64,000 bases of DNA. It comes from Shewanella pealeana ATCC 700345. GTDB taxonomy: Bacteria > Pseudomonadota > Gammaproteobacteria > Enterobacterales > Shewanellaceae. The notes under the pieces are model-generated. The model did not search any database. It was not told the DNA's origin and was given only the letters and a program-made list of their open reading frames with translations. The stretch covers positions 4,029,001 to 4,093,000 of the forward strand of contig NC_009901.1 in the NCBI RefSeq assembly GCF_000018285.1, given 5' to 3'. Every line of letters begins with the position of its first letter. Position 1 is the first letter of the stretch. This document shows, piece after piece, positions 1 through 64,000 of the stretch. The position numbers were made by a program, and so were the translations under genes.

Positions 1-875
1 GCTTTATGGTGGTAGGTATAGGTATTGGTACTGCACTGGCAATCAACGGCGCAATAGCTCATGCCTTCAACGATGTGATCTTTAAAGGCTTGCTGTTTAT
101 GAGCATGGGCGCAGTGCTGCATATGACTGGCAGAATCAACGGCTCGGATCTGGGCGGCCTGTATAAAACCATGCCCAAGACCACGATACTATGTATTATC
201 GGCGCCGCCTCTATCTCAGCCTTCCCACTGTTTAGCGGCTTTGTCAGTAAATCAATGGTGATGTCTGCCGCGCTTGAAACCGGTCATGACTGGGTCTGGT
301 TGATGTTACTGTTCGCCTCTGCGGGTGTGTTCCACCATGCAGGGATCAAGATCCCCTACTTTGCATTTTTCGCCCACGACTCGGGGCTGCGCGCCAGCGA
401 TCCGCCGCGCAATATGTTATTCGCCATGTTTATCGCCGCCAGCCTGTGTATTGCCATCGGTATCTATCCTGCAGCGCTGTACTCATTGCTGCCATATGAT
501 ACGGGTTACAACCCTTATGATGCGACCCACGTATTGGCGCAGACTCAGTTGCTGATGTTCTCAGCCCTGGCGTTTGTTTGGCTAAATCTCAGAGGCATGT
601 ATCCTCCCGAATTGCGTTCAACCAACTTGGATGTGGACTGGGTTTATCGCCGCGCTATTCCCAACGTGCTACAAAAACTGTTCGCGGTAATATGGAAAGC
701 TGATGGGGCGCTGCGCCAAGCTATACGAGGCAAACTAAGCCAATACCAGTCCATTATTGCCAACAAACATAAAGGCTTAGGAGGCTTGCTATCAGGCTCA
801 TATCCTTCGGGTAATATGGTGCTATGGGTAGCCGTGCTGCTAGCGTCTTATCTGTTTATGGGTTTTATTGGCTAG
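1..875 (+). CDS. Cation/H+ antiporter subunit, MrpD/NuoM-like (5' end outside window)
   Basis: This is the C-terminal half of a polytopic proton-translocating subunit of the MrpD/NuoM/NuoN family, which forms the ion channel of Mrp-type antiporters and related complexes. The frame is open to the window edge, so the true start lies upstream and the ATG at 6 is internal. Visible family features are the helix around HAFNDVIFKGLLFMSMGAVL, whose His and Lys correspond to the conserved channel residues, followed by a GRINGSDLGGL loop and an ISAFPLFSGFVSKSM segment typical of the broken helix. A hydrophilic tail of about 60 residues precedes a last membrane helix (LWVAVLLASYLFMGF). Exact subunit identity cannot be settled without the N-terminus and neighbours. 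Confidence 0.75.
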   Translation, partial: FMVVGIGIGTALAINGAIAHAFNDVIFKGLLFMSMGAVLHMTGRINGSDLGGLYKTMPKTTILCIIGAASISAFPLFSGFVSKSMVMSAALETGHDWVWLMLLFASAGVFHHAGIKIPYFAFFAHDSGLRASDPPRNMLFAMFIAASLCIAIGIYPAALYSLLPYDTGYNPYDATHVLAQTQLLMFSALAFVWLNLRGMYPPELRSTNLDVDWVYRRAIPNVLQKLFAVIWKADGALRQAIRGKLSQYQSIIANKHKGLGGLLSGSYPSGNMVLWVAVLLASYLFMGFIG

Positions 876-893
876 GTTTGAGTGAGGAAAGAT

Positions 894-916
894 ATGGGGT
901 CAAAGTCTGACCCCAT
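894..916. repeat. REP-like palindrome
   Basis: Perfect 9-bp inverted repeat ATGGGGTCA / TGACCCCAT around a 5-nt loop, 19 bp after the antiporter stop. The right arm and its flank (TCTGACCCCATTTAT) closely match the sequence directly behind the REP-associated transposase at 8021-8036, suggesting a solitary substrate element of that transposase type. It may also act as a weak terminator. Confidence 0.55.
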
Positions 917-1158
917 TTATCATACACCCACGCTTGTTAACCACTTGTAACACTAATAGCAATGGCTTATCTTTATACTCGACAAATGGAATGTAATTGT
1001 CAGTGACAAAAGAGTCAGGGATGAAGTAACCATCATAAAAAGTGCTTAATACACTAGATTACCTACAAGCTAATGAGCCTGTGTAGACCCCTTTCTGAAA
1101 CTTCAGCTAGCAATTCATTCCATTGATAAACATTTTAAAATATTATCAAAGGCTATCA

Positions 1159-2469
1159 ATGGAACCGTTATACCTAAAACTCAAATCGGACTTAAATCAG
1201 TTTTTTCAAGACCCTAATTATCTCGCCTTTTACCAGCGATTTAAAGCTGTGACTTATCTGGATGGATATGTCACTTTTGATGAAAACCGCAAATCAGATA
1301 CCTTACGTTGGTTACTAACACCACGAGAAGGACACCTGCAACAAGACTACTTTATTAAAGCATTACTCGCAGCATATTACCGTGAAGCAACAACTGAGCA
1401 GTTAATTGATCTACCACAAGCATACGAGCTATCAGTAAAAAGCTTCAACCAAGCCACGGTTATGCGTGAGCTGGTGATAACCAACAACAAAAGAATTGAC
1501 CTATTGCTAGCCGATGCAGCATCCAAAACCCTCATTTTGATTGAGCGAAAAGACGGTAGCAAGGCCCATACTGGTCAACTCCTTTCCTATTTTGATTGGG
1601 CAGAAACCCATTACCCTGACTGGAAAAAATATTACATTTTATCTGACAGCTGCAATCAAAATCATGACAAACAAATGCATCCTGCATTCGTTCAATTGGA
1701 TGATGAATGGATAAGCACTGCGATAAAAAGGCTTCTCGAATCAGAAGCACTACCTGCTAGGCAAAGTGGTGTATTAAAAGACATTCAAGCCTATGTTTTC
1801 GGCGAGTGGGATGAACACACCGAAAAAGCAGATAAAGACATCACTAAGTATGCAAAGCTATTAGCCCATAAACATGCTTCATTATTTGAGACATTGAGTC
1901 ATGAATCGGTGATGGCCAATGGTAAGCAAATACAATTAGGCCATGTATCACCACAGAACTATTTCAATAGTCTTGCGTTAGAGTCGCAGGTAAGAGACAG
2001 TGATGATCTCAATGAATTGTTACTAATCTTGCAAGCATCCCATGAAGTATTAGATTACATTCAAGACTACTCTTCCTTCGAGCATTTAGCCGATGAAATC
2101 AAGAATATTTACCCACAAATAATATCTGATGTTGAATCCGACGGAGTGTCCTTTTTGCTAACTAAACATTACTCAAATCCAGACGACTACTACCCTTATT
2201 ACTTTAATTTAGCGAAACATACCGATGAAGAAACTGGTAATGATTACTACACCGTAAACTGGGAAGCACATAAAAAATGTCATGAATCGGAAATTAAGTA
2301 TGCAGAAAGCTTTGCTCAAAAAGCTGGGATGAAAATCAGCAGAAATTGGCAATTTAGAAGCATGGCGCGGATAACCCAAAAAGATGGTATTGATAAGTTA
2401 GATATCTCATCTAACTCCCCCATCAGAATTGAAATTGACGAGTTTATAAAGCTAGCCAGAAGCTTGTAG
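1159..2469 (+). CDS. PD-(D/E)XK nuclease superfamily protein
   Basis: A predicted soluble protein of 436 aa with a PD-(D/E)XK nuclease-like core (PDDEXK_4 type). The core is visible as KRIDLLL, supplying the Asp, then LILIERKDG, supplying the E-x-K pair, then a helix beginning TGQLLSYFDWAE. An upstream helix with LLTPREGHLQQDYFIKALL matches the N-terminal part common in this group. The C-terminal half has no domain I recognise. The frame could begin at a TTG at 1123, but the ATG at 1159 has AAAGG six bases upstream and is preferred. It stands alone with its own terminator-like hairpin. Such nuclease-like proteins are frequent in defence and mobile regions, but the function here is inferred only from fold motifs. 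Confidence 0.6.
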   Translation: MEPLYLKLKSDLNQFFQDPNYLAFYQRFKAVTYLDGYVTFDENRKSDTLRWLLTPREGHLQQDYFIKALLAAYYREATTEQLIDLPQAYELSVKSFNQATVMRELVITNNKRIDLLLADAASKTLILIERKDGSKAHTGQLLSYFDWAETHYPDWKKYYILSDSCNQNHDKQMHPAFVQLDDEWISTAIKRLLESEALPARQSGVLKDIQAYVFGEWDEHTEKADKDITKYAKLLAHKHASLFETLSHESVMANGKQIQLGHVSPQNYFNSLALESQVRDSDDLNELLLILQASHEVLDYIQDYSSFEHLADEIKNIYPQIISDVESDGVSFLLTKHYSNPDDYYPYYFNLAKHTDEETGNDYYTVNWEAHKKCHESEIKYAESFAQKAGMKISRNWQFRSMARITQKDGIDKLDISSNSPIRIEIDEFIKLARSL

Positions 2470-2484
2470 GAAAACCATCTATAA

Positions 2485-2503
2485 GGCTGAGTGCTGCTCA
2501 GCC
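2485..2503 (+). terminator. Hairpin after nuclease-like gene
   Basis: GGCTGAG / CTCAGCC stem with a 5-nt loop, flanked by ATAA and TATAA, 16 bp after the stop. There is no strong T-run, so termination is only probable. Confidence 0.4.
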
Positions 2504-2611
2504 CTATAAACCAACGTAAAAACATCGCCCTATAGTAAATCGTTAAGTTTCCGTACAGCATTCTGTTGCTATATTAATCATCAAGTTAAGATGATTAAGC
2601 AGAGGCGATAG

Positions 2612-2929
2612 ATGAAACAATTATCTAAAATGTTAGCAACAGCAGCGAAAACGGCAACCACTATCGCTCTGACCTTGTTTATCTCAATGGGCAGCGTTCA
2701 CGCCTCACCAAATACGGCAGTAACCGCCAATTTAGTCAAATCTAACACCGATGGAAACTTGCTTATCTGCTAATATCAGACAATCTCAGCGAGCCATTTT
2801 CAGGTGTTTGATAAGCTTTTAGACAATGAATCAGCCTGCCCAACTAACATACAGGTCTCGCCCGAGCCTATGCTTACCGATGCGGAAGAAGCACAGCTTA
2901 AACAGATGTTCTCTCGCCAGAGTTATTAA
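2612..2929 (+). pseudogene. Small secreted protein, copy 1, inactivated by a nonsense codon
   Basis: A close copy of the intact gene at 5230-5568. It starts with MKQLSKM and a signal peptide ending in SVHA, and reads in frame to a TAA at 2771-2773. The intact copy has CAA (Gln) at this position, so a single C-to-T change explains the stop. After it the frame continues for 52 more codons, still aligned with the second copy, to FSRQSY and a TAA at 2927. The first ATG has AGAGG upstream. Only 53 residues would be made, ending before the second Cys. This copy lacks a 7-codon stretch near the start that copy 2 has. The upstream ~80 bp are also duplicated. The function of the intact protein is unknown. 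Confidence 0.8.
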
Positions 2930-2963
2930 AGCTCGCTAAAACGTATGTTAACTATACCGAACT

Positions 2964-2987
2964 AAAGCGCAGCACAAGCTGCGCTTT
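2964..2987 (+). terminator. Terminator-like hairpin of copy 1
   Basis: AAAGCGCAGC / GCTGCGCTTT stem with a 4-nt loop, followed by ATTGTGC. The flank resembles the hairpin behind copy 2 at 5595-5620, so the duplication spans promoter to terminator. Confidence 0.5.
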
Positions 2988-3010
2988 ATTGTGCTCGGGA
3001 CAGTAATATC

Positions 3011-3054
3011 GAAAGCTGAGCAAGAGGTCTGCAAACATGCCATTAACTATGGGC
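3011..3054. repeat. Dispersed intergenic repeat, copy A
   Basis: About 44 bp, from GAAAGCTGAG to CTATGGGCG, matching 8077-8121 with few mismatches. The shared core contains AAACATGCCATTA and CTATGGG, forming a small CCAT/ATGG inverted repeat. It lies in a non-coding stretch and is absent from the gene pairs themselves. Confidence 0.5.
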
Positions 3055-3074
3055 GCCTTAAAGCAGCTGTGCGA

Positions 3075-3773
3075 TTAAAGTCCTGAAAAATAGAATCGAC
3101 CCGCTTGCTCTAAGATGATGTAGCGGTTACCTTGCTCAGATCTGTAGTTATAACAAGTATTACTTGAGTCGCTGAAACCACAGCCATCTATCGACAAGCT
3201 AAAGTGACTCTCTTTTGCGTTAGCGATTGCACTGGCAACTGTCGTATCGGTTTCATTTTTTAAGCTCGCCGCAATTGCGGCGTAATCATTGATAAAACGT
3301 TCGCGAACAGCCGGCTTCAGCTCAGATATTTGCTTAGTGAGGCCGTTATACTCATCTTGGTCTAAGCCTGTAAAAAATAAAGTACCATCTTCTGGCATGG
3401 CTAAATGAGCGAAAAAATATCGGTAATCATTACTCGATAGAGCTTTGACCACTGAGTTCGCCAACGCCAATTTACTATCTTGCGGATACTTATCGTTATC
3501 CACTTTAACGCCATTTCTAAATACCTGACCATTTAACTCATTGAGTCGAATTTTGCTCAGTTGCGCAATAGTTGATGAGCTATATTGCTCGGCAATCTGT
3601 TGAAACTTGTCATAGGCCTTATCTAACTGGATGCTATCCTCTAGCTGCTTTGCAGTGACAAACTCAAGATTGGCCGCATCGACAGCGGCATAGCTCAAAC
3701 TGGTATAACTAAGGGTTAACAGTAACAAGGATGCACTCAATAGCGTGTTAATTAAGCGAATGTGTTTTTTCAT
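3075..3773 (-). CDS. Exported protein of unknown function, paralogue of the adjacent lipoprotein
   Basis: A 232-aa protein with a signal peptide (MKKHIRLINTLLSASLLLL, ending in SLSYA before AVD). Its first mature part, with AYDKFQQIAEQY, resembles a TPR-like helical pair. A central segment, VFRNGVKVDNDKYPQDS, is clearly related to VFNGGIKKDSDKYPQSS in the gene directly upstream, so the two are tandem paralogues. Three starts are possible: a TTG at 3809, an ATG at 3794 overlapping the upstream stop as TAATG, and the ATG at 3773, chosen because it gives the most typical signal peptide; the choice is uncertain. It is probably co-transcribed with the upstream lipoprotein gene. The C-terminus has three Cys (GCGF, NTCY). 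No function is known to me. Confidence 0.55.
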   Translation of the reverse strand: MKKHIRLINTLLSASLLLLTLSYTSLSYAAVDAANLEFVTAKQLEDSIQLDKAYDKFQQIAEQYSSSTIAQLSKIRLNELNGQVFRNGVKVDNDKYPQDSKLALANSVVKALSSNDYRYFFAHLAMPEDGTLFFTGLDQDEYNGLTKQISELKPAVRERFINDYAAIAASLKNETDTTVASAIANAKESHFSLSIDGCGFSDSSNTCYNYRSEQGNRYIILEQAGRFYFSGL

Positions 3774-3793
3774 TATCTTAGAAGCCTTTGCCA

Positions 3794-4429
3794 TTATCTT
3801 AGGTGCCAATAGTAATTATTATTGGCTTTAATCAATCTAAACCCTCTAACGTCTTGCCAGTGCATTTTATAAAGCACTGCAACTTGCTTTTCGAGCACCT
3901 CATCAAATTCAGGCTGAACATCGTTATCTAACAGCAGATTAATATTATCGATTATAGAGGTGACTCGAGGATCATTAGTATCTAACAAGCTTTGCATGGT
4001 TTCGATAATATCCTGATCAACGTCTACATCAGGAAGGTTTGCATATTGACTTAAATGATAAACCAGATAATTAGCATCTTTACTTTTCAATGCCTTAGCT
4101 AATGACCTCAGTAAGTCTTGGTAGCTGGATTGCGGATACTTATCGCTATCTTTTTTTATGCCGCCATTAAACACTTTGTCGGTTAACTTACCTACTTCCA
4201 ATGAGCTAACAACAGCAGCACGGGTGTTAGGGTAAGCTGTGATGATCTGCTGCAACGCATCATATTCTTTATCGTATTCACCTGTATGTTGATACAAACT
4301 GGCCTCAACAAATAGGCTATTAGCATTGCTTGCAGCGGACCTTGTTTGCGGGGCTTCATAGCTTGAGCTGCAACCCAGCATGAGAACCAAGGGAAACGAT
4401 GCAAGGCAAAGTGGTGCGATCTTTATCAT
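3794..4429 (-). CDS. Lipoprotein of unknown function, paralogue of the adjacent gene
   Basis: A 211-aa protein with a lipoprotein signal: hydrophobic N-terminus and lipobox LMLGC, with Cys near residue 20 followed by SSS. Ser at +2 suggests outer-membrane sorting if Lol rules apply. Residues after the signal (EASLYQHTGEYDKEYDALQ) look TPR-like. The segment VFNGGIKKDSDKYPQSS is shared with the following gene. The stop overlaps a possible downstream ATG (TAATG), suggesting a two-gene operon. I recognise no named family; a role in an envelope complex is plausible from the repeat-like helices but is inference. Confidence 0.6.
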   Translation of the reverse strand: MIKIAPLCLASFPLVLMLGCSSSYEAPQTRSAASNANSLFVEASLYQHTGEYDKEYDALQQIITAYPNTRAAVVSSLEVGKLTDKVFNGGIKKDSDKYPQSSYQDLLRSLAKALKSKDANYLVYHLSQYANLPDVDVDQDIIETMQSLLDTNDPRVTSIIDNINLLLDNDVQPEFDEVLEKQVAVLYKMHWQDVRGFRLIKANNNYYWHLR

Positions 4430-4596
4430 TGGTAAACTCTAGAGTGAATTTTGGTGCCCGCGAATATAACAGATAACTACCTACGCAACAGAGGCTTACA
4501 CAACAAACAAGAAGAAAACCTTGTAATAACAGACCTTAAGCGTTTACATTCGGCAAAACAGACTTAGCAGCATATTGCTAAGCCAGCTTCCCATTT

Positions 4597-5154
4597 ATGA
4601 AGTTCAGAATTCTGGATAAGCCTACGATGCCAATTAAAGATGAGTATTATGTTTTTTCAAATGACTACTCCAAAGTCAATTTTGTGGTCAATATGAACGA
4701 TACTCGCAGACTGGGGATCTTGAGAGACCAAGCGATATCAACAAATGTCCCAGCCAGCTTTGAATGTAAAAGTCTAAGAACCTTTAAACCAATAGCCGCA
4801 TCATTTGATATTTCGGCTAGCACTAAGCTGCTCTTCGATATGGACTATGCAAAGCCTTTAGTAGAGCTGAATTTATATAACAACTCACTTGTTCCCGCTA
4901 AGATTATTGATAAAGATTACCTTTACCTTCACTGCTACAACATCATCAATATTCTGGATGATGAGGTAGGTTTTGACTTCGAAGAGCTCAATGGTATTCC
5001 GTTAGAAAATAGACTGGTGTTTACGCCCTCATTTGAGTCAATCATAGTATTTTTCCATAAGTCTGTTGTTGACGCGATTGTAGCGATTAAGCCCCCCTCA
5101 TACGCAAAGCAAGTCAAAGTTTCTGATTGGACGCTAGAATTGGAAATGTCATGA
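4597..5154 (+). CDS. Hypothetical protein, possibly immunity-type (Imm11/DUF1629-like)
   Basis: A 185-aa predicted cytosolic protein without a signal peptide. It begins MKFRILDKPTMP, and its pattern of alternating hydrophobic strands with a conserved-looking LVFTPSFESIIVFFHKSVVDA near residues 138-158 recalls the DUF1629 family, which includes the contact-dependent toxin immunity group Imm11. The match is from memory of overall pattern, not a decisive motif. No toxin or polymorphic-toxin gene is next to it, so an immunity role is unproven. The ATG follows a weak ribosome-binding site. Confidence 0.4.
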   Translation: MKFRILDKPTMPIKDEYYVFSNDYSKVNFVVNMNDTRRLGILRDQAISTNVPASFECKSLRTFKPIAASFDISASTKLLFDMDYAKPLVELNLYNNSLVPAKIIDKDYLYLHCYNIINILDDEVGFDFEELNGIPLENRLVFTPSFESIIVFFHKSVVDAIVAIKPPSYAKQVKVSDWTLELEMS

Positions 5155-5229
5155 TAAATCATTAAGTTTCAGTACAGCATTCTGTCGCTATATTGATTAT
5201 CAATAAGGATGATTAAGCAGAGGTGACAG
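5152..5229 (+). repeat. Duplicated upstream region (with 2532-2611)
   Basis: The ~78 bp before copy 2 match the ~80 bp before copy 1: both contain AAATC(G/A)TTAAGTTTC, GTACAGCATTCTGT, GCTATATT and GATGATTAAGCAGAGG. The conserved GCTATATT could hold the -10 element, and the end carries the ribosome-binding site. So promoter and leader were duplicated along with the gene. Confidence 0.6.
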
Positions 5230-5568
5230 ATGAAGCAATTAACCAAAATGATAGCAATCGCTGTGAATATGTTAGCAACAGCAGTGAAAAGGTTTACCAC
5301 TATCGCTCTGACCTTGTTTATCTCAATAGGCAGTGTTCACGCCTCCTCAAATACGGCAGTCACTGCAAACTTAGTGAAAACCCAAACTGATGAGAACTTG
5401 CTCATTTGCCAATATCAGACAGTCTCAGCTAGCCATTTTCAGGTGTTTGATAAGGTTTTAGACAATGAATCAGCCTGCCCAACTAACGTGCAGGTCGCCC
5501 CCGAGCCTATGCTTACCGATGCGGAAGAAGCCCAGCTTAAACAGATGTTTTCAAGGCAGAGCTATTAA
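5230..5568 (+). CDS. Small secreted protein, intact copy 2
   Basis: A 112-aa protein with a signal peptide ending in SVHA before SSNTA, leaving a mature part of about 73 residues. Two Cys (in LLICQYQ and ESACPTN) probably form a disulfide in the periplasm. It ends with a charged helix (TDAEEAQLKQMF). The ribosome-binding site AGAGGTG lies 4 bp before the ATG. It is the functional paralogue of the pseudogene at 2612-2929. Relative to that copy it has seven extra residues in the n-region, so the duplicates diverged by an indel as well as substitutions. I do not recognise a family; the size and secretion suggest a small periplasmic or exported factor. Confidence 0.65.
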   Translation: MKQLTKMIAIAVNMLATAVKRFTTIALTLFISIGSVHASSNTAVTANLVKTQTDENLLICQYQTVSASHFQVFDKVLDNESACPTNVQVAPEPMLTDAEEAQLKQMFSRQSY

Positions 5569-5594
5569 ATACACTAAAACTTATACCGGACTAA

Positions 5595-5620
5595 AGCACA
5601 ACACTGCGTAGTGTTGTGCT
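5595..5620 (+). terminator. Hairpin after copy 2
   Basis: Perfect 11-bp stem AGCACAACACT / AGTGTTGTGCT with GCGT loop, 27 bp after the stop. It lacks a long T-run. The rest of 5621-5877 shows nothing I can name. Confidence 0.5.
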
Positions 5621-5877
5621 TAGCGCTAATAAAGATGAAACCGTTAAAGACATGGCAAACTTGCATAAGTTACAGAGCGGGAATGTACTGAGCCAATCAA
5701 GGTCGTTCTAAAATGGGGCATAACAACCTCCCCCTCAAATTCGTAATATAGGAGGCTGAGTAAGATGTTGTAAAATATGTCATTTAGCCCGAAGTTATTC
5801 AGGGCATTTATTCTGAGCATTCATTCAGGGTGTCTATGTTCGGTTTTATAATTGCTCGGTTTTATGATTGCTTAGTT

Positions 5878-6372
5878 TTATGATTTAAGGCTTCTATACG
5901 CGACTTGGGCACCGTCTTGCAAGATAATGCTGTCACCTTGGATCACAATGCCAAAGCCATGCTCTTCATCCCAAGCACATTCAAAAATCATCCCAACTGC
6001 ATTTTTGTCTGGGTGATGTAAAATAAATCCGGACAGCTGCATTAACTTAAAGATATCCCCAGCCTGCATATCGGCTTCGCTCACCTCGCCAACACCGGTT
6101 TCGTAAGATTCTGAATCTTCGTCAAACACATCTAAAAACTCTGAGTCTTCAAGTAATTCTTGATAGTTGTCATTCACATAATCACAAACAAGCGCATAAA
6201 TACGCTTTTCATTATCTATGAACCATTGCTGCATGCTATCAGCAATAGCCAGATCTTCTCGGGTGAGAAATTCAACACTACCGTACCCTTGAAAATCATG
6301 CCAAGCTGTCAGCCCTGCTGTACCTTCATGAAACTCTTCACCCGCTTTCCAAGTAATATTTATTGTTTTCAT
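5878..6372 (-). CDS. Hypothetical acidic protein (DUF6985-like)
   Basis: A 164-aa, strongly acidic soluble protein. The N-terminal strand followed by AWHDFQGYGSVEFLTREDL, a helix with ALVCDYVNDNYQEL and the C-terminal GIVIQGDSIILQDG resemble the DUF6985 group of small proteins often found near toxin or mobile loci. This is a low-certainty family assignment. It is monocistronic, with no ORF close on the same strand. The acidic loop around residues 76-100 (EDSEFLDVFDEDSES) is unusual and could mimic nucleic acid or bind metal, but that is inference. Confidence 0.45.
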   Translation of the reverse strand: MKTINITWKAGEEFHEGTAGLTAWHDFQGYGSVEFLTREDLAIADSMQQWFIDNEKRIYALVCDYVNDNYQELLEDSEFLDVFDEDSESYETGVGEVSEADMQAGDIFKLMQLSGFILHHPDKNAVGMIFECAWDEEHGFGIVIQGDSIILQDGAQVAYRSLKS

Positions 6373-6687
6373 AATTAACTCGCAAAAATGAGCATAATAA
6401 TTGAAACGGTTTCACATTAATGTGCTGTTAAGGCGTAAACGAGCATTTTTCCTAAAGAAAACAAAGCGAAAGAATAAGCTTCTAGTATGGGTATCTAAGG
6501 TGACTCTTAGTTGATGAGGGCTATGCTTTTTCGTACCAAAAGTGTCCACGTTGAACAGATTATGTGTTCACTCTCTGGGTAATTTTCAATTTAAAAAAGT
6601 AAAGCCAATAAAACCAGTTAATTAAAATAGGGCACGATTTATGCTGTTTTTACCGCACATGTAATCTATTTCATTAAGGATACAACG
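6373..6687. other. Intergenic, no gene seen
   Basis: The 315 bp between divergent genes hold promoters for both sides but no clear hexamer pair. A short inverted repeat GAACA-N7-TGTTC lies near 6554-6570. No small ORF with a good ribosome-binding site was found. Confidence 0.4.
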
Positions 6688-7263
6688 ATGAATACAAAAT
6701 TTATCATTGCACTGGTTTTACTCATTTTTATAAGTGTTTCATCTGATGCTATAGGTGACAATCAAGGTGGAGGAAATGTAATGATCCTAAACTTGGTTGG
6801 TACTGGGAATGGCGAGCTACTTAAGGTACCGGATATTGACGGTGATGGCATTGAAGATGACGCCACTTGTTTCGAAGTCAATCTAGTCAATGGCAAAAAT
6901 GGTCATTTGATTGGTAAAGCCGTCGACTGTTTGTCGATGATATCCAGCGTTGGCGACGGGCTATCTTTAGTTGGTACAACATATTTCTATTTACCCCAAG
7001 GCACACTCATCACCAGAGGAAACACAAGCGTTCAGCCCGTCACAAATGAGATAGTGACTCCAGATGGCCAAGCCATAACTCACATAACGGGAGCCTCCAG
7101 CAACGAAAATGCAATTTTAGAAGGTACAGGCCGTTTTGAGGGCAAGACCGGAACTGTGCGACTCTCAGGAATGGTGGACATGTCAAATATTGAGATCGGC
7201 CAATTAACCTTTGATTGCTTATTTGTTATAGCACTAGAACAGTCAAAAGTAGGGGCGGAGTGA
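6688..7263 (+). CDS. Secreted barrel-like protein (allene oxide cyclase-like fold)
   Basis: A 191-aa protein with a signal peptide (hydrophobic residues 5-17, likely cleavage after SSDA). The mature part has the strand/turn pattern of the allene oxide cyclase barrel-like domain: CFEVNLVNGKNGHLIGKAVDC, then TYFYLPQGTLITRG, then ITGASS and ILEGTGRFEGKTGTVRLSG. Two Cys in the first hairpin may pair. A DGDGIEDD stretch before it looks like a calcium-binding loop. Bacterial members are exported and of unknown role; a cyclase activity should not be assumed. It has its own promoter region and is followed 58 bp later by a transposase gene. Confidence 0.6.
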   Translation: MNTKFIIALVLLIFISVSSDAIGDNQGGGNVMILNLVGTGNGELLKVPDIDGDGIEDDATCFEVNLVNGKNGHLIGKAVDCLSMISSVGDGLSLVGTTYFYLPQGTLITRGNTSVQPVTNEIVTPDGQAITHITGASSNENAILEGTGRFEGKTGTVRLSGMVDMSNIEIGQLTFDCLFVIALEQSKVGAE

Positions 7264-7321
7264 ACTAAAGTTATTCATCTATACTCATTAACAAAGTGAA
7301 CATTGCAAAAGGAACTTGCAC

Positions 7322-8014
7322 ATGTCTAGAAAACCTAGAGCCAATCCGATAGGCATACCTCAACATGTCATTCAACGCGGTAATAACCGCCAAGCATGTT
7401 TTGCTGCAGAACAAGACTTTATTGCCTATGCCGGATGGTTAAAGGACTATGCCAAGAAATTTCAGGTTGAAATCCATGCCTGGGTATTTATGACAAACCA
7501 TGTTCACCTACTTTGCACACCGCAAGAAACCAATGCGATTAGCCAAATGATGCAGTCTCTTGGGCGACAGTATGTGAGGTATTTTAATTACACTTATAAA
7601 CGCTCTGGAACACTATGGGAGGGACGATATAAGTCTTGCCTAGTACAGACTGAAGACTATCTACTACAACTATATCACTATATAGAGCTCAATCCAGTTA
7701 GAGCAAATATGGTCGATGCCCCTTCTGAATATCAATGGTCCAGTTACCAAATCAACGCCTTAGGCAAAGCCTCCACATTATGTACGCCTCACCCTGCTTA
7801 CCTCGCTATTCATCCTACAGAAAAAGCCCGACAAGCATGTTATCGAGCACTCTTTAAACACCAGTTAGACACACAAATCATTGAAGATATTCGACAAGCA
7901 ACCCACAAAGGCATGGCTATCGGAAATAATAAATTTAAAGATGATATTGAGAAACTAACAAACACAAACACGAGACCGCAGAAAATGGGGCGGCCAACAA
8001 AGCCAATAGCATAA
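7322..8014 (+). CDS. REP-associated tyrosine transposase (Y1/HUH family)
   Basis: A 230-aa single-strand transposase of the TnpA-REP type. The N-terminus has GIPQHVIQRGNNRQACF, the HUH metal motif is TNHVHLL, and the catalytic Tyr region is YHYIELNPVRANMV. A basic C-terminus (GRPTKP) follows. The frame could start at TTG 7316, but ATG 7322 sits eight bases behind AAAGGAA. It looks intact. Such genes are usually single-copy, domesticated-like enzymes acting on REP palindromes; a matching REP half-site lies just behind it. It forms the left edge of the AT-rich NACHT block. Confidence 0.88.
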   Translation: MSRKPRANPIGIPQHVIQRGNNRQACFAAEQDFIAYAGWLKDYAKKFQVEIHAWVFMTNHVHLLCTPQETNAISQMMQSLGRQYVRYFNYTYKRSGTLWEGRYKSCLVQTEDYLLQLYHYIELNPVRANMVDAPSEYQWSSYQINALGKASTLCTPHPAYLAIHPTEKARQACYRALFKHQLDTQIIEDIRQATHKGMAIGNNKFKDDIEKLTNTNTRPQKMGRPTKPIA

Positions 8015-8018
8015 AGTT

Positions 8019-8036
8019 TACTCTGACCCCACTTAT
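8019..8036. repeat. REP-like half-site behind the transposase
   Basis: TACTCTGACCCCACTTAT, starting five bases after the stop, matches the right arm and flank of the palindrome at 894-916. No complementary left arm is directly adjacent. Confidence 0.45.
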
Positions 8037-8076
8037 TCACTTCTATTCTCTTCCACTTATTCTCTTCAGCAATAAC

Positions 8077-8121
8077 TAAAGCTTAGTAAGAGGCCGACAA
8101 ACATGCCATTATCTATGGGTG
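8077..8121. repeat. Dispersed intergenic repeat, copy B
   Basis: Second copy of the element at 3011-3054. It is followed by TCTATGGTTGGT at 8122-8133, a string that recurs near 8261-8272 at the far end of this spacer. Confidence 0.5.
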
Positions 8122-8211
8122 TCTATGGTTGGTCGTTGCTTAAAGCGAAAAGAGTCAGTCAATAAGCACTAAACTGGAGCCAAGAATAAATAGAAACTAA
8201 GGCAAAAAAGC

Positions 8212-8247
8212 CTCGGTTAGCGAAGTACTGTCTTGACTAACCGGGAG
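8212..8247 (-). terminator. Hairpin downstream of NACHT operon
   Basis: CTCGGTTAG / CTAACCGGGAG inverted repeat with a ~16-nt loop, about 35 bp past the last gene of the operon. Read on the minus strand it is followed by CTTTTTTG, as a Rho-independent terminator would be. Confidence 0.5.
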
Positions 8248-8280
8248 CGTCCATATATATCTATGGTTGGTTAGTTTCAA

Positions 8281-9000
8281 TTAGTTATTATTGCGCTCAA
8301 TTTTGATTTTTTGCCCATAATCAAAAATATCTACACGATCAGAGATAGTTTTCCAAACTGATGTATACCCCCAAAGACACAATGAAATAAATAACATAAC
8401 AACAGTTAGGCTGTTTTTATTTTTGCAAGTAAACTCACCAAGCCAACCCTCACTAGGGTTTAAAGATAGAAACCTCCTCATATTTAAAGCTAGAATAATC
8501 ATTACTGTAGGAAAAACCAATAACCAAACAAATTGTAGATCAGCATTTTTAACTAAGAAATAACTCACCCCATAAAAGACACCTGCTGTAAAAACAAAAA
8601 ACATTGGTAATCCAGAAATGAAGAAATCTTTAAAAGGCTTTATCCAAGGAAGCAATTTAACTAATTTATCATGTACATCATCATCAAGTTTCAATAGTTG
8701 AAACCTTAATGCCATATACATAAACAAAGGAATACTTAACTCACAAACTTTACCAATCCACCAAGACTGTATTGATATAATCGACTTTAACTCTTCATCC
8801 ATCTCATTGTAAGCATAAAGTATATCAGTATCAATAACCCAACCAGACACAAAATATGAAACAAAAGAAAAAACAATGCAAAAAATTATAGCCAGCATGT
8901 AGAATTTTACCGTTCCAACCTTAGAAAGCATATTACATAACTCACCCAACCTATTATCAATTTCTTTATTACGCACACTATACCCCCTAGTTAAAAACAT
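8281..9000 (-). CDS. Membrane protein of unknown function, third gene of NACHT operon
   Basis: A 239-aa integral membrane protein with about five predicted transmembrane helices: around residues 33-58, 85-103, 126-150, 156-174 and 198-218. A hydrophilic loop with LLKLDDDVHDKLVKLL separates helices 2 and 3, and the tail is basic. The ATG at 9000 is preferred over a TTG at 9006. It starts about 30 bp after the preceding gene on the same strand and is very AT-rich. I recognise no family. Placed behind a NACHT NTPase and another membrane protein, it may be an effector that permeabilises or signals at the inner membrane; this is inference from context. Confidence 0.6.
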   Translation of the reverse strand: MFLTRGYSVRNKEIDNRLGELCNMLSKVGTVKFYMLAIIFCIVFSFVSYFVSGWVIDTDILYAYNEMDEELKSIISIQSWWIGKVCELSIPLFMYMALRFQLLKLDDDVHDKLVKLLPWIKPFKDFFISGLPMFFVFTAGVFYGVSYFLVKNADLQFVWLLVFPTVMIILALNMRRFLSLNPSEGWLGEFTCKNKNSLTVVMLFISLCLWGYTSVWKTISDRVDIFDYGQKIKIERNNN

Positions 9001-9029
9001 TAACAACCATCTCTAAAACTTATTCACAC

Positions 9030-9647
9030 TCATACCTCGCAAATAAATAGTTTCAGTGCATAAAAAACATTTACAATGGCACTCACGAATAAAAAAGACA
9101 AACCAAGAAAGTAAAAGATAAAACAAAAAACTGCTGAGATACGGAACTGACAATTAAGCTTATTATAAGTTTTCCAAAAAAAGTCAGCTCTAAGTTCAGA
9201 ATCAATAAAAACTGACTCAACCTCCCTCTTCCGATTTAAAATACCAACCACCGCTTTACAATCTACATCCTTAGTCTTATCAAAGTCTTTTACAAAATTA
9301 AAGATATCATCACAAGAAACTTTAGACCCTATTTTTGATGAAGATAACTGAAGGTAGTCAATAATGTGCTGCATAGTTTTCCCTTCGCTTTCAAAATCGC
9401 TCAAACTTGAGTTCTGCTTAATCATCAAAGGACACCTAACCTGATAAATAAGAGTGCCAATAGCAAAACACAAAGATGCATAAAAAAACTTAGAGACACT
9501 AAAAGGAATAAATAAATCCACACCTGAAAAAGTTGAAAAGCGCTCAAAATTAATAGTCAAAAACGGGATTAAAAATATCCAAAAGTAATTACTTGTAATC
9601 AACTTACTATTACCTAAAACCCGCAAATCACTCCAAAGAATACTCAT
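9030..9647 (-). CDS. Membrane protein of unknown function, second gene of NACHT operon
   Basis: A 205-aa protein with two N-terminal membrane helices (around residues 20-36 and 53-70), a soluble segment of about 95 residues (70-165), and a C-terminal hydrophobic stretch long enough for one or two helices (168-201). Its ATG overlaps the stop of the NACHT gene as ATGA, so the two are translationally coupled. No family recognised. The arrangement of a cytosolic middle domain between membrane hairpins suggests a membrane partner of the NTPase. Codon use is AT-rich like its neighbours and unlike the core genes after 13 kb. Confidence 0.6.
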   Translation of the reverse strand: MSILWSDLRVLGNSKLITSNYFWIFLIPFLTINFERFSTFSGVDLFIPFSVSKFFYASLCFAIGTLIYQVRCPLMIKQNSSLSDFESEGKTMQHIIDYLQLSSSKIGSKVSCDDIFNFVKDFDKTKDVDCKAVVGILNRKREVESVFIDSELRADFFWKTYNKLNCQFRISAVFCFIFYFLGLSFLFVSAIVNVFYALKLFICEV

Positions 9648-11521
9648 ACCTCAAACTTCCCCTTTTTACTTTCTTCCTCTTTCCTTCTATTAAGTTCATA
9701 ATACTTCATATACTTTGCCTTCATATTATCTAAAGGCAGTTTATTCAACTCATCTTTAAACCATTGATTCAACTTCAACTCATTTAACACTTCGAAGAGG
9801 TTAATAACCCTTACTTTGTGCTCTTCTATGTCAGACGCAACACCAATTTTTGATAACTGAGTAAAATTATCATCTTGTCTACACCCACTTACTTTCCTGT
9901 AAACCCTATCAATAAAACTATCTAGATTAACTTTCTCTGTGGTTCCGTTAGAATGACCTGGGTTCCAAAAGTGTTTATCCACTAGGAAGTTTGTTGACAC
10001 ATTAAACATTAAAACATCTTTATACTTATCCTCTGCCGTCATTTCCTTTGAGCTTCCAATAAATATAATAAAATAAAAATTTCTCGAAAACATATCAGCA
10101 CCTTCACTAGTAAACGACAACTTCCTAGGAAGTAGTGATGGCTCAAAAAACAACTCTACTTCAGGTAAATAAAGATTTCTTACAAATCGTCTAGTGTCAA
10201 TATCTGCTAAAAATTGCAATACATTTAACCACTGTCGCCACTTACGGCGACTAGAACCATAAAAACTTATCGCATCTAAATCATCAGTTTGCTCTTTAAT
10301 ACAAGATGCAGCGAAGTAATGTGGTATCATTTCATGTAAAAATCGATAATCATGATCATCGATTTGCAGTAAACACGTATTCCTAGTTATATCATCTAAT
10401 AAATTGCTTGCTTGAGTTACTTTCTCTCCCATATCTAAAAGAACATTTTTTATTACCCGAATGAAGTCGTCCTTACTTCCCGATAATTCAGATGATTTAA
10501 TAGAATAATATGACAACAATTCCAATGCAGTTTTGATTTTATCTGCACTGAACAATGTTTTTGTTGGCCTTGTAAAACCCAATTTTAAACCATCATGTTC
10601 AGACACCAAAGTATCAAACAGTTTTTTATAAAAGTCTGAGTGGTCTTCCGGAATTTTTACTTTATTTCGATATACCATTGAAAACAATGTAAGCATAAGA
10701 GGTGTTTTCAAAAGCTCTCTTAGTTTTTTAGGTAAACTATCAATGTTTCGCTGCAAATTCTCTTTTTGAACGATAGACTTTTCTGTCGCCATTAATTTTT
10801 TTACAAAACCAATCTGCTCATCGTTATCAAGGGGTTTAATACTAAAAATAATAAAGCTAGATGAACGTTGTATCTCATTGCCAGGCCGAGTTGTAACAAA
10901 TATTTTTTTGTTTGAACTTCTCGAAGCTACATATTGAATAAACTCTACAACATTCTGCCTAATATCATATTCAACCTCATCAAAGCCATCAAAGAAGAAT
11001 GAAAACAAACCAATTTTCAACAACGATTCAAACAGTTTTTCAGAACACCTAAAACCAAGGTTTTTCTCTATGTATTCTGAAAAAAACTCAGATATAGGTT
11101 GCTCAACATTTACATCTTTTAGCTCTATAAATAATGGAATTGTTGCTGCCGAATTCAACTCATAATTATGTAAATGCCTTAAAAGTATTGACTTACCATG
11201 ACCAACAAGGCCTTCGATTATGATTGATTCATCACAATTAAAATCAGCATATGTATCAGCTTTGATATTAACCTTTTTAGGGCTACGCTTTTCAATCAAT
11301 TGACAAGGAAAGTAAAACTCTTTTACTTTTTTAGGTTCTTCTTTCCTGAAAATCGTTACTACAAACTCAACCTTTCTCAACTCCTCAACTGCGAACTTTA
11401 CCTTTTCAGGATCAACCCAAGAGCTGAACTCTGCTTGATTCCGTCCAGATAGACAACCCTTCTTTTCTTCAAGCATCTTAAGGTGTGATGTATAAGGTCT
11501 TGCACGTACATTTTTAGGCAT
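9644..11521 (-). CDS. NACHT-domain NTPase (bacterial NLR-like)
   Basis: A 625-aa STAND NTPase. Walker A is GLVGHGKS at residues 104-111, Walker B is FFFDGFDEV at about 175-183 with the paired acidic residues typical of NACHT, and a TTRPG sensor sits at 210-214. The NACHT core is followed by winged-helix-like sequence (LKTPLMLTLFSMVYRN, then FLHEMIPHYFAA near 400), then about 220 residues without visible LRR, TPR or WD repeats. The first ~95 residues contain no recognised nuclease or protease. Bacterial NACHT proteins are known antiphage sensors. The gene is first in a three-gene operon with two membrane proteins, so the effector is probably membrane-acting and encoded in trans. Phage defence is inferred, not shown. 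Confidence 0.8.
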   Translation of the reverse strand: MPKNVRARPYTSHLKMLEEKKGCLSGRNQAEFSSWVDPEKVKFAVEELRKVEFVVTIFRKEEPKKVKEFYFPCQLIEKRSPKKVNIKADTYADFNCDESIIIEGLVGHGKSILLRHLHNYELNSAATIPLFIELKDVNVEQPISEFFSEYIEKNLGFRCSEKLFESLLKIGLFSFFFDGFDEVEYDIRQNVVEFIQYVASRSSNKKIFVTTRPGNEIQRSSSFIIFSIKPLDNDEQIGFVKKLMATEKSIVQKENLQRNIDSLPKKLRELLKTPLMLTLFSMVYRNKVKIPEDHSDFYKKLFDTLVSEHDGLKLGFTRPTKTLFSADKIKTALELLSYYSIKSSELSGSKDDFIRVIKNVLLDMGEKVTQASNLLDDITRNTCLLQIDDHDYRFLHEMIPHYFAASCIKEQTDDLDAISFYGSSRRKWRQWLNVLQFLADIDTRRFVRNLYLPEVELFFEPSLLPRKLSFTSEGADMFSRNFYFIIFIGSSKEMTAEDKYKDVLMFNVSTNFLVDKHFWNPGHSNGTTEKVNLDSFIDRVYRKVSGCRQDDNFTQLSKIGVASDIEEHKVRVINLFEVLNELKLNQWFKDELNKLPLDNMKAKYMKYYELNRRKEEESKKGKFEV

Positions 11522-11670
11522 ATTTTAAACCAGTAAATATCAAATGATAACGATTAAAGTCTAGATACACTCTCCTACAAAACTTCGTAAAACCATACGA
11601 GTCGCTATTGCAGTTATATCGTTAATTCCCTCAGTAATTTCGCAATAGTAACATATTGTTAAGAAACAAC

Positions 11671-11772
11671 AAAAAGACAGGACAACAACAAAAAGACAGG
11701 ACAGCCATATCTTTTGTGCTTTCACAAGAAAAGACAGGAAAAAGACAGGACAGCCATATCTTTTGTGCTTTA
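11671..11772. repeat. AAAGACAGG repeats in the leader of the second transposase
   Basis: AAAGACAGG or a close variant recurs about five times. The unit AAGACAGGACAGCCATATC followed by TTTTGTGCTTT occurs twice, at about 11692-11722 and 11742-11772. This block lies just upstream of the Y1 transposase gene. Such leader repeats commonly accompany this transposase type in Shewanella, to my knowledge. The remaining 11522-11670 contains the NACHT operon promoter region, with no confident hexamers. Confidence 0.65.
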
Positions 11773-11830
11773 GCACATCCTCTACTAGGCTTTGCAGTAC
11801 CTCCTCTTGGCCTAGTGTAGGATCGCGATT

Positions 11831-12472
11831 ATGACCTCTGCTCGACGAACTTTGATAGATCCAGAATCGACTCCTTTCTATCACATCATAAATCGTTGTG
11901 TCAGAAGAGCATTTCTCTGTGGCGAGGATAAGCTTACAGGTAAAAGCTTTGAACATAGGCGTGGCTGGATTGTCGATAAAATCAAAGCGCTTTCAACTGT
12001 CTTCTGTATCGATATTTGTGCCTATGCTGTCATGAATAATCACTATCATTTAGTCCTTAAAATCGACACTGACAAAGCTAAATCATTGAGTAACAAAGAG
12101 GTCATTAGTCGATGGTGTAAAATCACTAAAGGGCATGCTGTAGCAACCAAATACATGAATGGCGAGACATTAATTGAGGGTGAGCGTTTACTACTTGATG
12201 GATTATTAGCTGAGTGGCACGAGCGTTTATCGAGTATATCCTGGTTTATGCGTTGTCTTAATGAGGAGGTAGCGCGTAGGGCGAATCGTGAAGATGAGTG
12301 TAAGGGGGCATTCTGGGAAGGAAGGTTTAAGTCTCAAGCCCTACTCGATGAACAGGCATTACTTGCATGTATGATGTACGTGGATTTAAACCCTATCAGA
12401 GCCGGAATAGCAGACACTCTTCAAACCTCTGAGTTCACATCTATTCAAGAGCGTATTACCGAGCTACTCTAA
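11831..12472 (+). pseudogene. REP-associated Y1 transposase, C-terminally truncated
   Basis: A 213-aa frame with the N-terminal catalytic part of the larger Y1 transposase family: YHIINRCVRRAFLCG, the HUH motif NNHYHLVL, SSISWFMRCLNEEVARRAN, FWEGRFKSQALLDEQALL and MYVDLNPIRAGIA. Family members of this type usually run to about 310-330 residues; this one stops after FTSIQERITELL, losing the C-terminal third. The stop lies at the junction with the convergent gene at 12469, so truncation by an old rearrangement is likely. AGGA lies eight bases before the ATG. The catalytic residues remain, so residual activity cannot be excluded. Confidence 0.7.
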
Positions 12473-12918
12473 ACCAAACCCAACAACCTGTGCCCTCTTG
12501 CCACAGACTTAGCAATCTCATTAGCTACCGCTATCAATCTAGCCTTAATCGCTTGCTCTATCCCAACACCAGCCTCAAGCAAGTCAGCAACTGCAATAAA
12601 AGCCGTGGTCTTTAAGCTAGTGCTGTCATAACAATAGGCATAACCATCACCCGAGATCCACTCTTTTCCCGCCGCAGCGCTCCCACTCTTTTCACTAACA
12701 GCCACAGCACCCGCTTGCAGCCCTTTATCTTCCAAGCTTCTAACCAAGGTAAAATCGAAAGCCAAGATACAGGTTTCATCGCCATACCAATCCGCTTTCA
12801 ACGCCTGAAAGTTGATCCACATTTCCAGCTCAATCAATAACGGTTTAAGCGAACTAGAAAAGCCGCTATCGGCACTAATCGTAATAGGAAGTTGTTCTTG
12901 CATATCAATTTGTGTCAT
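12469..12918 (-). CDS. Hypothetical protein
   Basis: A 149-aa soluble protein with no signal peptide. Features include a Trp-containing segment (MWINFQALKADWYGDE), KEWISGDGYAYCYDS, and a C-terminal helix rich in Ala (IEQAIKARLIAVANEIAKSVARG). I recognise no family. It is convergent with, and overlaps by four bases, the truncated transposase, and is separated from gcvP by the gcv terminator. It marks the boundary between accessory and core DNA. A second Met at residue 6 could be the start. Confidence 0.5.
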   Translation of the reverse strand: MTQIDMQEQLPITISADSGFSSSLKPLLIELEMWINFQALKADWYGDETCILAFDFTLVRSLEDKGLQAGAVAVSEKSGSAAAGKEWISGDGYAYCYDSTSLKTTAFIAVADLLEAGVGIEQAIKARLIAVANEIAKSVARGHRLLGLV

Positions 12919-13035
12919 CGGTATTTGTCGTCACTTTGCTATGGTTTAAATCAAGTGGTTTAAAGCTGATTCTGCTGGCTAATGCCATTAGTTGCAACAG
13001 CCCACTATCAAATCTGCCTTTAAAATTCACCCAAT

Positions 13036-13063
13036 AAAAAACGCACCACTAAGGGTGCGTTTT
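13036..13063 (-). terminator. gcv operon terminator
   Basis: AAACGCACC / GGTGCGTTT stem with a 6-nt loop. On the minus strand the stem is followed by a run of T. It lies 131 bp past the gcvP stop. The sequence between (13064-13193) includes another imperfect inverted repeat around GTTTTCGC / GCGAAAAT. Confidence 0.7.
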
Positions 13064-13193
13064 ACGTAATGGCGTTACTGCCGATGATAAGACAAAGAAG
13101 CCGATGGTTTTCGCCGCGGAGTTGACTCCAGTCAATGAGCAGCGAAAATCTGAGGCTGAAGCCGTATTATCAAGGCTAAGTAGCCATTATAAA

Positions 13194-16082
13194 TTATTCG
13201 TAGTCAGAGACAGGGGCGCATGAACACATCAAGTTACGGTCGCCGTAAACATCATCAATACGGTTAACCGTTGGCCAGAACTTATTCGCCTTAACCGCAT
13301 TAGTTGGGAACACCGCTTCTTCACGACTGTAAGGACGTGAATCAAACGCTGGGTCCATGATGTCAGCTAGGGTGTGCGGCGCGTTGTGCAGTGGGTTGTT
13401 GTCCACTGGCCACTCGCCTGCTTCTACCTTGGCGATTTCGCCGCGGATAGACACCATAGCCTCGATGAATCTGTCTAGCTCAACCTTAGACTCAGACTCC
13501 GTTGGCTCAATCATTAAGGTGCCCGCAACAGGGAAGCTCATGGTTGGTGCGTGGAAACCATAGTCGTTTAGACGCTTAGCGATATCCATCTCGGTCACGC
13601 CTGAGGCTTCTTTAAGCGGACGTAAGTCGATGATGCACTCGTGCGCAACACGGTCATTACGGCCTGTGTATAGCACTGGATAATGTGCAGAAAGCTTCTT
13701 CATCACGTAGTTAGCGTTAAGCAGTGCTACTTGAGTTGACTGACGTAGACCTTTTTTACCTAGCAGCTTGATGTACATCCAAGTGATAGGCAGGATCCCT
13801 GCGCTACCAAATGGCGCTGCAGATACTGCACCGTTATTGTCAGACTCTAGACCGTGCTTAACCACACTGTGGCCAGATAGGAATGGCGCAAGGTGCTTTT
13901 TAACACCGATTGGGCCCATACCTGGTCCACCGCCGCCATGTGGAATAGCGAAGGTTTTGTGTAGGTTAAGGTGCGATACGTCTGCGCCGATAAAGCCTGG
14001 TGATGTTAGGCCAACCTGTGCGTTCATATTGGCGCCGTCTAGGTAAACCTGACCGCCATGCTGGTGAATAACTTCACAGATCTCACCGATGGTTTCTTCA
14101 TACACACCGTGAGTCGATGGGTAAGTGACCATGATGCAAGACAGGTTATCAGCCACTTCCGCCGCCTTGGCTTTTAGGTCTGCCATGTCGATGTTACCGG
14201 CTTTATCACACGCGGTAACCACAATTTTCATGCCTGCAAGCTGCGCCGATGCTGGGTTAGTACCGTGCGCAGATTGTGGAATTAGACAGATGTTTCTGTG
14301 CGCATCACCACGTGACTCATGATATTGCTTAATCGCAAGCAGACCTGCGTATTCGCCCTGTGCGCCTGAGTTAGGTTGAAGCGATACGGCGTCGTAACCT
14401 GTGATATCCACAAGCCATGTTGATAGCTCCTCAAGCAGCTGCGCGTAACCTTGCGCTTGGTCTTGTGGGCAGAATGGGTGCATATTGCCAAACTCTGGCC
14501 ATGTGATAGGCGCCATCTCGGTTGCCGCGTTAAGCTTCATGGTGCATGAGCCTAATGAGATCATTGAGTGGTTTAGCGCCAAATCTTTGTTCTCGAGACG
14601 CTTGATGTAACGCATCATCTCGGTTTCGCTCTGGTAGCGATTGAACGTTGGGTGAGTCAAGATAGCATCTTTACGCACAAGCTCGCTTGGAATTGAGCTG
14701 CTGCCGTTTGCAATAATGGCGGCATCAAGTGCTGCAGCATCTTGGCCGTGGCCTTCACCTAAAAGAACGTCAAATAGCTCAGCAACGTCGCTGCGAGTGG
14801 TGGTTTCAGACAAACTCACACCAATCACGCCATCGCTGTCGATGCGTAGGTTCAGGCCAGTAGCTAGAGCGCGCGCTTGTACAGCGGTAACGTCTAAGCC
14901 TTTAATCGATAGGGTGTCGAACCAAGTGTTGTTTACTAGCTCAACGCCTTTTGCTGTTAGTGCTGCAGCCACGATGTCGGTTAGACGGTGAATGCGCTCG
15001 GCAATGACTTTAAGACCCTGTGGGCCGTGGAATACCGCGTAGAACGATGCCATGTTGGCCAGCAGCACCTGTGCAGTACAGATGTTTGAGTTAGCTTTTT
15101 CGCGGCGGATATGCTGCTCACGAGTCTGCATTGCCATACGCAGTGCACGGTTACCGCGTGTATCTTGCGATACACCAATAATACGACCTGGTAGTGAGCG
15201 CTTGTACTCGTCACGAGTCACAAAGAAAGCAGCGTGTGGACCACCAAAGCCCATTGGCACACCAAAGCGCTGTGAGTTACCTAGTACCACATCGGCGCCC
15301 ATTGAACCCGGCGACTTAAGGACCACTAGCGACATGATGTCGGCTGCAACTGACACAAGTGCCTTTTTCTCATGTAGCTTGGCAAACAGTTCTGTGTGAT
15401 CGCAAATTTGACCTACACGGTTGGTGTACTGGAACAGGGCACCAAATAGCTCGTAGTTAACTGCTTCTTCTGCAGGACCTACGACAACCTCAAAACCAAA
15501 ACACTCGGCGCGAGTTTTAATTACGTCGATAGTTTGTGGGAATACGTCATCAGCTACGAAGAAGATGTTAGCTTTTTTAGCTTTAGAAACACGCTTAGAC
15601 AGTGCCATTGCTTCGGCAGCGGCTGTTGCTTCATCGAGTAGTGAAGATGAGGCAAGATCAAGACCTGTTAAGTCCATAGACACTTGCTGGAAGTTTAAGA
15701 TCGCTTCAAGACGGCCTTGAGCAATCTCTGGCTGGTATGGTGTGTACGCTGTGTACCAACCTGGATTTTCAAGCACGTTGCGCTGAATAACACTTGGTAC
15801 TTCAGTACCGTGGTAGCCCATACCGATATAGCTTTTGAAGACCTTATTTTTGTCTGCAATTTTGCGGATATAAGCTAAGCCTTCCGCTTCGCCACATGAA
15901 TCGCCAACCGCTAAGTCGCGGTTTAGCAAAATGGCACCTGGAACGATTTGTGCGGTTAAATCTTCTAATGATTCTGCACCGACAAAGTTAAGCATTTCTT
16001 GCTGTTGGTCTGCACCTGGGCCAATGTGGCGGCGTAGAAATAATTCGTGCTGCTCTAACTGCGTAAGGGTTTCTGTGGTCAT
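13194..16082 (-). CDS. gcvP: Glycine dehydrogenase (decarboxylating), P-protein
   Basis: A 962-aa PLP enzyme that decarboxylates glycine and passes the aminomethyl group to lipoylated GcvH. It is full length for the homodimeric single-chain type, beginning [14 protein letters not shown]. The PLP lysine is in [19 protein letters not shown] near residue 707. N-terminal half motifs ([28 protein letters not shown]) and C-terminal half motifs ([29 protein letters not shown]) are intact. It is last in gcvT-gcvH-gcvP, but a strong hairpin lies between gcvH and gcvP, so its expression may be set separately. Confidence 0.97.
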
Positions 16083-16293
16083 GAGTAACCTAGTTCCATA
16101 TTTGCCAGTATCCTGCCTGTAGGGGGCGGTGCTACCGGTCTCTTTAGTTTTAGAATGCTTGTGTTGTTTGGCCTTTTTGCCGAGGCTTATTTACGTTCGC
16201 TTGAATACTCTGGTTTACATCTAGGGTTCACATCTAGCGCCAAAATATTCTCACTTACATGCCTGTTAATTTTGCTTAGAAGCCATATAACGA

Positions 16294-16328
16294 ACAAAGC
16301 CCCAATCAGCGATGAGTTGGGGCTTTGT
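16294..16328 (-). terminator. Strong hairpin between gcvH and gcvP
   Basis: Perfect 12-bp stem ACAAAGCCCCAA / TTGGGGCTTTGT with an 11-nt loop, 14 bp after the gcvH stop. On the minus strand TTTGTTCG follows. It probably acts as a partial terminator or processing stabiliser, tuning GcvH above GcvP; the remaining 16083-16293 is the gcvP leader. Confidence 0.65.
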
Positions 16329-16341
16329 GAGTCATCGACGC

Positions 16342-16731
16342 TTATTCGTCGTCGATAACTGCTTGATAACCTTCGGCATCAAGCAAGTTGTCTAGTTCTG
16401 CAAGGTCGGTAGGCATTACGCGGAAGAACCAACCGTCACCGAATGCATCGCTGTTGACTAGCTCTGGAGAATCTTCCAGTGCTTCGTTAACGGCAACCAC
16501 TTCGCCTGAAAGTGGTGCGTAGATGTCTGATGCTGCTTTTACTGACTCTGCTACTGCGCAGTCTTCACCAGCGTTAACGTCGTCGCCAACTTCTGGAAGC
16601 TCAACGAACACCATGTCACCCAAAAGCTCTTGAGCGTGCTCACTGATACCGACTGTGTAGCTACCGTCTTCTTCTTTACGGATCCACTCGTGAGAAGAAG
16701 CATATTTAAGTTCAGCTGGGATATTGCTCAT
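16342..16731 (-). CDS. gcvH: Glycine cleavage system H protein
   Basis: A 129-aa lipoyl carrier that shuttles the aminomethyl group between P- and T-proteins. The lipoylation site is Lys65 in [28 protein letters not shown] and [12 protein letters not shown] match the family closely. AGGA precedes the ATG by ten bases. It lies between gcvT and gcvP, but with long gaps on both sides (427 bp upstream, 259 bp downstream), unlike tightly packed gcv operons. Confidence 0.96.
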
Positions 16732-17159
16732 TGGTCTTAATCCTTATTCGATGTTCTAATTCTGTATTTAATAAGACGTTATACTGATTTGCCTATAAGG
16801 CTTATATCAACTTTTGCACCTTTTTTACATCATAAGTGCAGCGATTTCATCTAGTTTTTGACGTTTGCCACATTGATCTTGCTCAAACAGGCAAATTTAG
16901 CACTTTCCACTTTATATCAGTGTTTGATGAAACCATAAACTTTAGCCTATTGGTCCAATCTCTCAACTAAGAGCATCAACTGAGCCAATAGATAACACAA
17001 TCTTGATAAAGCGAATGTTCGCCACATCAACAAAACATTTTCAGAGCTTAATACGCAGAGATTTAGTTCTAATTTTAGGAGCCAGCGCGCAGTTGATAAG
17101 CATCAATGAGCACTGGCGACAACAAAGTAGGACTAAATAGCCAGTATTAAGCCTGAAAA
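16732..17159. other. gcvT-gcvH intergenic, no gene seen
   Basis: 428 bp with no supported ORF. Its length suggests a separate promoter for gcvH on the minus strand, but I could not fix hexamers. No riboswitch-like motif was seen. Confidence 0.35.
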
Positions 17160-18254
17160 TTAGAAGGCTTGCTTACCATTGCGCACAAATGACGGAGCGA
17201 TAACTTTTACCGGTACACGCTTCTTACGCATCTCTACTTCAGCCACGTCACCAATGCTGCGCGGTACGCGAGCCATGGCAATTGAGTAACCCAGTGTAGG
17301 CGAGAATGTGCCGCTGGTAATGGTACCTTGCTGCTCAACGCCGTCGCTGTCGGTAAAGAACACTGACATGCCGTGACGGATAACGCCTTTAGCGTCCATG
17401 ATTAGGCCAACAAGTTTGTCTGTACCTTCTGCTTTAATCTTCTCTAGCGCTTGGCGACCGTTAAAGTCACGTTCCGCTGGCTCCCATGCCACAGTCCAGC
17501 CCATGTTGGCTGCAAGTGGGTTAACGCTTTCGTCCATATCTAGGCCGTAAAGGTTCATGCCCGCTTCGAGACGTAATGTGTCACGTGCACCTAGTCCACA
17601 AGGCTTAATACCCGCATCTAGGAAAGCTTGCCATAGTGCTTCGGCTTCATCATTTGGTACGATAACTTCGTAGCCAGTTTCACCAGTGTAGCCAGTGGTT
17701 GCGATAAACAGTGAGCCAGCTTGTACACCAAAGAATGGCTTCATGCCTTCGATTGCTGCGTTTTGCGCATCGTTAAATACGGTAGCCGCTTTTGCCTTAG
17801 CATTTGGGCCTTGAACGGCGATCATCGCCAGCTCTGGACGCTCGGTCACTTCGACGCTGAAGCCTTTAACTTGTTCGTTTATCCAAGCGAGGTCTTTTTC
17901 GCGTGTTGCTGAGTTAACAACAATACGGTACTCGGTATCTGATAGGTAATAAGTGATAAGGTCGTCGATAACGCCGCCATTGTGGTCAAGCATACCGCCG
18001 TAAAGTGCCTTACCAGGCACTTTAAGCTTAGCGACATCGTTGGCTAGCAGTTTGCGTAAAAAGGCACAAGCGTCATCACCAATCACGTCGACTACTGTCA
18101 TGTGTGAAACGTCGAACATACCAGCGTCTTGACGAACTGCGTGATGTTCTTCGATTTGTGAACCGTAGTTTAGTGGCATATCCCAACCATGGAAGTCTAC
18201 CATCTTGCCGTTCGATTCTAGGTGCTTGTTAAAAAGTACAGTTTTGTTAGCCAT
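17160..18254 (-). CDS. gcvT: Aminomethyltransferase, glycine cleavage T protein
   Basis: A 364-aa folate-dependent enzyme releasing ammonia from the H-bound intermediate and forming methylene-THF. Diagnostic segments are [20 protein letters not shown], the [12 protein letters not shown] near the folate pocket and [13 protein letters not shown]. The ribosome-binding site GAAGGGA is five bases before the ATG. First gene of the gcv cluster; no tandem glycine-aptamer signature is apparent upstream, so control is likely by a transcription factor. Confidence 0.97.
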
Positions 18255-18592
18255 TTCTATCCCTTCTTTGGGGTCTTCTAGTCTGCAACTGCCGCCATCA
18301 CTTTACACTTTATATAGCGTACTTATATCGCGTACTTTTGTAGGGTACATATATAAGATACCGATAAAGCGACTAGCAGCAGATCAATGTAGTCGTATTA
18401 AAATGCGGCGAAATTATACCTTGAGACACGACTTTGTATACAAAAGAATTTTCTAATCCGAACAGTTTTGTCATTAGTTTTTCTCATTATCAATATGTGA
18501 AATTTTCACACAAAAACAGCAAGTAAACTAATTGCAAAAACAAACCCCTGAAATTAAAGACTTATTTAGACTTAACTAATGAGTTGTAGTTG
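18255..18592. promoter_or_regulatory. gcv promoter region with direct repeats
   Basis: On the minus strand the leader carries AAGTACGC twice in tandem (original strand about 18318-18342, GCGTACTT...GCGTACTT), each near TATATA-like sequence, and GGGTACATATATAAG beyond. These could be the -10 region and an operator, though no known glycine regulator site is certain. The rest is plain AT-rich leader and the ubiI side shows no gene. Confidence 0.35.
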
Positions 18593-19813
18593 TTAACTTT
18601 CAGACCGCTTACACAGCTTAGGTAGATTAGTCTTGTTGCCTAGCGCCTGTTGAATAAACAGTGTTTTCAATGGCGCAAAATTGTCGACGATATTTAAGCC
18701 CAGATCACGGATGGCTTTCTTAATCGGATTAGTGCCTTGGAATAGCCTCTTAAAGCCTTCCATTGCGGTGATCATCTCTAACGCTTCGGCCTTACGCCAG
18801 CGCTCAAGATCGCGCAGGTTGCGGTAATCACCAATATCTTTACCCTGCTGTTTAAGCTCGCTCACCACCTCGACTATGCTGGCCGCATCGAGGAAACCTA
18901 AGTTAACTCCCTGCCCCGCTAGTGGGTGTATGGTGTGCGCCGCATCGCCTGCTAACACCAGACGTGACCGTGCAAAGTGACGCGCGTAACGCATACGTAG
19001 CGGGAACGACTGACGCTCACTCTCAAGGGTGCACATGCCTAGACGGCCATCGAAGGCGGCGGTAAGGGCACGTTCAAAGTCTACCTTATCTAATGCCAGC
19101 AATTGCTCGGCTTTCTCTGGAGATACCGACCAGACAATTGAGCAGAGATCTTTTTCATATAAAGGCAAGAAGGCTAATGGGCCTTCGCTGTCGAATACTT
19201 GTCTTGCGGTGCCAGCGTGAGGCAACTCGGTGCGTATAGTTGCCACAATAGCGTGATGATTGTAATCCCAGAAGGTCATGGGGATTTTACATTGCTCGCG
19301 CACCCATGAATTAGCGCCATCCGCAGCGACCACTAACGCTGCGCTTAAGTTGTCGCCATTATCTAAGGTTAACCAAGCCTCACGCTCTCCAAAGGCAATA
19401 CGCTCTAGACGCTGGTTTTCGATATATGTCAGCTCACTAAACTCACTGGCGCGCTCGGCTAATGCAAAGGCGATGGCATCGTTTTCGATAATCGAACCTA
19501 GGTGGGTTTCACTCAATGAATGGGCGTCGAAATCAATCTTGCCTAGGCTGTCTTTGTCCCACACCTGCATTTTTTGGTAAGGACTCACTCTCGATGCAGC
19601 CAAGTAAGGCCAAGCACCTAAGTTAGTAATCAGCTGTTGGCTGGCCTTGTTGATGGCGCTAACCCTAAGCTTAGGGGCACCCGATACCGCTTGGGTCTGA
19701 CCCGCATCAATCACCACGACTTTAATGCCTTCCATCGCTAAACCAATAGCCGTTGCAAGGCCAACCATGCCTCCACCAACAATTGCGACATCATAAGTTT
19801 GTGTGCTTAACAT
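18593..19813 (-). CDS. ubiI: 2-octaprenylphenol hydroxylase, FAD monooxygenase
   Basis: A 406-aa flavoprotein of the UbiH/UbiF/UbiI group, adding the C5 hydroxyl in aerobic ubiquinone synthesis. The N-terminal GGGMVG dinucleotide motif, KLRVSAINKASQQL, the WDKDSLGKIDFDA and HLGSIIEN segments specifically fit UbiI (VisC) rather than UbiF. The second FAD motif is GDAAHTIHPLAGQGVNLGF. AAGGG lies eight bases before the ATG. It follows ubiH on the same strand and precedes gcvT, as in enterobacteria. Confidence 0.9.
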   Translation of the reverse strand: MLSTQTYDVAIVGGGMVGLATAIGLAMEGIKVVVIDAGQTQAVSGAPKLRVSAINKASQQLITNLGAWPYLAASRVSPYQKMQVWDKDSLGKIDFDAHSLSETHLGSIIENDAIAFALAERASEFSELTYIENQRLERIAFGEREAWLTLDNGDNLSAALVVAADGANSWVREQCKIPMTFWDYNHHAIVATIRTELPHAGTARQVFDSEGPLAFLPLYEKDLCSIVWSVSPEKAEQLLALDKVDFERALTAAFDGRLGMCTLESERQSFPLRMRYARHFARSRLVLAGDAAHTIHPLAGQGVNLGFLDAASIVEVVSELKQQGKDIGDYRNLRDLERWRKAEALEMITAMEGFKRLFQGTNPIKKAIRDLGLNIVDNFAPLKTLFIQQALGNKTNLPKLCKRSES

Positions 19814-19909
19814 CTTTTACCCTTACTAAAAATACTGCTCATAGCGTGAATTACGCGGCCACTAGCTTGCCATAATGATGCTTAGCTAATGGAGACGGTT
19901 GTACTTAGC

Positions 19910-21190
19910 CTATTCGCCTTGGTTCCAGCCCATTGCGCGGCGTGCAACAGGTGCCTTTAACGGCGGGAACCAAGACAGCAATCGTAGCCCAAGATTACGC
20001 CCAACCACCAGCGGCCAATAATCATTAGAAAAACCGCGCACTAAAAACTCGATACTGTTCATGGTACCTTGTCGGTCTGTCTTACGACGTTCAAGAAAGA
20101 GATGGGTCAATTCGCTACTACCAACATCCTTGCCAGCCTGACCTTCTGGATTAGCAAGCACTTGCTTAAGTACCTCAATCAGGCATACCACATCCCGCAG
20201 ACCTAAGTTAAAACCTTGGCCTGCAATTGGGTGCAAGGTCTGGGCGGCATTGCCTAAAAAGACGGTGCGGTGGTAGATAGGCCTTGGCATATACGACAGG
20301 GTCAACGGGTAGCTAAAGCGATTACCGACATCGACAAATCGCCCGGCTCGGTAGCCAAAGGCTTGCTGTAGCTTGTCGATAAACTCACTCTTTGGCGCCG
20401 TTAATAGCCGCTCAGCTTCTTCTGGCGGTAATGCCCACACTAAAGATAAGCGCGAGTCCCCCTTGTTATCGGCCATAGGCAATAAGGCTAATGGTCCGGT
20501 TTGGGTAAAGCGCTCATAGGCCCAGCCAGCATGTGGCTGCTCGGTATGAATATTGGCAATTATTGCGCTCTGACCAAACTCAACTTGTTCTAATGGCTGC
20601 TTAAAGGCTTGGCGCACCTTAGAGTTTACCCCGTCGGCGGCAACCACGAGTTTTGCCGAGATCTGCTGGCCATCTTCGAGAGTTAGCAGTTGTGAGTCGA
20701 TTCGCGCTTCAACGCTGTGCAAGCGACTCGGACAGTAAAGTGCAATATCGCTTTTCTCTAACAGGCTAAACAGCTTGTTGCCCACAGCTTCGAGCTCGAC
20801 CACTTGGCCAAGATATGGCAGGTGAAGTGACTCGCTATTAAGCTCCGTCATTCCAAAGTGGCCGCGATCGGATACATGAATATTGCTAATTGGCGTCGCT
20901 AAGGGGTCAAGATGCTGCCAAAGGCCGAGCTGTTTTAGCTCAAAGATAGAGCCATGGGAGATAGCGATAGAGCGGGCGTCGAACCCTGGGTGTTCATTGC
21001 TTGGCTTATGCGCCTCGATAAGGGCTATTTTAATTGGCGCATCGGCACCAATGCTCGCTTGCTGTTTAGCAAGTTCTGCTAGGCCTAGGGCTAAAGTTGC
21101 CCCCGCCATCGCACCGCCAACAATCGCGATATCGACTTCATTTATCTGTGTGCTACTTGCTAGATCAGCCAGCTCGTTAGGATTAGCCAT
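19910..21190 (-). CDS. ubiH: 2-octaprenyl-6-methoxyphenol hydroxylase
   Basis: A 426-aa FAD monooxygenase of ubiquinone synthesis. VDIAIVGGAMAGATLALGL is the Rossmann motif, FDARSIAIS is characteristic of UbiH, and GNAAQTLHPIAGQGFNLGL is the FAD/ribose motif. It is somewhat longer than the E. coli enzyme (about 390 aa), mostly from an extended N-terminus and a loop near residue 350 (ANPEGQAGKDVGSS). 96 bp separate it from ubiI. Upstream a terminator separates it from ygfB, where E. coli has pepP. Confidence 0.92.
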   Translation of the reverse strand: MANPNELADLASSTQINEVDIAIVGGAMAGATLALGLAELAKQQASIGADAPIKIALIEAHKPSNEHPGFDARSIAISHGSIFELKQLGLWQHLDPLATPISNIHVSDRGHFGMTELNSESLHLPYLGQVVELEAVGNKLFSLLEKSDIALYCPSRLHSVEARIDSQLLTLEDGQQISAKLVVAADGVNSKVRQAFKQPLEQVEFGQSAIIANIHTEQPHAGWAYERFTQTGPLALLPMADNKGDSRLSLVWALPPEEAERLLTAPKSEFIDKLQQAFGYRAGRFVDVGNRFSYPLTLSYMPRPIYHRTVFLGNAAQTLHPIAGQGFNLGLRDVVCLIEVLKQVLANPEGQAGKDVGSSELTHLFLERRKTDRQGTMNSIEFLVRGFSNDYWPLVVGRNLGLRLLSWFPPLKAPVARRAMGWNQGE

Positions 21191-21242
21191 GAGTTTATAG
21201 ACCCAATAACAAAAATATTTGGTAGTGTTGCAGATACAAAAA

Positions 21243-21270
21243 CCGCCATTGCAAATTGCTGCGATGGCGG
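21243..21270 (-). terminator. Terminator after ygfB
   Basis: CCGCCATTGCA / TGCGATGGCGG (one G-U pair) with a 6-nt loop. On the minus strand it is followed by TTTTTG. It ends the ygfB unit, so ubiH needs its own promoter in the short space left. Confidence 0.7.
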
Positions 21271-21286
21271 TATTTAGGTATGAGTT

Positions 21287-21862
21287 TTAGTGAAGCACAC
21301 CCACGTCGATGGGTTCGTCGTCATCAACCGCTGGGCCAAACTCGGCGTAGCACATGAGTGCTGCCATACGGGTAAACTCCATTAGCTCAATGAGCGCCGC
21401 TTCTGATTCTTCGTCTTCACCGACATCAAACTCCACCTGGGCAATCTCAGACAGATCTTGAATCACTTCGCGCACATCGAGTGGTGCTTGATTTAGCTTA
21501 GGCTGAATAATAGCAATCCCCGTAAGGAAGCTTTGCACCCATAAGGACAGGGCTTCGACACGCTTAGAAAGTGGCTCCTCCTCTTCTGGCAGCATAGGGC
21601 TAAAGCCAAAGTCGGTATCTGACAGGCGGGTAACCGCATCTTGATATAATTCTTCAATCAGCGCTTGCAACTCTTTAGGTAAAGCTTGACCATCGTTCAT
21701 CAGCTCTAATAGCGGTTGAGTCCAACCTGAGGCACTTTGCTCTACTCCGCCACAAATAAGCCCAACAAGAGCACCGTGAACTTCGACTGGGTGCTGACCA
21801 ATTTCAGCAGCATTAAGTGCTGCAAGTAATTTATCCATGCGCAATGTAGGAAGACTCGCCAT
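21287..21862 (-). CDS. ygfB: UPF0149 family protein YgfB
   Basis: A 191-aa all-helical acidic protein of the UPF0149 family. The pattern HPVEVHGALVGLICGG near residues 20-35, then DTDFGFSPMLPEEEEPLSKRV, LSLWVQSFLTG and the acidic ending are typical. In Pseudomonas a family member counters the regulator AlpA; here the role is unknown. It is divergent from zapA with a 381-bp shared control region, the arrangement seen across gammaproteobacteria. Confidence 0.9.
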   Translation of the reverse strand: MASLPTLRMDKLLAALNAAEIGQHPVEVHGALVGLICGGVEQSASGWTQPLLELMNDGQALPKELQALIEELYQDAVTRLSDTDFGFSPMLPEEEEPLSKRVEALSLWVQSFLTGIAIIQPKLNQAPLDVREVIQDLSEIAQVEFDVGEDEESEAALIELMEFTRMAALMCYAEFGPAVDDDEPIDVGVLH

Positions 21863-22179
21863 AAAGTGTTATCCAATCACAAAATATACTGTGTTCATGC
21901 TAGCAGAAGTGCGGGTGTCGACCAATAGTGCGCTCGATAAAGTCGGCAAAAGTTTGCGGGGTTAGCCACAAAAGCAGCAATCCACTCTATCGAGGATTGC
22001 TGGCTAATCGATTCATCGATAACAGGTTTAGCAAAAGTCGGCCTTTGTTCAAAGTTCGGTACTATTGCAATGATGCAGCGATTAATGACTTTATTAGTAC
22101 AAACTGGTTTATGTTTATACGCCAATGGCGATCTAAACAACAATTAATCTAAACTGCGCCAGTTTGCGAGCCGATCGTG

Positions 22180-22208
22180 TTGCACTTTGCTATTGAGACC
22201 GATATAGT
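22180..22208 (+). promoter_or_regulatory. Sigma70 promoter of zapA
   Basis: TTGCAC (22180-22185) and TATAGT (22203-22208) with an ideal 17-bp spacer, 36 bp before the zapA ATG. The rest of 21863-22179 holds the divergent ygfB promoter and no supported gene. Confidence 0.7.
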
Positions 22209-22243
22209 CCGCTCAAGTACACGGTTAAAGGATCCTTTTCGGA

Positions 22244-22564
22244 ATGAGTAGCAAGGCGATTGAAATTACCCTTATGGGTCGTACCTACTCTATTGCTTGC
22301 CCACAAGGACAAGAAGCTGCGCTTAGGCATGTGGCCAATAATCTCGAAAAGCAGTTAACCTCGCTTAAGGCGCGTACCAATAACATTAGCCGTGAAGAAA
22401 TTGCCATTATGGCGGCATTAAATATCGGTTATGAGCTGTTAGAAGAACAGCAAAAGAATCAAGATTATATTAGGCAGATGGATAATAAAATCGGTTTGCT
22501 ACAGTCAACTCTTGAAGACGCACTCGTTGAGCGCGCTACAAAACCTGACGAAAAGTCGTTATAA
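22244..22564 (+). CDS. zapA: Cell division protein ZapA
   Basis: A 106-aa FtsZ-ring stabiliser that crosslinks protofilaments at midcell. The N-terminal strand domain begins IEITLMGRTYSIACPQGQE, followed by a long coiled-coil helix from about residue 45 (NISREEIAIMAALNIGYELL) to the end. Length and pattern match the family. The 6S RNA gene lies 81 bp downstream and may be partly co-transcribed with zapA. Confidence 0.95.
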   Translation: MSSKAIEITLMGRTYSIACPQGQEAALRHVANNLEKQLTSLKARTNNISREEIAIMAALNIGYELLEEQQKNQDYIRQMDNKIGLLQSTLEDALVERATKPDEKSL

Positions 22565-22645
22565 TAGAGCTTGCTTAATAAGCAGCGGTTAACAATTTTA
22601 TCGTAAGCCCATTTTAGTCACCCGACTGGTTTACGAACACAAGTT

Positions 22646-22828
22646 TTGCTCCCTGGGATATTCGCTAGCTGGTAATGTCCCTGTGCCGATAATTACAAAC
22701 CCAGGGTGAATGTTTTACTGACATTGTGCAAGCTCGGCTCGTACCGAGAAGCCTTAGGAGGTATTCATTTACCCGCCTTGAACCTACGGTTCAAGGGCTA
22801 CACCAGCGGTCGGTATTCTGGGGAGCAA
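22646..22828 (+). ncRNA. ssrS: 6S RNA
   Basis: About 183 nt, with a closing stem TTGCTCCC / GGGAGCAA at the ends, an open central bubble and the conserved half CTCGGCTCGTACCGAGAAGC found in enterobacterial 6S RNA. The later hairpin CCTTGAACC-TACGG-TTCAAGGG also matches. 6S RNA binds sigma70 RNA polymerase in stationary phase. Its place between zapA and fau is the classical one. Exact ends are inferred from the stem. Confidence 0.93.
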
Positions 22829-22842
22829 TTTAATTACAAATT

Positions 22843-22870
22843 AAGCCATCTCATTTGAGGTGGCTTTTTT
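22843..22870 (+). terminator. Terminator after 6S RNA
   Basis: AAGCCATCTC / GAGGTGGCTT with a 4-nt loop and six T, 15 bp behind the 6S RNA closing stem. Confidence 0.85.
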
Positions 22871-22880
22871 GTTTATTAAA

Positions 22881-22934
22881 GGTCCTAGATCCTAGGGCGC
22901 TTCGCTTCGAGGGCGGACTTGGTCCTGCTAGGAA
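22881..22934. repeat. Dispersed CCTAGG-type intergenic repeat, copy 1
   Basis: From GGTCCTAG through CTTCGAGGGCGG to CTGCTAGGAA, alignable with 34618-34671. It is followed to about 23060 by low-complexity CTT-rich sequence with CCTAGGACCTTTCTTTGCC, also found in part at 24690-24720. No gene is seen in it. Confidence 0.5.
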
Positions 22935-23079
22935 AATCAAAAGCATGACGGGCTAAAGCCCGACCTACTGAAGAGAATATGTTTTCCGGCCTTTCGGCTC
23001 TTACAGTCTTAGCCTTCTTCGTCTTTGTTCTTCCTAGGACCTTTCTTTGCCCTTCCTACTACCTTCTTTACCTACCTTC

Positions 23080-23250
23080 TCAATCCTTGTGTAACAACAA
23101 ATTCAAATAGTAACCACCGTAACCTAAGGTGGCAACGATAACGATAGCCCACTCATACCAGGCAATCAGCTGGCCTGTGAGTAGTTCATAACCTAAATTA
23201 CACCAAAGTACGATGACTAATATCAACGGAGAAAGAGCTGCAGCTAACAT
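23080..23250 (-). CDS. Small membrane protein, 56 aa
   Basis: A short frame beginning MLAAALSPLILVIVLW and ending LLLHKD, with two predicted membrane helices (about residues 3-20 and 31-51) joined by a short loop (ELLTGQLIAWYEW). GAGGT lies seven bases before the ATG, an excellent ribosome-binding site, and the hydrophobic pattern is too regular for chance. It is 46 bp beyond the stop of the glycine-zipper gene on the same strand. I recognise no family. Function unknown; it may belong with its two upstream neighbours. Confidence 0.55.
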   Translation of the reverse strand: MLAAALSPLILVIVLWCNLGYELLTGQLIAWYEWAIVIVATLGYGGYYLNLLLHKD

Positions 23251-23296
23251 TGATGACCTCTATATAGCTTAAAACATTAATAACTCGATGTATCAC

Positions 23297-24148
23297 TTAA
23301 GCCCAAAGCTTATTAAATTTGTTTTTCATACTATTCACTGTATCGCTAGCCACATTGCTGACACTACTACTGACTTCATTAACCCTACCACTAACATCAT
23401 TAATAGCCTCGCTAACGGCTTCATTTTGGCCGCACTTATTCAGTTCCTTTCCGCCAAAATGTTTACCGATAGTCGCTCCTGCAGCCGCCCCGACTATGGT
23501 GCCAGCCCCTGGTACTATTGACCCCATAACCGCGCCAACTTTTGCCCCCACCAGCGCTCCACCAACAGACCCGGCAATCTCGGCTTTTTTAGCTTCCGCG
23601 CTGTTGTTTTTACCTGAGACGATCCCCTCTAGTAAGTTACGCTCGACTTCGGTGTCAAAGCCTTCTATATAACCCAACTCTTCACGCCATTTACTCATGG
23701 CTGCAATCAATAGATCCGGCTCATTGCCACGGTTAAGCAATTCACTGAAAATCCCCAGAACGATATCCATGCCAAAAGTTTGGTACATATTGCGCAGTTC
23801 GATATAAATAGGATCGTCTGCTAACTGCTCACCAACAGAGTCTCTAACCCACTTTCCTATAGGGTTGATAACCGAGCCAACTATACCACTCACATCACCA
23901 ATTAATGAGCTACGGTCTCTTTCTATAATGCCTTCGACAAAGGCATAACCTTGCTCAAACTGCTCATCATTGAGCATAATAAATTGATGAATATCCGCTC
24001 CCAACTCAATGCATACCGCTTCACATAAACACTGTGGACCAATAACAATCTGAGTGATGCTGTCAGAATCGGCCATTGATAAAGCGTTTTTAAGGTGTAA
24101 GTCTAAAATGGTAAAAGCTTCGGCTTCTAATTGCTGAATTTGGTTCAT
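23297..24148 (-). CDS. Hypothetical protein with glycine-zipper segment
   Basis: A 283-aa protein. The first ~175 residues are helical and soluble-looking, with a CLCEAVC cluster near 41. Residues about 190-230 form a glycine-zipper stretch (GSVGGALVGAKVGAVMGSIV, then GAAAGATIGKHFGG) of the type that inserts in or oligomerises at membranes. The tail (SEAINDVSGRVNEVSSSVSN) is likely coiled-coil. No signal peptide. AGGG precedes the ATG. Function unknown. It interrupts the usual ssrS-fau adjacency, with the repeat protein upstream and the 56-aa membrane protein downstream on the same strand. Confidence 0.6.
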   Translation of the reverse strand: MNQIQQLEAEAFTILDLHLKNALSMADSDSITQIVIGPQCLCEAVCIELGADIHQFIMLNDEQFEQGYAFVEGIIERDRSSLIGDVSGIVGSVINPIGKWVRDSVGEQLADDPIYIELRNMYQTFGMDIVLGIFSELLNRGNEPDLLIAAMSKWREELGYIEGFDTEVERNLLEGIVSGKNNSAEAKKAEIAGSVGGALVGAKVGAVMGSIVPGAGTIVGAAAGATIGKHFGGKELNKCGQNEAVSEAINDVSGRVNEVSSSVSNVASDTVNSMKNKFNKLWA

Positions 24149-24180
24149 TGCCGACCCTATCTTTAATTAGGAATTTGTAG

Positions 24181-24567
24181 TTAGGTATTAATAAAGTTAA
24201 GAATGGAGTCGGTGAGGTTATCACCCGCATCGATATCACCTATGTAGGAGGTATCTAAACCTCCTTGAGCATCATAACTATTGGCGCCAAAGGCGGTATC
24301 GGCGCTATGGCCTGAAAACTGGCCGTTAGCATTATACCTATCGACACCACCAAACACGTTTGGCCGAGTAAAGCCATCAAACTGACCATGGGAGTCAAAG
24401 TGATTTACTCCCCCAAATACGTTATCGATATCCTGCCCAGCAAAGGCGCCATGAGCATCGGTAAATGAGATGCTATTACCCAAAGGGTTAGCCATGCCAC
24501 TGCCAACAAAAGTGCCGTTTTCAAACATACTGACACGACCCGCAAATTGATTGGTTAGATTTATCAT
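24181..24567 (-). CDS. Tandem-repeat protein of unknown function
   Basis: A 128-aa protein (from the ATG at 24567; a longer frame begins at a TTG at 24627 but is less likely). It holds about four imperfect 21-residue repeats with the pattern VFGGVxxFDxHGQFxGxxxxN, seen as VFGGVNHFDSHGQFDG and VFGGVDRYNANGQFSG, with degenerate units before and after. The alternating aromatic/Gly pattern suggests a beta-solenoid or beta-hairpin array. It lies 32 bp before the glycine-zipper gene and is probably co-transcribed. No family recognised. Confidence 0.55.
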   Translation of the reverse strand: MINLTNQFAGRVSMFENGTFVGSGMANPLGNSISFTDAHGAFAGQDIDNVFGGVNHFDSHGQFDGFTRPNVFGGVDRYNANGQFSGHSADTAFGANSYDAQGGLDTSYIGDIDAGDNLTDSILNFINT

Positions 24568-24639
24568 ATCTTCGTCGATGCTCTGAATTAATTGCCCAAG
24601 TATACAGCTGTATACAACTGTGTTCAAGTGAAGGTTGTA

Positions 24640-24730
24640 GAGCTTAGGACCTGCCTTACCCTCTCAGCTTGCACCGTCTTAGCTGTTCCTAGAACCTAAG
24701 ACCTTTCTTTGCCTTCCCTAGGATCTTCTT
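24640..24730. repeat. Dispersed CCTAGG-type intergenic repeat, copy 2
   Basis: Contains GTTCCTAGAACCT and ACCTTTCTTTGCCTTCC, matching parts of the stretches at 23030-23060 and 34725-34745. Lies before the fau promoter. Confidence 0.45.
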
Positions 24731-24774
24731 TTGTATGCTAAGCTGCTTAGGTTATTGATAGGAGAGCCTATGTT

Positions 24775-25404
24775 ATGCCATCACAGCTGCCGTCTCAGTT
24801 TTCATCCACAGCCAATATTCAATCGACTCGCAAAGCGCTTCGCCTGCAGATCCGTCAAGCTCGGCGATCATTGTCGGATGAGCAGCAGCTTGCTTGTTCA
24901 CAATTGGCAGCCAAGCACACACTGGAGGCGCTAATATCACGCAAGGTCAAGTGTGTGGCCTTGTATCTAAGTAATGATGGCGAACTCGATACGCAACCAT
25001 TAATCGATGGGCTTTGGCAAAACGGGGTTGATGTTTACCTCCCTAGACTGCACCCCTTCAGCGCAGGAAACTTGCTATTTTTGCGCTACGACAAAGGTAC
25101 CCAACTGCTAAAGAATCACTTGGGGATTTGGGAGCCAAAACTGGATATCACTCAGATGATCCTCACTCATCAGCTGGATGTGGTGATCACGCCGTTAGTC
25201 GCCTTTGATCTGCAAGGCAACAGAATGGGCATGGGCGGTGGTTATTATGATAGAAGCCTCAGCAATTGGCAGCAGCAACATAGACCTTTGCCTATCGGCT
25301 ATGCCCATGATTGCCAACAAGTCGAGGCCCTGCCATGTGAGCATTGGGATGTACCTTTGCCATTTATTTTCACTCCTAGTCACTGCTATAGCTTTGAGCA
25401 ATAG
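24775..25404 (+). CDS. fau: 5-formyltetrahydrofolate cyclo-ligase
   Basis: A 209-aa ATP-dependent enzyme converting 5-formyl-THF to 5,10-methenyl-THF, clearing a folate by-product of serine/glycine metabolism. The signature NRMGMGGGYYDRSL near residues 150-163 and VALYLSNDGELDTQPL and VYLPRL fit the family. GGAGAG lies eight bases before the ATG. In most gammaproteobacteria it directly follows 6S RNA; here about 1.9 kb of other genes intervene. A GCTGAAAGG / CCTTTCAGC hairpin follows at 25425-25454. Confidence 0.93.
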   Translation: MPSQLPSQFSSTANIQSTRKALRLQIRQARRSLSDEQQLACSQLAAKHTLEALISRKVKCVALYLSNDGELDTQPLIDGLWQNGVDVYLPRLHPFSAGNLLFLRYDKGTQLLKNHLGIWEPKLDITQMILTHQLDVVITPLVAFDLQGNRMGMGGGYYDRSLSNWQQQHRPLPIGYAHDCQQVEALPCEHWDVPLPFIFTPSHCYSFEQ

Positions 25405-25609
25405 TAGTTATTAGACTTATTACTGCTGAAAGGAATTTGTTTAAGCCTTTCAGCTATATGCTTTGCTCTCATATCACTTAAAAACAACAAGTTACAAATC
25501 ACCACTGTCACCACAGCTCTTGCAGCTAACTTAGATTCTACCCCATCTGACCTCCACAATTGTTCATGGCTATACTTAACAGCACCCTTTTCACTTTTGG
25601 ATATGCATC

Positions 25610-26230
25610 ATGAGTGCAGATAATAACTGGTCGCTGAATATGCACCAGATAGAAACTTGTAACTGTAACCACGGTTGCGGCTGCCAATTTGCTGGTTTTC
25701 CTGACTTCGGATCCTGCGAAGCCTTACTCGGATTTAAGGTCAATCAGGGTCATCACAATGAGCTCAAGCTTGACGGTTTAAAAGTTGCTATCGCCGTAAA
25801 ATGGCCTGGAGCTATCCATGAAGGTAACGGTACCTGCATACTGTTTATCGACTCGAGTGCCAGTGAAGAGCAGGTCACAGCCTTAGCTACTATATTTTCA
25901 GGTGCAGCTGGTGGCATGCCATTAGAAGCCCTAGCAACAACGTTTACCACAGTCATTGGCCCAGTCATTGTCGATATCAATATGGATACCAGTGAAGACA
26001 ATGCTTCTTTCAATGTGGAAGGTGTAATGCAGGTCCAGCAAAAACCACTAATCAACCCTGTGACTGGCGAGAATCAACACGTACATATTAGCTTTCCAGA
26101 TAATGGCTTTATGTGGAATGACGGCCGCATTGGCACAACCGAAACCATGTGGCTTAAACATGACGCCTTAAGCTTTAACCATGCCGGCAAGTTTGCCGCT
26201 AAGGCCAATGTGCAATGGCCAAACGGATAG
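25610..26230 (+). CDS. DUF1326 family protein
   Basis: A 206-aa soluble protein of the DUF1326 family. The N-terminal Cys-rich motif ETCNCNHGCGCQF, residues 15-27, and FPDFGSCEALLGF are characteristic and look metal-binding. IHEGNGTCILFIDSSASEEQ and GGMPLEALATTF are further family blocks. It is followed 44 bp later by a DUF2182 membrane protein, a recurring partnership. A metal-handling role is inferred from the Cys motif and partner; it has not been shown as far as I know. Confidence 0.8.
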   Translation: MSADNNWSLNMHQIETCNCNHGCGCQFAGFPDFGSCEALLGFKVNQGHHNELKLDGLKVAIAVKWPGAIHEGNGTCILFIDSSASEEQVTALATIFSGAAGGMPLEALATTFTTVIGPVIVDINMDTSEDNASFNVEGVMQVQQKPLINPVTGENQHVHISFPDNGFMWNDGRIGTTETMWLKHDALSFNHAGKFAAKANVQWPNG

Positions 26231-26274
26231 TCGCCTTTAACAGAGAAGCTCTTCGACAGCGAAGAGATTAGCCA

Positions 26275-27012
26275 ATGGTTAATTTTTCGCAAATGACTCA
26301 TCACCTTCACTCTCCAATAACCTGGCTGAGCATTCTGCTATTAACCGGACTGAGCTGGTATTACATGCTATTTGATATGACCATGGTCATGTCGCCCCAC
26401 TGGCATTTATATGAACTCACCATGGTGTTTGTTATGTGGGCCGTGATGATGGCCGGCATGATGATGCCCTCTGCCACGCCGATGATTTTGCTATTCGCGA
26501 AAATAAACCGCACACGCCTACAGAGATCTGCCGAATTTGTCTCATCGAACCTGTTTATCTTAGGTTATCTGCTCGTTTGGAGTCTCTACAGCCTAGTTAT
26601 CACCCTGATGCAATGGCAGTTACATGAACTGGCGTTGATGACGCCTATGATGAAAAGCAGTAATGATATCGCCAGTGGTATTTTATTAATCCTTATCGGT
26701 ATCTATCAGATCTCCCCCTTGAAGCAACAGTGTTTAAATTACTGTCGCTCGCCACTTAACTTTCTTATGACCCAATGGCAGGAGGGAAAATTAGGCGCAG
26801 TTAAGATGGGGCTCAAACACGGATTATATTGCGTGGGCTGCTGCTGGCTATTAATGGCTTTACTACTGGTAGTCGGCGTGATGCATATAGGTTGGATCTT
26901 AGCGCTATCGATTCTTGTCTTACTGGAAAAGGTTGTTAACTGGCCTAAAACGATTAACCTAGGTATTTGCCTAACTTGCATCGGCTCCGGGATCTATTTC
27001 TTGGTGGGGTAA
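26275..27012 (+). CDS. DUF2182 family metal-binding-like membrane protein
   Basis: A 245-aa protein with about six membrane helices. The segment MWAVMMAGMMMPSATPMILLF near residues 57-77 is the Met-rich family hallmark and resembles copper-coordinating transport helices. Later LKHGLYCVGCCWLLM holds a conserved Cys cluster. It follows the DUF1326 gene on the same strand and the pair is probably an operon ending at the terminator at 27051. Function unknown; Met/Cys content suggests soft-metal handling. Confidence 0.8.
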   Translation: MVNFSQMTHHLHSPITWLSILLLTGLSWYYMLFDMTMVMSPHWHLYELTMVFVMWAVMMAGMMMPSATPMILLFAKINRTRLQRSAEFVSSNLFILGYLLVWSLYSLVITLMQWQLHELALMTPMMKSSNDIASGILLILIGIYQISPLKQQCLNYCRSPLNFLMTQWQEGKLGAVKMGLKHGLYCVGCCWLLMALLLVVGVMHIGWILALSILVLLEKVVNWPKTINLGICLTCIGSGIYFLVG

Positions 27013-27050
27013 CAATTAAGTACGCTAATTGAGGCAGAGCTAGATAAAGT

Positions 27051-27075
27051 AAAAAGAGCGCAATGCGCTCTTTTT
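27051..27075. terminator. Bidirectional terminator
   Basis: AAAAAGAGCGC / GCGCTCTTTTT with a 3-nt centre between convergent genes (DUF2182 and ung). A-run and T-run on both sides allow use on either strand. Confidence 0.9.
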
Positions 27076-27092
27076 GTTTGTATCGCTGACAA

Positions 27093-27761
27093 TTATACCT
27101 GCCAGTCTATCGGCACTTCGCCTCTAGCTTGCAAGATCGCATTAATTTTTGAGAAATGCTGACAACCAAAGAATCCACGATAGGCCGATAACGGCGATGG
27201 GTGCGGCCCCGAGATAACCTGATGCTGCGGTGCGTTAATCACTTTACCCTTTTTAATGGCGTGAGCGCCCCAAAGCACAAAGATTATCGGTTGAGCTTGT
27301 TGATTCAGTAACTCAAGCGCATTGGCAGTAAAAGTTTCCCAACCCGATTTAGCGTGGGAGTGCGCCTTGCCCTGCTCGACGGTTAACACGGTATTGAGCA
27401 TCAATATTCCCTGCTCGGCCCAGTGACTCAGGTTGCCATGCTCTGGAATACTGAAACCATCAATATCTGTTGCCAGCTCTTTATACATATTCACCAAGGA
27501 CGGCGGCGTCTTAACTCCGTGTTTAACTGAGAAACACAAGCCATGTGCCTGCCCGGGACCATGATAAGGGTCTTGCCCTATTAGCACCACGCGTACCTTA
27601 TCCAATGGCGTCGAGTCAAATGCGGCCAGCACTTCGCTCTCAGGCGGATAAATAACCTTGCCCGCTGCGCGTTCGGCTTCAACAAACAGCTGTAAGGATT
27701 GGAAATAGTCTTGTTGCTGCTGTTCGTTTATAAACGATGACCAGCTAGAGTGCGCCGTCAT
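27093..27761 (-). CDS. ung: Uracil-DNA glycosylase
   Basis: A 222-aa family 1 UDG that removes uracil from DNA. The catalytic water-activating motif [18 protein letters not shown] (Asp near residue 62) and the DNA-intercalation loop [13 protein letters not shown] (His near 186) are intact. Length matches the bacterial enzyme. Monocistronic, convergent with DUF2182 gene. Confidence 0.97.
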
Positions 27762-28016
27762 GATCTGACCTCAAGGTAAAAATTTGCCTAAGCTTAAAAG
27801 CTCGCGGCATCCCATGCAATCACCGTTTTGTAAATCCCCCTCAAAATGCAATCCTAGTACACACATTGGCTTGAATAAGGATTTAGCAGCAAGTAAGCAC
27901 TAACAAATTTATCATCTAGGGCAGCATCTTCTACGACAAAAACCAACCTTTTATCATTGGTATTAAAAATTGTCAGTGTTAATATAGCGCCTCTTTATTC
28001 CTTAGGACGGCAATCG

Positions 28017-28574
28017 ATGTACTCTCCAGCCCAATCCTCTCAACGACACTCAGGTTTCACGCTAATTGAGCTGGTTGTTGTGATTATCATTTTAGGCATT
28101 CTCGCCGTTGTTGCCGCACCTAAGTTTCTGAGCCTTTCTGAAGATGCACAGGTTTCGCATGTTAAAGCTACTGGTGGCGCCTTTAAATCGGGGATCGATT
28201 TAGCAAGAGCCGTTTGGGCGGTGAAGGTGGGAGATGGTCCAGCTGAAAATCTTCCGGTATTTGGAGACTCAGATGACAATCACGTCGACTTCAATGCTAA
28301 CGGCTGGCCTGCCCAGCATTACTATACCGATGATGAAGAATCGCCTAAGCTGGATAACGTTGAAGACTGTATCTCGGTGTGGGAAGTACTTTTTCAAAAC
28401 AAAGAACCCACGGTTTCAAAATCGAATTCCGCGGATGAAACCGACTATAAAGTCAGTTACGATAGCTCTGTACCAGCTGTTTGTATGTTCAGCTATACAG
28501 ACAACCCTAACCTATCAATTACTTACAACTCGAATAATGGTAGCGTTGTGGTGGACTCAGATCCGAGCAGCTAG
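28017..28574 (+). CDS. Type IV prepilin-like protein (MSHA-like), first of pair
   Basis: A 185-aa prepilin. A 13-residue leader ends in Gly before the processing site, then FTLIELVVVIIILGILAVVA, with the conserved Glu5, forms the N-terminal helix. The start at ATG 28017 has AGGA nine bases upstream; a longer frame from TTG 27957 has none and is rejected. Two Cys (DCISVW and VCMFSY) likely form the C-terminal disulfide loop. The globular part (GAFKSGIDLARAVWAVK) resembles MSHA-family pilins. It lies 79 bp before a paralogue, away from any assembly genes, so it depends on machinery elsewhere. Confidence 0.85.
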   Translation: MYSPAQSSQRHSGFTLIELVVVIIILGILAVVAAPKFLSLSEDAQVSHVKATGGAFKSGIDLARAVWAVKVGDGPAENLPVFGDSDDNHVDFNANGWPAQHYYTDDEESPKLDNVEDCISVWEVLFQNKEPTVSKSNSADETDYKVSYDSSVPAVCMFSYTDNPNLSITYNSNNGSVVVDSDPSS

Positions 28575-28653
28575 CATAAACCTGCTTAGATGAAATCAGA
28601 ATAGGTCTGCTTGGGTAAAACGAGAGCATCAACTTAAAATAACGGACTGATTT

Positions 28654-29187
28654 ATGGTTAGAAACACAACATCTTCAGGATTTACCCTCATTGAAATGGT
28701 TGTCGTTATCATCGTTTTAGCGATCTTAGCCGTTATCGCCGCTTCCAAGTTTATCAATCTTAGCCAAGATGCCGAAATTGCCAGCGTGCAGGCCACGGGG
28801 GCAGCCTTTAAAGGTGGGATCAGCTTAGCCAACGTTAAGTGGGCATCTAAAGGCGCTATTGGCCCAGTCGATAACCTGCAAGTCTTTGCTGATGGTAGTA
28901 ATGGACAGTTGGATATCAACCAATGGGGCTTTCCGGCGCAAAATTACCCACCTTTCGAGTCAAGCCCGAGACTTAATAACGTTGCTGACTGTATATCTGT
29001 TTGGCGCACTATTTTACAAGATGCACCAGTGGTATCGGATTCAGCCAATACGCCTGATGCGGACTATTTAGCGAGCTATATTAGCCCCGATCAGTGCCGT
29101 TACTTCTATCTTCCACAACAGACCATGTCTATCTATTATGACTCCCGTAACGGCAGCGTTATTACCGATTCAGATCCCATTAGTTAA
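28654..29187 (+). CDS. Type IV prepilin-like protein (MSHA-like), second of pair
   Basis: A 177-aa prepilin with a 9-residue leader, then FTLIEMVVVIIVLAILAVIA. It is a clear paralogue of the preceding gene: both have TGxAFKxGIxLA after the helix, a DCISVW motif, a second Cys (DQCRYFYL) and end NGSVxxDSDPxS. Shorter leader and central region. Probably co-transcribed with the first. A pair of minor or alternative pilins is likely; whether they polymerise is unknown. Confidence 0.85.
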   Translation: MVRNTTSSGFTLIEMVVVIIVLAILAVIAASKFINLSQDAEIASVQATGAAFKGGISLANVKWASKGAIGPVDNLQVFADGSNGQLDINQWGFPAQNYPPFESSPRLNNVADCISVWRTILQDAPVVSDSANTPDADYLASYISPDQCRYFYLPQQTMSIYYDSRNGSVITDSDPIS

Positions 29188-29261
29188 TAACAATGATTCA
29201 TTAATGTCTCGTTTAAGTTAGAATCGAGACACTATCCTAGGTAAACAAGAGCATAAGCAAG

Positions 29262-29582
29262 ATGTCAGAAGCTAAAAAAGAAACCACCATTTTTGAACTA
29301 GCCGATCAATTCATTGCATTGGCAAACGAACTTGCGGGTAAAGAGCAAGATGTAGGTAAAGTCGGCACGGCTATGCGTTTTGCCGCCTCTCGATTCAACG
29401 CATTTGAAGCCGCATTGAAGTCATCAGATCTTGCTGCCGAGAAAGATAATGCACTTGAATGGTTTACCGATGAATATAAAGCCATGCTAAGTGACAATCT
29501 TGAAGACCATATCAAGAACCCTGTCCAATCTCGTGAGCCAGAACCAGCTAAAGATGATGCCGTACAGGTATTCACCTCTTAA
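29262..29582 (+). CDS. DUF3144 family protein
   Basis: A 106-aa helical cytosolic protein. FELADQFIALANELAG, then VGTAMRFAASRFNAFEA and WFTDEYKAMLSDNLEDHI, are the blocks of the DUF3144 family, common in Shewanella and relatives. Function unknown. Followed by a strong bidirectional terminator. Confidence 0.8.
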   Translation: MSEAKKETTIFELADQFIALANELAGKEQDVGKVGTAMRFAASRFNAFEAALKSSDLAAEKDNALEWFTDEYKAMLSDNLEDHIKNPVQSREPEPAKDDAVQVFTS

Positions 29583-29617
29583 TCGCTATCGGTTACAAGT
29601 GCATTAAACGCTTAACG

Positions 29618-29648
29618 AAAAAACGCCATCAAATTGATGGCGTTTTTT
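29618..29648. terminator. Bidirectional terminator
   Basis: AAAAAACGCCATC / GATGGCGTTTTTT, 13-bp perfect stem with 5-nt loop, between convergent DUF3144 and LysE genes. Confidence 0.92.
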
Positions 29649-29661
29649 GTATCTGTAATAT

Positions 29662-30276
29662 CTAAAGCGTCACAACTACTCGCACCGCCAACAAAATAAG
29701 CACTACACCCGATAGTTTATCAATTAGGGCTGCTTTTTCTCTAAGTTTAGGCAGCACTGACGAGTGAGAAAGCAGTAAGGCGATAAGCGTGTACCAAAGG
29801 CCATCAACAATCAGCGGCGTTAATACAATCAAGACCTTGCCCGTCATATTGTCTGCAACCAGCACAAACTGGCTAAACAGCGCCAAAAAAAACAACATTA
29901 TTTTGGGGTTAAACAGTGAAATAGCTAAGCCATCACGCGCCGCGGTAAAGACATCGGTCGACTCACCAGCTGCTAGCTTATCTGACATGCCGCCTTTTGA
30001 GCGCAGCGCCTGCACGCCCATATACGCAAGATAAAGCGCACCTATAATCGCAATACCGTTAAACACCATAGGCGCCTGCTTTAGCAATACCGCTAAGCCT
30101 AATAAAGTCAGCAAAGCATAAACACCAATACCAATTGAGTGCGCCCAAGCGCAGATGATGCCTTTACCTCTACCTCCACCTAAGGTATGTCTCACTACCA
30201 TAGCCAGACTCGGCCCCGGTGACATGGCCCCTAAACAGCAGATAGCTAACAAGCCTAGCCAAGCACTAATAGTCAT
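29662..30276 (-). CDS. LysE/RhtB family amino-acid exporter
   Basis: A 204-aa inner-membrane protein with six predicted helices. SPGPSLAMVVRHTLGGGRGKG near residues 20-40 is the LysE family signature, and ISLFNPKIMLFFLALFSQFV is the second conserved block. GAGG lies seven bases before the ATG. The substrate, probably an amino acid or a homoserine-lactone-like compound, cannot be told from sequence. Confidence 0.88.
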   Translation of the reverse strand: MTISAWLGLLAICCLGAMSPGPSLAMVVRHTLGGGRGKGIICAWAHSIGIGVYALLTLLGLAVLLKQAPMVFNGIAIIGALYLAYMGVQALRSKGGMSDKLAAGESTDVFTAARDGLAISLFNPKIMLFFLALFSQFVLVADNMTGKVLIVLTPLIVDGLWYTLIALLLSHSSVLPKLREKAALIDKLSGVVLILLAVRVVVTL

Positions 30277-30694
30277 TGCTTGCCTCGATTATTATTTTTG
30301 TTCACGTATTGGCCTTAACCTGTTTCAGTTATTTGTAATCGCCACAATATACAGGATCTCTGCAGGCAGATCACAACTAGCAGGTGAAATCCGAGGCTAA
30401 ATTAGCAGTCAAATCTAGTGTTAAATCTAGCAGTGAAATAAGAGTCTAACTAAAACTTGGATAATGAGCAGATAAAGCCCTGATAAGCGCTCAACACCCT
30501 GTCTAAGCGAGAGATTTAAGCTTTAGCCGTCGCCATGTAACAACGACTAATCTGTGACAAGCTCCATATAGAATTTTCACGTAACTCAGGTAATTTTCAT
30601 TTAACTGATGCAGAATAGGTCATTAATTGCGTTTAAGCTGGCTACGCACAGTTATCACAAATCAATAGTCATTGTTTCATTTTATGGAGTTTTC
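30277..30694. other. Intergenic, no gene seen
   Basis: 418 bp between divergent genes. It has AAATCTAG-like repeats around 30410-30430 (TCAAATCTAGTG, TTAAATCTAGCAG) but no supported ORF, RNA or clear operator. Confidence 0.35.
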
Positions 30695-31237
30695 ATGGAT
30701 AGCATCTCTATTTCCATTCTGGTCTTTTTCAGTCTACTTTGCTTGAGCATTGCTTCGCTTATCTGGCTAAAAATCAAAGGCAAGATCATCCCTAATGGCG
30801 TGATTGTGGTACTTGGTTTTATGGCAATGTGTGTCGGCAGTGTATTTGCTTTTATTAACTACGGCGAAGATTACGACGCCTACAAAAAGCTGCATTGGCA
30901 AACCTTAACACCTAGTCAAATTCAACCTCTTGTAGACCAAGGTTACACTGTATTTGTTGATGTAACGGCAGATTGGTGCAACATCTGTTATGCCAACAAA
31001 GTTGGTGTTACCCACAGAGAAAAAATAGTTAACGCCCTAGCTGCAGACAATATTATTTTAATGTTGGGTGACTGGACTGAGCCTAATGCAGTCGTTGAAG
31101 ATTATATGCGAATGCAAGGTCGCGGCGGCACGCCTTATAATAAAGTCTACGGCCCTGGAGCACCTGACGGCATCATACTGCCCACCCAGCTGACGATGGA
31201 ATCTGTTCTACAAGGGCTACAAAAGGCTAAAATCTAA
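30695..31237 (+). CDS. Membrane-anchored thioredoxin-like protein (DsbD gamma-domain type)
   Basis: A 180-aa protein from the ATG at 30695, which has GGAG six bases upstream; a longer frame reaching 30608 has no such site. Two N-terminal hydrophobic helices (about 4-25 and 32-54) anchor a thioredoxin-like domain with VFVDVTADWCNICYANK, containing the C-x-x-C pair near residue 105, and GGTPYNKVYGP supplying the cis-Pro region. It resembles the C-terminal domain of DsbD. Role: thiol-disulfide exchange or reductant relay in the periplasm. Confidence 0.75.
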   Translation: MDSISISILVFFSLLCLSIASLIWLKIKGKIIPNGVIVVLGFMAMCVGSVFAFINYGEDYDAYKKLHWQTLTPSQIQPLVDQGYTVFVDVTADWCNICYANKVGVTHREKIVNALAADNIILMLGDWTEPNAVVEDYMRMQGRGGTPYNKVYGPGAPDGIILPTQLTMESVLQGLQKAKI

Positions 31238-31281
31238 AGGTCATCAATTTAGGTCTCCTATCGCTGCGTTACAATAAAAAC

Positions 31282-31316
31282 AATAAGGTCACGTTATTTC
31301 GTGGCCTTATTTTTTT
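31282..31316 (+). terminator. Terminator of thioredoxin-like gene
   Basis: AATAAGGTCACG / CGTGGCCTTAT stem with a T-run to 31316. Confidence 0.85.
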
Positions 31317-31372
31317 AGCTATCACTTTTGCGTATACTGTGGCGACAAATTGCTGCGTACACAGGGCTCAAC

Positions 31373-32827
31373 ATGTCTGCCATAAACCTTGAAAAGAAAA
31401 CCAGTCACGATGATTTTCTTCCCGAGAACCAACTCATTCTGAACGCGGTCAGCGAAGGCATTTACGGTTTCGATTTAGCGGGTAATGCGGTTTTTATTAA
31501 TCCCGCTGCCGAGCGAATGACAGGCTGGCAATCCCATGAGTTACTAGGCAAGAATATCCATGATTGTCATCACCATAGCCACAGCGATGGTAGCCATTAC
31601 CATAAAGATGACTGCCCGATTTATAACACCTTAATCGACGGCACTGCCCGTGAGATCTCTCATGAAGTCTTCTGGCGCAAAGACGGCACCAGCTTTCCGG
31701 TGCATTACACCTCTACCCCAGTGTACAAAGATGGCGTATTAATTGGCGTGGTCGCGATATTTCGTGACATCAGTATTCAGAAGCAAACTGAGCATTCATT
31801 ACGTCAGGCGCTCGAGCAAGTACAAGCCCTATCGGAAAAGCTGTCGTTTGAAAACCAATACCTACAACTAGAACTGGCAGATAGAACTGGGGATGTTGAG
31901 ATCTCAGGTAGCAGCCAGCCGATGAATCAGCTAATTCAGCAAATTAAACTCGTTTCCAATACCGAGAGTACGGTATTGATCAGTGGCGAAAATGGCACAG
32001 GCAAAGAGTTAGTCGCCCGCAACTTACATCGCTTGAGTAACCGCGCAGATAAGCCATTAATCAGCGTCAACTGCGCCGCCTTTTCCAGCGCCTTGTTAGA
32101 GAGTGAACTATTTGGCCATGAAAAAGGGGCATACACAGGTGCCACCAGCCGCCGTAAAGGGCGATTTGAACTGGCTCACCAAGGCACGCTGTTTCTAGAC
32201 GAAGTAGCCGAGCTCAGCCTAGAAGCCCAGTCTAAACTACTGCGGGTGATCCAGGAGCAGGAATTTGAGCGCGTAGGCAGTAGCCAAACCATCAAGGTAG
32301 ACATTCGCCTCATTACCGCAACTCACCATGATCTGCTTAAGCGTGTAGAACAAGGCTTGTTCCGTATGGATCTCTATTATCGCCTCAATGTGTTTCCCAT
32401 CGTGGTACCGCCATTGAGGCTACGATTAAGCGATATCCCTGAATTAGTCAGCCATCTCATTCAAGACTTAAACCGCAAGCTAGGTAAGAAGGTCACCCAA
32501 GTTAGCCACAAAGGCATGACCAAACTCATGCAACACAGTTGGCCGGGAAACGTACGTGAGCTGCAAAATGTCTTGGAGCGTGAGATGATTTTATCCCAAG
32601 GGCCAGTACTGGAGTTCTCACAGCTACAGTTTGCAGATCAAGCTGAAAATCCTCCCCTAGCGACCAGCCAAACCTTACAAGAGGTGGAACGCCAACATAT
32701 TTTGCATGTACTCAAGCAAACCCAATGGCGGATATCAGGGGCAAGCGGCGCAGCGGCATTGTTAGGCCTTCCACCGAGCACCTTACGTTCACGGATGAAT
32801 AAATTGGCCATTTCTCGCCCCGTCTAA
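31373..32827 (+). CDS. PAS-domain sigma54-dependent activator
   Basis: A 484-aa enhancer-binding protein. Residues about 20-140 form a PAS domain with an unusual His/Cys-rich insertion (DCHHHSHSDGSHYHKDDC) that may bind metal or haem. A short coiled-coil linker leads to the AAA+ domain: Walker A GENGTGKE, the sigma54-contact loop as ESELFGHEKGAYTGA (Tyr for the usual Phe), Walker B GTLFLDEV. The C-terminal Fis-type helix-turn-helix is GAAALLGLPPSTLRSRM. Started at the ATG 31373; the TTG at 31328 lacks a ribosome-binding site. The adjacent ccoG-like gene has a -24/-12 promoter and a palindrome upstream, so it is the likely target. Confidence 0.88.
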   Translation: MSAINLEKKTSHDDFLPENQLILNAVSEGIYGFDLAGNAVFINPAAERMTGWQSHELLGKNIHDCHHHSHSDGSHYHKDDCPIYNTLIDGTAREISHEVFWRKDGTSFPVHYTSTPVYKDGVLIGVVAIFRDISIQKQTEHSLRQALEQVQALSEKLSFENQYLQLELADRTGDVEISGSSQPMNQLIQQIKLVSNTESTVLISGENGTGKELVARNLHRLSNRADKPLISVNCAAFSSALLESELFGHEKGAYTGATSRRKGRFELAHQGTLFLDEVAELSLEAQSKLLRVIQEQEFERVGSSQTIKVDIRLITATHHDLLKRVEQGLFRMDLYYRLNVFPIVVPPLRLRLSDIPELVSHLIQDLNRKLGKKVTQVSHKGMTKLMQHSWPGNVRELQNVLEREMILSQGPVLEFSQLQFADQAENPPLATSQTLQEVERQHILHVLKQTQWRISGASGAAALLGLPPSTLRSRMNKLAISRPV

Positions 32828-32947
32828 GCTAACGCCGCCTTAGATAGCACCGCCTTCACTAGACCTTAGCCTAACTCGTAGGCTGTCTATCTGGCTCTAG
32901 CATCCGGCTCTCGATCCCTGAGCTCAAGTCCAGATCTCAAGCTCAGA

Positions 32948-32985
32948 GCTCACGATATATCACCAAGGCACGATATACCGTGAGC
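32948..32985. promoter_or_regulatory. Palindromic enhancer site for the sigma54 activator
   Basis: Inverted repeat GCTCACGATATATC - 10 bp - GATATACCGTGAGC, 14-bp arms with one mismatch. Its centre is about 80 bp before the -24 element, a usual distance for an enhancer-binding protein. CACGATATA also repeats directly within it. The rest of 32828-32947 shows no gene. Confidence 0.65.
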
Positions 32986-33044
32986 GCAACAAACCCGTCG
33001 TAATATATTATTCAACAAAATCAATAGCTAACATCTTATAGATT

Positions 33045-33061
33045 TTGGCCTAAGGCTTGCA
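33045..33061 (+). promoter_or_regulatory. Sigma54 (-24/-12) promoter of ccoG-like gene
   Basis: TTGGCCTAAGGCTTGCA has GG and GC exactly 10 bases apart and the TTGC of the -12 element, matching the RpoN consensus well. It lies 77 bp before the ATG of the ccoG-like gene. Confidence 0.7.
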
Positions 33062-33137
33062 GATACGCTGAGTAACGATATCGTCACGCAGTGCTCTGGT
33101 TACTGCGAACACAAAATGCGTCCAGTAGAGAAGTCTT

Positions 33138-34604
33138 ATGCAAAAAAAGAACGTGAATAACACGATAGATAACCCAGCAAGAGAACAGCGGATCCCAGTA
33201 ACTGTTTTATCAAGTAAACCTCAGAGCAGTAAGATCCATATTCGTCAGCAGAAAGGGGATTTCCAGAAGATAAGAACCGGCATGAATAGCTTGCTGGTAG
33301 CACTGTTTTTTCTACTGCCATTTATCTCTTATGAGGAGCGTCAGGCCATTCTCTTTGATCTTAATCAGCAGCAGTTTTTCTTTTTTGGTACCACCCTCTG
33401 GCCGCAAGACTTTACCATTCTAGCTTGGGTATTTATTACCGCCGCGTTCCTACTTTTCTTTATCACCGTTTTCTGGGGAAGAGTCTGGTGTGGCTACCTT
33501 TGCCCTCAGACCGCCTGGACCTTTATCTATGTCTGGGTTGAAACCCGCATCGAAGGTAACCGTAATAAACGTTTCGCCTTAGATAAAGCCCCTTGGAGCG
33601 GTGATAAACTCAAGAAGCGACTGTTAAAACACTATGTTTGGGGCGCAGTAGCGCTGTTGACAGGTTGTGGCTTCATCGCCTATTTCGTGCCAGCACGTGA
33701 ACTCTATATCGATATTTTCAGCTTTGGCGCCAGCTTTTGGGTCACTACCTGGGTGTGGTTCTTCGCAATCTGTACCTACCTAAATGCAGGTTGGATGCGC
33801 GAGCAGATGTGTCTTCATTGTTGTCCCTACGCCCGCTTTCAGTCTGTGATGTTCGATTCCAATACCAAGACAGTTACCTATGATGCTGCGCGAGGAGAGA
33901 ACCGCGGGCCACGCAAGCGTAATCAAGCCCTCAATAGCGCAAACTTATTAGCCGCGAACCTTGAGGCCTCAAGTACAGTAAATGCCATCTTGGGGGATTG
34001 TGTCGATTGCAACTTGTGTGTGGAGGTCTGCCCTACCGGAATCGATATCCGCAATGGCCTGCAGTATGAATGTATCGATTGTGGTGCCTGTGTCGATGCC
34101 TGTAACCAGACGATGGACAAGTTTGGCTATCAGCGCAATCTTATCGGTTACACAAGTGAAAACGCCTTATCAGGAAAGGCTGAACCCTTTTATGAGTCTT
34201 ACAAATTTATTGGCTACGGGATCGCTGCCTTATTGATGTTGACGGTGATCGTAGCCGATATCTATAGTCGCAGTAACATAGAGCTAAACGTTATCCGAGA
34301 TAGACAGAGCCTATATAGAGAAACCAATGATGCAACAATCGAGAACAGTTACACCCTTAAGATCCGCAACAAGACTCAACAGACTAGGTTTTATCGCGTC
34401 TATGTTTCGGGCAATAGCGGTTATCGACTCGTTGGCCAAGCGAACTTAAAGATAGAACCCGGCGAACAATTAGATTACCCCGTTACGGTCATTGCTACGC
34501 CAGAATTACTCGCAGGTGCTCGCAATGAGATCACCTTTACCATTGCCGAGCAACATAACTATGCTCAAGCCTCCCAAGAGTCGAGCTTCTTCGCGCCGAT
34601 TTAA
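33138..34604 (+). CDS. ccoG: Cytochrome c oxidase accessory protein CcoG (RdxA/FixG family)
   Basis: A 488-aa membrane ferredoxin. About five membrane helices; VWCGYLCPQTAWTFIYVWVE is the family hallmark. Two 4Fe-4S clusters are shown by CVDCNLCVEVCP and CIDCGACVDACN around residues 285-325. The C-terminal periplasmic immunoglobulin-like domain (NSYTLKIRNKTQQTRFYRV onward) is complete. CcoG acts in assembly of cbb3 oxidase, apparently by reducing copper. No cbb3 subunit genes are adjacent, and the sigma54 promoter suggests this copy is controlled by the neighbouring PAS activator, so it may be a specialised paralogue. Confidence 0.88.
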   Translation: MQKKNVNNTIDNPAREQRIPVTVLSSKPQSSKIHIRQQKGDFQKIRTGMNSLLVALFFLLPFISYEERQAILFDLNQQQFFFFGTTLWPQDFTILAWVFITAAFLLFFITVFWGRVWCGYLCPQTAWTFIYVWVETRIEGNRNKRFALDKAPWSGDKLKKRLLKHYVWGAVALLTGCGFIAYFVPARELYIDIFSFGASFWVTTWVWFFAICTYLNAGWMREQMCLHCCPYARFQSVMFDSNTKTVTYDAARGENRGPRKRNQALNSANLLAANLEASSTVNAILGDCVDCNLCVEVCPTGIDIRNGLQYECIDCGACVDACNQTMDKFGYQRNLIGYTSENALSGKAEPFYESYKFIGYGIAALLMLTVIVADIYSRSNIELNVIRDRQSLYRETNDATIENSYTLKIRNKTQQTRFYRVYVSGNSGYRLVGQANLKIEPGEQLDYPVTVIATPELLAGARNEITFTIAEQHNYAQASQESSFFAPI

Positions 34605-34617
34605 TGGTTTAAAAGAA

Positions 34618-34671
34618 GGTACTAGGTTCTTGGGCGCAGAGCTTCGAGGACGGGCTTCGCCCTACTAGGAA
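34618..34671. repeat. Dispersed CCTAGG-type intergenic repeat, copy 3
   Basis: GGTACTAGG, CTTCGAGGACGG and CTACTAGGAA align with 22881-22934. The following 34672-34870 is CTT- and CCTAGG-rich like the other copies, with a small TAGTGACGTAGTCACG palindrome near 34797-34813. No gene is seen through 35077 apart from the fadD leader. Confidence 0.5.
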
Positions 34672-35077
34672 GAGGAAGAGCAAAAGCAAAAATCACTACC
34701 TTTAGCGTTTCTTTGCTTTCTCCATCTTTGCAGTTCCTAGAACCTGCTGTTTCTGTTTTACCTAGGCCCTTGTTCGTACCGTAAGCGCAGCGTTCTGTAG
34801 TGACGTAGTCACGTTCCCTAGGCCGCAGGCCGTTCTACTCACCTAAAACCGTCTCAGCTTTTCCGGCCCCTTACATTTAGAGCAAAAAGTCTAATCCTTA
34901 CAAGCCGATAAGCATGGATTTAATACCGCTAGAAGGAAACAATTTATTTCAACTTCTTTCGACTTCTTTCGACTTAGCCCATTGACCTTTGGGCTTGGAT
35001 CACACTAATCTAAACGCTTGTTTGATTTAAAAATAAGCATCACCACAAAAATAGTAAACCAGCTAAAGGGCAATTCA

Positions 35078-36676
35078 ATGGCATACGATTCAGACTCAAC
35101 TCTAGACCTATCGCGTTACGCTTCCCTTATCGATCTAATAGAGCTTGCCAGTGCCCGCTACGGTGACAAGGCTGCTTATTCATGCCTTGGTCAAGAAACT
35201 AGCTTTAACGAAATCAACCGCTATTCACGCCAGTTTGCCGCTTATCTCCAGCAGGAAACCAACCTAGTACAAGGAGACAGAATTGCCATTCAGCTGCCCA
35301 ACATTACCCAGTTTGTTATCGCGGCTTACGGTGCAATCAAGGCAGGAATGGTGCTGGTTAATACCAATCCACTCTATACTCAGCGCGAACTCATTCACCA
35401 GTTCAACGACTCGGGCGCCAAGGCCTTAGTGGTACTGTCTGACTTATTACCCACATTAACTGAAGTGGTTGAGAACACAGGTATCGAAACTGTCATCTCA
35501 ACCCATGCGATGGATTTAATCGCGCCGCAGCCACAACCTGAAGTCCCCTTTGCTACAGTGCCTTTTTGTGAGGTGTTAGCAAAAGGAGAACAGCTTACCT
35601 ACGCGCCAGTTATCAGCGTGCTCGGCCAGATTGCAGCCTTGCAGTACACAGGTGGCACCACAGGTCTTTCAAAAGGCGCCATGCTGACCCACGGCAATTT
35701 AATCGCCAATGCGATGCAAATTAAGTCTCGTTTAGGTAGCCGAATTATTGAAGGTGAGGAGATCTTCGTCGCGCCATTACCTGTGTATCATATCTACGCC
35801 TTTATGGTGAATCTGGTGCTTTATTATGAGCGCGGCGGCTGCTCGGTATTAATCCCTAATCCGCGAGATATAGCTGGGCTAATTTCAACCCTATCAAAGT
35901 ATCCTTTTACCGGCTTTGCAGGTCTTAACACCTTGTTTGTTGGCCTTTGTCACCAGCCCGAATTTAAGGCGCTGGACTTTAGTCACCTTAAAGTCACCAT
36001 TTCTGGCGGCACCGCACTCACCCAAGCGGCGGCTAACATTTGGCAGCAAACAACAGGCTGCACCATCTCTGAGGGCTACGGCTTATCGGAAACCTCACCC
36101 GTGGTATCACTCAACTCACCAGGACTTGAGCAACTCGGCACCATAGGTAAGCCAGTGATTGCTACTCAAGTGAAAATCTTGGATATGGATGATAACGAAG
36201 TGGCCATTGGTGAAACGGGTGAGCTTGCGGTATTTGGTCCGCAGGTGATGCTAGGTTACTGGAATAACCAGACTGAGACCGACAAAGTGATGACCAAAAC
36301 AGGCTTCTTTAAGACCGGGGATATTGCTATTGCTACTGAAGATGGCTTTCATAAAATCGTCGATCGCAAGAAAGATATGATTATCGTCTCTGGCTTTAAT
36401 GTTTACCCAAATGAGGTCGAAGATATCTTATCTAACCATGATGCTATTTTGGAATGTGCCGTGATTGGCGTTAACGATGAACGCAGCGGTGAAGCGGTGA
36501 AAGCCGTAATCGTGCTCAATGATAGCCATGCAGACAAAGACCAAGCCATCACTATGATAGATAGCTACTGCCGTGAGCAACTTGCCGCCTATAAGGTACC
36601 TAAAATCATCGAATTTGTTGAAGTTCTGCCTAAGTCTACCGTCGGCAAAATTTTGAGACGCGAACTACGCAAGTAG
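35078..36676 (+). CDS. Long-chain fatty acyl-CoA ligase (FadD-like)
   Basis: A 532-aa AMP-forming ligase activating a carboxylic acid, probably a fatty acid, to its CoA ester. The P-loop-like AMP motif is YTGGTTGLSKGAMLTHGN near 205-222; EGYGLSETSP is motif A5; FKTGDIA and DRKKDMIIVSGFNVYPNEVE are the hinge motifs; PKSTVGKILRREL holds the catalytic Lys near the C-terminus. Start at ATG 35078 with AAAGGG seven bases upstream; the longer frame from 35018 is rejected. Close to FadD in layout, but substrate chain length is not determined. Confidence 0.85.
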   Translation: MAYDSDSTLDLSRYASLIDLIELASARYGDKAAYSCLGQETSFNEINRYSRQFAAYLQQETNLVQGDRIAIQLPNITQFVIAAYGAIKAGMVLVNTNPLYTQRELIHQFNDSGAKALVVLSDLLPTLTEVVENTGIETVISTHAMDLIAPQPQPEVPFATVPFCEVLAKGEQLTYAPVISVLGQIAALQYTGGTTGLSKGAMLTHGNLIANAMQIKSRLGSRIIEGEEIFVAPLPVYHIYAFMVNLVLYYERGGCSVLIPNPRDIAGLISTLSKYPFTGFAGLNTLFVGLCHQPEFKALDFSHLKVTISGGTALTQAAANIWQQTTGCTISEGYGLSETSPVVSLNSPGLEQLGTIGKPVIATQVKILDMDDNEVAIGETGELAVFGPQVMLGYWNNQTETDKVMTKTGFFKTGDIAIATEDGFHKIVDRKKDMIIVSGFNVYPNEVEDILSNHDAILECAVIGVNDERSGEAVKAVIVLNDSHADKDQAITMIDSYCREQLAAYKVPKIIEFVEVLPKSTVGKILRRELRK

Positions 36677-36717
36677 TTCAAAGGTAAAAGTTACGCAAGT
36701 AGTTCCAAGGTAAAAGC
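36666..36717. repeat. 26-bp tandem repeat across the ligase stop codon
   Basis: TACGCAAGTAGTTC(A/C)AAGGT followed by AAAAG(T/C), two full units (36666-36691, 36692-36717) and a partial third. The first unit includes the last codons and the TAG stop of the ligase gene, so the 3' end was duplicated. Confidence 0.7.
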
Positions 36718-36752
36718 TGCGTAAGTAACGCAAGCCACAAGTAATGAAATGA

Positions 36753-36785
36753 TTAGAGCAACAAGTCAATGACTTGTTGCTCTAA
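36753..36785. terminator. Bidirectional terminator
   Basis: 16-bp perfect arms TTAGAGCAACAAGTCA / TGACTTGTTGCTCTAA around a single A, between convergent genes. Confidence 0.8.
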
Positions 36786-36792
36786 TAAAGCG

Positions 36793-37161
36793 CTACTTAT
36801 CAATAAGACGTTGATTCATCTCCAAGGTAAACCAAGTTCCATTTTTTTCGAATCTTTGATGATAAGTATACTGCCAACCATCACGCACCTGAACGACGAC
36901 TCGGGTATCACCTCGTTGTGGTTTTTCAGGCTCAGGCAAGGCTTGCTCCAGCCCTGCTGTCGCCGTATTAAGTGTTGGCGCCGTTAGCTCTTTGCCTCCC
37001 GCCTCTTGCTCGGCCTCTTTGCCCTCAGCAAGGGCTACAGAAGGAGACATGGTTAGCGCACTTAGCAATAACCCGGCGATTAGGCTAGCTTGCTTCTGTT
37101 GCTTCTGCTGTCCTAGTCGTCTAATTTGCATGAGTCGCTTGATTAGCTTTAGTCGTTTCAT
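36793..37161 (-). CDS. Hypothetical exported protein
   Basis: A 122-aa protein from ATG 37161, which has AAGGA seven bases upstream; a longer frame reaching 37194 is unlikely. The N-terminus is long and basic (MKRLKLIKRLMQIRRLGQQK) before a hydrophobic segment ending in SVALA, consistent with a signal peptide with an extended n-region. The mature protein has an acidic linker and a small C-terminal domain (VVVQVRDGWQYTYHQRF). Unknown function, possibly DUF2782-like; low certainty. Confidence 0.55.
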   Translation of the reverse strand: MKRLKLIKRLMQIRRLGQQKQQKQASLIAGLLLSALTMSPSVALAEGKEAEQEAGGKELTAPTLNTATAGLEQALPEPEKPQRGDTRVVVQVRDGWQYTYHQRFEKNGTWFTLEMNQRLIDK

Positions 37162-37317
37162 AAAAAATCCTTTTAAATGAACTAAAAACCCCACTAAAGT
37201 ACCTTATCATCTGACACCAATGGGTATCAGTTTGTATCGTCTCCCTACATAATGGGATAACAAAACAGTCTGTACTTGTGTTAATAAACAGAGGCCTTGC
37301 ACTCTTGCACCGTTCAG

Positions 37318-39360
37318 TTAGCTGTCATCAGTTAGCAGCTGCAAGCTGGCAAACTCTTGGTATAGCTCACTGCTTTGCATCAGCTCGCTATGAGTGCCGC
37401 TGGCGACAACTTGGCCCTTATTCAATACCAATATGCGATCAACATTGATAACTGTGGCTAGCCTGTGGGCGATGATTAAGGTGGTTTTGCCTGCCATCAA
37501 GCTGTCGAGCGCCAGCTTTACCTTGTGCTCACTCACCGCATCGAGCGCGCTTGTGGCCTCGTCTAGTAACAGAATCGGTCGGTCGGCTAATATGGCTCGG
37601 GCAATGGCGATACGCTGTTTTTGGCCACCGGATAAACGTACGCCTCGCTCACCTAAGTAGGTTTGATAACCATCTGTAAACTCGCTAATAAACTCATCGG
37701 CTTTTGCGGCAATACAGGCTTGTCTCACCTCTTCTTCAGTCGCATCGGTGCGGCCATAGCGCACATTATCTAATACACTGCTGGCAAAAATCACCGACTC
37801 TTGTGGCACTAAGGCATATTGCTGGCGCAAGGTTTGTGGCGTGAGCTTGGCGATATCGACACCATCGAGTTCAATTGAACCGCTATTCAGCACATAAAAA
37901 CGCTGCAGCAGTTCAAACAGGGTGCTTTTACCCGCGCCGCTAGCGCCAACTAAGGCGACACGCTCACCAGGCTTAATATGAATATTGAGGCCACGAATGA
38001 CTTCATCTTCACTGTTGCTAGGAACTCGCTCTGAGCTCTTTATTGACTCAGTGCTGTTAACCTGCTCAGGGCTGCTACTCTCATTAATACGCTCAAGGCT
38101 GCTTTCAAGCTCAGGGCTATTTTCAAGCTCAGGGCTGCTACTCTCACCAATCCGCTCAGGGCTGTTAACCTGCTCAAGGCTGTTCGCATCTGCGCTACCG
38201 GGCTGGTTCTCGTTATTCCCCATATTGCTATAGCTAAAGTGGACTTGTTTCAGCTTGAGGTCGCCGCGAACAGGCGTAACGAGCTCGAGTGGGCTTGCTA
38301 CAACAGGAATATCAATAGGGGTTTCAATCAGCTCAATTAATCGCTCGGTAGCACCAGCTGCGCGCTGTATTTCACCGATAACTTCACTGATGGTTGCCAC
38401 TGAGCCTGCCACCATGACCGCATAGAACATAAAGGCCGATAGCTCACCAGCACTAATCGCACCACTCATCACATCATGGGCACCGACCCAAGTGACTAGC
38501 GCAATAGCCAAGATACTTAGGAACATCACTAAGGAAATTAATATCGATCGATATTTAATCCTGCCCTTAGCGGCGTCCATCACAGCTTCGACGCGGTTAT
38601 TAAATAATGCTCGGTCTTGGTCTTCATGGGAGTAAGCCTGCACGGTATGGATCTCATGTAAGGTCTCATCCACATAGGCGCCTAAGTCACCCACCTTATC
38701 TTGACTCTTACGCGATAAATCACGCACCTTGCGCCCAAAGAAGAAGATGGGGCCCAGCACCATAGGCACGGCTAATAGTACTAATCCGGTCATTTTAATG
38801 CTGGTGATTGCCATCATTACGATACCGCCAATCACGGTCACACTGGCTCTTAGCATCATAGACAGACTCGAGCCAACAACCGATTGCAGCAAGGTTGAGT
38901 CGGCAGTAAAGCGGGAGATGATCTCACCAGTTCTCAGCTTGGCGTAAAACCCCGGAGAGAGCTTTAGTAGATGGTCATACACTTTTAAACGTATATCGGC
39001 GCTAACGCGCTCACCGAGCCAAGTCATTAAATAAAAACGGCAAAAAATAGCACTGCTACTCAGCGCAGTAATGCCTATCACTAGCAAGATAATTTCATTT
39101 AGACGTGATCCGTTCTCGTTTAAAAAACCCTCATCAACCATTAGACGCACGCCTTGCCCCAGTGACAACCAGGCCAATGAACCAATAAACAGGAAAATAA
39201 TCGCAGTGATAACTTTAGTACGATAAGGCTTTAAAAAGGCAGCTATCCAAGGTAACACCGCACGCTTGCTAACGTGGGGGGCCGGTGATTGGGGGCTGTC
39301 AGCCTTAGACGTCGATGTATGAGGCTCGGCTTTGGCGACAGAGGAAGCGTTTTGATTCAA
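37318..39360 (-). CDS. ABC exporter (fused TM and ATPase) with Ser/Glu repeat insertion
   Basis: A 680-aa half-transporter, six membrane helices (about 48-330) followed by an ATPase domain: Walker A GASGAGKST at 472-480, signature LSGGQKQR, Walker B ILLLDEATSALD. A low-complexity insertion of about 70 residues (379-451), rich in S, E, N and P with recurring SPE and LERI(N/G)ESSSPE units, splits the ATPase domain between the aromatic A-loop strand (KQVHFSY) and the strand entering Walker A. The only in-frame start is TTG at 39360, with AGGG eight bases before it. Close to MsbA-type lipid or drug exporters. It follows hutZ but is separated by a terminator. Confidence 0.85.
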   Translation of the reverse strand: MNQNASSVAKAEPHTSTSKADSPQSPAPHVSKRAVLPWIAAFLKPYRTKVITAIIFLFIGSLAWLSLGQGVRLMVDEGFLNENGSRLNEIILLVIGITALSSSAIFCRFYLMTWLGERVSADIRLKVYDHLLKLSPGFYAKLRTGEIISRFTADSTLLQSVVGSSLSMMLRASVTVIGGIVMMAITSIKMTGLVLLAVPMVLGPIFFFGRKVRDLSRKSQDKVGDLGAYVDETLHEIHTVQAYSHEDQDRALFNNRVEAVMDAAKGRIKYRSILISLVMFLSILAIALVTWVGAHDVMSGAISAGELSAFMFYAVMVAGSVATISEVIGEIQRAAGATERLIELIETPIDIPVVASPLELVTPVRGDLKLKQVHFSYSNMGNNENQPGSADANSLEQVNSPERIGESSSPELENSPELESSLERINESSSPEQVNSTESIKSSERVPSNSEDEVIRGLNIHIKPGERVALVGASGAGKSTLFELLQRFYVLNSGSIELDGVDIAKLTPQTLRQQYALVPQESVIFASSVLDNVRYGRTDATEEEVRQACIAAKADEFISEFTDGYQTYLGERGVRLSGGQKQRIAIARAILADRPILLLDEATSALDAVSEHKVKLALDSLMAGKTTLIIAHRLATVINVDRILVLNKGQVVASGTHSELMQSSELYQEFASLQLLTDDS

Positions 39361-39413
39361 TGCAATATCCCTAACCTTTACTCAGGTTAAAATGAAAACA
39401 ACAGCAGAATAAC

Positions 39414-39433
39414 AAAACCCGCGCAAAGGCGGG
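39414..39433 (-). terminator. Terminator of the hut operon
   Basis: CCCGC / GCGGG stem with a 6-nt loop, followed on the minus strand by TTTTG; about 80 bp after hutZ. Confidence 0.6.
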
Positions 39434-39512
39434 CAATGTTTATTTGTATCAGAATACTTTTATTTAGCTCGCAATCTAATATCACGAAATCACAATGGTA
39501 TAAGTGATAAGC

Positions 39513-40082
39513 CTAATTAGCAGCTTCAGCTAACTCCAGATCATCTTGTGCTATATCAGTCTTTGGAGTGCCATGGTGGCCATCACGCTTCCAATCAACG
39601 TCCAACAACTCCGCACCTGATAGGCTAAATGCCTGACCGAAACCTTTAACGTACAGACCGTGATGTGGATTTAACTTAAACAAGTTAAAATCGCCCAATC
39701 CGGCTAGATTATCGATCATCTCGCCAAAACGCGCCGACAATGCTGCAACCCCTTTGGTAAAGGTTTCGCTGTCACGCGCCACTAATTCTGCAGTGGCATC
39801 GAAGGTCAAACGTTTACGGGCAAACACAGTTTTTGCTTCCGCTTCATCTTCTAACAGCATCACAGACAACTGCTTTGAGGCTTTTAGGTTTGTGCCATGA
39901 CGCGCAAGCTCACTGACTAAAATATAAAAACCGTCATCGGCTAAAGCGAAAGGGGCGTAACTTGCATTAGGTACACCATCAGCATCCTGAGTCGCAAGCT
40001 GCAGTGTTGAGCGCTCAGCCTTAAAAGCTTCAATTTCTGGTAACAGCTTTTCTCGTAATCTTTGTTCTTTTTCTATAGTCAT
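39513..40082 (-). CDS. hutZ: Haem-degrading/utilisation protein HutZ
   Basis: A 189-aa cytosolic protein of the pyridoxamine-oxidase-like split-barrel fold. TLQLATQDADGVPNASYAPF and VMLLEDEAEAKTVFARKRLTF are typical, and the C-terminal GFGQAFSLSG and DGHHGTP place it with HutZ/HugZ, which bind haem and release iron. Last gene of hutA-hutX-hutZ. A downstream 4-residue acidic tail is ordinary. Confidence 0.88.
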   Translation of the reverse strand: MTIEKEQRLREKLLPEIEAFKAERSTLQLATQDADGVPNASYAPFALADDGFYILVSELARHGTNLKASKQLSVMLLEDEAEAKTVFARKRLTFDATAELVARDSETFTKGVAALSARFGEMIDNLAGLGDFNLFKLNPHHGLYVKGFGQAFSLSGAELLDVDWKRDGHHGTPKTDIAQDDLELAEAAN

Positions 40083-40119
40083 TACTCTACTCTCTTATTT
40101 TAAGGTTTATTCGAATAGC

Positions 40120-40644
40120 TTAAGCGGTCGTGGTTAATACTTGTTGCTTCAATTGATTAAAGCGGGCAACTTGCTCTGGCAGTAATACGCGCTTTTTATC
40201 CCGGCCCAAGTACACCTTAAACACCACTTCCCCCTGCGAACCAAAGAAGTTAATAGAGTGACTTTCGGTGCCTCTAAAGGGTTTGCTAATGAGGGCAATC
40301 GCAGTAATCACATCTAGCTTTAAGTGACCATGAAGACCGTCGCCTTTAGTGATTAAGTTGTAATAACCATGGGCATATTTTCCCTTTGGAAAACTGCCTT
40401 TAAATTCAAAAATACTGCCCGATGCCGACACAATCGTGGTCATATTGCCCCACTCTGGTAGCTCGGCTAATAACGCATCTTTCTCGGCTAAGGGTAGGAT
40501 AGTAATCTGTTCAACGGGCAATGCTGATACCACATCAAACTCGCTAATATTAAGCTCTGCGGCAATTTGGCTTGGCATAGCAGCAGGATTGTTTTCTATA
40601 TGCTGACGAATTTGTTCGACTGACACTGATACAGGGACTGACAT
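40120..40644 (-). CDS. hutX: Haem carrier protein HutX
   Basis: A 174-aa protein of the HutX/HuvX family, thought to hand haem to HutZ. N-terminal helix-turn-helix-like segment (AMPSQIAAELNISEFDVVSALP) and the central GKYAHGYYNLITKGDGLHGHL and the FFGSQGEVVFKVYLGRDKKR blocks match the family. 37 bp before hutZ, same strand. Confidence 0.9.
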   Translation of the reverse strand: MSVPVSVSVEQIRQHIENNPAAMPSQIAAELNISEFDVVSALPVEQITILPLAEKDALLAELPEWGNMTTIVSASGSIFEFKGSFPKGKYAHGYYNLITKGDGLHGHLKLDVITAIALISKPFRGTESHSINFFGSQGEVVFKVYLGRDKKRVLLPEQVARFNQLKQQVLTTTA

Positions 40645-40654
40645 GGAATATCTC

Positions 40655-40712
40655 CAATTAACTAAGTGATGATTAACTAAGCGCTTGTTAACTATGCGTT
40701 AGTTAACTAAAC
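40655..40712. repeat. TTAACTAA repeats in hutX leader
   Basis: TTAACTA(A/T) occurs four times between hutX and the hutA terminator (AATTAACTAAGTG, GATTAACTAAGCG, TGTTAACTATGCG, AGTTAACTAAACG). The role is unclear. Confidence 0.45.
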
Positions 40713-40713
40713 G

Positions 40714-40751
40714 ACAAAGAGGCCAACTCATTTATATTCTCTGAGTCGGCC
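40714..40751 (-). terminator. Attenuating hairpin between hutA and hutX
   Basis: GGCCAACTCA / TGAGTCGGCC (one G-U) with an 11-nt loop, followed on the minus strand by TCTTTG. It likely lowers hutXZ relative to hutA. Confidence 0.55.
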
Positions 40752-40771
40752 CCGGATTGGCATAACTTAAC

Positions 40772-42838
40772 TTAGAAGTTATAGCGCGCTGACAACTTGA
40801 AATTCCTGCCTTGTTCATACAAGGTTTGCCACGCTTGGCGATATTCCTCATCACCAATGTTTTCTACTGCGAAGTCGACTCGTAGACCTTCAAATGTGCC
40901 CATGGCTGGCTCCCATGCCACATACATATCCCATAGTTTGTAAGAGTCGTACTGATTTACGTTATCTACTGGTAGCTGATCTTGCTCGGCAACATAAGTA
41001 AAGCGAGTACCAACCTTCATATCGCCTTCCATGATCCCTTGTGAAAGGTCAATCGCTAACTTCTTAGCGGGAATGTTTGATAAGTATTCGTCTGTAGCCT
41101 TGTCTTTGCCTTCGGTTTGACCGTAGTTGAAGCTCACGCGAGTTTGCTCATAACGGTAGCGAGTTGAAAACTCAAAACCAGTCAGTTTAGCTTCATCAAC
41201 ATTGTCCCAAGAGGTGGTTTGCTCAAAGCCGGGGATGCCCATTAATGGATTCGAAACTGATTGCTCGATAAAGTCATCTACGTCATTTCTAAACACGTTA
41301 AGCGTAATGGCAAGCTCGTCATTACCCGCTAGATTGGCAAAACGTAAATCGGCTTTAATTTCTTTGTTTTCTGCTTGCTCAGCTTTAAGGTCTGGGTTGA
41401 TCTCAAAGGTGTTACATAGGCCGTTCGGCAAGAAACCTGGAATAGCTGGAATACAGTAGTGGGTACCTGTTGAGTACATCTCTTCCATGCTTGGGGCGCG
41501 GAATGCTTGATCGTAACGTGCGCTCAAAGTTAACCAATCAGTGGTCTTCCACACTAGGCCAACTGAAGGGGAAAATGCGCTATCATCCGATGACTGATTA
41601 AGGTTGTTACTCTGGTTTTCAAAAGCGTCGTAACGCACAGCAGCGTCCACAGACCAAGTCTCTGTTAACTCAATATCGGCACGAGTAAATGCACCCCAAA
41701 CTGTGGTGTCGCCGTCTATATCATCTGGACGTTGGCCAAATTGGCCGCTGTCATCACGTACTGTTTTAATTGAGTCCTGATAACCATCAACACCGTATGT
41801 CAGTACAGTATTACCTAGCGTAGAGCTATTACTAAGACTAAAACCTAGAGTTTCATATTCAGTGCTATCAAATTGGTTTTTAGTGACGCGATCTTCATCG
41901 TAATCGGTACCGTTCCAATACAGGGTGGCATTTAAGTCAAGTAAGGCGTTATCTGTCGGGTTTAGGCTGTAATCTAACGTCACGTTTTGATCTTGGGTTT
42001 TACGCTTAACTAAAGGTACCGAGGTGCCGACGTTAGTCGCTGGGTTACTCGGTACTAACTCGTCAGTATCAGAAAAACGTGCAGACAGTTGCAGGCGCTG
42101 TTCATCCGTTGGCTCCCAGCCAAATTTTGCTAGACCACTTGTGCCTTGCGACGCACTGTTCTCTAGCGTTTTATCATTACCAATTTTGATATTGTTGCTG
42201 TCGTAGTAGCTACCATTGAGTAACCAATCTACCTTGCCAGCTGCATCAGTTTGGGTTAAGCCGTAAATCGCACCACTGGTTTTAATGCGGTCGCCGTTAG
42301 ATTCATAACCTTGCTTAAGGTAGCCACCAAAGCTGTCTTCTTCGTCTAAAAAGTCTGCTGCCGACTTGGTATTTTGCGCAACGACGCCACCAATCGCCCC
42401 GCTGCCCCATAAACTACTAGCAGGGCCACGAACCACTTCGACCGAACTTAAAAGCTCAGGATCCATAAAGTAGGTGCCGCGATGGCCTGAATTTGTGTTT
42501 TGACGAGCACCATCAATAGTTTGCAGCACTCGCTGGCCACCAAGACCACGGATCTCAACGCCTTGAGATGAAGCACGAGGACCATTGCTCACATTAACGT
42601 TAGCTTCATTTTTCAATGCCTGGGCAACCGATGAAGGTTGCGACTCCTGCAATTGCTCTTCAGTAACGACTGCCACGCTGCGGCTAGTTTCCGATGCTTT
42701 CTCGCTTACACGAGTCGCGGTGACAAGCACTTCATCAAACTCAGTTATTTGCTGCTCAGAGACTTGCTGAGTTTGCGCAGCAAATGCGCCCGAGCTTAGA
42801 GCCATTGCCATAGCGACTACAACAGGCTTCTTAGTCAT
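40772..42838 (-). CDS. hutA: TonB-dependent haem receptor HutA
   Basis: A 688-aa outer-membrane receptor importing haem with energy from TonB. Signal peptide ends SGAFA; the TonB box is near FDEVLVTATR. The plug carries VRGPASSLWGSGAIGG. The haem-receptor FRAP motif (AFRAPSMEEMY) and the NPDL motif are present, with a short Cys-containing loop (THYCIPAIPGFLPNGLC) between. Ends in an aromatic residue (SARYNF), normal for barrel assembly. A Fur box lies upstream at 42959, so it should be iron-repressed. First gene of hutA-hutX-hutZ. Confidence 0.92.
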   Translation of the reverse strand: MTKKPVVVAMAMALSSGAFAAQTQQVSEQQITEFDEVLVTATRVSEKASETSRSVAVVTEEQLQESQPSSVAQALKNEANVNVSNGPRASSQGVEIRGLGGQRVLQTIDGARQNTNSGHRGTYFMDPELLSSVEVVRGPASSLWGSGAIGGVVAQNTKSAADFLDEEDSFGGYLKQGYESNGDRIKTSGAIYGLTQTDAAGKVDWLLNGSYYDSNNIKIGNDKTLENSASQGTSGLAKFGWEPTDEQRLQLSARFSDTDELVPSNPATNVGTSVPLVKRKTQDQNVTLDYSLNPTDNALLDLNATLYWNGTDYDEDRVTKNQFDSTEYETLGFSLSNSSTLGNTVLTYGVDGYQDSIKTVRDDSGQFGQRPDDIDGDTTVWGAFTRADIELTETWSVDAAVRYDAFENQSNNLNQSSDDSAFSPSVGLVWKTTDWLTLSARYDQAFRAPSMEEMYSTGTHYCIPAIPGFLPNGLCNTFEINPDLKAEQAENKEIKADLRFANLAGNDELAITLNVFRNDVDDFIEQSVSNPLMGIPGFEQTTSWDNVDEAKLTGFEFSTRYRYEQTRVSFNYGQTEGKDKATDEYLSNIPAKKLAIDLSQGIMEGDMKVGTRFTYVAEQDQLPVDNVNQYDSYKLWDMYVAWEPAMGTFEGLRVDFAVENIGDEEYRQAWQTLYEQGRNFKLSARYNF

Positions 42839-42958
42839 TTTTCAATCCTCAAGGTAAGTATCAATAGCGTCTCATCTGCAATCCACTTGGTTAGGATTAG
42901 AATTTCGAGACTGCCGTTTTGTTATTTTTCGGCACTTTACCTGAGACAAAAAAATAGA

Positions 42959-42977
42959 TCAAATGAAAATCATTATC
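42959..42977. promoter_or_regulatory. Fur box between hutA and tonB
   Basis: TCAAATGAAAATCATTATC matches 15 of 19 of the Fur consensus GATAATGATAATCATTATC, with the right half perfect. It lies 121 bp before hutA and 190 bp before tonB, so it may serve both. The rest of 42839-43166 shows no gene. Confidence 0.8.
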
Positions 42978-43166
42978 ATTTGCGATCTCATTCAAGCTGG
43001 TATATCTTATTTGGAAACCATTAACGCTGACTTACCTAACCAATTGTAAATAATGTAAATATCTATCTTTTATGTCAACTTTGTAAAGATGTGGGCAATG
43101 AGGTAGCGTGAAATACAATTGATGAGTCAGTACTAATATTATTCTATTGAGTAAGAATTTTCGGCC

Positions 43167-43925
43167 ATGACTCCTAAACGTTATTTTGCTTTTGGTTGTT
43201 TAACGATTTTAATCCAAGGCGGCGTACTCGCCTCACAAAACAGCCAGCCAGATCCGCGACTAAACTCTGGCTCTGCGATGGGCTCTAGTCAGGCAGTCAG
43301 CATCTCTATTGCAATGCAAGCCAGCCAAGCTGTAAAAACGCCCGAGCAGGTTCAAGCACCTGTTGAAACCCAAGCTAAGCCGACGACTCAAGCTAATCCT
43401 GTTGCTCAGACCATTGCGAAACCCCAGCCAATTGCCAAGACTAACGCCATTGCCCAAACCCAAGCTAAACCGCTCTCCCCCAAGATGGCTGTAACTGACA
43501 AGCCAAAAACGCTAAAAGAGGTAGCGAAAAAGTTGGATCCAATCAAGCCAATCGAAAAAACACAAGAAAGTGCCGCTGAAGTACAAACAGAGCAACTTTC
43601 TCACAATCAACCAAAGGCTGATGCCAAGCAAGGTGTAAGCAAGCAAGCCGTTGCATTAAGCCAACCCACTTTTGCCACACCACCGAGCCAACCCCACTAC
43701 CCAAAAAAAGCACGTAAAAAGGGATTTCAAGGCACTGCGACCGTGGAGGTGATGTTTAACCAGCTTGGCGAGCAACTCTCGCTCACCTTGGTGGATAGCT
43801 CCGGTTACCGATTATTAGACAAAGCCGCGTTAAACGCTGTCGAGAAGTGGCAGTTTGCCGCACCTAGCCCACAAACCGCCTACGCCTACACTGTGCGAGT
43901 ACCGGTGAAGTTTGCATTGAATTAA
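43167..43925 (+). CDS. tonB: Energy transducer TonB
   Basis: A 252-aa periplasm-spanning protein. N-terminal membrane helix, then a long Gln/Ala/Pro/Lys-rich linker (about 45-165), and a C-terminal TonB domain (PHYPKKARKKGFQGTATVEV, DKAALNAVEKWQF) to the end. Dedicated partner of the hut receptor by location, first in tonB-exbB-exbD-hutBCD. The N-terminal anchor (TILIQGGVLASQ) is short and lacks the usual SHLS-type His motif, which is worth noting. Confidence 0.9.
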   Translation: MTPKRYFAFGCLTILIQGGVLASQNSQPDPRLNSGSAMGSSQAVSISIAMQASQAVKTPEQVQAPVETQAKPTTQANPVAQTIAKPQPIAKTNAIAQTQAKPLSPKMAVTDKPKTLKEVAKKLDPIKPIEKTQESAAEVQTEQLSHNQPKADAKQGVSKQAVALSQPTFATPPSQPHYPKKARKKGFQGTATVEVMFNQLGEQLSLTLVDSSGYRLLDKAALNAVEKWQFAAPSPQTAYAYTVRVPVKFALN

Positions 43926-44099
43926 TGGCGGACAGAATCGAGCCATGGGTGACTTAGCTAAGTAGCGAATGCCTTAGTTAATGCACAAAAGCTTACAGGG
44001 AAAGTAAGGCTAACAATACGTGTTTAAGGCAAGGCGCAAAACACACAAATTTATTTATATCGTTAATGCGATGGCCTAAGTTATCGCCAAGGAAACACC

Positions 44100-44876
44100 A
44101 TGTATCAACCCTTATATCAACAACTCATCGAGCAGCTTGGCTACTTAAGCTGGCCGTTATTTATCTGCGCTTTCTTAGGCCTGATGATTATTCTAGAGCG
44201 TTTAGCACTGCTGCTCTATGAGCTGCCAAAGCGTGATAGCTGGTTAACTCAGCTCCGCCAACAGGCCCGCAGCGCAACCCCAGAGCAAAGACAACAGTTG
44301 ATGACTCAAATAAGCCAAGGTCGCAGCATGCTAGCCAAGGGCACAGCCTTGTTATTGAGCCACGGCGAACAGTCACGCGCCATGCGCGAAGAGATTGTTT
44401 CACTCTGGCTCGTTAAGCAAAAAAGTAAGCTGCTTTCGGGTTTAAAAATTTTACACATCATAGGTGTGATCACCCCACTTCTTGGTTTACTGGGCACGGT
44501 TTTGGGGCTAATCGAGATGTTTAATCAGCTTGGGTTGTCAGATGGCCCGGTAACACCATCACAACTGGCATCGGGTCTTGGTCTTGCGATGAACACCACT
44601 GCCGCTGGCCTTATTATCGCCGTGCCTGCTATCACCATGGCGCACCTATTTACCCTTTGGGCCGAGCGTCGCTGCAACAAGTTAGCCCATGCACTTAACT
44701 TATTAAATCTTTGGCTAGACGGCTTCGATCAAGCCCTGAGTATCGGCACTGATTCAGCGGCTCAGTTGTGCTCAAAAGCGGCTACCTGCAAAGAAGCTAG
44801 CTGCCAGTCTCAAGCTGCTGAGCTAAATAAAGAAGCCGAGCTAAATAAAACACCTTTGACAGGTTTGTCATCATGA
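44100..44876 (+). CDS. exbB: Biopolymer transport protein ExbB
   Basis: A 258-aa MotA/TolQ/ExbB proton channel subunit. Three membrane helices, with LLGLLGTVLGLIEMF and GLGLAMNTTAAGLIIAVPAI forming the conserved core. AAGGAA precedes the ATG. The C-terminal tail has a repeated AELNKE unit and Cys residues beyond the usual family end. Stop overlaps the exbD start (ATGA). Confidence 0.93.
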   Translation: MYQPLYQQLIEQLGYLSWPLFICAFLGLMIILERLALLLYELPKRDSWLTQLRQQARSATPEQRQQLMTQISQGRSMLAKGTALLLSHGEQSRAMREEIVSLWLVKQKSKLLSGLKILHIIGVITPLLGLLGTVLGLIEMFNQLGLSDGPVTPSQLASGLGLAMNTTAAGLIIAVPAITMAHLFTLWAERRCNKLAHALNLLNLWLDGFDQALSIGTDSAAQLCSKAATCKEASCQSQAAELNKEAELNKTPLTGLSS

Positions 44877-45286
44877 TCAGTGCAGGCAAGGATGAAAGTG
44901 CCCAGAGCTTTGGCTTAGATCTGACGCCGCTTATCGACATTATCTTTATTGTACTGGTGTTTTTATTGCTAACCGCTAACACCCAGCTACTGAGCTTACC
45001 GGTTGATGTGCCGACTGAAACCGACTCAAGCCTAAGCGCGCTTTCCCAAGACCGTCATATTGGAATCAATGTGCTGCAGAGTGAGCCACACTGGGCTCTT
45101 GATGGCCAAAGTTATAGCGACTTTAATGCCTTTGAAGCGGCATTTACTCAAGCTTTTAAGGCTAACCCAAAAGCTAAGGTAGTTATTGCCGCCGACAAAA
45201 CAGCCCCAGTACAGCCCTTAATGACAGTTTTAGCCGCCATGCAGCGCCAAAATATTACTAATACCCAAATTTTGATGGAGCCCTAA
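44873..45286 (+). CDS. exbD: Biopolymer transport protein ExbD
   Basis: A 137-aa ExbD with a single N-terminal membrane helix carrying the essential Asp: LDLTPLIDIIFIVLVFLL. The periplasmic domain is of normal length. Translationally coupled to exbB by a 4-base overlap. With TonB and ExbB it energises HutA. Confidence 0.94.
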   Translation: MISAGKDESAQSFGLDLTPLIDIIFIVLVFLLLTANTQLLSLPVDVPTETDSSLSALSQDRHIGINVLQSEPHWALDGQSYSDFNAFEAAFTQAFKANPKAKVVIAADKTAPVQPLMTVLAAMQRQNITNTQILMEP

Positions 45287-45480
45287 TCGACGCGAAATTA
45301 GTTACAACACGTTTACTACGGGTTGTTTACGAAAAGTTGTCTACGAAAAGCTTTAACCAGTGCTCTACACCATTTTTTAATTAATACCCCTTACTCGATT
45401 GGTTGGTCACATTACTTATGAGTAATCGGTATCAGCTAATCACTAACAGCTAGTCACTATTGACTGAATTGGAGTCTTTA

Positions 45481-46419
45481 ATGCTAAACAAGATCTTGAA
45501 ACAAACCATTGCCAGCGCTGCGCTATGTTCAATGCTGACCTTGAGTCACTCTGCACTCGCCCATGACGACCACACTCATGATAAGGTCGCTAACAAAACA
45601 GGAGCCGCTAACCAGACAGAAAGCGCTCGTGTAGTCAGTGCTGGCGCTGGGGTAACAGAATTAGTCTTTGCGCTTAATGCGGGCAATGAGTTAGTGGCCG
45701 TCGACTCCACCAGCCAACTCCCTAAAGGTCACAATGAAGTAGCAAAGTTAGGCTACCACCGCATGCTGAGCGCCGAAGGGATTTTAGCGCTTTCGCCTAA
45801 TCTAGTTCTTGGTACAGACGCCATGGGACCAAAGGCGACCCTTGACGTGCTAAGCGGCGCAAATGTCAAAGTGATCCAGCTCCCTGATGCCCACACTCAA
45901 GCTCAGTTACTCAGTAACATCGATGAAATGGGTAAATTGCTCAACCGCGAAAATCAGGCGAAAACACTACAAAATCAAGTTAACCAATCGTTTACCAAAA
46001 TAGAGAAAAAACAACAGCAAATAGCTCAGCAAGGCGATGCACCTAAAGTGTTATTTTTACTGCTTCAAGCAGACAGACCAGCTCGTGTTGGCGGCGATGA
46101 TACCGCGGCTGACATCATTATTAAGCTAGCTGGTGGCAAAAATATCGCCGGTTTTAGCGGATATAAATCTGTGTCTCAAGAAGGGATATTGTCACTGCAG
46201 CCTGACGTAATTTTAATCTCTAATCGCTCTGACAAAGCAATCGAAAGCCCAATTGATGATCTGCTGAAACAGATGCCACTGCTTGAGCATACGCCTGCTG
46301 GTAAAAATAAGCATATTCAATCGCTAAAGCCACAGGCGCTGCTAGGCGGCTTAGGTTTAAGCGCCATCGAAGCTGCCGACAAGTTAGCTAGCGACTTTAT
46401 TAACGTAAACCAGTACTAA
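45481..46419 (+). CDS. hutB: Haem ABC transporter substrate-binding protein
   Basis: A 312-aa periplasmic haem-binding protein of the HmuT/HutB family. Signal peptide ends SALA; a His/Asp-rich segment (HDDHTHDK) follows. ARVVSAGAGVTELVFALNAG and LGYHRMLSAEGILALSPNLV are the N-lobe blocks, with the Tyr likely ligating haem. Start at ATG 45481 has GGAG six bases upstream; the TTG at 45460 is rejected. Followed by hutC and hutD. Confidence 0.9.
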   Translation: MLNKILKQTIASAALCSMLTLSHSALAHDDHTHDKVANKTGAANQTESARVVSAGAGVTELVFALNAGNELVAVDSTSQLPKGHNEVAKLGYHRMLSAEGILALSPNLVLGTDAMGPKATLDVLSGANVKVIQLPDAHTQAQLLSNIDEMGKLLNRENQAKTLQNQVNQSFTKIEKKQQQIAQQGDAPKVLFLLLQADRPARVGGDDTAADIIIKLAGGKNIAGFSGYKSVSQEGILSLQPDVILISNRSDKAIESPIDDLLKQMPLLEHTPAGKNKHIQSLKPQALLGGLGLSAIEAADKLASDFINVNQY

Positions 46420-46477
46420 GACAACCTCTTTAACTGAGCAATATCGCCCCCACTAAGATAAAGAGCAGGATACATAA

Positions 46478-47494
46478 ATGGATAATCGTCGTTGGCTTTG
46501 GCCCAGTTTACTCGCCGCTCTGGTGATAACCAGCCTGATGTCTGTCAGCATAGGTCCACTACAAATTAGCCCATCGGTTAGCTTTCATGCCGTGATGAAT
46601 TGGGCGATGCAGCTAGATATAGGCAGCGTGGCGCCCCATGAGCAGCTAGTGATCAATAATGTGCGTTTACCACGCACTTTATTGGCGCTTGCTGTGGGAG
46701 CAGTATTAGCCCAATGCGGCGCGGTAATGCAGGGGTTATTTAGAAACCCGCTGGCAGATCCCGGCATTATCGGCGTTTCATCGGGTGCAGCCTTGGGCGC
46801 AGCCATCTGTATTGTGCTAATTCCTCAAGGTGGCGAATACATGGTTGCACTTAGCGCCTTTATCGCCGGCCTAGCGACCACCTTAATAGTGTATCGCCTT
46901 GCTAGCAGTCCCAGTGGTACCTCTGTGGTATTACTACTGTTATCGGGTGTCGCCATTGCAGCGCTTGCTGGTGCGGGGATCGGGCTATTAACTTATATGG
47001 CAGACGATATGGCACTTAGGGATCTGACACTATGGCAGATGGGCTCAATTGCCGGAGCTCAGTGGCATTACGTGCTATTAAGCTTAGTCGCGCTGGCACT
47101 TGTCAGCTGGCAGTTTAACTCCAGCGCAAAGGCGCTTAATGCCCTGTTACTTGGAGAAGCTGAAGCCCGCCATTTAGGCCTAGATGTCGATAAACTAAAG
47201 CTGAAACTCATCATACTGTGCGCTATTGGTGTGGGGATTTCGGTGGCGGCAACCGGGATTATTGGCTTTATTGGTTTAGTGGTGCCGCATCTTGTACGCA
47301 TGATGGTAGGGCCGGATCATAAACAACTATTGCCACTGAGCGCCATGCTAGGCGCTGCAATGTTGGCACTTGCTGACATTGGCGCTCGCTCTTTAGTGGC
47401 GCCATCAGAGCTGCCCGTCGGCTTAGTCACCGCTTTGCTCGGTGCGCCCTTCTTTATCGTGTTGCTGTTAAAGCAGCGCCACCGATTAATATAA
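46478..47494 (+). CDS. hutC: Haem ABC transporter permease
   Basis: A 338-aa FecCD-family permease with about ten helices. [38 protein letters not shown] and [16 protein letters not shown] are the family blocks, the last including the ATPase-coupling loop. Its stop is 13 bp before hutD. Confidence 0.93.
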
Positions 47495-47507
47495 GGTTGC
47501 AATAGCC

Positions 47508-48314
47508 ATGATAAATCAACTAGAACAAGCTAATCAGAGCAGTACAACCGCGCTACAAGTGAGTGATTTATCGGTGCGTATCGGCCATAAATCGGTGCTC
47601 ACGGATATCAACCTGAAAATTAAAGCTGGCCAGGTTACCGCCCTACTTGGCCCCAATGGCGCAGGCAAGTCTACGTTACTGAAAAGCCTTTGCCAGGACG
47701 TTGAGATTGAGGCTGGCAACATTGAAGTTTACGGCAAATCCCTCACCGATTGGAATAGACAACTACTGGCTAAGTCCTTAGCGGTTTTGCCACAACATGC
47801 CTCACTCACCTTTCCGTTTAAAGTGCGTGAAGTGGTTGAAATGGGGCTCTACCCGTTATCCCTTAATCAACAACAAGGCAAAAGGCTTGTTGGTGACCAA
47901 CTTGAGCAGGTAGCACTGTCACACTTAAAAGAGCGTAGCTACCCCACCCTTTCTGGCGGAGAAAAGCAGCGAGTCCAGTTAGCTCGCGTGCTGACTCAAC
48001 TGGCTCAATCAGATAAGCCGCCCATATTGCTGTTAGACGAACCCACATCAGCGCTAGATCTTGCCCAGCAACATAGAGTGCTAGGTTTGGCTCGCAACCT
48101 CGCCCATGAACATAACTATGCCGTGATTGTAGTTTTACATGATTTGAATCAGGCGTCGCGATACGCCGATAGATTAGTGGTGCTCGAAAATGGCTGCATA
48201 GTCAGTGACGGGATCCCCAGCGAAACCTTAACGCCTGAAACGATTAGACAGGTTTGGCATTACGATCCGGTTGTGGTGATGGAACCTGGTAAGCAAACGC
48301 CGCTACTGTTTTAG
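47508..48314 (+). CDS. hutD: Haem ABC transporter ATP-binding protein
   Basis: A 268-aa HmuV-type ATPase. Walker [10 protein letters not shown], signature LSGGEKQR, Walker [13 protein letters not shown], then the H-loop VLHDLNQAS. Drives haem import with HutB and HutC. Two hairpins follow. Confidence 0.94.
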
Positions 48315-48330
48315 AAAGCAGTTTTAAGGA

Positions 48331-48354
48331 GCCTGCTCTAGGAACTGAGCAGGC
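48331..48354 (+). terminator. Hairpin after hutD
   Basis: GCCTGCTC / GAGCAGGC with an 8-nt loop, 16 bp past hutD; a second hairpin follows at 48361. Confidence 0.5.
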
Positions 48355-48360
48355 ACTATA

Positions 48361-48388
48361 AGAGTGCTCATTTAGCCATGAACACTCT
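48361..48388. terminator. Bidirectional hairpin between hutD and tetR-type gene
   Basis: AGAGTGCTCAT / ATGAACACTCT (one mismatch), extended by flanking ATA/TAT, between convergent genes. Confidence 0.6.
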
Positions 48389-48401
48389 TATCTCTTATAT
48401 C

Positions 48402-48959
48402 CTACACCTGCAGCGATCGAAATATAATCGAAAGAGGCCCATTGATAGCCTGCTCATCTAGTGTTTGCTCAGTGTTATTACAGCGGTAAGCGAGCGCAAA
48501 ACCATGCAGGTAATCCACCAATAAATGTAGAATATTCTCTTGCTCGTTATCAGTTAACGCTAACGGTTCTAATATCTCCTTAAAGCGGTTAACGAAGATC
48601 TCAGCGGGGCCACTCGACTGCATCGATAACAAGGTTTCCAATAATCCTGAGTATTGCTTAAGTAAGTTTAAGTAACTAAGGCTTAGCTCAGTCAAAGCTT
48701 CCTGCCAACAGCCCCCTGTTTTGGGCTGATAAATGTCACTCACTAAAGAGATAGTAATCGCTTCAAGTAGGGCTTCTTTATTTTTAAAGTAATAGTAAAT
48801 CGCCATCGCATCGACAGAGAGTGCGCTCGCTAGATTACGGATACTGGGGATCTTTCCCTCTTTTAACATCAGAGCCTTTGCTTGCACGACAATCAATTCT
48901 TGACTTAATAGACCTGTTTCACTCGTTGGCCTGCCGCGCTTCTTATGCTTGACAGTCAT
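48402..48959 (-). CDS. TetR family transcriptional regulator
   Basis: A 185-aa repressor. The N-terminal helix-turn-helix is SIRNLASALSVDAMAIYYYF with the following KNKEALLEAI; GRPTSETG precedes it. The C-terminal ligand domain resembles the TetR_C family of TetR/TetA controllers. Divergent from a dihydrofolate-reductase-like gene with a perfect palindrome between them, its likely operator. Confidence 0.9.
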   Translation of the reverse strand: MTVKHKKRGRPTSETGLLSQELIVVQAKALMLKEGKIPSIRNLASALSVDAMAIYYYFKNKEALLEAITISLVSDIYQPKTGGCWQEALTELSLSYLNLLKQYSGLLETLLSMQSSGPAEIFVNRFKEILEPLALTDNEQENILHLLVDYLHGFALAYRCNNTEQTLDEQAINGPLSIIFRSLQV

Positions 48960-48987
48960 AAAAGAGTCTCGCTAAAATAAAAAATAT

Positions 48988-49002
48988 TTCTACAATGTAG
49001 AA
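48988..49002. promoter_or_regulatory. TetR-type operator palindrome
   Basis: TTCTACAATGTAGAA: perfect 7-bp arms around one base, in the AT-rich space 29 bp from the regulator start and 92 bp from the reductase gene. Confidence 0.65.
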
Positions 49003-49094
49003 TATATTATATATAAGTGATTTGATTAACAAGCCATAGGCTAAAGTTAACCTTATTTTGGTAAAATAACCTGCATATATGTGAAAGGGTTTCT

Positions 49095-49628
49095 ATGGCA
49101 AATATTGTATATATCGCCACTAGCCTTGATGGCTTCATTGCCGATAAAGATAACAAGGTAGACTGGCTACATGACATTCCAAATCCTGATGGATTAGATC
49201 TTGGGTTTGGCGACTTTATGGCGCGTATTGATGCGCTCGTGATGGGACGTAATACGCTAGAGATTGTACTGAATTTTGGCATTGACTGGCCCTATAATAA
49301 GCCAGTATTTGTGCTCAGCAATACGTTAACTAATGTACCGGCAGGCCTAGAAGACAAAGTGTTTTTAGTTAATGGCCCCTTGCCGCAAGTGATTAAACAG
49401 CTCAACGACCAAGGTTACAACAACCTCTATATTGATGGCGGCAAAACCATTCAAGGCTTCCTACAGCAGGACTTAATCGATGAAATGATTATTACCACTA
49501 TTCCAGTCTTACTCGGCGGCGGTATATCACTATTTGGCGAGCTGGCGTCACCACTTAAGTTTAAGCATGCTAAGGCCGAACGCTTACTCGATTGTTTAGT
49601 ACAAAACACTTTTCTAAGACAGAGATAG
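49095..49628 (+). CDS. Dihydrofolate reductase-like (RibD C-terminal) protein
   Basis: A 177-aa NADPH-dependent reductase-like protein of the RibD C-terminal/YwjB group. IVYIATSLDGFIADKDNKVD, ALVMGRNTLEIVL, NNLYIDGGKTIQGFL and IITTIPVLLGGGISLF are family motifs. AAAGGG precedes the ATG. Substrate unknown. Probably repressed by the divergent TetR protein. Confidence 0.87.
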   Translation: MANIVYIATSLDGFIADKDNKVDWLHDIPNPDGLDLGFGDFMARIDALVMGRNTLEIVLNFGIDWPYNKPVFVLSNTLTNVPAGLEDKVFLVNGPLPQVIKQLNDQGYNNLYIDGGKTIQGFLQQDLIDEMIITTIPVLLGGGISLFGELASPLKFKHAKAERLLDCLVQNTFLRQR

Positions 49629-49764
49629 CTGCGGCTTTGCTCCCAATAGGTCAGTTGCATGAGTCTGTTGCATGAGTCTTTTCCGTGAGACTGTTGCACT
49701 AGACTGGGCGATTCAACAGCTTGATGAAGCCGCTTAAATAACTTAACGAGGAAATACAGACGTA

Positions 49765-50262
49765 ATGAGTCGCGTTATTCTTGTATTAGGTTCGCCTAAC
49801 GATAACCAAGGCCGTCTTTCTGATATTGCGATATCGCGCTGCCAAGCAGCGCTTTGGCAATATCAATTACGTCCAGACAGTAAAGTACTGCTCACTGGTG
49901 GCTTTGGTGAGCATTTTAACCAAACTAACACCGCCCACGCTCTTTATTGTCAGGCTTACCTTATTGACCACGGCATGCCTAACAGCGCCTTTACCGATAT
50001 TGCCCTTAGCCGCTTCACATTTGAAGATGCCATACTGTCGAAGCCTATCGTTGAGGAGCATGGCTTTAGAGAGCTTTGCCTTGTCACGTCAGAGTTTCAT
50101 TTGCCTAGAGCAAGGCTTATTTTTAGCCAAATTTTTGCAGCGCAGATACTGACTTATGTGGCGGCAACAACGTCATGTTCAGCAGCCGAGCTTGAGCGAC
50201 TCAAGCAACATGAGTTATCAGTGATGGATAGAGAAAAGGCCAACCTTGCTGCGCTAAAATAA
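49765..50262 (+). CDS. YdcF-like (DUF218) family protein
   Basis: A 165-aa Rossmann-like protein of the DUF218/YdcF group. VILVLGSPNDNQGRLSDIA, SKVLLTGGFGEHFN, FEDAILSKPIVEEHG and CLVTSEFHLPRARLIF are the family blocks. No signal or membrane anchor, unlike SanA/ElyC. GAGGAAA is nine bases before the ATG. YdcF binds SAM in vitro; function here unknown. Confidence 0.82.
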   Translation: MSRVILVLGSPNDNQGRLSDIAISRCQAALWQYQLRPDSKVLLTGGFGEHFNQTNTAHALYCQAYLIDHGMPNSAFTDIALSRFTFEDAILSKPIVEEHGFRELCLVTSEFHLPRARLIFSQIFAAQILTYVAATTSCSAAELERLKQHELSVMDREKANLAALK

Positions 50263-50314
50263 AAAGAAATGAAGTGAACTGAGCCTTGTTACTTCAATGC
50301 CCTTTCAATGTACT

Positions 50315-51220
50315 TTATTCTCGCAGCTGCCAATCGGCACGGTTAAAGAAATACTCCTGTAGCCGCGCAATCAAGCTTTCTAATACCGGGCCTGAGCCAT
50401 GACTCCTTGACACTAAGCAGCCCACAGCTGTTAGCCAGCCGTTATATTCATGCGCAACCGGTAGCGCCACTAGGCTAGATTGCTTGATACGCTCTTTTAC
50501 CAGCAGCTCAGGTACAACGGCCCAGCCTATGCCATTATCGACTAACTCCAGCAAAATTTGGTGAGTATTGGCGTACCACATCGCACTGCTGATCCCATAG
50601 CTAAACCAAAGCTCTTTTTGTTTAGCACTGCGATGCACACACTGGCGATGCGCTTTAAGATCCGAGTCATGAACCACTGGCAATGCCGCTAGCGCATGCA
50701 TAGGTGAGGCAACAGTTAAAAATCTTGCTTGCCCCAGCACAAAGAAATCCATATCGACTTTTAACTCACCATCAGCATATACAATTCCCACTTGGGCTTT
50801 GCCTTTACGGACTAACTCCTCAACATCAAAGGTCGAGGCACTAATCAGCTCAATGTGAGTAATAGGAAACTTATCGGCTAAGGGGGTTAGAATTTTCACA
50901 AAATCCCCATTCATCAAGCTTTCATCAATCGCTATCACCAATTGATGTTCATCGGCTTTTGTCAGTGATTCGATTTTTTGATCAAAGTACTGCTGCTGGT
51001 GCAGGATTGAATAAGCGATTGGCAATAGCGCTTTGGCATTTTCAGTTAACACAGGCGTGTTTTTATCGCGATTAAACAACTCCTGATTAATTGCGATCTC
51101 TAAGTTTGAAATAGCCTGACTCACCCCAGATTGTGCGCGCTTTAATTTGCGCGCCGCAGCTGAAAAAGAGCCGGTTTCACATACAGTGACAAAGATTTTC
51201 AACTGCTCAAAACTATACAT
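50315..51220 (-). CDS. LysR family transcriptional regulator
   Basis: A 301-aa regulator. The N-terminal winged HTH is GSFSAAARKLKRAQSGVSQA then ISNLEIAINQELFNRD. The effector domain follows from about residue 90. It is divergent from a PACE efflux gene, the arrangement of AceR/AceI, so it probably activates that gene in response to a cationic biocide or polyamine. Confidence 0.9.
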   Translation of the reverse strand: MYSFEQLKIFVTVCETGSFSAAARKLKRAQSGVSQAISNLEIAINQELFNRDKNTPVLTENAKALLPIAYSILHQQQYFDQKIESLTKADEHQLVIAIDESLMNGDFVKILTPLADKFPITHIELISASTFDVEELVRKGKAQVGIVYADGELKVDMDFFVLGQARFLTVASPMHALAALPVVHDSDLKAHRQCVHRSAKQKELWFSYGISSAMWYANTHQILLELVDNGIGWAVVPELLVKERIKQSSLVALPVAHEYNGWLTAVGCLVSRSHGSGPVLESLIARLQEYFFNRADWQLRE

Positions 51221-51255
51221 GTTTCGTATCCAATAGAGGGTAATCGACGTAAGCC

Positions 51256-51270
51256 ATCACGAAATGTGAT
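51256..51270. promoter_or_regulatory. LysR-type box
   Basis: ATCAC-GAAAT-GTGAT, a T-N11-A palindrome 36 bp before the LysR gene and 102 bp before the efflux gene. Confidence 0.5.
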
Positions 51271-51371
51271 AGCTGTTAACTTTGCCTACTCTTTTTTCCT
51301 GTAATAATCAGCGCCCTTTTACAGCCTTTAGGGGCTGACATAAATACATGCGACGTTTTTTGGAGTAAGTA

Positions 51372-51797
51372 ATGAGTATTATAGAGCGAGTATTTCACTC
51401 TGTATTGTTTGAAGTACTAGCGGTGACATTTTCGATTATTGGATTATCGATTTTTACCGATTTCGATGTCAAATCACTATCTGGAATGATGATAGTTGTT
51501 GCGACCATAGCAATGATCTGGAACTTTATATTCAACTGGGGGTTTGATCGTGTTATCACTGGCGATAAAGAGAAGCGCCCGTTAAAAGTTCGAGTTGTAC
51601 ACGTCAGCTTATTTGAAGTGGGCTTACTATTTTTCACCGTGCCTGTGATGGCTTACATACTCAATATAGGCATAGTAGAAGCGCTAATTATGGATCTCGG
51701 CGTGACTGTGTTTATCACTATTTATGCCTTTACCTATAACTTTATCTACGATCACACCCGGGCTTTTATCATCCGCAGCCGCGCTGTCGCCTGTTGA
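51372..51797 (+). CDS. PACE family efflux transporter (AceI-like)
   Basis: A 141-aa inner-membrane protein with four helices in two tandem BTP repeats. RVFHSVLFEVLAVTFSI near the start carries the conserved Arg and Glu of helix 1; WNFIFNWGFDRV closes repeat 1; VVHVSLFEVGLLFFTVPVM and YNFIYDHTRAF form repeat 2. Family members export chlorhexidine, acriflavine and short diamines. GGAG is six bases before the ATG. Confidence 0.9.
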   Translation: MSIIERVFHSVLFEVLAVTFSIIGLSIFTDFDVKSLSGMMIVVATIAMIWNFIFNWGFDRVITGDKEKRPLKVRVVHVSLFEVGLLFFTVPVMAYILNIGIVEALIMDLGVTVFITIYAFTYNFIYDHTRAFIIRSRAVAC

Positions 51798-51827
51798 TTC
51801 TGTTCTGTTCTGTTCTGTTCTGTTCTG
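51798..51827. repeat. TTCTG pentanucleotide repeat
   Basis: Six perfect tandem TTCTG units directly after the PACE stop codon. A slippage-prone simple repeat, but outside coding sequence. Confidence 0.85.
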
Positions 51828-51848
51828 TAGTTACAGACTATTGATTGA

Positions 51849-51935
51849 GCTCACTTGAATTAATCATTGCTAACTCTTGTTTATTGACGAAGCTCGCTTG
51901 AATTAATCATTGCCATAGATGCAGTGATTAATTCA
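51849..51935. repeat. Direct and inverted repeat cluster before hutW
   Basis: GCTC(A/G)CTTGAATTAATCAT followed by TGC occurs at 51849-51870 and 51892-51913. An inverted partner, GCAGTGATTAATTCA at 51921-51935, makes a 15-bp stem with 51899-51913 (one mismatch, 7-nt loop). Confidence 0.7.
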
Positions 51936-51997
51936 GTGCAACTCACCTTTACAATGCAAAGAGCGATTAGTTGATCTACCGCACCAAAATCGCATTT

Positions 51998-52016
51998 GAT
52001 AATAATTATCATTATC
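51998..52016 (+). promoter_or_regulatory. Fur box of hutW
   Basis: GATAATAATTATCATTATC matches 17 of 19 consensus bases. It lies 31 bp before the hutW ATG, overlapping the probable promoter. Confidence 0.88.
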
Positions 52017-52046
52017 AAAACACTTTTTTGTATTTTGAGAGTCGCG

Positions 52047-53486
52047 ATGATTTTAACGCCAAGCATGACAGGCATTGCTAGCCCAGATCCGTTGCAACAT
52101 GCCTTTAAGGTTAAAAGTGCGCCCCACGCTGGTCGCAGTGGAAGCCGTCCCGTGTTTCTTGAGCCACAGCAGTGGCACCAATGGTGGCAGCAGCCAAGCC
52201 AAGCCACTGAACGCGCGCTATATATCCATATTCCTTTTTGCCGCAAACGTTGTACTTTCTGTAACTTTTTTGAGAACGGTACCAATCCAGAGCGGATCAG
52301 TCGTTACATTAAAAATCTTACCCAGCAGCTTCATATTGCCGCCGACACGCCACTGGCACAAAGCCGTGGGTTTAATACCGTCTATGTGGGCGGTGGCACA
52401 CCAACCGATATCAGTAGCGATGAAGTCAAACAGCTAGGTGAGGCCATCAGCCGATTTCCGTTAGTAGACAATGCCGAAGTGACATTAGAAGGTCGACTCA
52501 ACGGCTTCGATGACGATAAATGGCATAACGCCACCGCTAACGGCTTTAACCGTTTTTCCTTTGGTGTGCAGAGCTTTGATACTCAAGTACGCCAAGCCGC
52601 TGGCCGCTTTGACGATAAAGATTTTTTACTTAACCGATTGCAGCAGCTTAGCCAGCACCCAAGTGCCAGTATCGTCATTGATTTGATTTTTGGCTTACCC
52701 GGCCAGACCTTAGATGTTTGGCAGCAAGACTTACAAGCGGTTATCGACAGCGGCGTACATGGAGTGGATCTCTATCAGCTAATTGGTTTGAGCGGGACTC
52801 GCATCGAACATGCTCGTGAAAAAGGCAAAATACTCGGTACAGCGCTAAGTGAGTTTCAAGCCGACAGCCAAACTCGCGCCAAAATGTATGCTAGTGGCGC
52901 AAACCACTTTGAGGCGCAAAACTGGCAGCGGTTATCGAGCTGCCATTGGCGTCGAGATAGTCGCGAGCGTAGCGTTTATAATAGTTTGGCAAAAAGTGGG
53001 ATTGAGATCTTACCCTTTGGCGCTGGAGCTGGCGGCAGTATTCATGGCCATGGCTGTATGAACGGCCGAGACTTAAAAAAATGGCACCAAGCTCATGATG
53101 AAGTCACCTCCCCAAATGAGCTAATAGCAAATGACTCAATAGCAACTGAGCCAATGGCAAATGCGCCAGTACAGGTGCCGGGCATGCTAATGAGCCCTAA
53201 TCCGTCGGCTAGCTTAGATGCTATTTTCAAGCGAGGCTTAGATGGCGGTAAGTTAAATCTCAGCTTATTGCCCAGCGCTATGGCGCTACATTTATCGCCT
53301 CTATTTAGCGCTTGGCAAAACAATGGCTTAGCCGAGTTAGTGCAAGACCAGCTCACGCTGACCTTAGCGGGACGTTTTTGGAACGTAAATATGCAAACTG
53401 GTTTATTTGAGTTTCTTGCTGAAAATCCACTGACGTCTGAAACTAGCAGCCAGCAGACTCACTCGGTTCACGCCATAGCAAGCTAG
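52047..53486 (+). CDS. hutW: Radical SAM anaerobic haem-degradation enzyme HutW/ChuW
   Basis: A 479-aa radical SAM methyltransferase-type enzyme that opens haem without oxygen. The cluster motif is CRKRCTFCNF preceded by LYIHIPF; NTVYVGGGTPTDIS, RFSFGVQSFDTQVRQ and IDLIFGLPGQT are the HemN-like core; HFEAQNWQRLSSCHWRRDSR fits HutW. The N-terminal GRSGSRPVFLEPQQW is also typical. Start at ATG 52047; the longer frame begins inside the Fur box and is rejected. Separated from the other hut genes by about 3.7 kb but controlled by the same regulator. Confidence 0.88.
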   Translation: MILTPSMTGIASPDPLQHAFKVKSAPHAGRSGSRPVFLEPQQWHQWWQQPSQATERALYIHIPFCRKRCTFCNFFENGTNPERISRYIKNLTQQLHIAADTPLAQSRGFNTVYVGGGTPTDISSDEVKQLGEAISRFPLVDNAEVTLEGRLNGFDDDKWHNATANGFNRFSFGVQSFDTQVRQAAGRFDDKDFLLNRLQQLSQHPSASIVIDLIFGLPGQTLDVWQQDLQAVIDSGVHGVDLYQLIGLSGTRIEHAREKGKILGTALSEFQADSQTRAKMYASGANHFEAQNWQRLSSCHWRRDSRERSVYNSLAKSGIEILPFGAGAGGSIHGHGCMNGRDLKKWHQAHDEVTSPNELIANDSIATEPMANAPVQVPGMLMSPNPSASLDAIFKRGLDGGKLNLSLLPSAMALHLSPLFSAWQNNGLAELVQDQLTLTLAGRFWNVNMQTGLFEFLAENPLTSETSSQQTHSVHAIAS

Positions 53487-53499
53487 TCGTGAATCCTTT

Positions 53500-53542
53500 A
53501 AGCGCACTGCACAACTCAAAGTAGAGCTGATATAGTGCGCTT
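53500..53542 (+). terminator. Hairpin after hutW
   Basis: AAGCGCACT / AGTGCGCTT stem with a 25-nt loop followed by ATTCTT; a possible terminator. Confidence 0.4.
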
Positions 53543-53568
53543 ATTCTTCGCTAGGCATTCATATACTT

Positions 53569-53958
53569 ATGGCAGCAACAAACGCTAAAAAAACCACCAA
53601 TAAGCAAGTTGGCACTAAACCTTCGTCGGCAAAGAAGGTTATTTCTGACGAAACCAAAACAGAAGCACTGCAAGTCGCTAAATCAATGCAGAAACCGGGA
53701 CAAACCAAAGAGCAAACTAAGCTCATTGCCCAAGGTATCGAAAAAGGCATTGCCGAATACAAAAAATTGCAAAAAGGAAAAGCTAGAGAGCGAGATAAGG
53801 CGCGTAAGCAAGAAAGTCGAGCCAAAGCTCGTGAAGCTAACATTGCCGATCAGGACCATAGCAATATAGAAGACCGCGCCGCTAGCCCTTATCTACCTTG
53901 GGGGTTACTAACAATTAGCTGGATTGGCTTCATCGCTTATATTGTTTTTACCAAGTAA
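53569..53958 (+). CDS. DUF2956 family protein
   Basis: A 129-aa protein: a Lys-rich, charged N-terminal region with a coiled-coil-like helix (residues 55-95, AEYKKLQKGKARERDKARKQ) and one C-terminal membrane helix (LPWGLLTISWIGFIAYIVF). Matches the DUF2956 family found in Shewanella and Vibrio. Tail-anchored topology; function unknown. Confidence 0.8.
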   Translation: MAATNAKKTTNKQVGTKPSSAKKVISDETKTEALQVAKSMQKPGQTKEQTKLIAQGIEKGIAEYKKLQKGKARERDKARKQESRAKAREANIADQDHSNIEDRAASPYLPWGLLTISWIGFIAYIVFTK

Positions 53959-54142
53959 TTTTTCGTTACTCGTTAACCCCTTCAAACTGATCCCTTTCAG
54001 TATAAAAGTTGCTAAAAAAGGCACGCACAAGCCATTTGCGAGTGTCTTTTACTTTCGCAACTCATTATTTAGCATTTGATTATCCTGCAAAAGCTGATAT
54101 AAAACTCAAACTAAATAACTAAAGATAGGGTGATGAAAAATT

Positions 54143-54219
54143 CTATTCATATTTTGTCATAAGTTGTCTTATCTCATTCATTGATGCCCTCATCACTATT
54201 CACATAATCTAACTATACT
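54143..54219 (+). promoter_or_regulatory. tor promoter with candidate TorR sites
   Basis: CTATTCATAT (54143-54152) and CTATTCACAT (54196-54205) differ by one and two bases from the E. coli tor box CTGTTCATAT. TATACT (54214-54219) is a good -10 with no good -35, as expected of an activator-dependent promoter; torE begins 42 bp further on. The remaining 53959-54142 shows only a weak hairpin after DUF2956. Confidence 0.5.
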
Positions 54220-54260
54220 TAGCCTAATCAAAAAATATGGATTAGCCGGAGCACACAGTC

Positions 54261-54431
54261 ATGACTGAGCAATGTCCCCCAAAAGAACAGGTTAGCAGCA
54301 AAAAAGATGAACTAAAGGCACTGGGCTTTATCATCTTTATTCTATTTCCAGCATTAGCCGCGACGTTTGTAAGCGTATACGGTTTGATTATCTGGATTTC
54401 TCTTACATTTAGTGGCGTTGCGTCTCACTAA
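54261..54431 (+). CDS. torE: TorE, small membrane protein of the tor operon
   Basis: A 56-aa NapE-family protein: hydrophilic start (MTEQCPPKEQVSSKKDELKA) and one membrane helix from LGFIIFILFPALAATFVSVY to about residue 47. It is first in torECAD, 40 bp before torC. The family is present in the tor operons of Shewanella and Vibrio but absent from E. coli tor. Its exact role is not established. Too short for many gene callers. Confidence 0.85.
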   Translation: MTEQCPPKEQVSSKKDELKALGFIIFILFPALAATFVSVYGLIIWISLTFSGVASH

Positions 54432-54471
54432 TTTCAATAACACATTTTAAATTTATTACGAGGATGCCGTT

Positions 54472-55650
54472 ATGAGATGGTTACTTAACATCTGGCGCAC
54501 ACTGACTAAACCAGCTAAATACCTAACCTTAGGAAGTATTGGTATTTCTGCCTTTCTAATGGGAATTATCTTCTGGGGTGGCTTTAACACTGCACTTGAA
54601 GCAACGAATACAGAAGAGTTCTGTATCAGCTGTCACAGTATGGAAAGCAAGCCTTACCAAGAGCTCCAACAGACTGTACATTTTTCAAACCATTCAGGTG
54701 TGCGTGCAACTTGCCCAGACTGTCACGTACCGCATAACTATGGCCGTAAGATAGCGCGTAAGTTAGAAGCTTCTCACGACGTATACGGTTGGTTGTTTAA
54801 CACCGTCAATACACCTGAGAAGTTTGAAGCTAAGCGTCTTGAAATGGCAAGCCGTGAGTGGAAACGTTTTGACCGTGATAAGTCTGCAGCATGTAAAAAC
54901 TGTCACCAGTACGACTCTATGAAGTGGGACAGCATGTCTAAGCTTGCAGTTAAGCAAATGAAGCGCGCTGCTGAGTTAGATCAAAGCTGTGTGGATTGCC
55001 ACAAAGGTATTGCTCACAAGCTACCAGAAATGGGTACCGCTCGTGCTCCAGAGTTGATTGCCGAAGTGGGTCGTGGCGTAAGTGGTGTTCAAGTGGGTCA
55101 AACTTACTTCACAGCATTAACCAAGCCATTATTCTTCAACGATAAAACTGACGTTGAAGCCGGCACATTAAACATTGCGACTAAGGTGAAAATCTTAGAA
55201 GTAAAAGGTAACCGTGCCAAGATTGGTATCGATGGCTGGAGAAAGAAAATCGGTGCAGGCCGCGTGATCTACTATGACTTTGGCTTAAACATTCTTTCGG
55301 CTCAGTTAACTAAAGACGCTGCGCTAGAAGAAGGTGTGATTAAGACATTCGAAGAGAAAGAAGATCCAATGACAGGCCTTAAGTGGCAGCGTGTAGAAGC
55401 GGACATTTGGACGGAAACTGACTACTTGCTAACGGATCTACAACCACTATGGGATTACGCTCGTAGTACATACAGCACAGCATGTAGCGTATGTCACACC
55501 CAGCCAGCTGAAGCACACTTTGACGCCAACACATGGCCAGGTATGTTCCAAGGCATGATCGCATTCGTCAACATGGATCAAGATACCCAAGCTTTGGTAC
55601 AGAAATATTTACAAGAGCATTCATCAACTTTCGATAAGTCGGCTCACTAA
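54472..55650 (+). CDS. torC: Pentahaem c-type cytochrome TorC
   Basis: A 392-aa NapC/NirT-family quinol dehydrogenase passing electrons from menaquinol to TorA. One N-terminal anchor helix (residues 17-37). Five haem sites are visible: CISCH, CPDCH, CKNCH and CVDCH in the N-terminal tetrahaem domain, and CSVCH near residue 342 in the TorC-specific C-terminal domain. GAGGA precedes the ATG. Second in torECAD. Confidence 0.96.
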
Positions 55651-55664
55651 TAGGACATAGCGTA

Positions 55665-58157
55665 ATGAACAGAAGAGACTTTCTAAAAGGCTTAGTTGGA
55701 ACATCTTATGTCGTACTTAGCGGTTCATCAGTACTTGCACCGCTAAACGCTTTAGCGGCATCAGGAGCTGATGCGTCAGACGGTTGGCTTACAACTGGTT
55801 CGCACATGGGTGCGTTCAAGATGAAGCGTAAAAACGGCGTGATCTCTGAAGTTAAGCCTTTCGATACCGATATGTATCCAACAGATATGATCAACGGTAT
55901 TAAGGGCTTAGTTTACAACCCATCACGCGTTCGCTACCCAATGGTTCGCTTAGACTTTTTATTGAAAGGTCACCAAAGCGATACCACACAACGCGGTGAC
56001 TTCCGCTTTGTACGTGTGACTTGGGACAAGGCGCTCGGTTTATTTAAAGACTCACTCGATCTTATTCAAACTAAATATGGTCCATCGGGACTACACGCGG
56101 GGCAAACAGGTTGGCGTGCAACGGGTCAGTTGCATTCAAGCACCAGCCATATGCAACGCGCTGTGGGCATGCATGGTAACTTCGTTAAGAAGATTGGTGA
56201 CTATTCAACAGGTGCAGGGCAAACCATTTTGCCTTACATCTTAGGTTCTACCGAAGTTTACGCTCAAGGTACCTCTTGGTCGTTAATTCTGGAACATTCT
56301 AAAACCATCATTTTATGGTCGAATGATCCATACAAGAACCTACAGGTCGGCTGGAACGCTGAAACACATGAGTCTTATGCTTACCTTGCTCAATTAAAAG
56401 AGAAAGTAGCCAAAGGCGAAATTCGTGTGATCAGTATCGATCCTGTCGTCACGAAAACACAGCAATACCTAGGTTGTGAGCAACTTTACATTAATCCGCA
56501 AACCGACGTAGCGTTAATGCTCGGTATTGCTCACGAAATGGTAGACAAGAACCTTCACGATAATGCGTTTATCGAAGGTTATAGCTTAGGCTTCGATCAG
56601 TTCTTACCTTACATTAAAGGCGAAACTGACGGTGTTGAGAAAACACCTGAGTGGGCAGCGGAGATCACAGGCGTTTCAGCCGAGATCATCCGTGATCTTG
56701 CTAAGGTAATGACAAAAGATCGCACCCAGATGTTGATGGGCTGGTGTATTCAGCGTCAACAACATGGTGAGCAGCCTTATTGGATGGCAGCGGTACTTGC
56801 AACCATGATTGGCCAAATTGGTCTTCCGGGCGGCGGCATTAGTTATGGTCACCACTACTCAAGTATTGGTGTTCCGTCTTCGGGTGCGGCAGCGCCAGGT
56901 GCGTTCCCACGTAACTTAGATGATGGTCAGAAGCCAATTTTTGATAGCACTGATTTTAAAGGCGCGAGCAATACGATTCCAGTTGCTCGTTGGATTGACT
57001 CAATCCTAGAGCCAGGTAAAACCATTGACTCAAACGGCTCTAAAGTTACCTATCCAGACATTAAGATGATGGTGTTCTCGGGCAACAACCCATGGAACCA
57101 TCACCAAGATCGTAACCGCATGAAGAAAGCGTTCCATAAGCTTGAGTGCATCGTGTCGATTGACATGAACTGGACGGCGACTTGTCGTTTCTCTGACATA
57201 GTACTACCAGCTTGTACGACGTTTGAACGTAACGATATCGATATCTATGGCGCATACGCAAACCGTGGTTTGCTTGCCATGCAGAAGATGGTTGAACCGT
57301 TATTTGAGAGTCTTTCTGATTTCGAGATCTTTACTCGTTTTGCTGCACTACTTGGCAAAGAGAAAGAGTACACTCGCGGCATGACCGAGCACGATTGGTT
57401 AGTGAAGCTTTACAACGACTGTAAAGCAGCAAACGCTGGCAAGTTCGAAATGCCTGAATTCGAAGAGTTCTGGAAAGCGGGTTATGTTTACTTCGGTGAA
57501 GGTGAGCCTTGGGTTCGTCACGCGGCATTTAGAGATGATCCAGAAATCAACCCACTTGGAACACCATCTGGTTTGATTGAGATCTTCAGCCGTAAGATTG
57601 CCCACTACGAATACGATGACTGCCCTGGCCACCCTACTTGGATGGAAAAAGCAGAACGTAGCCATGGCGGCCCTGGCTCAGACAAGCACCCAATTTGGCT
57701 GCAGTCTTGCCACCCAGATAAGCGTTTGCATTCACAAATGTGTGAATCAGAAGAGTACCGTGAAACTTACACTGTACAAGGCCGTGAACCTGTATACCTA
57801 AACCCTGAAGATGCTAAGAAACGCGGCATTAAATCAGGCGATGTGGTACGCGTGTTTAATGACCGTGGTCAGTTGCTTGCTGGTGCAGTGGTATCGGATA
57901 AGTTCCCTAAAGGGGTTATCCGTATTCAAGAGGGTGCTTGGTATGGCCCAGTTGGTAAAGACGGTAGCAAAGAGGGCGGCGCAGAAATTGGTGCTATCTG
58001 TAGTTATGGCGATCCAAACACTCTAACGCTAGATATCGGTACCTCTAAGCTTGCACAAGCTTGCTCGGCTTATACCTGCCTTGTTGACTACGAAAAGTAT
58101 CAAGGTAAAGTACCAGCAGTAAGTTCATTTAGCGGCCCGGTTGAGATTGCATTATGA
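55665..58157 (+). CDS. torA: Trimethylamine-N-oxide reductase TorA
   Basis: An 830-aa periplasmic bis-MGD molybdoenzyme reducing TMAO to trimethylamine in anaerobic respiration. Twin-arginine signal MNRRDFLKG, cleavage after NALA. The Mo-ligand Ser is S181 in GDYSTGAGQ. Further cofactor motifs: [40 protein letters not shown] and [10 protein letters not shown]. Full length for the DMSO-reductase-type TorA. Stop overlaps torD (ATGA). Confidence 0.97.
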
Positions 58158-58819
58158 TTAAAGATGCTGTGAACACAGAGACAGTAGAAGTTAACCCAGT
58201 TGATCAGGTTAGAAGCACGATTTATCAATTACTTTCGTCACTATTTGCCAAAGAAATTGATCATAAGATTCTGCATGATTTAACCAGTGAGCAGGCGCAG
58301 CAGTTTTGGGCGCAGCTGGGTAGCGAGGCTGAATTTAAAGCTGACGTCGATGTTTTAGTCGCCGAGCTTGCTAAGCTCAATACTGATAAAGCATTACTAG
58401 AGCTTGCCGCCGATTATTGTGGCTTGTTCTTGGTCGGTACTAAATACAGTGCATCGCCTTATGCCAGCTTGTACTTAGACGACAAGCCAGCAAAGAAAGG
58501 TGATGAGCCGCTACTCTTTGGTGAACAGCATCAGCAGATGACTCAGTTTTTAAAACAGAGTCAACTGCAGGTACAAAGTGAGTTTCCAGAGCCTGCTGAC
58601 CATCTAGCAGTGATCTTGGCCTATGTGGCTCACCTTTGTACTCATAGTGATGAAGCCGAGCAACACAGCTTTATCAAGGCCAACTTAGCTAACTGGTTAG
58701 GCAACTTTGTTGCTAAGGTTACTGAGGTGGACACCGGCAACTTCTACCAAGCTTTGGCGCGCCTCACCTACTCTTGGGTGAAGTCTGATGCCGAGTGGCT
58801 TGAGTCTGAATTGAACTAA
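58154..58819 (+). CDS. torD: TorD chaperone
   Basis: A 221-aa cytoplasmic chaperone that binds the TorA signal peptide and helps molybdenum cofactor insertion before Tat export. The all-helical TorD family pattern shows in [34 protein letters not shown] and [19 protein letters not shown]. Four-base overlap with torA couples their translation. Confidence 0.94.
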
Positions 58820-58850
58820 TCCCTCATCGATACTTTCAAAAAAGTATTCA

Positions 58851-58886
58851 AAAAGGGTGATGAACTGATGTTCATCACCCTTTTTT
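58851..58886. terminator. Bidirectional terminator torD/torS
   Basis: AAAAGGGTGATGAAC / GTTCATCACCCTTTT, 15-bp perfect stem, 4-nt loop, T-run, between convergent torD and torS. Confidence 0.95.
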
Positions 58887-58917
58887 ATGTCTGCAGACTT
58901 ATCAACTTATACTAACT

Positions 58918-61900
58918 TTAAGTTTTAGGCTGCTCTGCTATCCAAGCCTGCAGGGCAGCTTGTGACGCCTGCCACAACTCCTTAAGCGAGTCATGCTCAG
59001 TTTGCTGATATTGGCTTGGGCTCATTGCAGATTTTTCTAACAACTTACATCGTTCAGATAGGCTAGCTAACCCCATGTTCGCGCTGCTGCCTTTTAGTGC
59101 ATGCAAAATATGACCAATATCGGCATCGACCTTGAGCAAGCCTTCAAAGTGCACCTCACTGGTTTGTTGATAAATCCTAGCTAGCTCATTAACCGTCTCT
59201 AACCCTAGGTAAGTTAAGTCTTGGGTTAACTGTACCTCATCGAGTAAAGCTGTATCAGCTCGAACATTGACTAAGGAGTCAGAATCTTTGACTGGCGAAG
59301 TTGTCTTTACACTCAGGTCCAATTCCGCGCCCAAGGCTGTTTCAACCTCATTATCGAAGTCTTGCAGCGGTTCGGCATTGCCAAGCCAGCTCGATAAAGC
59401 CTGCATATCAAGGGGTTTCATCAAGACTAAGTTGAAACCTTTCTCTTGATAGTTCTCCATATCGTCGGCTTGTAGCTGCGCGGTAAAGGCCGCGATTTCG
59501 ATTTGATGTCCAGCTTGTCTGTTAACCTCTTGTAGCTCAGCGAGTAACTCGATTCCCGAGCCGTCACCGAGTTGAATATCGAGCATAATGGCATCGAACT
59601 GCTTCGCAGTTTGTACTGTATACGCTTTTCTCGCGGCTTCGCAGCTCTTTGCTAACACCGAGCTATGGCCAAGATGAGCAAGAAACCCCTGAGCCACCAT
59701 GGCGTTAATCTTATTATCTTCAATAACTAAAAGGTTTTTAGCTTGAGTATGAATTACTTGCTGCTGCAGTTCATAGTCCGGACGGTCACACACAACCAGC
59801 GGCAGTGAGAAACCAAAACAGCTGCCCTTACCCACTTCACTCGTGACCCATACGCCGTTATGCTCTGTTTGAGTGCCGCTATTCATCAGTTCAACCAGCT
59901 GTTTACTAATGGCTAAGCCTAAGCCTGTACCTCGGTCTCGCCCTTTACTTGGCTCATTACTGTATGCCTTAAATAACTTTTTCATCGCCTCAGGATCGAT
60001 ACCGACGCCGGTATCTTGCACCTTAAACTGCAACAAGCCCTGTTTTACTTCGACAACAAGCTCCACTTCGCCTTGAGGGGTAAACTTAATCGCATTACCG
60101 AGTAAATTGAGCAACACCTGTCTAAGTTTAGGGCCATCGATATAGATCCACTTCGGCAAATCGACATGGTTTGAGCGCAGGGTTAATCCAGCGAGCCCTG
60201 CACCTGCAAGCATAATGGCCACCACTTGATCCAGCAGCTCATTGATATCCACTGCACGTGGTTCATTGGCGAGTTTTCGCTGCTCCAAACGAGAAAAATC
60301 TAAGATATCATTCAATACCGTCTGCAATAGCGTGCCGCTGTATTGCGATAGCGCTAACATCTGTTGCTGCGCTGGCGGTAAATTAGAGTGCCCCAGCAAA
60401 GTTAATGTTCCCAGTAGGCCATTAAGTGGCGTGCGGATCTCATGGCTCATGGTGGCCAAGAACAGCGATTTTGCTTGGTTAGCCTGTTCGGCCATGTCCC
60501 TAGCGATTACATGGCCTTTGGCCTCTTTATCCAGCTGAATGTTGGCCTCGGCAAGTTCTAAGGTTCGCGCTTCAACCTTTGCTTCAAGCGCCTGTTTATG
60601 TTCATACAATTCAGCTGCGGTTTCTCGTAGCTCAGCCTGCAGCTTTTGATTATGATCGGTTTTCTGCTTAAAGGCTTTTATCGCACTGGCCATCGCCGCA
60701 AGCTCATCATCACCTTGAGTATCGATAGTCACCGCAGTGTTACCTAAACTAAGCTGAGCTAACGCCTTAGTCGCAGCATCAAGCTTCAATGCGATACCTT
60801 TGTAGATAACCTTGTAGACCACTACAAAGATCACCAAGAACATCAGTAATCCCGTCATCCATAAGCCGAATTTCGACCAGGTCAGCTGCTTGAGATAGTC
60901 ACTTCTGGCATTATCGGCCTTGATTCGCTGTAACTGCATGGCGTTAGCTACGACTTCATTGAGCACGTCCAGTTTATCTGTGATGGTTTGTAGTTGCAGT
61001 TCCTGCGCCTGATGATACTTGGTGTACTCTTTTTGTAGGCTGAGGCTACTGGGCAGCGTTTGCAGTACAGCAAACTGCCTGGCTAAAGTGTTAGCCCTCT
61101 CTGGATCTCGGATAATATGCGTCAAACTAGTGAGGTTACTCAGATAGCGTCCCTGAGAATCACTAATACTCTTATCTAAATGACTTATCTCGAGCGACTC
61201 TCGATGAGCTTGCCCAAGTTCCGCTTGCAGCCTTGGAACAGCTACAGAACTCGCTTCAATTAGTCCAACTGCGGGCGCAATCCGGCTACCGATATCACCG
61301 ACTAGCGGGTAAATACCCGACTCTAACTCGGGAGACTGAAACATTTGTCCCATCAAGGCGATGTTATGCACGATTTTAAGTGCCCGATTGAGCCTCTCTT
61401 GGGTATCTAAGTCCTGCTCTATCAGGGTATCAAGCAGCTCAGAGGTTTTCTCGGCTCCCACCACATCGGGATAAGCTAAACTCAGTTTAGACAAAATTCC
61501 CGAGTCGACAATTGCGAGCTCGGCCAGCAGCAGCTCGGTACTGATACTTGCCGCATCGACTAAGTCTTTGCCCTGTTTCTGCAAGCTATTGGCAACTTGA
61601 ATACGCTGGCCGACCAGCTTCCCTAGCTCTGAGATGTCGGCAATGATGTCTGAGGCACTTTGCTCTAGACTCAAGTCAAAATTCACTTCCAGCGCCTTAA
61701 GGACCTTAATCGCACTGAGCATGGACGCACTTTCAATGGATAGCTTTCGCCCCACAAACTGACGCTGCGCCTCTCCTTGCGTCTGGCCTAACTGCCCAGC
61801 ATTCTCAGCCAAGGCATTACTCGAGAGCGCCAACTGACTTGCCGCTTCAGAAGCTGGCAATGCGCTGTTATATAAGTATTTATCGGCCTCTTGAACCCAG

Positions 61901-62043
61901 CGTAAACTCACACTACCAAGGCTAACCAGCAGCAACAAGAGTAAGGCAAGCAAACCAAAAGCCAGCATTAGACGACCGATTAGGCTTTTTCTCGATAGAG
62001 ATAATTTAGGCAAAGGGGATTTTGGCAAGAACAATACACTCAC
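58918..62043 (-). CDS. torS: Hybrid sensor histidine kinase TorS
   Basis: A 1041-aa unorthodox kinase. N-terminal membrane helix (about 25-48), a long periplasmic sensor region (49-395) that contacts TorT, second helix (about 394-412), HAMP, then a coiled-coil. The phospho-accepting His534 is in MSHEIRTPLNG, the ATPase shows VQDTGVGIDPEA and DRGTGLGLAISK, the receiver Asp822 is in LDIQLGDGSG, and the C-terminal Hpt His981 is in HALKGSSANMG. It starts with GTG at 62043; no upstream or near ATG fits. Divergent from torT. Confidence 0.93.
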   Translation of the reverse strand: MSVLFLPKSPLPKLSLSRKSLIGRLMLAFGLLALLLLLLVSLGSVSLRWVQEADKYLYNSALPASEAASQLALSSNALAENAGQLGQTQGEAQRQFVGRKLSIESASMLSAIKVLKALEVNFDLSLEQSASDIIADISELGKLVGQRIQVANSLQKQGKDLVDAASISTELLLAELAIVDSGILSKLSLAYPDVVGAEKTSELLDTLIEQDLDTQERLNRALKIVHNIALMGQMFQSPELESGIYPLVGDIGSRIAPAVGLIEASSVAVPRLQAELGQAHRESLEISHLDKSISDSQGRYLSNLTSLTHIIRDPERANTLARQFAVLQTLPSSLSLQKEYTKYHQAQELQLQTITDKLDVLNEVVANAMQLQRIKADNARSDYLKQLTWSKFGLWMTGLLMFLVIFVVVYKVIYKGIALKLDAATKALAQLSLGNTAVTIDTQGDDELAAMASAIKAFKQKTDHNQKLQAELRETAAELYEHKQALEAKVEARTLELAEANIQLDKEAKGHVIARDMAEQANQAKSLFLATMSHEIRTPLNGLLGTLTLLGHSNLPPAQQQMLALSQYSGTLLQTVLNDILDFSRLEQRKLANEPRAVDINELLDQVVAIMLAGAGLAGLTLRSNHVDLPKWIYIDGPKLRQVLLNLLGNAIKFTPQGEVELVVEVKQGLLQFKVQDTGVGIDPEAMKKLFKAYSNEPSKGRDRGTGLGLAISKQLVELMNSGTQTEHNGVWVTSEVGKGSCFGFSLPLVVCDRPDYELQQQVIHTQAKNLLVIEDNKINAMVAQGFLAHLGHSSVLAKSCEAARKAYTVQTAKQFDAIMLDIQLGDGSGIELLAELQEVNRQAGHQIEIAAFTAQLQADDMENYQEKGFNLVLMKPLDMQALSSWLGNAEPLQDFDNEVETALGAELDLSVKTTSPVKDSDSLVNVRADTALLDEVQLTQDLTYLGLETVNELARIYQQTSEVHFEGLLKVDADIGHILHALKGSSANMGLASLSERCKLLEKSAMSPSQYQQTEHDSLKELWQASQAALQAWIAEQPKT

Positions 62044-62115
62044 TGTTATCTATTAAGCTGATACAATATTATACCAATTGCACTAAATATTTAATCAATT
62101 CATCAGGACGTAATC

Positions 62116-63180
62116 ATGGTCAAAGTTTTGCAGCAGAGATTATTACTCGTTGTTGGCTTAAGTTTTTTAAGCCCTCTTGTTAATGCTGCGACAACGCCAT
62201 CGTCTTGGTCTTTAGAGCAAAGAACGCCTTATGAAAAAGTATTACAGCAAACCACGCCCTTACAACTCACACCACTCACCTCGGCTAAGAAAAGTTGGCG
62301 CATTTGCGTCTTAGTGCCACATTTAAAAGACACCTACTGGACAGGTATTAACTACGGACTAGTGCAGCAGGCTAAAGCGCTAAGTCTTAAGCTGGAACTG
62401 TTCGAAGCTGGTGGTTATTACGGCCAAGATAAGCAACTGTCTCAACTCGATAACTGCATGAAACACGGCTTTGATGCCATCTTACTCGGTGGCGTTCGCC
62501 CTGATATTTTAGATTTTTATCAAGCCCCCATCACTAAACCCGTTATCGCTCTCGTCAATCGACTCAAGCACCCAAAAGTAAATACTCGCGTGGGCGTGAA
62601 TTGGTACCAGATGGGCTTAAAAACAGGGGAATATATTAAGCAGCAAACCAAGAAGCCTACTACCCTCGCCCTATTAACTGGCCCAGACAAACTCGGTGGT
62701 AGCGACTATGTTGAGCAAGGGTTATCTGCCGCCTTGAAAGACAGCTTGGTCTTTATTAGCGCAGTGCATCACGCCGATAATAATCGCAACCTGTATCGAG
62801 ATGAGCTAGAGGCACTACTCGCTGAGCAGACGCCCGATTACATTCTCGGCAGCGCCGTCGCCGTTGAAGCCGCGGTCAGCATACTGCGTCAACATCAGCT
62901 AAGCGGTAAAGTCAAACTGATAAGCAGCTATCTATCTCCAGCGGTTTTACGGGGAATATATCGTGGCAAAGTTGAATTCAGTAACGATGATCAGGTGGTG
63001 TTGCAAGGAAGACTCGCCATTGATATTACGGTGCGAGAACTAGAGGGTGCAAAAGCCTTTGGCGATATAGGTCCTAAAATCCAAAATCTATACCCTAGTC
63101 ACATCAACAAAGAAGTGCTAAAAACCAGCTTACCACCAGCAGACTATTACCCCATTTATCGGGTCAATACTGGATATTGA
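62116..63180 (+). CDS. torT: TMAO-binding periplasmic protein TorT
   Basis: A 354-aa periplasmic binding protein. Signal peptide ends VNA. WRICVLVPHLKDTYWTGINY, FDAILLGGVRPDIL and GPDKLGGSDYVEQGL show the type I periplasmic-binding fold. TorT binds TMAO and presents it to TorS. CAGGACG precedes the ATG. Flanked by torS and torR in opposite orientation, as in E. coli. Confidence 0.93.
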   Translation: MVKVLQQRLLLVVGLSFLSPLVNAATTPSSWSLEQRTPYEKVLQQTTPLQLTPLTSAKKSWRICVLVPHLKDTYWTGINYGLVQQAKALSLKLELFEAGGYYGQDKQLSQLDNCMKHGFDAILLGGVRPDILDFYQAPITKPVIALVNRLKHPKVNTRVGVNWYQMGLKTGEYIKQQTKKPTTLALLTGPDKLGGSDYVEQGLSAALKDSLVFISAVHHADNNRNLYRDELEALLAEQTPDYILGSAVAVEAAVSILRQHQLSGKVKLISSYLSPAVLRGIYRGKVEFSNDDQVVLQGRLAIDITVRELEGAKAFGDIGPKIQNLYPSHINKEVLKTSLPPADYYPIYRVNTGY

Positions 63181-63266
63181 GCCGCACTTCTACTTTGAAC
63201 TTCTACTTTAAACAAGGTCATTAACGTCTTGGTTACGATGGATTATCTGACTTTTACCTGTAAACG

Positions 63267-63977
63267 CTAGTCTTTCACCTTAGCCGCAAACAAGTAGCCT
63301 TCACCGTGAACGGTAACAAATAAATCGCTTGATAGCTTGTTTCGCAGGCGACGGATAATCACATCGATTGTTCTGTCGTTTACGTCCTGATCTCTGTGGC
63401 TAGTTTGCAACATTAAACGTTCGCGAGATAACACCTGTTGTGGGTGAAGAGAAAAGGCTGTAAGCAACTCAAACTCGGCTTTAGTGAGCTTGATTGACTC
63501 GCCGTTGTGGGTCAATTGGCGGCTATTGAGCTCTAATATATAGTCGTTAAATGCGATGATATTGTCATTTGGATCGTCTTGCTCGACACTATCGGCAACG
63601 GCCTTTTTCACTAACGACATGCGCCAGAGTAGATTCTTAACTCTAACTAATAGCTCACGTAACTCGAAAGGTTTAGTGACATAATCGTCGGCTCCCATCT
63701 CTAAGCCAACAATCTTGTCTATGGTTTCATCACGGCCAGTGACCAAAATAATGCCAACGTGACTTCTACTGCGCAGTTCTCGGGCGAGGCTTAACCCGTC
63801 AACACCAGGTAAATTAATATCAAGCATGACCAAATCGATATGCTGGCGATCGAATTCTTGCCACATCTGGTCACCATCTTGAGCTTCGAGGACTTCATAA
63901 CCCTCTTTCTCAAAATAACCTTTTAACCTAGCTCGAATGACAGCTTCATCATCGACAACTAGTACTCGGTAGCCCAT
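63267..63977 (-). CDS. torR: Response regulator TorR
   Basis: A 236-aa OmpR-family regulator. Receiver with acidic pocket near residues 9-10, phosphorylated Asp53 in MLDINLPGVDG and switch Lys in DDYVTKPF. The C-terminal winged helix ends RTIDVIIRRLRNKL, VHGEGYLFA. It activates torECAD when phosphorylated by TorS. GAGGTGAT is a strong ribosome-binding site for the ATG at 63977. Its promoter lies at or beyond the window end. Confidence 0.95.
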   Translation of the reverse strand: MGYRVLVVDDEAVIRARLKGYFEKEGYEVLEAQDGDQMWQEFDRQHIDLVMLDINLPGVDGLSLARELRSRSHVGIILVTGRDETIDKIVGLEMGADDYVTKPFELRELLVRVKNLLWRMSLVKKAVADSVEQDDPNDNIIAFNDYILELNSRQLTHNGESIKLTKAEFELLTAFSLHPQQVLSRERLMLQTSHRDQDVNDRTIDVIIRRLRNKLSSDLFVTVHGEGYLFAAKVKD

Positions 63978-64000
63978 ATATCACCTCAACCGCTGTTATT

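Follow-up and report, generated by a model that had tools for sequence, protein, structure and literature searches.

Among the bacterial NACHT (bNACHT) proteins, which are related to NLRs, the members of clade 14 (bNACHT02, bNACHT11 and bNACHT12) provide defence without a discernible effector domain and carry a short C-terminal (SNaCT) domain, as described in the accessible part of PMC12169576. Other described proteins are organized differently: DS-8 is a NACHT protein with a metallophosphatase domain (PMC13092281, accessible part), and the ATPases of the CARD-NLR systems, such as LypABC, form a clade distinct from bNACHT (PMC13236601, accessible part). The Shewanella pealeana locus analyzed here resembles clade 14, judged by description alone, in encoding a NACHT protein with no discernible effector, but it also encodes a membrane partner, which the accessible part of PMC12169576 does not mention for clade 14. 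With LypABC it shares an NLR-like ATPase and partner proteins encoded by separate genes, although the partners of LypABC are homologues of a peptidase and an endonuclease and not a protein with three transmembrane helices (PMC13236601, same part). We found no account of such a NACHT-membrane protein pair in the accessible parts of the open-licence PMC literature, the coverage of which is small.

The window, that is, the whole stretch of 64,000 nucleotides that was analyzed, corresponds to positions 4029001-4093000 of the S. pealeana genome (5.17 Mb, one contig). On its reverse strand, the gene of a 625-residue NACHT NTPase (9644..11521) is followed by that of a 205-residue membrane protein, TM1 (9030..9647), with the NACHT stop and the TM1 start overlapping in an ATGA (9644..9647). 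Next on this strand, 23-29 nt past TM1, comes the gene of a second, five-helix membrane protein, TM2 (8281..9006; reverse strand; 241 residues, or 239 from the ATG). The cluster is flanked on one side by a Y1_Tnp (IS200-like) transposase gene identified with Pfam (7316..8014, forward strand) and on the other by a second Y1_Tnp-like gene (11831..12472, forward strand), whose Pfam score of 20.9 falls just under the cut-off of 23. The sequence that separates the start of the NACHT gene from the transposase-like gene contains imperfect direct repeats at positions 11661-11771, of 38 nt in two copies and of 24 nt in three. Further on lies gcvP (13194..16082, reverse strand), which we identified by eye, with a GCV_T gene past it at 17160-18254.

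The NACHT protein comprises an N-terminal helical region (residues 1-95), the NACHT module with the helical part that follows it (96-456) and a C-terminal region (457-625), with borders that we placed ourselves. The module with its Walker A and B motifs and the helical parts behind it identify the protein as a bNACHT. In a single BLASTP comparison it was 27% identical over residues 41-456 (E 4e-30) to WP_015632533.1 from a Klebsiella plasmid, a protein of 609 residues and thus similar in size, which we take to be bNACHT01. By this homology, we class the NACHT protein as probably bNACHT01-like; the label 'NLR_like_bNACHT01' is also carried by a related Vibrio phage gene. Its C-terminal part of ~165 residues was not aligned by BLASTP to that of WP_015632533.1, and the two loci differ in that the next gene listed behind WP_015632533.1, in a gene table that is incomplete there, is a DUF596 gene 371 nt on. 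A weak likeness to EruA was also found, the NACHT region scoring 31 bits with the NCBIfam model NF058535 against a cut-off of 1,000, which places the protein outside EruA; that model has 1,318 positions and the window protein is half as long. The protein search with the NACHT sequence scored the best 7,998 candidates, ranked by shared words.

Neither another Pfam domain above the cut-off nor a hydrophobic segment was found in the NACHT protein. Furthermore, residue 31 of its structural model aligns with residue 94 of NLRC4, so that a counterpart of the N-terminal CARD is presumably absent. The NACHT protein thus appears to lack a discernible effector domain in cis. The preliminary description had reported a NACHT-family NTPase without a fused effector, an ATGA-coupled membrane protein and a third membrane gene, all of which our analysis confirmed. 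It had also regarded effectors in cis as usual for bacterial NACHT proteins; their lack is, however, not unusual, given that those of clade 14 'lack readily discernible effector domains' (PMC12169576, accessible part).

TM1 contains three long hydrophobic helices, at residues 15-41, 49-71 and 169-204, and a helical middle domain (~72-165), which is predicted to be cytosolic by the positive-inside rule. Across five aligned TM1 sequences, W5, K15, the WIF motif at 23-25, P28, Y68, C72-P73, W158, G182 and N193 are invariant; N193, which is also kept in genome G932, is a polar residue within the third membrane helix. The window TM1 had no significant match among the Pfam, PADLOC, NCBIfam and PHROGs profiles, known membrane effector families included, and the TM1 relatives that we scanned were likewise without a match to known effector families. 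No match to its fold stood out among solved structures. In layout it resembles the CBASS 2TM and SAVED-TM effectors, small membrane effectors under a cytosolic sensor, although these are fused to a SAVED domain and TM1 matches none of their models.

We propose that the two genes constitute an NLR-like antiphage system in which the NACHT switch acts in trans via the three-helix TM1, a putative membrane effector; we give this reading about an even chance of being correct.

Seen from the NACHT side, TM1 lies directly behind the NACHT gene in all five loci of the NACHT group that could be read, with junctions of -4 to -1 nt, which departs from the single-gene layout of bNACHT01-like proteins. The junction is -4 nt in the window, in Enterovibrio calviensis (L002), in G932 (L141) and in G466 (L149), where the NACHT gene is decayed (5' end lost, TGA inside) and TM1 intact, and -1 nt in G083 (L150), where the NACHT gene contains a masked stretch. 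Four of these loci were first reached through NACHT searches, so five of five is not an unbiased count; G932 was reached through TM1, as was a protein of Vibrio jasicida. In V. jasicida, NACHT and TM1 lie on contigs of equal size (1,019,254), which suggests that they may adjoin. Between the TM1 of the window and those of G932, G083 and G466, identity is down to 20-26%, indicating that the pairing has been kept over a long divergence. At the E. calviensis locus, genes that we read by eye as those of an integrase and of a replication protein, of phage or satellite type, lie upstream and further downstream.

Outside this group, the NACHT genes of the family stand alone. The loci yielded 115 distinct NACHT open reading frames scoring at least 60 bits. 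Eight came from the five coupled loci, in part as truncated copies or fragments; the remaining 107 had no TM1 match downstream, nine of these saying little as they end within 110 nt of the sequence end and a few being pieces of broken genes. Some solo genes have a different gene close behind them, as in an archaeal MAG (L019, below). Identical copies had been dropped from this count, such as those of G390 and G468 relative to S. abyssi (L048) and S. saliphila (L061), which are equal in bits and length. Counted by genome, TM1 adjoins NACHT in two of nine NACHT-bearing genomes of the window's own family, in two of 14 of the family that contains Enterovibrio and in two of nine of the class sample. 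In an unrooted tree of 57 NACHT cores, from which the G466 fragment was excluded and for which solo rows were picked by hand from loci, five coupled rows and 16 rows with unread neighbours separated from 36 solo rows (branch 98/94, one change); the neighbouring gene was thus read for five of the 21 rows of the coupled group. For the NACHT proteins of this group, TM1 is a coupled partner.

Because bNACHT01-like proteins are also maintained as single genes that lack TM1, NACHT may act alone. The solo state of the wider family favours a different reading, in which TM1 is a membrane anchor or sensor that holds NACHT at the inner membrane, where envelope events of infection are detected, and NACHT has an effector activity of its own; the defence provided by bNACHT02, 11 and 12 points the same way (PMC12169576, accessible part). 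Against it stands the conservation of the two proteins. A sensor is usually the part that changes fast, yet in all six pairs among the window, V. jasicida, Enterovibrio and G932, TM1 was more conserved (24-45% identity) than the C-terminal part of NACHT (12-31%); the N-terminal part ranged from 18 to 42% and the NACHT core from 32 to 62%. The C-terminal tail thus appears sensor-like and fast-evolving and TM1 constrained, and we regard the anchor or sensor role as unlikely, if worth keeping in mind.

From the TM1 side, the pairing is looser. A TM1 profile of five sequences (A2) matched 3 of 152 genomes of the window's own family and 9 of 296 of the Enterovibrio-containing family, which we take to be Vibrionaceae. 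A NACHT gene adjoins TM1 in four of these 12 genomes, namely the window's own and G466 (two of three in the own family) and G905, taken as Enterovibrio, and G932 (two of nine in the other family). These four matches had E-values of 1e-42 or better, as against 1.7e-28 to 3.3e-4 for the weaker and more distant TM1 matches in the eight genomes without an adjoining NACHT. G083 also has NACHT directly before TM1; it came from the class search and lies outside the 12. With a broader profile (A3), 147 genomes of the class gave two matches, in the window's own genome and in G083, both of them A3 rows. Both profiles were built partly from loci that they find, the window's own, G466, G905 and G083 matching by construction and G932 being, like the V. 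jasicida protein, an independent find. On whether TM1 homologues occur mainly without a NACHT partner, the answer therefore depends on the side from which one counts: the pairing is firm from the NACHT side, and it is upheld by the group structure and by the two independent finds.

TM1-like genes without NACHT stand in several other settings. In G417, an OLD-like ATPase gene lies 495 bp further on, and in G1020, of the Vibrio family, the TM1-like gene (L142:9571-10188) is a lone integron cassette; the array that holds it has at least 17 attC-like repeats. A gene weakly similar to radical-SAM genes, scanned in L143 only, adjoins the TM1-like genes of G1056, G1090 and G986 (L143-L145) or follows ~1 kb on; the products of these TM1-like genes, from three genomes within a single family, begin with the same 30 residues, and the genes are apparently mobile. 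Finally, in G1075, G1101 and G991 (L146:8409-11381, L147 and L148) the TM1-like gene lies directly behind those of a 441-residue and a 346-residue protein. The 441-residue protein of L146 matches phrog_27609, and the L146 proteins had no match in Pfam, PADLOC or NCBIfam; this is possibly another system that uses a TM1-like part. Occurrence as a lone cassette or behind the 441-residue protein indicates that TM1 may have other roles. Tentatively, and with somewhat less than even confidence, we suggest that a NACHT protein without its own effector passes its signal in trans to a dedicated membrane protein of three helices that forms pores or depolarises, and that TM1-like proteins are a transferable membrane-effector module that also serves other sensors (L146-L148, Vibrio family) and travels as an integron cassette (L142).

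TM1 could instead restrain NACHT, as an immunity protein or off-switch, with infection freeing the NACHT protein. Toxin-immunity pairs, too, are typically coupled tightly in translation, and the G466 locus looks as if the toxic member had been lost first, a single copy that amounts to little evidence. A restrainer would nevertheless be expected to sit poorly with the 107 NACHT genes that have no adjoining TM1 and with TM1-like genes that occur alone or with other partners, and we consider this reading improbable.

The preliminary description had taken all three genes as a unit, a view that held for TM1, which recurs with NACHT, and not for TM2. The position of TM2 close behind TM1 would fit a three-gene system in which both membrane proteins are effectors; however, no TM2 match was found behind TM1 in L002, L141, L149 or L150, so that only NACHT and TM1 were seen to co-occur elsewhere. 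A search of 148 family genomes gave TM2 matches in two, G441 (26% identity) besides the window's own genome. The G441 relative had neither NACHT nor TM1 within 17.5 kb around it, its neighbours being variable genes. A protein search with TM2, which reaches only relatives with common short exact words, returned its own cluster only. Membership of TM2 in the system is unsupported, a three-gene system is very improbable, and we treat TM2 as a passenger of the two-gene system proposed above.

The cluster lies in the 3' flank of gcvP, which we compared with the flanks from 16 of 17 other Shewanella genomes, two of them shorter than 1.5 kb and one of 4.4 kb owing to contig ends. The content of this flank varies from genome to genome (window 12000-13194; L163-L178). 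Thirteen proteins from seven of the 16 flanks, picked by eye, a choice that favours matches, were tested with PADLOC, and six of the seven flanks gave a match at E 1e-5 or better: a CBASS cyclase with E1-E2 and a 2TM-SAVED effector (L175), which places an effector of the kind likened to TM1 above at the same flank, LmuB of Lamassu (L176), a TIR gene (L168), PDC-S31 (L163), PDC-M36A (L173) and a short and weak PDC-M28B (L167). The proteins tested from L164 gave no PADLOC match. In the same region of the window, a PDDEXK_4 nuclease-family gene (1123-2469) gave a match (E 1.1e-20) to PDC-S26, a candidate defence family. On these gene contents, the gcvP 3' flank appears to be a variable defence hotspot in Shewanella. 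The decayed NACHT-TM1 pair of G466 occupies the same site, gcvP being matched by eye, in the opposite orientation relative to gcvP; together with the TM1 identity of only 20%, this speaks for separate arrivals of the two pairs.

Of the 152 family genomes, nine carry NACHT and three carry TM1. With this patchy distribution and the defence setting, the pair is not a housekeeping set, and the phage-defence setting proposed earlier gained support, the part of TM1 as a membrane effector in trans staying putative. STAND NTPases have other roles too, and the pair might serve stress responses or signalling rather than act against phages; the patchy spread, the hotspot, the occurrence of NACHT relatives on phages and plasmids and the homology to WP_015632533.1 all count against such a function, which we hold to be hardly probable.

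In the proposed two-gene system, the NACHT protein would be both sensor and switch. Its C-terminal region would recognize a molecule produced by the phage, and binding of ATP to the NACHT module would cause the protein to oligomerise, as NLRC4 and other NLRs do. In this state it would contact the TM1 middle domain, anchored by the three membrane helices, and TM1, clustered or opened, would breach the inner membrane, so that the infected cell would halt before phage release. In animal NLRs, sensing and membrane rupture are likewise split between proteins, and a division between a NACHT sensor and the TM1 membrane protein would parallel this. A NACHT group with a steady membrane-protein neighbour makes the action of effectorless bNACHT proteins testable and, if the reading is true, would give a direct clue to how they stop phage.

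We did not find the NACHT-TM1 pair in plasmids, phages or viral contigs; NACHT relatives without it are present on phages and plasmids. A bNACHT01-like gene (L107:12520-14310) lies near the end of a Vibrio phage record of 14.8 kb that also contains a capsid gene of PM2 type, and a 94% relative of it is found in genome G792 (L096). Finally, in an archaeal MAG, a NACHT relative (L019:7633-9441) is followed 10 nt on by a 284-residue protein with four hydrophobic segments, a layout that may be convergent.
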